Of a stretch of 34,451 nucleotides of DNA, positions 1 through 34,451 are shown one piece after another (position 1 is the stretch's first letter; each line of letters begins with the position of its first letter). The stretch comes from a virus: positions 1 to 34,451 of the IMG/VR virus record IMGVR_UViG_3300025816_000043; one strand, 5' to 3'. The notes beneath the pieces are model-generated. The model was not told the origin of the DNA. It ran no database searches and saw nothing but the letters and a program-made list of their open reading frames with translations. The translations under genes were made by a program, and so were the position numbers.

Positions 1-1483
1 AGATGTCAATATTACTGTAAAAAATACAAATGATGCAGATTTTATTGTTCCCGATAGCCGCGAGGGATGGGTTAGGCTTTTAAGTAAAGTCCTCGAAGCT
101 TATTTCGTAACGGGTAAATCATTTAGTTATTCTACCGTACTTGTTCGCAGCGCAGGAAAACCAATAGGAGGATTTGGAGGTACAGCAAGTGGTCCTGAGA
201 TCTTAGTAGAAGGTCTTGAAAAAATCACGGGAGTAATAAAGAAAAGAGAAGGTAAGAAGCTCCGAAGTCTTGATGTCCTAGACATTGCAAACATTATTGG
301 TTCAGTTGTTGTAGCAGGAAATGTTCGACGTTCCGCAGAAATTGCTTTGGGCGACCCCGACGATTATCTTTATATTAAAGCTAAACGCTGGGATTTAGGA
401 AATATTCCTAATTGGAGAGCTATGAGCAATAACACTATCTACTGTGACAGTTATGACCACATAGCAGAAGGGGTATGGGATGGATATGCTGGGAATGGAG
501 AACCATATGGATTTTTTAATCTGCGTTTAAGTTCTAAATTTGGCAGAACCGGAGAGAAAGCTAAAGAGAACTGCGAAGGAACTAATCCTTGCGGAGAAAT
601 TTCCCTAGCTGATAAAGAGTGCTGTAATTTATCAGAACTCTACTTGAACAACATCTCCTCAAAAGAAGAGTTGATTGAATGCTCTACGTTACTTTACAAG
701 ACTCAAAAAGCTATTTGTGCTCTTCCCTTTATCCATGAAGACACTAATAAAATTGTTCATAAAAACTTCCGTATTGGACAAGGGGTTACAGGTATTTGCC
801 AAGGACTTGATAATAATAAAATAGAATGGCTTAGTGACTGTTATGAAGCTCTAAAAAAATACGATAAAGAATGGAGTAAAAAACAAGGATGGCCTGAAAG
901 TATTAAACTCACCACTGTAAAACCTAGTGGCACTTTAAGCTTGCTTGCAGGATCTACACCGGGGATTCACCCAGCTTACTCTCAGCACTATATCCGTCGC
1001 GTTAGAATGTCTAGCCAAGACGCTCTAGTAGAAACATGTAAAAGTATGGGTTACCATGTAGAATTTGTTAAAAACTTTGACGGAACCCTTAATAGAGATA
1101 CTGTTATTGTAGAGTTCCCTTGCGAATCGGGAAAAAATGCTAAATTAGCAAAAGATATGAAAGCTGTAGATCAGCTAGATTTGATCAAAAAAATCCAATC
1201 AGATTGGTCCGACAATGCTGTATCTTGTACTGTATACTACAAAAAAGAAGAGCTCGGAGAAATAAAAGACTGGCTTGGAAAACATTATAAAAATAATATT
1301 AAAAGTGTCTCGTTTTTGCTTCATAATGACCATGGTTTCGACCAAGCTCCTTATGAAGAAATAGATGAGAATACCTACAATAAAATTTCATCTAAAGTAA
1401 AAGGAATAAGCTCTTTGCAAATTAGCAAAGGTAATGTTTTGCAAGATCTCGAGTGTGAAGGTGGAGCTTGTCCTATAAGGTAA
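1..1483 (+). CDS. nrdJ: Adenosylcobalamin-dependent (class II) ribonucleoside-triphosphate reductase, 3' part
   Basis: This is the C-terminal 493 residues of a B12-dependent ribonucleotide reductase, which reduces ribonucleotides to deoxyribonucleotides for phage DNA synthesis. The reading frame is open from base 2, so the gene begins outside the window; the TTG near 347 is internal. The N-P-C-G-E motif is encoded at about 584-598: its Cys and Glu are the active-site residues in this family, and a second Cys lies 11 residues after the first, as in the Lactobacillus leichmannii enzyme. Further family signatures are the VAGNVRRSAEI block before base 347 and the KPSGTLSLLAGSTPGIHP block near 920-970. 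The C-terminus ends C-E-G-G-A-C-P-I-R, the C-x4-C thiol pair that re-reduces the active site. Monomeric members are about 740 residues, so roughly a third is missing. The next gene starts 3 bases after the stop. The nrdJ/RTPR family call is firm; the symbol follows common usage. Confidence 0.95.
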   Translation, partial: DVNITVKNTNDADFIVPDSREGWVRLLSKVLEAYFVTGKSFSYSTVLVRSAGKPIGGFGGTASGPEILVEGLEKITGVIKKREGKKLRSLDVLDIANIIGSVVVAGNVRRSAEIALGDPDDYLYIKAKRWDLGNIPNWRAMSNNTIYCDSYDHIAEGVWDGYAGNGEPYGFFNLRLSSKFGRTGEKAKENCEGTNPCGEISLADKECCNLSELYLNNISSKEELIECSTLLYKTQKAICALPFIHEDTNKIVHKNFRIGQGVTGICQGLDNNKIEWLSDCYEALKKYDKEWSKKQGWPESIKLTTVKPSGTLSLLAGSTPGIHPAYSQHYIRRVRMSSQDALVETCKSMGYHVEFVKNFDGTLNRDTVIVEFPCESGKNAKLAKDMKAVDQLDLIKKIQSDWSDNAVSCTVYYKKEELGEIKDWLGKHYKNNIKSVSFLLHNDHGFDQAPYEEIDENTYNKISSKVKGISSLQISKGNVLQDLECEGGACPIR

Positions 1484-1486
1484 ATT

Positions 1487-2248
1487 ATGGATAAAAAAGA
1501 CATAAAAATATTTTGCCCTGTTATAGGTTATACAGGAATGGTTCACTCTGATTATATGATGAGTATGATCGATTTACTTTCAGAATTCAGGAAAGAAAAT
1601 ATAAAAGCAGGTTTAAGATCGATATGGTTTGAAAGCCTAATTAGTCGAGGAAGAAACGCTGCGGTAGCGTTTATGCTAAATAAAGATTATACTCATCTAC
1701 TTTTTATAGATACCGATATACAGTTTTTAGCACAAGATGTTATTAAGTTGATAGATCAAGATACTGATGTAGCTGTAGGAGTTTATCCTAAAAAATATTT
1801 TAATGTAAAAAAAATGGAAGCTATGGCTAGTACTGGTAAGTTTCCTCAGGGGTGGATGCATTTAGCCACAGATTTTTCTACTGAAATCAATTATGAAGAA
1901 CTCGAGAAGGCAAAACATCAAGATGCAGTAGAAGCAAATTATGCAGCCACTGGATTCATGTTGATAAAACGAGAATGTATAGAAAAAATCATAAAAGAAA
2001 AACCAGAGCTACATTACAAAAACGATATTGATGGCTATATGGATGCAGGAGATAACTTTTATGATATCTTTCAGTGTAAAGTAAACGAAGAGACTAAAAA
2101 ATACGAAAGTGAAGATTATGGATTTTGTAGGCTTTGGAAATCTCTTGGAGGAAGTATTAAAGTTGTATCTGATATAAATTTAGGTCATCGAGGTTTTAAT
2201 ACTTACCTAGGAAACTTAAAAGCTCAATCATATTATTACGTTAAATAG
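1487..2248 (+). CDS. GT-A-like glycosyltransferase
   Basis: A 253-residue soluble protein with features of a GT-A glycosyltransferase. An S-R-G-R-N-A block is followed by T-H-L-L-F-I-D-T-D; the D75-T76-D77 triplet is the expected metal and nucleotide-sugar binding DxD at the end of a hydrophobic strand. Later come an S-E-D-Y-G-F motif, where an acidic residue would suit the catalytic base, and a late G-H-R-G motif, a common place for a metal-binding His. No signal peptide or membrane segment is visible. It starts 3 bases after the reductase stop, so the two are probably co-transcribed. Substrate and acceptor cannot be read: modified phage DNA, a virion protein or a host surface sugar are all possible. 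The fold call is fairly confident, the role is not. Confidence 0.7.
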   Translation: MDKKDIKIFCPVIGYTGMVHSDYMMSMIDLLSEFRKENIKAGLRSIWFESLISRGRNAAVAFMLNKDYTHLLFIDTDIQFLAQDVIKLIDQDTDVAVGVYPKKYFNVKKMEAMASTGKFPQGWMHLATDFSTEINYEELEKAKHQDAVEANYAATGFMLIKRECIEKIIKEKPELHYKNDIDGYMDAGDNFYDIFQCKVNEETKKYESEDYGFCRLWKSLGGSIKVVSDINLGHRGFNTYLGNLKAQSYYYVK

Positions 2249-2258
2249 TCAAAGGGTT

Positions 2259-2453
2259 ATGAACATATCCGAATTTGAACGTAAAAAACCAATTCAAACT
2301 CATAAGATTATTTCCGAGACAAGAAAAAAGTACGAAAATATACTTAAAAATACGATTGTAATGGATGAGATTGATTCAACTAAAGTAATGATGACTGAGG
2401 AATTTTTAGAAGATTTGGAAAAAATTTTTCAAAAATTCATTTCTGGTGATTAA
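2259..2453 (+). CDS. Small hypothetical protein, 64 aa
   Basis: A short charged protein with no motif I recognise. It is rich in Lys, Glu, Ile and Met and is probably helical, with an E-E-F-L-E-D-L-E-K-I-F helix near the C-terminus. It lies 10 bases after the glycosyltransferase stop, and an AAAGGG run just before the ATG can serve as ribosome binding site, which supports it as a real gene in the same transcription unit. A small regulator or structural accessory are both possible; the sequence does not choose. Confidence 0.5.
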   Translation: MNISEFERKKPIQTHKIISETRKKYENILKNTIVMDEIDSTKVMMTEEFLEDLEKIFQKFISGD

Positions 2454-2456
2454 TAG

Positions 2457-2466
2457 AGTGTAACAC
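2457..2466 (+). promoter_or_regulatory. Recurrent AGTGTAAYAY-like element upstream of the DUF2589-like gene
   Basis: AGTGTAACAC lies 7 bases before the ATG at 2474. Extended by one base it forms a perfect inverted repeat, AGTGT-A-ACACT. The same element precedes five other start codons in this window. No good Shine-Dalgarno sequence is seen between it and the ATG. Whether it acts in DNA or RNA is unknown. Confidence 0.4.
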
Positions 2467-2473
2467 TTAATAT

Positions 2474-3097
2474 ATGGCTAGCATAGCAGATCAATTTAAA
2501 GGTCTACCAATCGGAACATTAATCGCCGAGCCACTTCTTGGAGCTGCAAAAGCTCAAGGACAATTGGCTCATACAACTGAACAATTCATTAAAGATATCG
2601 GACTAGAAGACGATGGTAATGGAAAACTTAAAGCAAGAACAGTAGAATTTGATTATGACGCACCAGTTCAATCAAAAGATGCTAATGGAGCTATAACTAC
2701 GAGTATTGAACATCGTAAACTTAGAGTCCCGCTTCTTTCAGTTATCCAGACGCCTAACCTAGGGGTAAAAAAAGCTACTGTCGATTTTGACATGGAAGTT
2801 AAATCTAGTACTCAGGACACTAGCTCTATTAATACAAAAACTGACCTCGGTGTTAAGTATGATAACTGGTGGTCTCCAGTAAAAGTAAACCTAAATGCTT
2901 CTATTTCTACTAAAAGCGAAAACATTCGTAAGACTGATAACTCAGCAAAGTACACAGTTCACGTAGAAGCTCGCGATGACGGAGCGCCTGAAGGTTTAAT
3001 GAAAGTACTTGACATATTAGGTGCAGCAATACAACCTGTACCAGTAAGTGCTGGAGGTGGAGGAGGATCCTCTTCTGGTGGCACTTCTAACACGTAA
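2474..3097 (+). CDS. DUF2589-like domain protein
   Basis: A 207-residue protein matching from memory the DUF2589 family (Pfam PF11655), whose function is not established. The family-like features are the opening S-I-A-D-Q-F-K-G-L-P-I-G-T-L-I, the L-A-H-T-T-E-Q-F-I stretch, the R-V-P-L-L-S-V-I-Q-T-P-N-L block, the V-D-F-D-M-E-V-K-S-S strand, and a late D-D-G-A-P-E-G-L-M-K-V-L-D helix. It ends in a Gly/Ser-rich tail (residues about 194-205) that looks disordered. No signal peptide is seen. The next gene overlaps its stop by one base and resembles it in part. A virion or filament component, or a protein acting on the host, are all possible. Confidence 0.75.
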   Translation: MASIADQFKGLPIGTLIAEPLLGAAKAQGQLAHTTEQFIKDIGLEDDGNGKLKARTVEFDYDAPVQSKDANGAITTSIEHRKLRVPLLSVIQTPNLGVKKATVDFDMEVKSSTQDTSSINTKTDLGVKYDNWWSPVKVNLNASISTKSENIRKTDNSAKYTVHVEARDDGAPEGLMKVLDILGAAIQPVPVSAGGGGGSSSGGTSNT

Positions 3098-3573
3098 TGG
3101 CTGACGATAAATTACCTTACTCTAGATCAGGCTCATTTAGAGGTGCTCCAGCGTTAAAAACGTTTGATCATCTTATACAGTGTCTCTATAATTCTGTTGT
3201 TTATGCTCAGAGATACGTAGAAACTGAACATTTAAAACGGGTTATAGGGACATATTTTGATAGTGACGGTAGACCCATTACTAAAAAAATACTTCTCCCT
3301 ACGACAGAAGGGGATCAAGAAGTGGAAATCCCACTAATGTCTCTTGCAGGACATAATCACCTTAAAATAGAAAATCTTGAAATGGAGTTTGATGTTGACT
3401 TAGGTCAATTTGAAAATTCAGACAATCATCAAAAAAGAAGAATGATTGCTATGATAGGTAGAAAAGACCCTAAGAAAACTCTAGCTAAAGTAAAACTTAC
3501 TATAAAAAATGGTGACACCCCTGAAGGGATAGCTAGAATTAACGATAAAATTGTAAAAATGATTCCAAATTAA
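3097..3573 (+). CDS. Diverged DUF2589-like partner protein
   Basis: A 158-residue protein of unknown function overlapping the preceding stop by one base (TAATG), so probably translationally coupled. It seems to share the DUF2589 layout: an I-P-L-M-S-L-A-G-H-N-H-L block matches the partner's V-P-L-L-S-V-I-Q-T-P-N-L, then L-E-M-E-F-D-V-D matches V-D-F-D-M-E-V, and its C-terminal D-T-P-E-G-I-A-R-I-N-D-K-I-V matches D-G-A-P-E-G-L-M-K-V-L-D. The N-terminal helix, with A-L-K-T-F-D-H-L-I-Q-C-L, differs from the partner's. Paired, partly similar genes fit a hetero-oligomer, but that is inference. Confidence 0.6.
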   Translation: MADDKLPYSRSGSFRGAPALKTFDHLIQCLYNSVVYAQRYVETEHLKRVIGTYFDSDGRPITKKILLPTTEGDQEVEIPLMSLAGHNHLKIENLEMEFDVDLGQFENSDNHQKRRMIAMIGRKDPKKTLAKVKLTIKNGDTPEGIARINDKIVKMIPN

Positions 3574-3585
3574 TATAATATCAAT

Positions 3586-3816
3586 ATGTCAAGCACTTAC
3601 TTAAAACTAATGTTAGATTCTGCTCGCAGATGTGCAGCAGCGACACAGGACGCCGCAGAAGACGCAAGAAAAGCTTCTGAAGAAGTAAGGCAGGAAGCTC
3701 AAGAAATTGATCAAATGGCCCAACAAGCTGCAAACAGAGCCGTAGAAGCTAATGAAAGAGTTCGGGTTCTAGAATCTAAAATGGCTGTAGCTACAGCAGG
3801 AGCATCATTAGACTAG
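3586..3816 (+). CDS. Small alpha-helical coiled-coil protein
   Basis: A 76-residue protein that is almost all predicted helix. From about residue 15 to 68 it is a run of Ala, Glu, Gln, Arg and Lys with heptad-like spacing (A-A-E-D-A-R-K-A-S-E-E-V-R-Q-E-A), as in small lipoprotein-like or rod-forming coiled coils, but without a signal peptide or lipobox. Its ATG follows the DUF2589-like pair by 12 bases in an AT-rich gap without a clear Shine-Dalgarno sequence. It probably belongs with the pair, perhaps as a rod or adaptor. Function unknown. Confidence 0.6.
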   Translation: MSSTYLKLMLDSARRCAAATQDAAEDARKASEEVRQEAQEIDQMAQQAANRAVEANERVRVLESKMAVATAGASLD

Positions 3817-3818
3817 TT

Positions 3819-4517
3819 ATGGGAATGTTTGACGATATACATGTCCCTAAGTCTTACTTGAGAAGCTTATTGACAAGAAAACAAGAAAGGGTGATTGAAG
3901 GAAATAGTTATCAAACTAAATGTCTTGATAACACACTTTTTCAATACAAAATCTACAAACAAAAACTTTTTTTAAAAAGCGGTCTGCTTAAAGGTAAAAC
4001 TAAATGGGTTAGGCACGAGCATAGTGGAGATATTATTTTTTATAATTCTTTTGAAGATAAAGACGGAAACTCTTATTGGCTAGAGTTTAAATTCTTTTTT
4101 ATTAATGGCGTTCTTGACACTAAAGAGTTAGTTAAATTTACTTTAGAATCAACACTTAAGGAAAGACAGGAAGCTAAAGAGAAGCTCCAAAAAAGACTTA
4201 AGAAAGTAAAAGTCTTCGAGAGTTCTTTTAAATTTAAAATTTTTAAAGGTTTGGAAAATTTATTTCTGGAGCTGTGTAGTTGGGCTCAGTACCGTACGTC
4301 TATGGAGGAAAAAAATGAAAAGGAACAGTTTAAAAAAATAAGCCCCTTTCGATTTGCAATAATTCAAATCTTATTACCAATAGTTATTCTTTTTACTCTT
4401 CTTAAAGCGACACTACTTATAAGTGTTAATCCATTGAATGTATTCATTATAGCACCCGTTTTAATTTTTATTATCTTTTTACTTTTAAAATATGGGGTGC
4501 TTGATAAAGATGTTTAA
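3819..4517 (+). CDS. MGMFDD-family phage protein with C-terminal membrane hairpin
   Basis: A 232-residue protein. Its N-terminus, M-G-M-F-D-D-I-H-V-P-K-S-Y-L followed by Q-T-K-C-L-D-N-T-L and Y-K-I-Y-K, is a phrase I recognise from short uncharacterised phage proteins with a similar opening. The central part is basic and probably helical, with a K-E-R-Q-E-A-K-E-K-L-Q-K-R-L-K-K coil near 125-145. Residues about 178-201 and 207-225 are strongly hydrophobic and read as two membrane helices with a short loop, which should anchor the protein in the inner membrane. It starts 2 bases after the previous stop. Its own stop overlaps that of the convergent gene in TTAA. Superinfection exclusion or a membrane role during infection are possible but unproven. 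Confidence 0.6.
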   Translation: MGMFDDIHVPKSYLRSLLTRKQERVIEGNSYQTKCLDNTLFQYKIYKQKLFLKSGLLKGKTKWVRHEHSGDIIFYNSFEDKDGNSYWLEFKFFFINGVLDTKELVKFTLESTLKERQEAKEKLQKRLKKVKVFESSFKFKIFKGLENLFLELCSWAQYRTSMEEKNEKEQFKKISPFRFAIIQILLPIVILFTLLKATLLISVNPLNVFIIAPVLIFIIFLLLKYGVLDKDV

Positions 4518-7500
4518 GCTTGAGGAGTACTACTAATAATAGCTGTTGTTCCATCTGGAAATCTAGTCCTAGTAACTAAAAATACTGTACCATTAATAGT
4601 TTCTTTTTGAGTGAAGTTTCCTACTCTAGTAGAGCTTGCGGGCGTATCATTTTCCTCAACAATATTAAACTCCACGACACTCGCATCTAAAATCATTTCG
4701 AACTGACCTACATTTTGGTTCGTACCTCCAGACAAGAGTATGTTTGCCATACCTCTTGATTCTATACCTTCCTTAGGGACAGTAGCTGTAATTTTAGTAG
4801 GAGAGTTTATAGTAAATTCTGACTCTAGATTTGATCCACTAGGTATTTGAAAGAAAACCCCCGTGACAGCTCTTAAACCTTCTCCAGTTAATTCTACATT
4901 TGACCCAGTAACGCCACGAGAAGGACCATAACCAGTCACATTTACTCTCGTTCCATTGATAACATAAGACTGCGGGAAGAATGAAATTTGTTTTGCGCTA
5001 AAATCTGCATTGTCATTATTACCAATGAAAAACTGCCCAGTGCCGATAAAAGAATTATCTAACCTAAAATCAATTTTAGAATATAAAGGTTCCGGTGAGT
5101 TAGCACCAATACCAGAACCAGTAGAAATATTTAATATTTCATATTCTTCAATTTGGGTTTGGGATAAACCGTTACCGGTTCCGCTAATTGATATAAAGTT
5201 ATCCCCACTTCCATAAATATTAGAATTAAAGTTAACACCAGTTACTGAAACCAAATTACCCGTTGTAGATTGGTAAGATGAGTTAAACCCAGTTACTCCA
5301 GTAACAACTGGCAATGGATTAAAATCAAAAAGCTCGCCAGCACTAGTGTTACTATTACCTGATATTAAAACGCTTCCATCTACTATACCACTAGGAATCC
5401 TTACAGACAAAACCCCTAACCCTCCAGAGACAGCATTTGAGATTATTTCTGGTTCTCTAAAACCTCCTGTCAAATCTGGGAACCTTAAATTCATACCTGT
5501 AACATTTTCACCACTAAGATCTAATAATTCACCCGGTAACAAATTAGTATTGAACCCGGAAGATTGTATTAAATTCATTGAAAATGGACTTACAGTTTCT
5601 CTGTTTAAAAAGTCTTTTACAATAAAATTACCGCTTTGAGCATTTACCCCAGTTGGTAAAACAAAAGAAAGTTCTTGAGGTGATTTAGATACAAAATTAT
5701 TTATACCTATTTGTGAATTCATACCTAAACCAGTAAAACTTATACCTGTAACTAAATTTAAAGATTCCCCAGTCAGGGTAATTGTGTTATTTATAGCGAA
5801 AACCTGAGCAGACGAATCAAAAGTTTCTGGCCTTTGACCTGTTTGTTGCGGATAGTATCCGCTTAAATCTGGTTTAGCCGGTATTATATTAAGAAGACCA
5901 GTACTTGAAACAAATCCTCCGCTAGTATTTATAGAAATCAAATTGGTGCTAGTTTTCTTTGGAATCGTAAATGTTATACCAGTAGTATCAGTTCTAACAA
6001 AATCTTCTACAATTTTATCACCTATTTTTACACCACTAGGGTCTAACTCATCAAAAAAACCTGAAACGGTAACGGGTTCTCCCTGCACTCCTGTAGTAAG
6101 ACTTACCCCGCTTAGAGTGGGAGATTTAAACCCAGTAACACGATAGAGAGAAGTCCCTGCTCTATCATTCTCAACACGTATTCCATACAAATTACCAGTC
6201 TCAAAAATATTGGGATAATAAAAAACTATTTCATCATAATTATCAGAATATCCACTTATAGCCAACTGTCTTTGAAAATTTTGATTGGATAAAGCTCCAT
6301 TTCCACCGTATAAATTAACAGTCGTTCCAGAATAAAAGCCTTCACCATATATGGTTCCAGTGCTACCCGGAGTTATACCGCTTCCACCGGGGGTTATAGT
6401 GTGTATCCTAGGTATACTATATACAAAAAATCCAGACTCTATACTAACTCCACCAAAAAAACCGGATACATCTAAATCTAAATACCCCCCTCCTGTAGCA
6501 AAACTATTAGTATCAGGAATAGTAGCCATGATACTTTTACCGGGTACCATACCCACTATACTGTTCTCTGCGAATTCTGTTCCGATACCTACATTACCGC
6601 CCCTGAAATTTACCCCAGTTATACCAAAAAGGTTATCACCTTCTATTATAACAGATGTTGCTCCTACTCCTGAATTTGGACTTAAACTGGAAACAGTAGG
6701 ACTACCTATACCCGGTCTAAATAAAACTTCGGAAGGGTATTGCTCAGGGTAATTATCACTAAACAATGAAATTGAATGTCTAGTTATCTCTGCGTCACCT
6801 ACCGCAACATTACCACCAGAAATACCCATTTTGAGACCAGTAGGAACTATTCCAGTTAATCTATTATAACCTCCTGCGTCAGTAGTAATTTTAAAATTAC
6901 CAGTCTGATCTCCAATCGCAACCAAACAAGAATCACCATTACCTTCGCCAGTGTAAAATAAACCTGAGTTAAAATTATTACCACTTATAATCATGTTAGT
7001 TCCGGTAGTGTTACCTGCCGATATACTAACTACCTCTGCTAAAGGGCTGAAAAAGAATCCACTAGGGGGTTGATGAGATACTCCGCTAGCAAGCAAAAGG
7101 TTAACAGGACCTTTAGGCATTCTAAACACATGCCCTCCGACTTGAGTGCCAGTAGGTACTTCTGCTTTCACCCCAGTCGCACCTAGCGATTCAAAATTAT
7201 TGAAAATAACATCATTGACGCTTACACCAGTAACTCCAGAGAGAGCTTGCCCTCCAATAATGAAATCTTGCCCATTTTTTAATTGACCTGAATTTATTCC
7301 TGTAACTACCGGTATAGGTACAAATTTATTAGAGGTTTTTCCACTCGCTAATGAAATATTTCCGTTAGCTCCAGTTCTTAAAGATGAAAATACGGTTATC
7401 TCATCATAAGTCGCGCCAGTAGGTACAACAACTTCTATCACGTTATCAGACAGAACACTAAACTGAGATGCTTTACCTATCCCTGTACCGAAATTTACAT

Positions 7501-7822
7501 CAGTTATTCTATAGAAATTTTCTCCTGAGATCTGAATAATATCTCCCGCTGCTCCGCTAACAAAACCCGAAAGAAGACCACTTGTTAAAACCTGACTAGA
7601 AGAATCTAATATTATATTTTGCTTACCGAGAGATAGTAAACCCTCGTTTATTTGTATGGAAATTTCGTCAGTTATAGCACCAGCAGGAACCTCGCCAGAC
7701 AAGCCAGTATTGTTAAGGTAGAATAATTCCTCTACCTCTTCTTCTCCGAAGAATACTCTTTGGGTAAAATTGATATTTTCACCGCTTAAGGTAAAACTTT
7801 TTTTTGGATTAAATACTGGCAT
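4514..7822 (-). CDS. Large IPT/TIG-like repeat protein (putative virion adhesin)
   Basis: A 1102-residue beta-rich protein made of roughly nine to ten degenerate repeats of about 100 residues. Each has a turn such as G-x-x-I-x-I-S-G-E-N-F, then V-T-G-V-x-F or similar, and later a strand ending V-P-T-G. This is the pattern of IPT/TIG immunoglobulin-like domains, common in adhesins and phage surface proteins. Gly, Ser, Thr and Asn are abundant and Cys nearly absent. The last 30 residues (G-T-V-F-L-V-T-R-T-R-F-P-D-G-T-T) look like a separate small beta unit. The ATG follows the preceding stop directly (TAA-ATG), with an AGGAGG 10 bases upstream inside that gene. It is probably a tail-attached fibre or decoration made with the three tube-like proteins before it. 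Confidence 0.65.
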   Translation of the reverse strand: MPVFNPKKSFTLSGENINFTQRVFFGEEEVEELFYLNNTGLSGEVPAGAITDEISIQINEGLLSLGKQNIILDSSSQVLTSGLLSGFVSGAAGDIIQISGENFYRITDVNFGTGIGKASQFSVLSDNVIEVVVPTGATYDEITVFSSLRTGANGNISLASGKTSNKFVPIPVVTGINSGQLKNGQDFIIGGQALSGVTGVSVNDVIFNNFESLGATGVKAEVPTGTQVGGHVFRMPKGPVNLLLASGVSHQPPSGFFFSPLAEVVSISAGNTTGTNMIISGNNFNSGLFYTGEGNGDSCLVAIGDQTGNFKITTDAGGYNRLTGIVPTGLKMGISGGNVAVGDAEITRHSISLFSDNYPEQYPSEVLFRPGIGSPTVSSLSPNSGVGATSVIIEGDNLFGITGVNFRGGNVGIGTEFAENSIVGMVPGKSIMATIPDTNSFATGGGYLDLDVSGFFGGVSIESGFFVYSIPRIHTITPGGSGITPGSTGTIYGEGFYSGTTVNLYGGNGALSNQNFQRQLAISGYSDNYDEIVFYYPNIFETGNLYGIRVENDRAGTSLYRVTGFKSPTLSGVSLTTGVQGEPVTVSGFFDELDPSGVKIGDKIVEDFVRTDTTGITFTIPKKTSTNLISINTSGGFVSSTGLLNIIPAKPDLSGYYPQQTGQRPETFDSSAQVFAINNTITLTGESLNLVTGISFTGLGMNSQIGINNFVSKSPQELSFVLPTGVNAQSGNFIVKDFLNRETVSPFSMNLIQSSGFNTNLLPGELLDLSGENVTGMNLRFPDLTGGFREPEIISNAVSGGLGVLSVRIPSGIVDGSVLISGNSNTSAGELFDFNPLPVVTGVTGFNSSYQSTTGNLVSVTGVNFNSNIYGSGDNFISISGTGNGLSQTQIEEYEILNISTGSGIGANSPEPLYSKIDFRLDNSFIGTGQFFIGNNDNADFSAKQISFFPQSYVINGTRVNVTGYGPSRGVTGSNVELTGEGLRAVTGVFFQIPSGSNLESEFTINSPTKITATVPKEGIESRGMANILLSGGTNQNVGQFEMILDASVVEFNIVEENDTPASSTRVGNFTQKETINGTVFLVTRTRFPDGTTAIISSTPQA

Positions 7823-8707
7823 TTATATATTTCCTCCTATTGTTCCTATACCCACGCAACCTTCTCCTCCATAGCTATCTATTATTGCTCCTACATACAC
7901 ACTTGTATCTTGAGTTGAGGCTTGCGTAACATTTATAGTTTGTTTTATGTAATCTCCTACCGATGAAGCTAAATTTCTACCTCTCATAACTCCAGAACAA
8001 GTAAAACTTTCCACTACTGTATTAGCAGTATTTTTTAAATCTACAGAAATTCTTGCCGTATTACCAGAGACTGGTAAATAACCGGTAGGGTTGTCTGTTT
8101 CAAAATTCATATTTACATTTTTTGGTCCAAAACTAACTGCACTAGGTTTGGTCTCTCCCATTAAGTAAACTGGTTGAACTTCAGATTGGTAATTATAAGT
8201 TCCAGCAACAAAATCCTCTACTGATCCTGATAAAGTTGTATTTTCTATTGGTATATAATGAGCTACAGAAGCATGTCTAAAGTTAAGAACCTCTTTATCA
8301 GTAGGGGCTTGTTCGGTGGTGGGTACAAATTGACCATTTAATTGATCAAAGAAAGATATCGAAGCGTTTGCTATCGCAGGAGCATTTGGACTAAAATTAA
8401 CAGAATACGAGGTTAGGTAACCACTATCAAAATTTAACCCTCCAAAATTACCTGATATTACTTGACTTGATTTAAAGGGTATTTCAGCTTGACCAGTTAT
8501 AAAAGATTTAAAATAATCAACGCCAGTTAAATAATAATTAAAAGATAAAGTGCCACCAATACCATTAGTTGCTGTAAAACTTTCCGTATGCCGCTGTTTT
8601 ATGTTATAATTAGGTTGTAAATTTGCCTGAAGAGAAATTTCTGCATTTGAAGCTAGAATTTCATTTCCATTAACCTGTAATTTAGAATTGTTTGCAGTAT
8701 AAAACAC
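7823..8707 (-). CDS. Tail-tube-like structural protein, third of three tandem paralogues
   Basis: A 294-residue beta-rich protein. The N-terminal half has N-A-E-I-S-L-Q-A-N-L-Q-P-N-Y-N-I-K, then G-G-T-L-S-F-N-Y-Y-L-T-G, resembling the strand pairs of its two upstream neighbours; a second, weaker copy starts around P-K-N-V-N-M-N-F-E-T-D. The start is GTG at 8707: the ATG two bases earlier is in another frame and soon stops. This gene follows the preceding stop by one base and its own stop abuts the IPT/TIG gene, so the four genes form one operon. It is the most diverged of the set. A tube, tail decoration or distal tail role is inferred from resemblance to the major tail proteins at 28929-31689. 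Confidence 0.5.
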   Translation of the reverse strand: MFYTANNSKLQVNGNEILASNAEISLQANLQPNYNIKQRHTESFTATNGIGGTLSFNYYLTGVDYFKSFITGQAEIPFKSSQVISGNFGGLNFDSGYLTSYSVNFSPNAPAIANASISFFDQLNGQFVPTTEQAPTDKEVLNFRHASVAHYIPIENTTLSGSVEDFVAGTYNYQSEVQPVYLMGETKPSAVSFGPKNVNMNFETDNPTGYLPVSGNTARISVDLKNTANTVVESFTCSGVMRGRNLASSVGDYIKQTINVTQASTQDTSVYVGAIIDSYGGEGCVGIGTIGGNI

Positions 8708-8708
8708 A

Positions 8709-9617
8709 TTAATAAGCAGCGGTTAAAGTTTTCTGAGTCCTAATAATATCGTCTAACCCCACAGATGCAGAAGTATTGATTTGTTTTGCGTCTGTTATCC
8801 TAAGTAGCATAGGGTTTGCAGTAGGAGATAGCCCTTTTAATTCCAAATTATAACTGGCGGCTGTTTCATCGTATTTTAAGCCAGAATTAAACAAGTCTTC
8901 AGAAACGTTAATACTTTCAGAAGCGTTTGTGTAAAAAGTGGTTACTGGAAACTCTTGGCCAATTTTATAAATAGGATTATGGTTAAAGCTTATTGAATAA
9001 TCTGCACTATAAATTGTTGCTACTGCAGGGTTTTGTGCCGATGTATCATCATAAAGTTTTGTATTTAAAGTCGATGGCATCGTAGTGTATCTTCCGTGAG
9101 CAATACCTGTAGTTACCGAGGTCCCCACAGCTACTCCTGCGCTTACCCCGCTTAATCTACCGCTAACCGGAAGGTCGCTACCCGAACCAAAGAGAGTAAA
9201 AGCAGCACTGGAAGAAGAAATACTGTTAGCAGTTGTGTTGAAACTGTAAGAATTTAAAAAACCTACCCCACTAACATTTGCGCATTTAATTATTACCCCA
9301 CTAGCTTCTGAATCTGTAGAATTTTTAATCGCATCAGCTAAATAGTTTATAATATTACCATTTCTCTCAGAAGTAACACCTATACCCACAATATTTTGAA
9401 ATTCTCCGGTTATAGTAGTTAAAAAGTTAAAAGAAATATCTCCTACCCTTGCTGCAGAAGGAAACTGACCGATTGGACCCTTTTTACCTACAGAATAGAT
9501 GGGAGACTGTGAATTATTAAAATTTATACTACAGTCCGTCGCTATCAGAGTTTCTCTAAAGTTAGTACCTAGAGCCTGAATTTCAACCGGAGCCTTATCG
9601 TAAAATATTCTTGCCAT
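8709..9617 (-). CDS. Tail-tube-like structural protein, second of three tandem paralogues
   Basis: A 302-residue protein with two similar halves. The first has D-C-S-I-N-F-N-N-S-Q-S-P-I-Y-S-V-G then V-G-D-I-S-F-N-F-L-T-T-I-T-G; the second has D-Y-S-I-S-F-N-H-N-P-I-Y-K-I-G then A-S-E-S-I-N-V-S-E-D-L. The shared P-I-Y-x-[VI]-G turn also appears as S-P-I-Q-K-L-G in the two major tail proteins, so this is likely a doubled tail-tube-type beta barrel. The ATG has an AAAAAAGG ribosome site and, further up, the recurrent AGTGTAATAT element in the 25-base gap. A virion role is likely; whether it forms part of the tube or decorates it is open. Confidence 0.6.
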   Translation of the reverse strand: MARIFYDKAPVEIQALGTNFRETLIATDCSINFNNSQSPIYSVGKKGPIGQFPSAARVGDISFNFLTTITGEFQNIVGIGVTSERNGNIINYLADAIKNSTDSEASGVIIKCANVSGVGFLNSYSFNTTANSISSSSAAFTLFGSGSDLPVSGRLSGVSAGVAVGTSVTTGIAHGRYTTMPSTLNTKLYDDTSAQNPAVATIYSADYSISFNHNPIYKIGQEFPVTTFYTNASESINVSEDLFNSGLKYDETAASYNLELKGLSPTANPMLLRITDAKQINTSASVGLDDIIRTQKTLTAAY

Positions 9618-9628
9618 AACCTTTTTTG

Positions 9629-9639
9629 ATATTACACTA
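9629..9639 (-). promoter_or_regulatory. Recurrent AGTGTAATAT element upstream of gene at 8709-9617
   Basis: On the minus strand TAGTGTAATAT lies 11 bases before the ATG at 9617, with an AAAAAAGG ribosome site in between. It is preceded by an A run and the stop of the upstream gene. The element before the tape measure has the same 11-base spacing and the same TAGTGTAATAT core. Confidence 0.45.
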
Positions 9640-9642
9640 TTT

Positions 9643-10488
9643 TTAGCGCAAAATGAAAGATCTTAAGTTAAAATTGATCCTTGCGTTAGAATCATTGTTA
9701 GCGCTAAAGGATTCAGACGTTAATAACATATCATCAAAAGAGTACTTTAATAATATATCGTGACTGTTATTTTTTTTCAAAGTTATTACTGTATTCTTAA
9801 AAACAGTTTCGTCAGGTATAAGACGCATATTCTTTATTTCATAGTCGTCTGGTTCTATTTCAAAATTTACATTTACTTCAATAGGAGTCCCAGCAATTAC
9901 CCCAGTAGGTTCATCATTACCGATTGCATAAATCGGAAGTCTTGGCGTAGCTATATTTACATTAAAAGAATTAACCCTGTTGGTAACAAAAGTGTCTAAA
10001 TTTATTTCCATTGAGCCATAACTCGTTACATTAAGGCTGGTGGGGGTTTGAGAGGTTTGTTCCCATGAATCAAATTGAGCACCAGTGCCAAAATTACCGT
10101 AAATGACTGAACTTGTAGAAGATTGCGGTATCTGCCCAATAGCACAAGTCGCTGAATAAGTCTCTAAATAGCCTTCGGTAAAGTAAAACTTCTTGCTTCC
10201 GTGGTCTACTACACCACTAAAAGGCAATGTCCCTGTATAATTCTGCATAGGATCGCGCGATTTATAACTGCTTAACTCACTCGGAACTGGTAAAAAATGA
10301 GTTAACAGAGTATTTACCTCCAAAGTAGCCTGTTGTGGGCCTTCTGGATAATACTGTATAGAATTTATACCTAAATTCGACACAGGTCTCGCCACGGAGT
10401 TATAAGACGCAGTCAAAGACTGTACCCCTTGTATTCCGCTACCGTTGATTGTGAGCCTTTCAGCTTCCCTTGTTATTCTACCTAACAT
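9643..10488 (-). CDS. Tail-tube-like structural protein, first of three tandem paralogues
   Basis: A 281-residue beta-rich protein with an internal duplication. The N-terminal copy has V-Q-S-L-T-A-S-Y-N-S-V-A-R-P-V-S-N-L-G then Q-Q-A-T-L-E-V-N-T-L-L; the C-terminal copy has V-N-S-F-N-V-N-I-A-T-P-R-L-P-I-Y-A-I-G then I-E-V-N-V-N-F-E-I. The L-P-I-Y-A-I-G turn is the shared family mark. It heads the leftward operon and diverges from the tail-tip operon across 62 bases. Its start lies 12 bases after an AGTGTAAAAT element. A structural tail role is inferred from the family resemblance and position. Confidence 0.6.
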   Translation of the reverse strand: MLGRITREAERLTINGSGIQGVQSLTASYNSVARPVSNLGINSIQYYPEGPQQATLEVNTLLTHFLPVPSELSSYKSRDPMQNYTGTLPFSGVVDHGSKKFYFTEGYLETYSATCAIGQIPQSSTSSVIYGNFGTGAQFDSWEQTSQTPTSLNVTSYGSMEINLDTFVTNRVNSFNVNIATPRLPIYAIGNDEPTGVIAGTPIEVNVNFEIEPDDYEIKNMRLIPDETVFKNTVITLKKNNSHDILLKYSFDDMLLTSESFSANNDSNARINFNLRSFILR

Positions 10489-10500
10489 TACTTTATCTTT

Positions 10501-10510
10501 ATTTTACACT
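10501..10510 (-). promoter_or_regulatory. Recurrent AGTGTAAAAT element upstream of the leftward operon
   Basis: Minus-strand AGAGTGTAAAAT lies 12 bases before the ATG at 10488, followed by AAAGATAAAG as a weak ribosome site. It mirrors the plus-strand copy that begins 9 bases to its right, giving the divergent gap a symmetrical layout. Confidence 0.4.
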
Positions 10511-10531
10511 CTTTTTTCAGTGTATTATAAT
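10503..10531 (+). promoter_or_regulatory. Sigma70-like promoter for the tail-tip operon
   Basis: TTTACA at 10503-10508 and TATAAT at 10526-10531 are 17 bases apart, a near-consensus bacterial promoter, with transcription expected to start near 10538 and the first ATG at 10551. The -35 overlaps the minus-strand AGTGTAAAAT element and the -10 overlaps a plus-strand AGTGTATTATAAT copy (10519-10531), so the two readings are not independent. An AAGG ribosome site precedes the ATG. Confidence 0.55.
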
Positions 10532-10550
10532 AATAAAGGATTAAGGTAAA

Positions 10551-11135
10551 ATGGCTAACGATAGTATATACAATATTGCGCAACATAACTCTGCTCGAAC
10601 CTATGTAAAAAATTCCATAGTTTTCATTCAGGAGCTGATAGAAGAGAGTAATGGAGTCCCAAAAAATATCAAATATTATTACGCTTTACAAGACGTACCG
10701 TCTAGTACAGCGATTACCAATGCTAGTTACTGGGGAGGTTTTACTCGCACATTAGGAAGTACAAGTATCACCGGAAGTGAAATTTTACCAGAATTTATAT
10801 GGATTCCATCCTATAATGTAAGTGTAAACAATCAACCCAGTGCAAACCCCATCGTTTTTGGAAACGGTTACGAACAAAGAATACAAAATGGTATTTATAA
10901 TACGCTGATAAAGATTGATTTATCATTTGATATGCGAAACGATTTAGAAGCTCGATCTATTTTACATTTTCTTCAGGCTAGAAAAGGTACAGAAAGTTTT
11001 ATAATGAAACATCTCCCATCTATTTATAGTGACGGAAGCTACAAAAAAAGATTTTATTGTGCTAATTTTACTTCAAATTTTGTTTTTCATGATAACCACT
11101 CTGTCAAAGCAACATTTATAGAAACTAATAATTAA
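10551..11135 (+). CDS. Minor tail protein, lambda gpM-like, with N-terminal carbohydrate-binding-like module
   Basis: A 194-residue protein. Residues about 85-175 match the gpM / phage minor tail family: W-I-P-S-Y-N then F-G-N-G-Y-E-Q-R-I-Q-N-G, the usual F-G-[DN]-G-Y-x-Q turn, then R-S-I-L-H-F-L-Q-A-R-K-G-T-E-S-F. gpM-like proteins act at the tail tip next to the end of the tube. Residues about 10-65 look like a small ChiC/CBM5-12-type fold, with N-S-I-V-F-I-Q, K-Y-Y-Y-A-L-Q-D-V and a late S-Y-W-G-G-F, which may bind sugars. It is first in the tail-tip operon, and the next gene starts one base after its stop. Confidence 0.75.
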   Translation: MANDSIYNIAQHNSARTYVKNSIVFIQELIEESNGVPKNIKYYYALQDVPSSTAITNASYWGGFTRTLGSTSITGSEILPEFIWIPSYNVSVNNQPSANPIVFGNGYEQRIQNGIYNTLIKIDLSFDMRNDLEARSILHFLQARKGTESFIMKHLPSIYSDGSYKKRFYCANFTSNFVFHDNHSVKATFIETNN

Positions 11136-11136
11136 A

Positions 11137-12459
11137 ATGCCAAATAATTACCCACAAACGCCTGAAGTAGCTCGTAATTCTGTTAAATCCCTAAATGCAG
11201 AAATTGCTAATCTTACCCCTTCGGCTTTAGTCACGATGTTTGAGATTGATATTTCTCAACTTGCGTTAGATTCCAATATAAATCTTTCACAAGACGCTGA
11301 ATCCCAAGGAATTCAACAGGGTCAAGCAGAAGATGGTATATTGAGGTTCCATAATAACATAAAAGTTTTTAATTCTTATATTATATGGCAAGGTAAGACT
11401 TACTACCCTGCCCCGATAAAGGCTTCAGGTTTTGAAACCACTACAAAAGGTTCTCTACCTCAACCGTCTCTTTCCATTACAGCAAATTCTGAAAACGGTA
11501 TCGATCAGATAGCCCTTTTAAAATACGAAATAAGAAAAATAGGAGATATAGTTGGAGCTAAAGTAACAAGAAAAAGAACTTTTGCCAAATATTTAGATAC
11601 GGTTAATTTTGGAACGAGTAAGCTGGCACGAGTAGGTAAAGAAAGTAATATGTTGCCTGCTGGCTATGAACCTGATCCTTATGCCTATTTGCCAGATGAT
11701 ATTTACTATATCGAAAGAAAACAAACAGAAAACAAAGTAAATTTAGTCTATCAGCTCTCCTCAGTGTTGGATTTAGAGGGAACAAAACTTCCCAAGAGAG
11801 TATTGTTGGCAGATAAATGTGTTTGGCAGTATAGAGGTATTGGATGTTGGTACCAGCACCCGGAACAGGGGAGTGAATCTGGAGGAGGAGAATTACAAAA
11901 CTATGCTACAACCGATACTACTCCTGAAAATGTAGAGATACCTATTTTAAGAAAAGCTAGATTAAAAACTTTAAGAAATGACGGTATAATAAAAGACTCG
12001 GATGGAAACAATGTCACAGAGAACTCGTCAAACCGTAAAAAACTCCAAGGGTGCGGAATGCTGCTTAATTCTCCCCCTGTAGCTACTGATTCTGACGATG
12101 ATATAATTACTGAAGCATTACAAAACCAATCAGTAGACAATTTTTCTTTCGAAAATCTAGGACTTTTTAATAAAGAGTCCTCGGATGGTTACAAAATTGG
12201 AAATTATGTATATATAGTAAAAGATTCAGTCAAATATTATTATGTTTGTAAAAAAACGATGAACGCCGGACAAATTGTAGCACCGCCTAGCACTGACTAT
12301 TGGGTTGCTGATCAATGCTCAAAAAGTTTAACAGGATGTAGATTAAGGTGGGGGGCGCGAAATAGAAAAACTGCTAATAAAGGCGGTTGTCAAATTCAAA
12401 TCGGACAATTGCCATACGGAGGATTTCCTGCTGCTAAAAAAATAGCAAGAGGAGGGTAA
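11137..12459 (+). CDS. Minor tail protein, lambda gpL-like, likely iron-sulfur protein
   Basis: A 440-residue protein of the gpL family, which joins the tube end to the tail-tip complex. The N-terminal part has L-T-P-S-A-L-V-T-M-F-E-I-D and a repeated beta region; the end, G-Q-L-P-Y-G-G-F-P-A-A, is the usual gpL close. Four Cys sit where the family places its [4Fe-4S] ligands: C228 and C237 (C-x8-C) and C394 and C401 (C-x6-C), with C-x-x-x-L-T-G-C at the second pair. Between the pairs lies an insert of about 150 residues. Its end (about 350-392: Y-K-I-G-N-Y-V-Y-I, K-Y-Y-Y-V-C, T-D-Y-W-V-A) resembles the sugar-binding-like module of the preceding gene. Order M-L-K-I-J supports the call. Confidence 0.85.
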   Translation: MPNNYPQTPEVARNSVKSLNAEIANLTPSALVTMFEIDISQLALDSNINLSQDAESQGIQQGQAEDGILRFHNNIKVFNSYIIWQGKTYYPAPIKASGFETTTKGSLPQPSLSITANSENGIDQIALLKYEIRKIGDIVGAKVTRKRTFAKYLDTVNFGTSKLARVGKESNMLPAGYEPDPYAYLPDDIYYIERKQTENKVNLVYQLSSVLDLEGTKLPKRVLLADKCVWQYRGIGCWYQHPEQGSESGGGELQNYATTDTTPENVEIPILRKARLKTLRNDGIIKDSDGNNVTENSSNRKKLQGCGMLLNSPPVATDSDDDIITEALQNQSVDNFSFENLGLFNKESSDGYKIGNYVYIVKDSVKYYYVCKKTMNAGQIVAPPSTDYWVADQCSKSLTGCRLRWGARNRKTANKGGCQIQIGQLPYGGFPAAKKIARGG

Positions 12460-12463
12460 AAAA

Positions 12464-13192
12464 ATGAAACTCACTGAAGATATAAAAAAATCAATAAAAT
12501 TGCATTCTCTTAAAGAAGCTCCAAAAGAATGCTGTGGTTTAATCGTATCCCGTGATAATTCGAATCAGATTTTCAATTGTCGAAACGTTTCAAATGAACC
12601 CACCAAACATTTTTCAATCTGTGCTCTGGATTATGTTAAGGCAAGTGACTCTGGGGATATAAAAGCTGTATATCACTCTCATCCATCTACCAGTGAGAAA
12701 TTTTCATCCTACGATATGTTGAATAGCAAGGGTCATGATCTGTTTTATATCTTATACAATATTGAAAAAGATATTTTCTCTACATTTGACCCCAAAAAAG
12801 AAAAAACATTTATTCATGACAAACCTTTCGTAATGGGTAAAACTGATTGCTATAATTTTGTAACAGAATATTACAAGAGCTTAAATATAAATCTATCAGA
12901 CTCTCCAAAAACACGAGATGAAGAATGGCAAAGTAAAATGCCTAACCTACCTGAAGAAATAGCTTCAATGAACCCTTCTCTAAGAGAGATTGATGATTTT
13001 TCATTGGCAAAGAAACATGACATATTACTTTTTAAAATGATTCCCGGAAAAAAAGCTAATCATGCCGGTGTATACCTAGGGGATAAAAAAATAATTCATC
13101 GACCTAGAAATATGTATACGACAATCGAGAACATGTCTGAAAAAATCATAAAAAAAATCTATAAAATTTATCGTAATGAGCAATTTAACTAA
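12464..13192 (+). CDS. Tail-tip peptidase, lambda gpK-like (JAMM plus NlpC/P60)
   Basis: A 242-residue two-domain enzyme. The N-terminal JAMM/MPN domain has all its metal and catalytic positions: E22, then H71-S-H73-P, S81 and D84 in the H-x-H-P-x6-S-x2-D pattern. The C-terminal NlpC/P60 domain has catalytic C129 in T-D-C-Y-N-F, H200 in N-H-A-G-V-Y-L-G, and H212 in I-I-H-R-P. The family cuts peptidoglycan peptides, so this protein would open the cell wall at the tail tip during entry. An AGGAGGG ribosome site lies just before the ATG. The next gene starts 17 bases before its end. Both domains appear intact. Confidence 0.9.
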   Translation: MKLTEDIKKSIKLHSLKEAPKECCGLIVSRDNSNQIFNCRNVSNEPTKHFSICALDYVKASDSGDIKAVYHSHPSTSEKFSSYDMLNSKGHDLFYILYNIEKDIFSTFDPKKEKTFIHDKPFVMGKTDCYNFVTEYYKSLNINLSDSPKTRDEEWQSKMPNLPEEIASMNPSLREIDDFSLAKKHDILLFKMIPGKKANHAGVYLGDKKIIHRPRNMYTTIENMSEKIIKKIYKIYRNEQFN

Positions 13193-13931
13193 CATTAAAG
13201 TTCATGGCATTTTAGCTGAACAACTAGGAAGAAAAGAATGGAAACTTTCGGTAAACAGTGTTTCTGATGCTATCAGAGGCGTAGAAGCCAACTGTAAGAA
13301 GTTTTACAAAACCCTTTGGGAGAATGATAGAAAAAATATAAAATATAGAGTACTGATAAATAAAAAAGATTTTGCAATTGAAGAAGGTAAAGACCCTAAC
13401 ACTTTAGAAGGTCTTTACTCGTCTGAGTTAACGTTAAATAACCCTAATATAAAAACAATCGACATCGTGCCAGTTGTTGAAGGAGCTGGAGGCAACGCAA
13501 TGGCGATTGTAACAATTATAGTAGGTGTAGCTATGATAGCTATAGGAGCTGGGGTATTACTTCCTATGATGATGAGTAAAGCCATGTCAACTGCCTTAAT
13601 ACTTGGTGGCGTAGGTTTGGTAGCTGCCGGTGTCACAAACCTCCTAACACCTATGCCTAAATTCGGAGATTTTAGAGAAATAGAACAAGGGGGATCAAAA
13701 TCTTATCTTTTTAACGGTCCCGAAAATACAATTCGAGAAGGGGGTCCGGTATATGTAGCTTACGGAAGATTACTTGTTGGTAGTCATGTTATACAAAGCG
13801 CTGTAGATACTCTAGATATAGATGCAGAAGTACAGCCTAAAGACGAATGGGGTAACCCCACTGATGGGCTAAAATATTCTTTTAACCCAAGTATACCTAT
13901 AAATACAACAAATTGGAACGGAGGAGAGTAA
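13176..13931 (+). CDS. Tail assembly protein, lambda gpI-like
   Basis: A 251-residue protein in the gpI position between K and J. Residues 1-95 look like the ubiquitin-like N-terminal domain of the family (I-K-V-H-G-I-L-A-E-Q-L-G then D-A-I-R-G-V-E-A-N). Residues about 108-133 and 139-155 are long hydrophobic Gly/Ala-rich segments that could insert in a membrane, also typical of gpI. The C-terminal part after L-T-P-M-P-K-F-G-D-F includes N-T-I-R-E-G-G-P-V-Y-V-A-Y-G, a phrase common in these proteins. gpI acts in tip assembly with J. The 17-base overlap with K suggests coupled translation. Confidence 0.85.
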   Translation: MSNLTNIKVHGILAEQLGRKEWKLSVNSVSDAIRGVEANCKKFYKTLWENDRKNIKYRVLINKKDFAIEEGKDPNTLEGLYSSELTLNNPNIKTIDIVPVVEGAGGNAMAIVTIIVGVAMIAIGAGVLLPMMMSKAMSTALILGGVGLVAAGVTNLLTPMPKFGDFREIEQGGSKSYLFNGPENTIREGGPVYVAYGRLLVGSHVIQSAVDTLDIDAEVQPKDEWGNPTDGLKYSFNPSIPINTTNWNGGE

Positions 13932-13937
13932 TAAAAA

Positions 13938-16900
13938 ATGGGATCTAAGAAAAAACCTAAAAAAGCACGTAATCCAGTAATAGATGTTGCTGCAGTAAGA
14001 GTAGACTCAAATTCAGACGGAGTACCAGAGTACGTAACGTCTCGCTCTTACGCTGAAATTGTAGATTTAATTTCAGAAGGGCCTATCGAAGGAATAACTA
14101 GCGGTAACTATAGTTATACTAGAAACGACAATGTAACAGGTTATCAAAAAGTAGAATTCACTCATTATACAGCAACAGGCGTAGACCCTAGTAGCGCAAC
14201 TCAGTCAAAAGAGCTTGGATTTTTAAGGTCAGTTTATTGGAATGAAGTACCTGTTGTGGATAGAAGTGGATTTTATAACTTTTCTTCAGTCAACTTAAAT
14301 TATGTAAAAGGTAACCCTTCTGGAGATATACCTGAAGCAAATGAAAACCTTCCTACTTTCGGCGCTGTAGGTTCCAACAGAATAATGGACCTCTCCATCA
14401 ACAGAACGATAGGAGAAAGACTTTATGGACCTGAAATTAAAGGGGCAGACGATTCACCTACTAACACCAAATACGCAACATCAAAATCTCCAATAGATAA
14501 ATACGCGAAGACTTATAGTATACTTAATAAAGAATGTAATGAAATTATAGTTCGTGTAAAAGTACCATCACTACAAGAAAATTTACAATTCGGCGAAAAA
14601 ACTTATAAAAAACGACAAGCAGCGACAGGTTATGGAGACACAAAAGCTCGCATTATAGAATATAGTATTTTTTATCAACCTATGTTCAATGATAGGTTCG
14701 GGTCAAATAAAACGACAAGTGATACATTCTCCCAATTCTCCACTGAATCTTGGGAGCTTGCTAAAAATGAAATAATAGAAGGTAAGATAGAAGAAGGGTA
14801 TATTAGATCCACTACTATTGATCTTTCAGACAAAGGATTTCAAGATAAAGATAACTTCGAAGGATGGAGGATTAGGATCGTAAGAACGACCCCGGAATCT
14901 ATTACTTCCTTTTTAAGAAACCAATCTTTTGTAGATTCTATTGTTGAAGTTTATGGAACAAAATTAAGATACCCTTACTCATCCATGGTCTATTCTTTAT
15001 TTGATGCAAGATCTTTTCAAAGAATACCTTCCAGAGCATATGATGCGAGATTACTAAAAGTAAAAGTCCCCAATAACTATAACCCATTATTAAAAAGTTA
15101 TGGAGACAGTTCTGAGTCCATGGCAACTAAAGTTCAGGGGATAGCAGTAGGAGCAGCTACAAACTCAACCACAAGCACTAACGGCGCTACTTGGACAAGG
15201 GTCAGTGAAGACGCTACTGTAGAATGGGACGGTAATTTTGCTGAAGATTTGATTTGGACAGATAATCCCGCTTGGTGTTTTTATGATTTGATTACTAACC
15301 CTAGGTATGGGTTAGGAGAATTTGTAGATGCATCTCAAATAGATAAATGGGCACTCTATGATGTAGCAAAGTACTGTGATGAACTTGTAGATGACACTTA
15401 TGGAGGGTTTGAACCGCGCTTTACAATTAACTATATAATTACATCCCGAGAAGAAGCTTTTAAAGTTCTTAATGATTTATCTTCTATTTTTAGAGGTATA
15501 GCGTACTACAGTAATGGTAGTATTTTTTCATCTCAAGACAAACTCAAATCTGCTATTTACAGTTTTAATAATTCAAATGTCCTCGATGGTAATTTTACCT
15601 ATTCTAGCTCGGCAAAGAAAGCCCGTCATACTGTAGCTATTGTAAGATACAACGATAAAAGAAATAGCTACCAACCTGCCGTGGAATACATGGAGGATGA
15701 AGAGTATGTAAAAAGGTATGGGATTAGAGAATTGGAAACGACAGCTCTTGGGTGTACCAGTAGAGGACAAGCAAGGAGATTTGCAAAATGGATTTTAGCC
15801 AGTGAGTCTGAAGAAACAGAAACATCTAGTTTTAGTGTTGGCATGGATGGGGCTTATTTGAGACCCGGTGATGTAATTAGTATTTATGATAACTATAGAA
15901 ATCCATTAAAATATAGCGGCAGGACTAATGCTGTAGTAAAAGGCGGGACAGATGTTACGTTTGTTAATAGGCTAACTGAAGCTGCATTAACAGCTAGTCA
16001 AAGAGGTTATGTTAATAGTATTATCATAGATCAAGCTCTTAACTTCAAACAGAACAAAAAATATAAATTCTCATTACTAACCCCTACATACGATTACAAT
16101 CAGGAAGATGTAAGCAGTAGCGTTGACATAGATGAGGGCGTTAGAAGAACTCAGATTCAAAATCTCGCTTTTAACGGATCTGATGTAATAAACATCACAG
16201 GAGAACCGGGAGCTTTTAGGTCAGATTTAAATTATGAAGGGTCTGGAGTTTGTACCAAAATTTACTTTAATAGCGGAATGAGAGTCGAAGATACCGCTGG
16301 AGCAACCAAGGGAAATGTGGGGTCTCCTTACACTGGCAATCAGCTCAATTTTCAAGATTATGTTATTACGGGATACTCAAAATACATGGCAAGTGTCGGA
16401 ATGGGATCTGCCGTACCGTATTCTGGTAACTATTACTCAGGACAAAATCTTATTTGGAGCGTGGAACCTTTATTCGACAATGACCCTGAATTTATAAATA
16501 ATAATGAATCTGCATATAGAATTATAAATATTGCCGAAGATGAAGACTCTACTTACTCTATCTCAGCTTTAGCTTACTCTACCGGAAAATATGAATCAGT
16601 AGATTCGGTAGGATCTTCATATACAAAAGATAACGTACTTGATCTATTCTTCCCGGTGAAAAATAACGCTGCAAACTCTTCCAATAGAGACGAATGGATT
16701 AATAGTTATCCTGATCAAACGCCCCCAACACCTGAAAACAGTGCAGGTAAAAGAAATTCAGATATACTAGATGTCATATTAGATACCCCAAGTATTCCGG
16801 GTACATACCCAGACAAAGGGCAAAATTTAGTCACTTTAAAATCTGAATTTTCTGTAGCTGGATTTAAAAATAATCTAAATATAGCTGATGACGGTAAGAG

Positions 16901-19466
16901 TGTTGGTATAAATTATGGAGAGAGTAATAATATAAATAATATTAGTTATTCTTTTATGATTGCAGCCACAGGAAATCCTCAGATAACTACTAATTGGAAT
17001 GGTTCAGCTAAAGACGGTCGAATAACCCCAGTTGAAGGTGTTACATATATAGTCGATAAAGGATCCTATGACGCTGTAAAACAAAATGAGGTTAAATTAA
17101 TAACCCCTGAAAATACTAAATTTTTCAATAATATAGAAGGTCAGCAAAAATCAAAAATTCAAATTGAGAATTTAATAAGTGAAAATGGCGACTATTATGT
17201 TATAGTATACCCAATTTCGAATGTTGGAGTGATAGGTCATGGTCTTTTTAGAAAAATAACAGTTAGTACTGATAAATTTACAGCCCCGGTTCAGACTTTT
17301 TCAATTAGTAATTTAACTACTCGAGGTTCTGATGGTTTTCCTATTCAGTCTACTGCAAGTGATGTAAGAGGTTACTCGTTAGATAATACCAATCCTACGT
17401 TTGAGTGGCAGGTAAGCTCTCAAAAAGGTATTTTTAACATGAGCGAAGAAGAGCAGGCCGGAAATATAGGAAATGATGGCAACTTAGGCTTCGGAAGATA
17501 CGAACTAAATTTTGATGTCGTTCAAAATATAGATTATCGAGTCACGATTAGAAGACCTTCTAATGTTGAAGGTCTTGGTGTGACAAGTACTTCGGCGAAT
17601 GTTCCTGATGGTCATATATATTTTGAGTTTACAGGATATACGTCGCCTTCAACTAAACCTACTTTTCTTTTCGGCGAAGAGATTAACAATCCGGATTTAA
17701 TTGATGATTTAAAGAGCGCGAGTTATACGAGCACTAATCTAAACGCTAGAGGATTCAGCAAATATGAAGGTACTAGCCAATCATCTACCTTTTATAAAGC
17801 CACACCTAGTGGAATGGTGATAAGGGAGTCTGAAGAATTACCTTTAAGACAGTTTGACATAGTTATAGAAACACAAGACGAGCAAGGGGAAACGAGTGCT
17901 GGAAATCAAGTTTATTACAACACTGTACCAATCCTAAATACCGATGGAACTATAAAAAGCCCTCCATCAGAAGAATCTTGGAATCCAGATGGCTTCAATT
18001 CAACTTATGATATTCTAGGCGTAAAAATAGATTCTCCTAGTGGTATATTTTTCTCTCAGTCTAGTAGTGAGAAAGGACAAGATAATGAATACTTTACGAT
18101 GGATGAGGTAGCTAAACTCAATTACCCTTACAAGGCTTCGATGAAGTTACTTACTGAAGGGACTATAGATGTTACTTTTGAAGCTGTAGAAGCACTAGAT
18201 GGTCAGCGAACTTTAACAGATCAAGAGTTGGATCGATTTTTTAATGATGTAGAGGGTGTTGTATATTACTATACCACTGGAGACAACAGTAGAAACGATA
18301 ACGATCAGTATTTAAATCCTGCTCCAGAATTTAAGCTAAGTATTAATACTCAGGACAAGCATGGAGCGTATAACATTAAATCAAATCAAAATATAAACAA
18401 CAATAGAAGTAGTAGTGTTGATGCGGTAGATGGTAACGGTTTTGCTTTTGACAAAGTCGTTCTTTTAGATGCAGGATATGCAAATCATCAAAAATTTATG
18501 CCAGACGGTACCGCGAAAGATCCTTATGTAAAACCTAGGGTTCACAGAGGTTATCATGTATTCAGCGCTAATGAAGGTATAGATGGATTTAAAATTCCAT
18601 TTTCGATGATTAATAATCCTGAAGTTACTAATATAAATATAGCCATTGCACTTTTTGATAGTTTATCTTTACGTAGAGCTTTTATTACAGATGAAAATGA
18701 TAGTCCTAAGTATGATGTCTCTACAACAAATCAAGAGTCTCCAAGAATATTCAGCGATCATACGTTGAACTTCTCCACCTTACCTAATAGAGAGGTAGAG
18801 TATAATTTCTCAAACCCATTTAGGACTATAGATGGTACAGATGGTACACCGTTTTTAGAGCCTTTAGGAACCTCTTTTAGGTTGAGAGAGTTTAGTGCTG
18901 TCTCAGCGGCCTTTAAATCAATGACATTTGCTTGTTGGGCAGAGTTAGTGGTCGCTCATAATAAAGAGCAAGCTCAAACAGCTCTAGACATAACAAATCG
19001 CACTACTGGTGACCAGCCAGACGACATAGGTATGAGCGTATTCCGTGCTAGCGGAAGCAGGTATAAATCATTGATAATTAACACTTCCGAAACTAATGAT
19101 AAAAATCTTTGCAAATCTATAGTTAAAGGTGATTTGGTAGATATAAATAACATTCAAGTATGGGTTGGTAATACACAGACTGCAGGGGGCTGGAGAGAGA
19201 GAAACTTTTATATTCAAATTAAGTTTAATAGACCTTTAAACAAAAATAAGTATACAGTTTTTGTAGACACAGGTTCCCCCGGTGGTATTGCAGGGGGTAG
19301 AGACGGAACAGCAGTTATAAATTCTGACAATATTGTCAAATATAATGACGCAGCTTTCCTTGTATTTAAACAAGACCCCATATTTAAGTCATACGAGGAA
19401 TGGAGGCATATAGTAAATGCCGGAGGTATAAAATTTAAATTTGGTATTCTTGTTGATTTAGAGTAA
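13938..19466 (+). CDS. Tip attachment protein, lambda gpJ-like (central tail hub and host-binding fibre)
   Basis: An 1842-residue J-like protein. The N-terminus is basic, then D-G-V-P-E-Y-V and E-I-V-D-L-I-S-E-G-P-I-E-G-I, a hallmark of J. Around residues 445-535 the hub signature appears: W-C-F-Y-D-L-I-T-N-P-R-Y-G-L-G, A-K-Y-C-D-E-L-V, E-P-R-F-T-I-N-Y and I-F-R-G-I-A-Y-Y. These parts should form the trimeric hub that plugs the tube. From about residue 900 the protein is beta-rich, with FN3-like and unclassified segments, and is longer than in lambda J (about 1130 residues); this part probably carries receptor binding. It has a GGAGG ribosome site. The gene is last but one in the operon. Confidence 0.85.
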   Translation: MGSKKKPKKARNPVIDVAAVRVDSNSDGVPEYVTSRSYAEIVDLISEGPIEGITSGNYSYTRNDNVTGYQKVEFTHYTATGVDPSSATQSKELGFLRSVYWNEVPVVDRSGFYNFSSVNLNYVKGNPSGDIPEANENLPTFGAVGSNRIMDLSINRTIGERLYGPEIKGADDSPTNTKYATSKSPIDKYAKTYSILNKECNEIIVRVKVPSLQENLQFGEKTYKKRQAATGYGDTKARIIEYSIFYQPMFNDRFGSNKTTSDTFSQFSTESWELAKNEIIEGKIEEGYIRSTTIDLSDKGFQDKDNFEGWRIRIVRTTPESITSFLRNQSFVDSIVEVYGTKLRYPYSSMVYSLFDARSFQRIPSRAYDARLLKVKVPNNYNPLLKSYGDSSESMATKVQGIAVGAATNSTTSTNGATWTRVSEDATVEWDGNFAEDLIWTDNPAWCFYDLITNPRYGLGEFVDASQIDKWALYDVAKYCDELVDDTYGGFEPRFTINYIITSREEAFKVLNDLSSIFRGIAYYSNGSIFSSQDKLKSAIYSFNNSNVLDGNFTYSSSAKKARHTVAIVRYNDKRNSYQPAVEYMEDEEYVKRYGIRELETTALGCTSRGQARRFAKWILASESEETETSSFSVGMDGAYLRPGDVISIYDNYRNPLKYSGRTNAVVKGGTDVTFVNRLTEAALTASQRGYVNSIIIDQALNFKQNKKYKFSLLTPTYDYNQEDVSSSVDIDEGVRRTQIQNLAFNGSDVINITGEPGAFRSDLNYEGSGVCTKIYFNSGMRVEDTAGATKGNVGSPYTGNQLNFQDYVITGYSKYMASVGMGSAVPYSGNYYSGQNLIWSVEPLFDNDPEFINNNESAYRIINIAEDEDSTYSISALAYSTGKYESVDSVGSSYTKDNVLDLFFPVKNNAANSSNRDEWINSYPDQTPPTPENSAGKRNSDILDVILDTPSIPGTYPDKGQNLVTLKSEFSVAGFKNNLNIADDGKSVGINYGESNNINNISYSFMIAATGNPQITTNWNGSAKDGRITPVEGVTYIVDKGSYDAVKQNEVKLITPENTKFFNNIEGQQKSKIQIENLISENGDYYVIVYPISNVGVIGHGLFRKITVSTDKFTAPVQTFSISNLTTRGSDGFPIQSTASDVRGYSLDNTNPTFEWQVSSQKGIFNMSEEEQAGNIGNDGNLGFGRYELNFDVVQNIDYRVTIRRPSNVEGLGVTSTSANVPDGHIYFEFTGYTSPSTKPTFLFGEEINNPDLIDDLKSASYTSTNLNARGFSKYEGTSQSSTFYKATPSGMVIRESEELPLRQFDIVIETQDEQGETSAGNQVYYNTVPILNTDGTIKSPPSEESWNPDGFNSTYDILGVKIDSPSGIFFSQSSSEKGQDNEYFTMDEVAKLNYPYKASMKLLTEGTIDVTFEAVEALDGQRTLTDQELDRFFNDVEGVVYYYTTGDNSRNDNDQYLNPAPEFKLSINTQDKHGAYNIKSNQNINNNRSSSVDAVDGNGFAFDKVVLLDAGYANHQKFMPDGTAKDPYVKPRVHRGYHVFSANEGIDGFKIPFSMINNPEVTNINIAIALFDSLSLRRAFITDENDSPKYDVSTTNQESPRIFSDHTLNFSTLPNREVEYNFSNPFRTIDGTDGTPFLEPLGTSFRLREFSAVSAAFKSMTFACWAELVVAHNKEQAQTALDITNRTTGDQPDDIGMSVFRASGSRYKSLIINTSETNDKNLCKSIVKGDLVDINNIQVWVGNTQTAGGWRERNFYIQIKFNRPLNKNKYTVFVDTGSPGGIAGGRDGTAVINSDNIVKYNDAAFLVFKQDPIFKSYEEWRHIVNAGGIKFKFGILVDLE

Positions 19467-19475
19467 AATTAATAT

Positions 19476-20348
19476 ATGAAGCCCGAAGTTTTCGAAGCGT
19501 CAATAAAAAAAGACACAAATAGACTATATCTTAGCAGCGAAAGAAAAGTCGTTTGTAAAAACGGAGCTTTTTTAAGTATAGGCGATAATGAAATATATTA
19601 CCAAGCGGAAAATTTTGAATCTATCAATATCAAAAGAAAATTTGAAGGTTCAGGAAAATCATTAAAAGTAAAAGGAGATTTTAGTTTTCGTCTTACTGCT
19701 GGGGATAAATTAGATATTGATTTTGAAGAATATGAAGCTATTGAAGTCTCAAACATAAAACAAGAGAATAAATTTAAATACAGCTACGGAGATAAAATAT
19801 ATGCTCAGGGAGGAACGGCTTCAAGCAGCAGCAAAAACTTAACTGGCGAATATACTGAATTCACTGTAAAAAAAGTAGACCCTAAAGGTAGGATTTTGGA
19901 AATGTCCATTTCTGCTCCCGGTAAATATATTGAGCCGCCCTCCAATCCAGTTCAGATCATGAATGAAGAAGGGCACTTCATAACTGCAGATATTGAATTT
20001 GATCAATCAGAAACTCAATCTGTCCTTGAAAGAAATATAATGAGTGTCCAGATTGTAGATGGATATACTGAGATAGAACTACTTTATTCGCTGCCTAATA
20101 GAGTCAGAAATGGAAATATCTATTTATCAAAACAGGTAATCATTTTAAATAAAGACTATAATCACTCCTCTATAGAAAACGTGATGTGTGAAATGACTTT
20201 TGATTTTTCTCCTATCGCTAAAATACCTATATTACCTCATGATTCCATCAACCCTCATGCGATGTACAACGAGGGTATTAAAATGATAGAGCTTAAATTT
20301 ATCGAGCTCGAAAAAAGAATCTCCAATCTAGAGAATAGAAATTATTAA
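19476..20348 (+). CDS. Tail-tip-associated protein with C-terminal coiled coil
   Basis: A 290-residue protein with no family I recognise. The first 200 residues are mixed beta with charged loops; a Ser-rich loop (A-S-S-S-S-K) lies near 118. The C-terminus, about 262-290, is a heptad-like helix (I-E-L-K-F-I-E-L-E-K-R-I-S-N-L-E-N), likely to trimerise. Its ATG is 9 bases after J, in an AT-rich gap (AATTAATAT) without a clear Shine-Dalgarno sequence. Position and coiled coil suggest a protein added to J or to a side fibre. The stop overlaps that of the convergent tape measure. Confidence 0.55.
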   Translation: MKPEVFEASIKKDTNRLYLSSERKVVCKNGAFLSIGDNEIYYQAENFESINIKRKFEGSGKSLKVKGDFSFRLTAGDKLDIDFEEYEAIEVSNIKQENKFKYSYGDKIYAQGGTASSSSKNLTGEYTEFTVKKVDPKGRILEMSISAPGKYIEPPSNPVQIMNEEGHFITADIEFDQSETQSVLERNIMSVQIVDGYTEIELLYSLPNRVRNGNIYLSKQVIILNKDYNHSSIENVMCEMTFDFSPIAKIPILPHDSINPHAMYNEGIKMIELKFIELEKRISNLENRNY

Positions 20349-23300
20349 CTCTGGGAATGTAACAAGCCTCCCGGTCTTTGCTGTTTTATAAGCTCATCGA
20401 GTACAACACTTTGAAGAGCTTTTCCTAGATCTGCATTGTTCTGAACGTCTTCACTTTCTTCTCTCGCTGACTCTGAACCACTCTGGGAACCGGCAGTGGC
20501 ACTAGCTTCTGCTTTTCCACTTTTATCGATGTTAACATTAATCTTAACATTATTGGTCATGTTACCACTCATGACTGATCCTGAACCGCCGGTAGCTACC
20601 CCGCCAGTTTGGTTACCAACTAAACCGCCAGAAGCGTAACGAGGAACATTTCCGCGATTAAGTTCTGTCATGAAATCTACACCGTGAGTACGGACTGCTT
20701 GAGGGCTCATGACATATTCGCCGCCCATAACTTTAGCTAAACCTCCATTAGCGTTATTACCTCCCACCAAAGATTCATAAGCGCTCCGAGAGTTGTCAAA
20801 ACCACCACCAGCGCCGACTCCTCCTACTAATTTTTCGTATGCGTCTTTAGAATTGTCAAACCCCTCTGGACTAACGCCTGATGCTGCTCCCCCAGCAGTA
20901 CCAGCTCCACCTCCAAAAAGTTTAGCTCCACCAATCAACATGGCGGCATTCATGTAAGCTCCAATTAGTCGAGATTTTTTCTGATCTTTAACAGCTTGCG
21001 TTTGAGCTCTTCTACTTGCTTTTTCTCCAGCTATATAGTTTTGATAATTAGCAATTCTCTGCTCCTTATCAAACATTCTTGATGTCTGAGGATCGCCTTC
21101 ATCAAGTCTTCCCATTAGTGATAAAGCACTGCTTACTTCAAATCTTCCTTCAGTAGGTCTTGCTCTTTCACTTACTAATCTTCCAGTCTCTGGGTCTCTT
21201 CTATAATATACAAAACCTTTGGACAATGAAACGTTAGCTGAAGTTCCGCCACCTGAAGCTCTATCAATCTGACCACCATCAGGATCTGCTCCACCTAGAT
21301 AACCTAGACTACCTCTTCCCATTCCATAGTTTCTGGAAGGTAAAGGTTTGTCAGGACGATCTTGCATCGCTGCGCCGAGTATCCCAGTTGCTGCGCCACT
21401 TACTCCTGCTACAAGACCCATGGTACCCATACTAGGCCCTGTAGAGCCGCCATTTGCATAGCCATTTATTGCATTTAGTTTGCCTATTCCGATTCTGTTG
21501 ACAGCAGATTTTTTAATAACAAATTCTCCGCCTTGCATTTTAGTCAATACGTCATCTTTGTAGCCAGATCCACCTGTTACTAATCCTCCAGCAGCATAAC
21601 CGGGAACATATCCACCTTTAGCAAAATTTCCCGGAGAATTATTTCCAAACATTTTTGAAAACATCATGTTCGTAAATATTTGGGTGGACATTTGGTTTAT
21701 CGAGCTCAGAATACTTTGAGCCATGTTAGCTAAAGCTCCTTGTACGGTTGTAGCGCCGCTTGATATGGATTGAAAAGCATCGGCAAAAGATGATTTCATT
21801 GTGCCTGCTACATCTTTAACACCATCTCTAAAATCACCAAAAGCGTCTACGTCACTATAAGACATTTCATTTTTAAATGTTTGACCCATAACACCGCCAA
21901 AATTAACTGATCTTACTCCACCCGCAGCTATTTGAGCGTTTACACTAGCTTCATAAGCGCTACCGACTCCTCGTGCTCCTAACTGACCTGAAGCGGCTAA
22001 TCTTTTTGCTTCTTGAAACTCTGCTGACGCAACATCAGCTTGTATTTCGCGCAGTTCTTGACGCCGAACTGTATTGATTGTGCGTTGTAATTTTAGTAAT
22101 TCTAATTGTACTTGATAGTTTTTCTCTGCTAGAGCTTTTGCATTGATTTCTGTCTCTGAAGATGCATCTGTAGCTTTCTGATGTTTTTCGTAAGCTTTAG
22201 TTAGGGTCTCTAGTATTGGCGGTAAATTTTCTGAAGCTAAAAAAGTTTTAAGACCCTCTTCAGTACTAGATTGAAAGACTCTATCGGACAAATCCAACCC
22301 TTTAACGGAAGCTAACTGCTCTAATAAATCATCTGTCACAGATTTTCCATCTACTCCAGTGCTTATGCTTTCCCTAGCTTGAGTAAAAATATCCAAAGCT
22401 CGTTTAGCTTCAGGAGCTCCCAACGTTTGGCCTTCAATAAATTTTACTACATCAAGATCTTTTAACCCGGATTTAATATCTATCTCTAAAGTTTTCGCAG
22501 CTGCCTCCGTAGCATCTTCACTAATTTTTGCTGCTCTTTCGACAGCTATATCTCTACTAACTCCAACTGCGCCGGCTTGCGTCATCGTAGCTCCAGCTCT
22601 TCCAGTTCTTAAATTACCCTCTATCCCAAGTATTGCGAGTTCTTGAGCTGAAGATCTTTTAAATGTATCTAATTGTCTTTGAAGTTGAAACACGCTATCT
22701 CTGTACTCTGCTTGAGCCTTCATGGCTTCATAGATCACATTTGTGTATTCGGACTGAGCTAGGCTTTCTTTACCTTTTTGGTCATTTATTTGTTTTTGAC
22801 GCTTCGCTTCTTCTTCTTGAACTTTTGATAATATTTCTCCATTCGTATAGAGAGTTATAATTCTATTATTAAACTCAGTTAAAGCTGCGTTTCTTTTTTC
22901 AAGCCCCCCTTCCTCTTTAACTATTTCTTGTAGCCCCTTTTCTACAGGGTTCCTAAATTCTTTATAAGCTTTTTCTGACATACCCATAGCAGCCGCTGCT
23001 GAAGCTGTACTAGTTCCCAAATTAGCAGATTGTGCAGCGTAAGGAATATTCCCCCTTTTTACTACATCTCTTATAACTCCCTCTGGAGAATATTTGGTGC
23101 CCTCTAATTTAGATATAAGTTCATCAGCTGCAGTTTTTCCAGCTCCCGATTCCAAACCTAAAACTGTTTTCAGATTCCCTTCACCTCCGTAATATATATC
23201 GTCTATCCCACCGCCTCCGACTGACTGCTGGCGCACCATGCCTTTAAAATTCGAAATGTTTGCAACATTTTGAAAAGCTTGGACTTTTTCTCCCTGTTCT

Positions 23301-26300
23301 GTAAAAGCGGAACTAACCTGACCAAAATTACCTTTATCAGCCTTTAGTAAATCTTTATACTCTTTAGATCCTATCATGCTTGGAAAAGCCTTGGACAAAT
23401 CCCCAATTACCTGTTCTTTACGGGTTACAAACTCAGCCGCTGATAAACTTTCAGCGACTTCACCAAAAGCCACAGCAGATTCTTTAGCTGTATTGTTAGC
23501 TTCTTTCTGAGCTGCAATTTGTTCTTTTAATTTTTCCGAAGCGTCTTCACTGGTAGAACTTAAAGCAGTAACTACTTCAGATAAGATACCAACCCCACCC
23601 ATGGCGAGCACCCCCGGAAGACCTCCTCCTATCCCTGTTAATGCTGATCCTGCTACACGACCTACTGGATTATCGAATGTCCCCATTAGCGTGGTTCCTG
23701 CTCCCATACCAGCAAAACCAAGTCCCATACCGCCACCTTGAAGTTTTTCATTGACACTACCGTATATCCCCCTTGCCCTGTTACCAATTCCACCTCCTTT
23801 TGTTGCTGGTTTAGAAAATTTACTTGCCGAATTAATTACCCTTCCAAAAGCATCTCTTAAGACTGGGTTAAAATTAGGCACAAATCCTTCTGCCGCTCCA
23901 TGACTTTTAGGATTAATCCCCATCGACCTAGATCTACTAATCCCCTGATTTAAACCTCTTGGTTCATCTATTGTATTATAAACACCTAAACCAGAAGGGT
24001 TTCCAGAAGAACGTAAAGCAGGACTAGATCCTACTCTAATTTTTGAAGCTGGGACTCCTGCCTGTCTTTCTCTGGAAATGGAAGAGCTCAAAGGGCTAAA
24101 GTTAGGAACATAACCAAGAGCTTTTAGTTTTCTACCTCCCATTTGACTAGATATTGCTGCCATACCCATATCTCGTGTTACAGGATCATTGAAATATTTT
24201 TTTGGCATTTCTCCAGAACCAGCAGACGAAAGTCTTCTTTTCGCATCTATACGAAGAATTGGCTCACCAAATATTTTTGACATCGCAACAGAAGGTTTAG
24301 CGCCTGCCTCGAAATCGAAAGCTGCACCGGGAATTGCTACTGCAGCTTTCATAGCCATCCTCATAGATTCTTCAAACACCTCTCCTTGTAAGGATTTACT
24401 AAGATGCCCCATCCTTCCCGGATTGCCCTCTATACCGAGTTGGGACATTATATTTTTTGACAGAGTACCTATTCCTGACTTCAGGTTAGTGCTTAAAGTT
24501 GATTCAAAATGCTTTTCAGCTCTGTCCTCGCTACTACCTGAAAGAAAACTTCTTACCCTTACTCCTTTTAAATTAATCTTAGCGTTTTCTTTTGTTAAAA
24601 TTTTTCCTAAAGGTGTTTTAGATAGACCTGATAATGAACTTGCATTTGCGGAAAAATCTTTTTTCTGATCCATCCCAGATGCGCCAAAACCTAACAGAAC
24701 CCCAATATTACTGGCGGGAATATCGTATCTTTTATTTAAACGACTCCCTGCTCTAGATTTTCTAATAGTCCCAGCTCTAAGTAGATCTTTACTGAGACGA
24801 GGGGCAAAATTAGGGATAAATCCTTCAGCAGCATAAGGGTTAAATCCATGTGCAGCGCCGAAAGCTGACTTATATCCTGCTCCAGCGGGACTATTTTTTG
24901 GAGGCATGATTGCCTTTTGACTCATGCCGGGAAATTGTTTAACAGTTTCCGCAGAGTTGTACATCATGGTGCCAGCACCGGGCTGACTCATCGTTTTGAT
25001 TGCTCCAGCAGTATATCCTCCCGCCGCTGCCGCCGCTCTTTCTCCATTAGCATCAGCAAAATTCGGTACAAACCCAGAGGCTCTACCCATACCCCTACTA
25101 AAAGCTCTACCGCTAGAACCAACACGAGTTCCCCTTTGGTACAAGGAACCTGCTACAGCTCCTCCATACCCTTTTAGCGCGGCTCTTTCAGCTTGCTGCT
25201 GCTTTATTGTAGCAAGTATTTGTCTTTCAACATCGAGAACACTTAATGTTCCCATTTTAACTTTTTGTAATAGGGCAGGTTCACTGGCTAAAGTGTTTAC
25301 AACAATTTGCTCTAACGCCGCTCTCTGTTTAACAGCGGTATTTATACCCATTATATCTTTAAAAGCTGTAGTAGCAAATTTACCCAAACTTAAGGCTAAT
25401 TTACCAAACACTGCAGTAGCTATAATTAAACCGGGACCACCTATAAATTTACCTATGCCTTTAACTAAATTTTTACCTATTCCTTCGCCAAAACTCTCAA
25501 ACTTACCGCCTTCACTAAAAGCTTCTATAGTAGAATTTACAGTGTTTAAAACATTACTAATAGCAGGGCCAAAAATATTCCCTCCCAAAGCTGACCCAGC
25601 TTGAACTAGGTTAGCCATGGTTTTATTAACTAAAGAGTCTAATGTTTGATTAAGTTTTTCATTTTTGCGATAAGCTTCGTCAGTAGCAGTATTTGCTGCT
25701 CTTAAAGCCCCAGCATAAGCAGAGTTTTGTTGGGACAAGTCAGCCAATGCAGATTTTAAAATATTAACCTGAAATACTCCTGCAACACTTTCTGCTGTAG
25801 AGGCTTGTTGAGATTTAGTTAGGCTATTAAAATTATTAGCTAAGTTTTGCAGGACTTGAATACCAGACAACATTTCTCCATTCATGTTTCGGGTAGCAAC
25901 ACCTATATTTTCTAATTTCTGTTGGACCTCGGAACGCTGAATACGGGTAAATATAGTTTTAAATGCGTTACCAATAACTGCACCACCACGAGCAGTCCTT
26001 TGCTGAACGGCTGTGGTTATAGCCATCAACTCATTCATACTTACTCCTGCTGATTGAGCAGAAGCTCCAACTCGAGAAATTGATTTGGCTAAGTCTTCAG
26101 AGCTTACAGCAAATTGAGCATCAACCTTTGCCATCCTGTTAACAACTTGAGCAGAGGTTGCTCCTTCTTTACTAAATGAGTTTACAGCAGCAGTAAGGGA
26201 CTTCACAGCATCTGCTGCGTTCATTCCTGTAAGTCGAGTCAGGATAAGAGCATCTTTGGTTCTAGCTAGGGTTTTTTCCATCCCCAAACCTTGACGAGCT

Positions 26301-26752
26301 AATTCAGTAGAAGCTTCTGCAACTGTAGAAAATCCTTGAGCAGTATCTTTGGCAACCTTGAACATTCCTTTGCCGAATTGTTCAAGCTGTTTGTTAGAAA
26401 CATTCATGACGACATTTACGTCAGCCATGGCTTTTTCCACCTGAATGGTAGTTTTAACCATAGCTCGCAAAGCTCTGTCAACATTCATGATCAATCCTGC
26501 TGAAGCGCCGAAAGCTATAACACGAGCATTGGAAGCTTCTAGGGATTTGCTGAATTCGTCTGCGCGAACTGTAGCTTTGGACAGACCGGTGCCGAGGGCT
26601 CTAACTTTATTACCCGCACCACCACCAGCGCCAGAGAAAGCTTGTCCCATGGTTTTACCCATTTTACTTAGCTCACGATTCATCTGCTTAATCGTGGCTT
26701 CCGCTTTCTTAGCGTTTAATAATAAATCGACTTCTATTTGATCCCTAGCCAT
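20345..26752 (-). CDS. Tail tape measure protein, TP901 family, with inserted cassettes
   Basis: A 2135-residue protein that sets tail length and is ejected at infection. Residues about 80-290 match the TP901 core (V-E-K-A-M-A-D-V-N-V, A-R-Q-G-L-G, S-V-S-M-N-E-L-like helix, G-N-A-F-K-T-I-F-T-R-I-Q). Hydrophobic stretches occur near 430-455 and 1040. Four G-[FY]-[VI]-P-N-F motifs start at residues 560, 644, 880 and 956 and frame short domains unlike the helical rest. The C-terminal part has coiled coils (about 1240-1620), then two Gly-rich G-G-E-[FY]-V units followed by V-P-x-Y-A-x-G-G-like turns, common in tape measures. At 1.5 angstroms per residue the whole length would be about 320 nm, but the inserts may not span the tube. 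It sits 3' of the chaperone-position genes. Confidence 0.93.
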   Translation of the reverse strand: MARDQIEVDLLLNAKKAEATIKQMNRELSKMGKTMGQAFSGAGGGAGNKVRALGTGLSKATVRADEFSKSLEASNARVIAFGASAGLIMNVDRALRAMVKTTIQVEKAMADVNVVMNVSNKQLEQFGKGMFKVAKDTAQGFSTVAEASTELARQGLGMEKTLARTKDALILTRLTGMNAADAVKSLTAAVNSFSKEGATSAQVVNRMAKVDAQFAVSSEDLAKSISRVGASAQSAGVSMNELMAITTAVQQRTARGGAVIGNAFKTIFTRIQRSEVQQKLENIGVATRNMNGEMLSGIQVLQNLANNFNSLTKSQQASTAESVAGVFQVNILKSALADLSQQNSAYAGALRAANTATDEAYRKNEKLNQTLDSLVNKTMANLVQAGSALGGNIFGPAISNVLNTVNSTIEAFSEGGKFESFGEGIGKNLVKGIGKFIGGPGLIIATAVFGKLALSLGKFATTAFKDIMGINTAVKQRAALEQIVVNTLASEPALLQKVKMGTLSVLDVERQILATIKQQQAERAALKGYGGAVAGSLYQRGTRVGSSGRAFSRGMGRASGFVPNFADANGERAAAAAGGYTAGAIKTMSQPGAGTMMYNSAETVKQFPGMSQKAIMPPKNSPAGAGYKSAFGAAHGFNPYAAEGFIPNFAPRLSKDLLRAGTIRKSRAGSRLNKRYDIPASNIGVLLGFGASGMDQKKDFSANASSLSGLSKTPLGKILTKENAKINLKGVRVRSFLSGSSEDRAEKHFESTLSTNLKSGIGTLSKNIMSQLGIEGNPGRMGHLSKSLQGEVFEESMRMAMKAAVAIPGAAFDFEAGAKPSVAMSKIFGEPILRIDAKRRLSSAGSGEMPKKYFNDPVTRDMGMAAISSQMGGRKLKALGYVPNFSPLSSSISRERQAGVPASKIRVGSSPALRSSGNPSGLGVYNTIDEPRGLNQGISRSRSMGINPKSHGAAEGFVPNFNPVLRDAFGRVINSASKFSKPATKGGGIGNRARGIYGSVNEKLQGGGMGLGFAGMGAGTTLMGTFDNPVGRVAGSALTGIGGGLPGVLAMGGVGILSEVVTALSSTSEDASEKLKEQIAAQKEANNTAKESAVAFGEVAESLSAAEFVTRKEQVIGDLSKAFPSMIGSKEYKDLLKADKGNFGQVSSAFTEQGEKVQAFQNVANISNFKGMVRQQSVGGGGIDDIYYGGEGNLKTVLGLESGAGKTAADELISKLEGTKYSPEGVIRDVVKRGNIPYAAQSANLGTSTASAAAAMGMSEKAYKEFRNPVEKGLQEIVKEEGGLEKRNAALTEFNNRIITLYTNGEILSKVQEEEAKRQKQINDQKGKESLAQSEYTNVIYEAMKAQAEYRDSVFQLQRQLDTFKRSSAQELAILGIEGNLRTGRAGATMTQAGAVGVSRDIAVERAAKISEDATEAAAKTLEIDIKSGLKDLDVVKFIEGQTLGAPEAKRALDIFTQARESISTGVDGKSVTDDLLEQLASVKGLDLSDRVFQSSTEEGLKTFLASENLPPILETLTKAYEKHQKATDASSETEINAKALAEKNYQVQLELLKLQRTINTVRRQELREIQADVASAEFQEAKRLAASGQLGARGVGSAYEASVNAQIAAGGVRSVNFGGVMGQTFKNEMSYSDVDAFGDFRDGVKDVAGTMKSSFADAFQSISSGATTVQGALANMAQSILSSINQMSTQIFTNMMFSKMFGNNSPGNFAKGGYVPGYAAGGLVTGGSGYKDDVLTKMQGGEFVIKKSAVNRIGIGKLNAINGYANGGSTGPSMGTMGLVAGVSGAATGILGAAMQDRPDKPLPSRNYGMGRGSLGYLGGADPDGGQIDRASGGGTSANVSLSKGFVYYRRDPETGRLVSERARPTEGRFEVSSALSLMGRLDEGDPQTSRMFDKEQRIANYQNYIAGEKASRRAQTQAVKDQKKSRLIGAYMNAAMLIGGAKLFGGGAGTAGGAASGVSPEGFDNSKDAYEKLVGGVGAGGGFDNSRSAYESLVGGNNANGGLAKVMGGEYVMSPQAVRTHGVDFMTELNRGNVPRYASGGLVGNQTGGVATGGSGSVMSGNMTNNVKINVNIDKSGKAEASATAGSQSGSESAREESEDVQNNADLGKALQSVVLDELIKQQRPGGLLHSQS
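23867..25075 (-). repeat. Four coding G-[FY]-[VI]-P-N-F motifs within the tape measure
   Basis: Copies are at 25055-25075, 24803-24823, 24095-24115 and 23867-23887 (residues 560, 644, 880, 956). Each is preceded by A-x-G or A-L-G and followed by a loop, and they delimit segments of 84, 236 and 76 residues. Similar phrases are known to me from other phage tape measures, from memory only. The final tail-like G-Y-V-P-G-Y-A near the C-terminus may be a weaker relative. Confidence 0.8.
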
Positions 26753-26767
26753 ATTCCTAAGGAATAT
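26751..26767 (-). promoter_or_regulatory. Inverted repeat over the tape-measure start codon
   Basis: ATATTCCT and AGGAATAT are perfect complements separated by one base. The repeat includes the ribosome-binding AGGA and the first two bases of the ATG. As RNA it could fold as a 6-bp stem with a 5-base loop and partly hide the start; as DNA it could be an operator. Confidence 0.4.
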
Positions 26768-26774
26768 TACACTA
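26764..26774 (-). promoter_or_regulatory. Recurrent AGTGTAATAT element upstream of the tape measure
   Basis: TAGTGTAATAT lies 11 bases before the ATG at 26752, after an A run, in the 30-base gap to the preceding gene. The core and its spacing are identical to the copy at 9629-9639. Confidence 0.45.
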
Positions 26775-26782
26775 TTTTTTCA

Positions 26783-27778
26783 CTACATGCCGTGAAGTTT
26801 CATCATATCTTCCATATTAAGTCTTCCGCCTTTTTCTGCAGCTTTTTTGGCTAGGTTTACAGTCTCGTCAGGATTGTCTAATCCAAGGCGTTTTAAGTCG
26901 TCTTTTGTAGCACCAACCAAAGATGTAGCACTACCGTCTTGGCCTGCGTTTTTGGACTTTTCAAGGGTTTCTCTGGCGCTTTTCGTTGAACTAAACCATT
27001 CAACAATTTTTTCAGGATCTTGTCTTATATCATCTGGAACTTTACTCTCAGAATTCTCCATTAAGCTCTTGTAGTACCTTGCGTAACCAAAAAGCTCTAT
27101 TTGATAAAAAGTTAGTTCAACCAAAGGTTTTCCAAAGAAAATATGAGCATTATCCTCACAAAGATAAAATAAATTGGTAAAAAAACCGGAAAGGGATATT
27201 TTTTTAAGGCTTTCGGAGTTAAATTTTTTAGTACTTTTATTATAGATACCTATTAAATCAATTAGAGTGCTCTCATCAAGATCTTCAAAATCTTCCTCAC
27301 TAAATAACTTTTCGCCACCCTCGCTCAGGATAGCATTAAACATGTAATGTTCATTAATCCTACGGGAAGCGTAGTTTTCGGCGGAAAATCCTATTAACTC
27401 TTCTTTTTTTGCCTCTAACTTAATAAGTTTTAACTGCTCACCTTTTATTTGCTCATTAAGCTGATCGATATGAGACTGCAGGAAAACTTTACCTTTAGAG
27501 TTTCTAAGCCCTGCCAACATACTTCTAGACTGTAAAATTTCTTTATTTTCTTTCTCAGTCCAAATATTTTCTTCTAATAGATATTTTATTCGATCATCAC
27601 GAGTCGGCAGACCTTGATTTACAGCTTTATCAAGGAATAGCTTGTTTTTTATATCTAACTCCGCAGAATCGAAATTAGTAAAATGCTTTACCCGAATCTT
27701 TCCATAATCATGAGAATCGACTAAGGTAAAACCTCTTAATATCTCAGAGAAAACAACCTTTAAACTTGCATCTTCCAC
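26783..27778 (-). CDS. Tail-assembly-chaperone-position protein, 331 aa
   Basis: A helical protein of unknown family between the major tail proteins and the tape measure, where phages usually encode tail assembly chaperones (lambda G and GT). A charged coiled-coil stretch lies near 105-130 (H-I-D-Q-L-N-E-Q-I-K-G-E-Q-L-K-L); the middle is helical with aromatic patches; the C-terminal 60 residues are polar. The start is a GTG, and the ORF lies in the same frame as the upstream gene, separated from it only by TAA-GAT. No strong ribosome site is seen, so translation probably depends on the upstream gene. Chaperone or other tape-measure partner is inferred from position only. Confidence 0.55.
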   Translation of the reverse strand: MEDASLKVVFSEILRGFTLVDSHDYGKIRVKHFTNFDSAELDIKNKLFLDKAVNQGLPTRDDRIKYLLEENIWTEKENKEILQSRSMLAGLRNSKGKVFLQSHIDQLNEQIKGEQLKLIKLEAKKEELIGFSAENYASRRINEHYMFNAILSEGGEKLFSEEDFEDLDESTLIDLIGIYNKSTKKFNSESLKKISLSGFFTNLFYLCEDNAHIFFGKPLVELTFYQIELFGYARYYKSLMENSESKVPDDIRQDPEKIVEWFSSTKSARETLEKSKNAGQDGSATSLVGATKDDLKRLGLDNPDETVNLAKKAAEKGGRLNMEDMMKLHGM

Positions 27779-27781
27779 ATC

Positions 27782-28573
27782 TTAAGACTCATTTTTTTTC
27801 GCTTCCTCTTCGGCAGCTTTACTTTCTTCTTCATCAATCTTAAGAGCCATATCAATCATTTCTTGGAACTCCTGTTGGCTATTAGGTCTTCCTACAAACC
27901 AGAAACTTACATAGTAAGCTACTTTTCTAGCTACAACAAGTTCATGAAGGTCTTCTCCTTCGTCAATTTCATCGTATTTATCTAGTCTTTCATCAAATGA
28001 ACCTGTGCCAAAAAATGGGGTTTCAGTACCATCTTTCTCCGAATAAGCCAAATGAAGCATCCACCAGAGAATGACTTTATTTCGAGCTCGGCTTTCGGCA
28101 GTTTCTTCATAAAGACCATCTTCTTTCAACTGTAGATCCCTGAGAGCTCTTCGAGCTGGTTTCATTTCTTCGCCGATTTCTTTAAGTTTTTTCTTTTGAG
28201 CGGCAGATCTTTTCTTTTCCTCTACTTCAAGAATTTTAGTCTGCTCCTTATGCAGTTTTTCTAATGTAGCTAGAGCTTCTTTGTATTGTTCGTCCTGTTT
28301 GTCATTACGAATACCCCCATCATTATCGAATCTTTTTTCGAGAAGGGCTTTTGTCAGCAGTCCTGCTTTTATTCCCTCGGCAAGTCTGACACCATAATAT
28401 AGTTCGGCGTCATCAGTCATAGCGCGACTAGGTCGTCGCAAGAAATATTTATGCGGGACGCTTTTCTTTACATCTTTTGAAGTTTTTACCTCAGTCCCGT
28501 CTTTCTTTTTTTCTACGGTTTCTTCTTTTACAACTTCTTCCCTATCAACGGTAAATTCGTATATACGTTTCAT
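27782..28573 (-). CDS. Probable tail assembly chaperone-like protein, 263 aa
   Basis: A charged protein. Residues 1-55 look like a small beta domain with a Lys/Glu-rich loop (E-T-V-E-K-K-K-D-G-T); then A-E-L-Y-Y-G-V-R-L-A-E-G-I-K-A-G-L-L-T-K begins a helical part with a coiled coil near 100-150, and the tail is very acidic (E-E-E-S-K-A-A-E-E-E-A-K-K). It overlaps the upstream gene by ATGA. Near its end is a run of eight A. I recognise similar N-terminal layouts from phage genes at this location, without an assigned function. Chaperone role is by position. Confidence 0.55.
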   Translation of the reverse strand: MKRIYEFTVDREEVVKEETVEKKKDGTEVKTSKDVKKSVPHKYFLRRPSRAMTDDAELYYGVRLAEGIKAGLLTKALLEKRFDNDGGIRNDKQDEQYKEALATLEKLHKEQTKILEVEEKKRSAAQKKKLKEIGEEMKPARRALRDLQLKEDGLYEETAESRARNKVILWWMLHLAYSEKDGTETPFFGTGSFDERLDKYDEIDEGEDLHELVVARKVAYYVSFWFVGRPNSQQEFQEMIDMALKIDEEESKAAEEEAKKNES

Positions 28574-28824
28574 TTTTTATTATTATTGTTATATTCTATA
28601 AATTTGTCGAAATAATCCTCTAGTTCACGAATAGTATCGTTACCTAAATCGAGAATTCTTTTTCTTATTTTTTGGTGACGGTCTTCTGGAATTTTTATTC
28701 CATCGCTTTCGAGGTCTTCTAAGATGAAGAAAAACTGTTTGTAAAGATTGGTAATTTTACGTTTTGTTTGAAACGCAAAAAAATTATTAATAATATCCTT
28801 TTCCGGACCTTCTTCCTTAGACAT
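28570..28824 (-). CDS. Small helical protein, 84 aa, tail assembly module
   Basis: A helical protein of unknown family, with N-N-F-F-A-F-Q-T-K-R-K-I and R-K-R-I-L-D-L-G-N-D-T-I-R-E-L-E-D-Y. Its end, Y-N-N-N-N-K-K, comes from a short AAT repeat. Two overlapping AAGGTAT units lie before the ATG, giving two possible ribosome sites about 3 and 11 bases away. It is the first gene after the terminator at 28872-28909, and the next overlaps its stop by ATGA. It may be a short form of tail chaperone or a partner of the two genes after it. Confidence 0.55.
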   Translation of the reverse strand: MSKEEGPEKDIINNFFAFQTKRKITNLYKQFFFILEDLESDGIKIPEDRHQKIRKRILDLGNDTIRELEDYFDKFIEYNNNNKK

Positions 28825-28871
28825 ACCTTATACCTTGTACTTTATATCATATAGGAAAGAGTTATAAAAGT

Positions 28872-28909
28872 ATAAAAAAAAACGACCCCCGCTACGCAGA
28901 GGTCGTTTT
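28872..28909 (-). terminator. Rho-independent terminator after the major tail protein genes
   Basis: On the minus strand AAAACGACC and GGTCGTTTT form a 9-bp stem (28901-28909 with 28879-28887) with a 13-base loop, followed by a further T run leading into ATAC. It lies about 20 bases after the stop of the gene at 28929. This should end most major tail protein transcripts before the chaperone and tape-measure genes. Confidence 0.85.
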
Positions 28910-28928
28910 GTTAGACTTAATTTAAATT

Positions 28929-30206
28929 CTAAGCACTGTTAAAACCACTCATGAATATCCCATGATCGAATTGGTCAGGACCACCAACCTGAGAACTGAA
29001 ATCTAAAGTAACGGTCTTGTTAGATCCGATATCTGAAGAAAACGACTGACTATCAAGTTTTAAACCTTTTAAAATGTAATTACAAACTACATTTTTAACA
29101 GCTCCCGGCGCGCATTCTGGCTCTTTTAAGCTAATTTTTGCATCAAACTTATGGTCACAATTAATGATATCAGCTAAAGATCCAGTGGTTAAATCAGAAA
29201 GAACTGCGTCTACACTCAAACTAACATTAACAGGAAAATCAATAGACCTTGCAAAAGCAAACCTATTTCCTAGTTTTTGAATTGGTGATCGACTTAGATC
29301 AAAACTAATGTTATAACTTTGAATATGAGAGTCATCTATACTTGTACCTGCATAATCGGGGCTATCCATGTTGTTACCCGCAGAAGTACTTTTCCATAAA
29401 GTGGTAGCAGTATTATTAGTTGCAGTTTGTTTTGCTAACGTTAAAGTAATATCACCGGGGCGTAATGTAGTAATCTCGTTCCCCACGGTTGCATTCACGT
29501 TTGTTTTGGGTACTGGAAGTTCGATAGGCAAAGCAATTTTTTCACCATCTGTAGCGTTTACAGCAGGGTTTTCTCCAGAAATTCTCAAAGTGTTTCGACT
29601 ACCATCTAAAACTTGACCAGCTCCAGTAACGTTGCCTCCAGTTGGCGCATAGGGCAAATTTACAAAGTTCATATTCTGCCCTTCGACACTGACAGAAACA
29701 GTAGGTAATCCACCAACAGCTCCTTCTGATGAATAAGAACTAAGAAACGCATTTCCTATACCGATTATACTAGAACCATATGAAAAATCTCCTGTGGTAG
29801 TATTATCATTAGCATCCTTACCTTCTTTTGTGGTAAGCATATAATAATCTTTTTGATAATCGTTAGTGGAACTATCAATGATATTTTCAATACAAGAAGC
29901 AAAAGTCGGGGTTACCCCGTCTCCACTTGCTGTTACGCTAAAACCTAATCGAGCTTCATTACTAAAATTCGCTAGGTAATAGCTCGTATCGAAAGAGACC
30001 GTCGGACTTTCCGTAATGATCTGATCAATCGCAGCTAGATTGCCAAATTGGTTAACATCTTGACGAGCTACTGAAAATGAATAGTTAGCACTTTGTACTC
30101 TACTCAATTGTTTAATAGCTCCGGCTCCCCTTTGCTCTGCGTCAAAGGCGACGTTCTGACTGCAGTAAACTGCTTCACTTTGATAAATTACTCTTGTTCT
30201 TGCCAT
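28929..30206 (-). CDS. Major tail (tube) protein, paralogue B
   Basis: A 425-residue beta-rich protein, closely related to its upstream neighbour across the whole length. Both open M-A-R-T-R-V-I-Y-Q and share R-Q-D-V-N-Q-F-G, S-L-A-D-I-I, L-R-P-G-D-I-T-L-T-L-A-K-Q-T and G-S-N-K-T-V-T-L-D-F-S. The protein has two similar halves: V-Q-S-A-N-Y-S-F-S-V-A-R-Q-D-V-N-Q-F-G near residue 37, and I-Q-S-Y-N-I-S-F-D-L-S-R-S-P-I-Q-K-L-G near 290, each followed by a strand such as V-S-F-D-T-S-Y-Y or V-S-L-S-V-D-A. A doubled tube domain is known in T5 pb6, which forms trimeric rings. AAAGGATT is a usable ribosome site. A strong terminator follows. Confidence 0.7.
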   Translation of the reverse strand: MARTRVIYQSEAVYCSQNVAFDAEQRGAGAIKQLSRVQSANYSFSVARQDVNQFGNLAAIDQIITESPTVSFDTSYYLANFSNEARLGFSVTASGDGVTPTFASCIENIIDSSTNDYQKDYYMLTTKEGKDANDNTTTGDFSYGSSIIGIGNAFLSSYSSEGAVGGLPTVSVSVEGQNMNFVNLPYAPTGGNVTGAGQVLDGSRNTLRISGENPAVNATDGEKIALPIELPVPKTNVNATVGNEITTLRPGDITLTLAKQTATNNTATTLWKSTSAGNNMDSPDYAGTSIDDSHIQSYNISFDLSRSPIQKLGNRFAFARSIDFPVNVSLSVDAVLSDLTTGSLADIINCDHKFDAKISLKEPECAPGAVKNVVCNYILKGLKLDSQSFSSDIGSNKTVTLDFSSQVGGPDQFDHGIFMSGFNSA

Positions 30207-30228
30207 TTTATTAATCCTTTAAATTTTT

Positions 30229-31689
30229 TTAATTAGTTCCACTTGTTGTTAGTACATCGGGGTTATGATAACCACTCATAAATATACCTTTATTTTTTTG
30301 TGTTGGCCCTCCAATTTGAGTTGAAAAGTCCAAAGTAACGGTTTTGTTTGACCCTATATCAGAAGAATAAGACTCACTGTCCAGCTTCAGGCCTTTAACA
30401 ATATAATTACAAACAATTGGTTTAGGGTCAGTTTCACACCCCGGGTCCCTCATGGTAACTCTAGCGTCAAAAGAATGATCACAATCAATAATATCAGCTA
30501 AAGATCCAGTTGTAAGATCTGAAACAATAGCGTCTACGCTTAAACTCACATTAACAGGGAAATCCACTGGTCGGGCAAATGCATATTTAACCCCCAGTTT
30601 TTGAATAGGGCTTCTGGATAAATCAAACCCAATAGTATAACTTTGGATGTGAGCATCAGCTATACTAGCACCTGCATAATCAGGAGAATCCATACGGTTA
30701 GTTGGTTCAGAAGTATTTTCTCCAGTCGCCGCAAAAGTTATTGCATTACCAGTTTGTTTTGCCAGCGTTAACGTAATATCACCGGGACGTAAAGTTGATA
30801 TGTTCCCCATGAGCTTACCCGAAGCGTTACCGGTTGGAATGGGTAAGCATACTGGGTCACCATATTTTGTGCCGTTTACAGGATTAACAGCAGGGGATTC
30901 CCCAGAGAGACCTATTAAAGAAGAACTTGCTAAAGCTGCCAGAGAGTTACCTCTAGCGGAGCCTGAAGTTCTGTATCCTTGACCTGCTCCGTGACCCGGT
31001 CCTAAGCCTGTTGTATAGGGCAAGTTAACAAAATTCATATTCTGACCTTCTACGCTAATTGATACGGTAGGCATACCCCCAACAGCTCCTTCGGTAGAGT
31101 AAGAAGATAAAAATCCATTACCGACACCAATAATACTTTCGTAATTCCCAGAATTAGCCAAAGGAACACCGGTAGGACTATTAATGTTAGCATCCTTACC
31201 TTCTTTAGCAGTTAGAATAAAATAATTTTTCTGATAAGCGGTTGTAGTACTGTCTATTAAATTGGTAATAGCAGACTGGTATATACCGCTAGCGTCTACT
31301 GTTTGATCGCCAACTGGATGTCTGGCTATATTAGATGAAGCATTCGCTCCTCCATATTTTGTACCTTCCCCACTCTGGGTGACATAAAGTCCTAAACGAT
31401 GTTCATTTGTAAAATCAGCTAAATAATAAGAAGCGTCAAGAGAAACTGTGGGAGCCTCTACAATACACTGATCAATAGCCGCAAGCTCTCCAAATTGGTT
31501 AACGTCCTGACGAGCTACGTTAAAAGAATAATTTACACTTTGAACGCGATTTAGATCTTTAATATTAAAATTATCAGGAGTGGAAGTGACTCCAGCCCCT
31601 TCTTGGGTGCCAGTTTGAGCAACGTTATATGCAACGTCTTGACTACAGTACAACGCTTCTCCTTGATAAATTACTCTTGTTCTTGCCAT
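30229..31689 (-). CDS. Major tail (tube) protein, paralogue A
   Basis: A 486-residue protein that is a tandem duplicate of the next gene, with about 60 extra residues in loops and at the C-terminus (D-V-L-T-T-S-G-T-N). The first half has V-Q-S-V-N-Y-S-F-N-V-A-R-Q-D-V-N-Q-F-G and the second I-Q-S-Y-T-I-G-F-D-L-S-R-S-P-I-Q-K-L-G, so the doubled tube fold is kept. A block of 31 identical bases spans the two start codons. No Shine-Dalgarno sequence is seen in the 20 bases before its ATG, and a long-range stem abuts the start. The neck genes lie upstream and the terminator is after the second copy, so both are probably co-transcribed. Which one builds the tube is not known. Confidence 0.7.
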   Translation of the reverse strand: MARTRVIYQGEALYCSQDVAYNVAQTGTQEGAGVTSTPDNFNIKDLNRVQSVNYSFNVARQDVNQFGELAAIDQCIVEAPTVSLDASYYLADFTNEHRLGLYVTQSGEGTKYGGANASSNIARHPVGDQTVDASGIYQSAITNLIDSTTTAYQKNYFILTAKEGKDANINSPTGVPLANSGNYESIIGVGNGFLSSYSTEGAVGGMPTVSISVEGQNMNFVNLPYTTGLGPGHGAGQGYRTSGSARGNSLAALASSSLIGLSGESPAVNPVNGTKYGDPVCLPIPTGNASGKLMGNISTLRPGDITLTLAKQTGNAITFAATGENTSEPTNRMDSPDYAGASIADAHIQSYTIGFDLSRSPIQKLGVKYAFARPVDFPVNVSLSVDAIVSDLTTGSLADIIDCDHSFDARVTMRDPGCETDPKPIVCNYIVKGLKLDSESYSSDIGSNKTVTLDFSTQIGGPTQKNKGIFMSGYHNPDVLTTSGTN

Positions 31690-31747
31690 TTTAGTTTAGT
31701 GGTTGTTTAAGTTTTCTTATCTTAAATTACATTTACTAAACCTAAAA
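31689..31747 (-). promoter_or_regulatory. Leader stem-loop abutting the major tail protein start
   Basis: Complementary arms at 31735-31747 and 31689-31700 would pair 12 bases with one bulge around a 34-base loop, and the second arm ends at the A of the ATG. The loop contains an ATGTAATTT stretch resembling the recurrent element. The 72-base gap is one of the longest in the window. Confidence 0.45.
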
Positions 31748-31761
31748 GAGAAATAAAATCC

Positions 31762-32628
31762 TTAACATCCGGGGTTTCTAACCTTACTAATTTCAAAATC
31801 AATTAATGTAGAGTAAACGTTTGGGTTAAATTTTCTAACTTCATTTTCCAGAGCGCGATCAAATCTAGAAATATTGACTTCTTCCAAGAAACATTTTTGA
31901 CTTTCGTTTTTTCCAGCGACCACAGTATTGTAATTGTATTGGACATCATTTCTATAATACCCAAACTGGTTAAAAGGCATCTCCGAAGCTTCGAATAAAG
32001 AAAAATACTGTCTAGTTTTATCCCGAAATAAAGATCCAATCGCATCAATTTCAAATTGGCTATCGGCGATTACTACAGCCCTGACATTTATTCTTGTATT
32101 ATCTTGACCTCCAAAAGCAAAAGGGTCATTAGAACTACCATCGTTTTTAATGTAAACTACTGGATAAGTCCTTGTATTTGCTTCCAAACCCGTAGGGACT
32201 ACATTTGATATCTTATTTCTATTGGTATACTGAGATTGAAATAGAATTTCATCTTCGGTTCTATTTGTAAGAAATGTATTAAAATCTTTTATAGCAAAAC
32301 TACCGGTTATATCACTTCCTTGATCTCCAGACCAATAAGAGCGGCCGTTATTATAATCAATAGCATATAAACCAGTTGAACCACCTTCACCTACATCTAC
32401 TAAATTACTACCAACATAAAGACCTGTGGGAATTGTAGCTCCAGTAATTGAAGCGTCAGATACTATTTGTGAATATGAGCTCGCAAAAGTCTGATAGCCT
32501 GCAAATTCTTGCAGAACATTATAAAATTGACCCGTAGTATTCTGGTATGCTTCACCATCTTTTAATAAAGTGTGGTCAAACCATAGCAAAAAACTAGAAA
32601 GTACTTGATTGTCAAATTGTGGCTTCAT
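31762..32628 (-). CDS. Neck/tail-terminator-position protein, 288 aa
   Basis: A protein of unknown family just before the major tail proteins, the usual place of a tail terminator. It has a helical N-terminus (V-L-S-S-F-L-L-W-F-D-H-T-L-L) and a large Gly/Ser/Thr/Asn-rich beta middle. Its C-terminal part, from R-T-Y-P-V-V-Y-I-K-N through N-V-R-A-V-V-I-A-D-S to a last strand T-L-I-D-F-E-I-S, could be the terminator-like fold. It overlaps the preceding gene by ATGA. It is longer than usual terminators (about 130-180), so an inserted beta region is possible. Call by position only. Confidence 0.5.
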   Translation of the reverse strand: MKPQFDNQVLSSFLLWFDHTLLKDGEAYQNTTGQFYNVLQEFAGYQTFASSYSQIVSDASITGATIPTGLYVGSNLVDVGEGGSTGLYAIDYNNGRSYWSGDQGSDITGSFAIKDFNTFLTNRTEDEILFQSQYTNRNKISNVVPTGLEANTRTYPVVYIKNDGSSNDPFAFGGQDNTRINVRAVVIADSQFEIDAIGSLFRDKTRQYFSLFEASEMPFNQFGYYRNDVQYNYNTVVAGKNESQKCFLEEVNISRFDRALENEVRKFNPNVYSTLIDFEISKVRNPGC

Positions 32629-33221
32629 TTCAGTTGTGCTTTTAATCTATCTAACATTTGAGTGACATAAGGAGTAGCGTTAAATTTAATAAAACCGACT
32701 TTACTCTCTACCTGTATAGCTACTCCAGACCTACTGTTTTTAGATTCTTTAAAAATTGTATTGCTATAATTAGTTATACCTCTTTCGACACCTTTTACCC
32801 AGCTTTTGGTGCTCCATGTCATTGGTGTTACGTTATATATATCAGCTTTAGACGGAACAGAAATATCAAATTGCCAAACAAATGAGGTGCTAGAAATCTT
32901 CTTTATCTTACCTTTTTTATTTAAAATCGTAATATTATTTTCTATCTGATCTCTCAATATTTCTATTGGTTGCTGGCCCGAATTAAACCCCAAAAAACCA
33001 AAAAAGTTTCCTCTTCCTCCTAACAGAGAGCTTGCCATTCCGCTTGGCCCCTGTTTTATCTCTCTAGTAACTGGATGAGCGTCGAAATCTTTTAAAAAAT
33101 CTTTTTTAAGCTTATCAGATTTTTGTTTTGCTGCTCCGTAAGCTAAATTTTGTAATACTTTTGAATTAGTATAGTTTTTCTTCAAAAGTTGCTTAATATC
33201 TAATTTCTTTCTAAGAGCCAT
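32625..33221 (-). CDS. Tail-completion/neck protein, HK97 gp10-like by position
   Basis: A 198-residue basic protein. It has a helical Lys-rich N-terminus, then D-A-H-P-V-T-R-E-I-K-Q-G-P, S-S-L-L-G-G-R-G-N-F-F-G-F-L-G-F, and a C-terminal strand F-I-K-F-N-A-T-P-Y-V-T-Q-M-L. The H-P-V-T-R-E-I to G-N-F-F-x-F-[LI]-G-F run is one I recognise from neck genes of other marine-type phages, from memory. It overlaps the upstream gene by TAATG and the downstream by ATGA, tying it to neck genes. It probably joins head connector to tail tube; exact step uncertain. Confidence 0.55.
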   Translation of the reverse strand: MALRKKLDIKQLLKKNYTNSKVLQNLAYGAAKQKSDKLKKDFLKDFDAHPVTREIKQGPSGMASSLLGGRGNFFGFLGFNSGQQPIEILRDQIENNITILNKKGKIKKISSTSFVWQFDISVPSKADIYNVTPMTWSTKSWVKGVERGITNYSNTIFKESKNSRSGVAIQVESKVGFIKFNATPYVTQMLDRLKAQLK

Positions 33222-33658
33222 TAAGTGGTTGCCTCCAGATAGAAAACGTAATAAGTCTGACCAACAAAAAATCTTGTTCCCTCAGAACTTATAACATTAA
33301 ACATTTTGCCATTTATTTCTACAGTTTCAGTTTTGCCCTTCTCTATATAGTTTTTACAGTCAAGTTCGACTTTTATCCTCACTTCACCTTTTTCTATATC
33401 AACTTTTAATTCTTCTTGGTAGTTTAAGGGTTGATCTTCTTTATAATTAATTATAGCACTAAAACTTTGACTAACAGGTGCGTAAGTAACCTGTTCTTTG
33501 GGCGCTCCATAACCAGCATAAATATTTTGATCAGCGGTTAAGGTTACTGTTCTTTTAGGTTCTTTATGAACCGTTATAGTTCCCTTAAACGTGTCAAAAT
33601 GATCGGCGAGGGCTTGTTTTAAACCCGGCAATGCAGAATCTGGAATTAAAGATGCCAT
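33221..33658 (-). CDS. Head-tail connector/stopper-position protein, 145 aa
   Basis: A small beta-rich protein. A short helix (A-L-P-G-L-K-Q-A-L-A-D-H-F) leads into strands such as G-T-I-T-V-H-K-E and R-T-V-T-L-T-A-D, then G-E-V-R-I-K-V-E-L-D-C-K, and it ends in F-F-V-G-Q-T-Y-Y-V-F-Y-L-E. The size and beta-barrel-like pattern suit a stopper protein that closes the head after packaging. The start overlaps the preceding stop by TAATG. No motif proves the role; position and size are the main support. Confidence 0.5.
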   Translation of the reverse strand: MASLIPDSALPGLKQALADHFDTFKGTITVHKEPKRTVTLTADQNIYAGYGAPKEQVTYAPVSQSFSAIINYKEDQPLNYQEELKVDIEKGEVRIKVELDCKNYIEKGKTETVEINGKMFNVISSEGTRFFVGQTYYVFYLEATT

Positions 33659-34251
33659 TATCCTATATAGTTTGGAACCCGATTATATGGGTAACCTTCA
33701 TTATTACTTGGAAACTCTGCCCTTACAGTATCATCTCCAGCCACCTGAAGAGGTGAAGTTTTTCTTAATTTATAAGCGTTTATTAAATCAGTAAGCTCCG
33801 AATACTCTTCTTTTTTTAGCGCCAAATAAGTTTTACTTAATTCATTTTTATTTATTTTTCGAACTCTTGATCCATCAGATGCTACTTCTACAACAGGATC
33901 GGATGAAGCCGCTCCAATTGTACTTCGTATTTGTTTGTCGTAATAATGCACGAAATACATTTTTTTCAAGATAGCTGCTTCTTCGGGTTCTATAGTTACA
34001 GAAGCTGGATCACCTAAACCAACAGCGCCGGTTGCTTCATTAAAAGCTTGAGGAACATATTGTGATTCTTTAAAACTGCCTGAAAATTCGTAAGCTTCAG
34101 TTCCGTGATCGTAAATCTTAAAAGCTGTATTGAGTCTGTTATTTAGCTCTCCAACATTACTACGAATCCAAAAGGATATGGCTGGGATAGAGAGCGATGA
34201 TGGCTCTCCCAGTTCTCTATAAATTTCATCAGCTATGTCTACAATTTTCAT
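33658..34251 (-). CDS. Head-tail adaptor-position protein, 197 aa
   Basis: A protein whose N-terminal half is helical (I-V-D-I-A-D-E-I-Y-R-E-L-G, then S-F-W-I-R-S-N-V-G-E-L-N-N-R-L), with an acidic helix pair in the middle (E-E-A-A-I-L-K-K-M-Y-F-V-H-Y-Y) and a C-terminal Y-L-A-L-K-K-E-E-Y-S-E-L helix plus a polar tail. A mainly helical first connector is the usual adaptor pattern, as in HK97 gp6. It follows a 50-base gap with a TGTGTAATTT element and a TTAGGA ribosome site. It is the first gene of the right-hand neck operon. Confidence 0.55.
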   Translation of the reverse strand: MKIVDIADEIYRELGEPSSLSIPAISFWIRSNVGELNNRLNTAFKIYDHGTEAYEFSGSFKESQYVPQAFNEATGAVGLGDPASVTIEPEEAAILKKMYFVHYYDKQIRSTIGAASSDPVVEVASDGSRVRKINKNELSKTYLALKKEEYSELTDLINAYKLRKTSPLQVAGDDTVRAEFPSNNEGYPYNRVPNYIG

Positions 34252-34260
34252 CGTTTCCTA

Positions 34261-34270
34261 AAATTACACA
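34261..34270 (-). promoter_or_regulatory. Recurrent TGTGTAATTT element upstream of the neck operon
   Basis: Minus-strand TGTGTAATTT lies 9 bases before the ATG at 34251, with TTAGGA as ribosome site in between and an A run before it. It departs from the AGTGTAATAT core at two positions. Confidence 0.35.
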
Positions 34271-34301
34271 TTTTTTGCCTATAAAGAGCTATCTATATCT
34301 A

Positions 34302-34451
34302 TTATAATCCGAATCTAGATTTTAAAGCATTGTAGTTTTGAAGAACTTCAGTATTAGATAATTTTCTATTGTATAAGTTTACGCAGCCCATTTGGCCATT
34401 TAAATAAAAATCACCATTTCTCCATCTCCCTATTGTATACTGACTAGTGGA
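34302..34451 (-). CDS. LamG/concanavalin-like domain protein, C-terminal end
   Basis: The last 49 residues of a gene that starts beyond the window. The frame reads W-R-N-G-D-F-Y-L-N-G-Q-M-G-C-V-N-L-Y-N-R then K-L-S-N-T-E-V-L-Q-N-Y-N-A-L-K-S-R-F-G-L before TAA. The G-x-M-G-x-V-x-[LI]-Y-N-R-x-L-S-x-x-E-V-x-Q-N-Y-N-A pattern is the usual end of a LamG/laminin-G-like jelly roll, found in phage virion surface proteins. It precedes the neck operon by 50 bases. It could decorate the head or a fibre. Only the final strand and helix can be judged. Confidence 0.75.
   Translation of the reverse strand, partial: STSQYTIGRWRNGDFYLNGQMGCVNLYNRKLSNTEVLQNYNALKSRFGL

Follow-up and report, generated by a model that had tools for sequence, protein, structure and literature searches.

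That enzymes can be housed in phage tape measures, that effectors related to tape measures can carry endonucleases or interchangeable domains, and the concept of the polyvalent protein are all already known. The TM4 tape measure contains an enzyme motif, that of a peptidoglycan hydrolase (PMC1796659), and Thermus phage P23-45 has a virion RNA polymerase fused into its tape measure and used on entry, according to the available part of its description (PMC10770324). Tme, from the contractile injection system of Streptomyces davawensis, is a tape-measure-related carrier with an endonuclease, which is C-terminal and EndA-like with DRGH and H-N-N motifs (PMC11126660), and the Sle1-like effectors are tape-measure-related carriers with diverse interchangeable functional domains (PMC13277306). 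In the accessible portion of the paper on polyvalent proteins (Iyer et al. 2017, PMC5512222), these are described as combining several enzyme domains, among them kinases, ARTs, GNATs and metallopeptidases, that are predicted to be injected with the parasite DNA and to evolve in an arms race. In lambda, proximity labelling places the tape measure at the inner membrane of the host during injection (PMC13190303). We compare with these systems a tape measure encoded in a viral stretch of 34,451 nucleotides (the window), in which a nuclease-like segment between copies of a short motif is replaced as a unit among close relatives.

The longest open reading frame (ORF) of the window contains PF10145 PhageMin_Tail at residues 134-325 (E 1.2e-27) and has lambda-like tail-tip genes nearby, which places it among the tape measures; many matches to PHROG tape-measure families agree, with E-values down to 3e-53. 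The tail-tip genes are on the opposite strand (11137-19466, +) and include minor tail protein L (PF05100), a J-like protein (PF13550) and a K-like JAB plus NlpC/P60 protein. Upstream of the tape measure, a gene for 331 aa (26783-27778, -) matches no family above threshold and is without relatives among 50,697 phage records.

An earlier note on this DNA had read four copies of a motif, G[FY][VI]PNF, as framing segments of 84, 236 and 76 aa, and the copies, their coordinates and their spacing are all exact (Table 1). The motif occurs in the tape measure only at these four places and not once in 2000 residue shuffles, and the strings that had been picked out around it (FPGMSQKAIMPP, HGFNPYAA, GVPASKIRVG, VYNTIDEP and SHGAA) are all found in the protein. 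One continuous helix across the motifs would have spoken against separate segments. The model of residues 545-971 (mean pLDDT 65.9, moderate) instead gives mixed alpha/beta blocks with all four motifs in stretches of pLDDT below 50 between them, and no single helix. In this model the low-confidence stretches are probably disordered, and it is this predicted disorder, together with the conserved letters of the motif, that favours a role as a linker or recognition element. Toward the C-terminus of the protein, GGEFVI (residues 1741-1746) and GGEYVM (2010-2015) are similar to ANTGEYVVPNF beside the cassette of L038, and they may share their origin with the frame units described below.

Table 1. 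Features of the tape measure gene, in window coordinates; the first nucleotides of motifs 1 to 4 are 25075, 24823, 24115 and 23887.
Feature	Residues	Window position	Strand	Remarks
Tape measure protein gene		20345..26752	-	2135 aa; PF10145 and PHROG tape-measure families
Motif 1, GFVPNF	560-565	25058..25075	-	
Outer unit U1	560-643 (84 aa)	24824..25075	-	constant frame; near-fixed length in relatives
Motif 2, GFIPNF	644-649	24806..24823	-	upstream boundary of exchanged cassette
Middle cassette	644-879 (236 aa)	24116..24823	-	nuclease-like; exchanged as a unit
Nuclease-like core	784-859	24176..24403	-	G790, E794, D813, D836-x-K838, K852
Motif 3, GYVPNF	880-885	24098..24115	-	downstream boundary of exchanged cassette
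Outer unit U3	880-955 (76 aa)	23888..24115	-	constant frame; NPxGLGVYNTxDEP core
Motif 4, GFVPNF	956-961	23870..23887	-	
Tract after motif 4	about 962-1060	23573..23869	-	differs in L179

A scan of viral contigs returned six relatives of the whole protein, and one profile for each segment found 5, 29 and 17 loci. A degenerate DNA pattern for AxG[FY][VI]PNFA found at least 80 loci. At all 80 loci listed the motif is within an open frame, and 79 of them are long ORFs (340-3487 aa, with 1-7 motifs), the other being a stretch of 53 aa. The non-redundant set used below holds 99 ORFs among the matches listed, many of which are fragments; the tape-measure N-terminal domain is detectable in 73 of these, and the rest mostly start inside the gene. 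All relatives are metagenomic. The motif-bounded region has no match in 50,697 phage records, and none of the isolated phages among those records carries it; taken by itself, the N-terminal domain matches phages of Bacillus and Lactococcus at 25-27%. Some relatives come from metagenome-assembled genomes (MAGs) labelled Flavobacteriales, Halobacteriovorax and Verrucomicrobiales. These labels are only weak hints as to the hosts, and that phages of this class are aquatic is a guess from the same labels.

Comparison with close relatives shows the middle cassette to be exchanged. The DNA of L179, a contig from a MAG, matches that of the window at nearly 100% identity over residues 1100-2060 and at 88-100% over residues 405-655, with U1 and U3 about 95-100% identical in nucleotides. 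Between GFIPNF (644) and GYVPNF (880) the identity is about 28% in amino acids and 44% in nucleotides, and the breakpoints are the motifs. The L179 allele is 262 aa long, has its frame open throughout and keeps GDIFEE, FDF and IEGK. Similarly, L023 and L048 are 99% identical in the N-terminal domain and 96% in both U1 and U3 with cassettes at 40%, and L027 and L036 are 96%, 78% and 87% identical in these parts with cassettes at 17%. L004 and L006 show the reverse case, an N-terminal domain at 46% and a cassette at 74%. Each of three independent pairs shows the exchange with its frames open and its breakpoints at the same two motifs, which bears out the proposal that the motif marks a true boundary. 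Over 24 tape measures the identity of the cassette shows no significant correlation with that of the N-terminal domain (Mantel rho 0.12, p 0.08), whereas U1, U3, the C-terminal part and the tract after motif 4 all track it (rho 0.47-0.64, p 0.001). The window's own allele recurs in L001 at 98% identity. In L028 and L039, two full-length tape measures, U3 is present without U1 or the nuclease, so the slot can also be empty. In L179 the tract after motif 4 is about 25-35% identical to the window in amino acids over most of its length, a second variable tract beside the frame.

What the cassette encodes can be approached through the residues that it keeps. Its length in relatives is 234-326 aa with few exceptions, and identity is about 20%. 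In an alignment of 27 cassettes, 15-98% identical to that of the window and mostly near 20%, the only invariant positions apart from the bounding motifs are G147, E151, D170, K195 and K209 (cassette numbering). A profile of the core at E < 0.01 collected 63 domains among the matches listed. In these 63 the glycine, the central aspartate and the lysine of the (D/E)xK element are each present throughout (63/63), the first acidic position is E in 59 and D in 4, the third is D in 47 and E in 16, and the second lysine is K in 60 and Q in 3. All 63 cores have the catalytic residues of the PD-(D/E)XK superfamily, whose signature we take this E-D-(D/E)xK pattern to be. Iterating the profile gave 76 domains in 75 of the 99 ORFs, of which 71 have the motif on both sides and the other 5 are near the start of truncated ORFs; among the non-redundant ORFs of at least 1500 aa that were found by the motif, 35 of 42 have the core (both counts among the matches listed). 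In the model of the cassette (pLDDT 78.7) there is a helix over E151 and a strand over RIDAK, and this predicted layout agrees with the usual PD-(D/E)XK arrangement. Going by these residue patterns, we hold with good confidence that the cassette is a nuclease-type enzyme.

Searches against known families and folds gave no name for it. Foldseek returned no structural match for the cassette model in PDB or BFVD, Foldseek and VIA-align gave no useful match for the cassette and three-segment models, the cassette profile matched nothing sensible among PDB sequences, and no Pfam family scored above threshold for the cassettes. With hhalign, the cassette matched the PD-(D/E)XK families Mrr_cat, UPF0102 and DUF559 no better than three control families, at a depth where known pairs also failed. 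An identity as Cas4/Csa1, raised by Pfam and PADLOC searches of the 27 cassettes, was rejected, as single members gave E-values of 0.0066-0.051 and an unrelated Cmr5 match was equally strong.

A nuclease in this position could simply be part of a housekeeping entry step, processing the incoming genome or aiding the passage of DNA through the envelope, a role that has been discussed for Tme, where an endonuclease domain is on a tape-measure-like carrier (PMC11126660), and for DNA-entry nucleases. We regard this as improbable. It does not predict that alleles are replaced between near-identical phages, and the E, D and (D/E)xK invariants of the cassette are unlike the DRGH and H-N-N motifs of Tme; no histidine is invariant or nearly invariant in the 27-sequence alignment. 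It could also be a catalytically dead or structural spacer of nuclease ancestry with a role in tail length or in the hub, as might be suspected of a domain in a structural protein whose length matters and for which the fold search finds no match. At about 20% identity, however, it is the catalytic positions alone that are invariant, which is the opposite of what a loss of catalysis would leave, and a difference of about 90 aa in cassette length between relatives is a poor fit to a ruler. This second explanation we consider quite unlikely.

The two outer units behave differently from the cassette. U1 is 84 or 82 aa long in relatives and U3 is 76, 74 or 71 aa, each with few exceptions. They are the most conserved of the protein parts compared, U1 having a mean pairwise identity of 75% among relatives, and the NPxGLGVYNTxDEP core pattern of U3 is present in 53 of the 99 ORFs (among the matches listed). 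In diverged pairs the divergence at 4-fold sites is equal in the N-terminal domain, U1 and U3 (0.37-0.38, saturated), whereas protein identity is 57% in the N-terminal domain, 75% in U1 and 68% in U3. Given equally saturated sites and a better conserved protein, U1 and U3 are under purifying selection at the protein level, and the same equal divergence rules out recombination as the sole cause of their conservation. The suggestion that the segments are cargo is supported for the middle one, an exchanged unit with a nuclease signature, and not for the outer segments of 84 and 76 aa, which by the pattern of their conservation form a near-constant frame and not cargo. By eye U1 (MMYNSAETV...HGFNPYAAEGFIPNF) and U3 (GVYNTIDEP...INPKSHGAAEGFVPNF) are alike, and they may be paralogues.

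The suggestion that other tape measures contain similar motif-separated units is also supported, in that further enzyme-like segments are found between motifs there. In L132 a motif-bounded segment (residues 1057-1483) has a P-loop, GTAGIGKTT, and after it a part that resembles HIGH-type nucleotidyltransferases, with PF16581, a HIGH-type nucleotidyltransferase-associated region, above the Pfam cut-off (E 1.9e-7), suggesting an NMNAT-like cargo. Pfam also gives two matches below cut-off, to a GHKL ATPase in L092 (E 1.6e-4) and to an ATLF-type zincin ahead of the first motif in the truncated ORF of L041 (E 0.0027), and one to a GNAT in L124 (E 0.02). Clustering the segments and inspecting them by eye gave kinase-like segments (GRGxxGxFY, VGVKxF, DLHxxN and DPG), HAD-like segments (DWDGT, TSRP and VDD) and others with a P-loop. 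All of these enzyme-like labels, read from short patterns and profile scores, are leads, not assignments. Residues 1-1000 of the L041 ORF, which is tape-measure-like, run from the ATLF-type zincin to parts that by eye are first kinase-like and then ART-like, with G[FLI][VI]PNF between. L181 and L182, from a Halobacteriovorax MAG, have a tape measure of 4202 aa with seven motifs and long segments between them without the nuclease core, the U3-like unit at the end being the sole segment recognised.

These observations bear on the idea that the cassette is a selfish element of the homing type, whose nuclease would cut tape-measure genes with another allele so that repair copies the cassette in, the flanks serving as recombination arms. 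Homing enzymes of the PD-(D/E)XK type exist, and the exchange boundaries here are sharp and inside conserved flanks. Nuclease genes have also been placed at the boundaries of phage genetic exchange, in the available part of one study (PMC10448857). Nevertheless, homing looks highly unlikely. The nuclease is already in most of the long motif-bearing ORFs listed, and diverged alleles swap for each other rather than invade empty sites. Conserved protein over saturated synonymous sites makes U1 and U3 more than recombination arms, and the kinase-, HAD-, GHKL- and NMNAT-like segments between motifs would be left unexplained. Assembly artefact, in which chimeric contigs mimic exchange, might be feared as the relatives are all metagenomic, but the three independent pairs with open frames and the same two breakpoints, along with the second sighting of the window's allele in L001, make it extremely improbable.

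We are moderately confident in a different explanation, that this siphovirus tape measure has a cargo slot in which a nuclease-like domain is swapped whole and delivered into the host. At the level of sequence, U1 and U3, bounded by motifs, enclose a hypervariable domain with a PD-(D/E)XK-type signature that is replaced whole between near-identical tape measures. The tape measure would be packed in the tail tube and at infection released into the cell envelope, carrying the nuclease domain in with the phage genome or just before it; by analogy with other tape measures, it is likely that the cassette is ejected together with the rest of the protein. The motif-bearing linkers might allow the domain to unfold for passage and refold, or they might be cut to free it. 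Release by proteolysis at the motif seems rather doubtful to us, and the JAB plus NlpC/P60 protein of the window is a possible candidate for the protease. The enzyme would then spare the incoming phage genome and attack some other nucleic acid, with the host chromosome, a plasmid, a rival phage or defence-related nucleic acid as candidate targets. Domains that are exchanged, about 20% identical and conserved only in catalytic residues would be expected from an arms race, and the rapid divergence and exchange would be its mark, over either the target or an inhibitor.

One problem with the cargo explanation is that we identified no reason why an entering nuclease should spare the phage's own DNA, which counts against it. 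The four genes neighbouring the exchanged cassette in L023 and L048 are 92-100% identical, and none of these four co-varies with the cassette as a linked immunity gene would. Protection of the phage genome would then have to come from the choice of substrate, from timing or location, or from a distant gene. A wider version of the explanation, which we offer only tentatively, is that in a large class of uncultured, largely aquatic tailed phages the tape measure is a modular cargo bay, whose row of interchangeable enzymes, punctuated by conserved G[FYL][VI]PNF signals, would pass through the tail, be released at these signals and act on the host ahead of all phage gene expression. Most of them would be nucleases, and sometimes kinase-, HAD-, GHKL-, NMNAT-, P-loop- or GNAT-like.

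Because they are hidden inside structural proteins, the proteins that a phage ejects along with its DNA are difficult to detect. A short motif marking the borders of exchangeable enzyme-like segments allows candidates to be listed from the letters alone, and at the slot described here, tape measures that are otherwise almost the same differ mainly in a nuclease-like domain. The delivery of weapons or counter-defence enzymes by tape measures becomes testable in this way.

In the open-access literature, subscription journals and preprints being outside the scope, we found no account of phage tape measures with a nuclease slot that is bounded by a motif and exchanged, and searches for the motif strings there gave nothing relevant among the matches listed. 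As for polyvalent proteins, the tape measures of L041, L092 and L132 resemble those in the accessible portion of PMC5512222, where tape measures go unmentioned and the features given do not include constant frame units punctuated by a motif. Several enzymes in one protein, the hallmark of that class, are suggested only in some of the motif-bearing relatives. In the tape measure of the window a single enzyme-like domain was recognised, the nuclease-like core, and no metallopeptidase was found. P23-45 differs in that its RNA polymerase is N-terminal in a protein of 5002 aa, with no exchanged cassette slot in the available part of its description (PMC10770324). Tme and the Sle1-like proteins are effectors of bacterial injection systems and not an internal slot of a phage tape measure (PMC11126660, PMC13277306). 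The TM4 enzyme acts on the cell wall (PMC1796659), whereas the cassette described here bears what appears to be the signature of a nucleic-acid enzyme.
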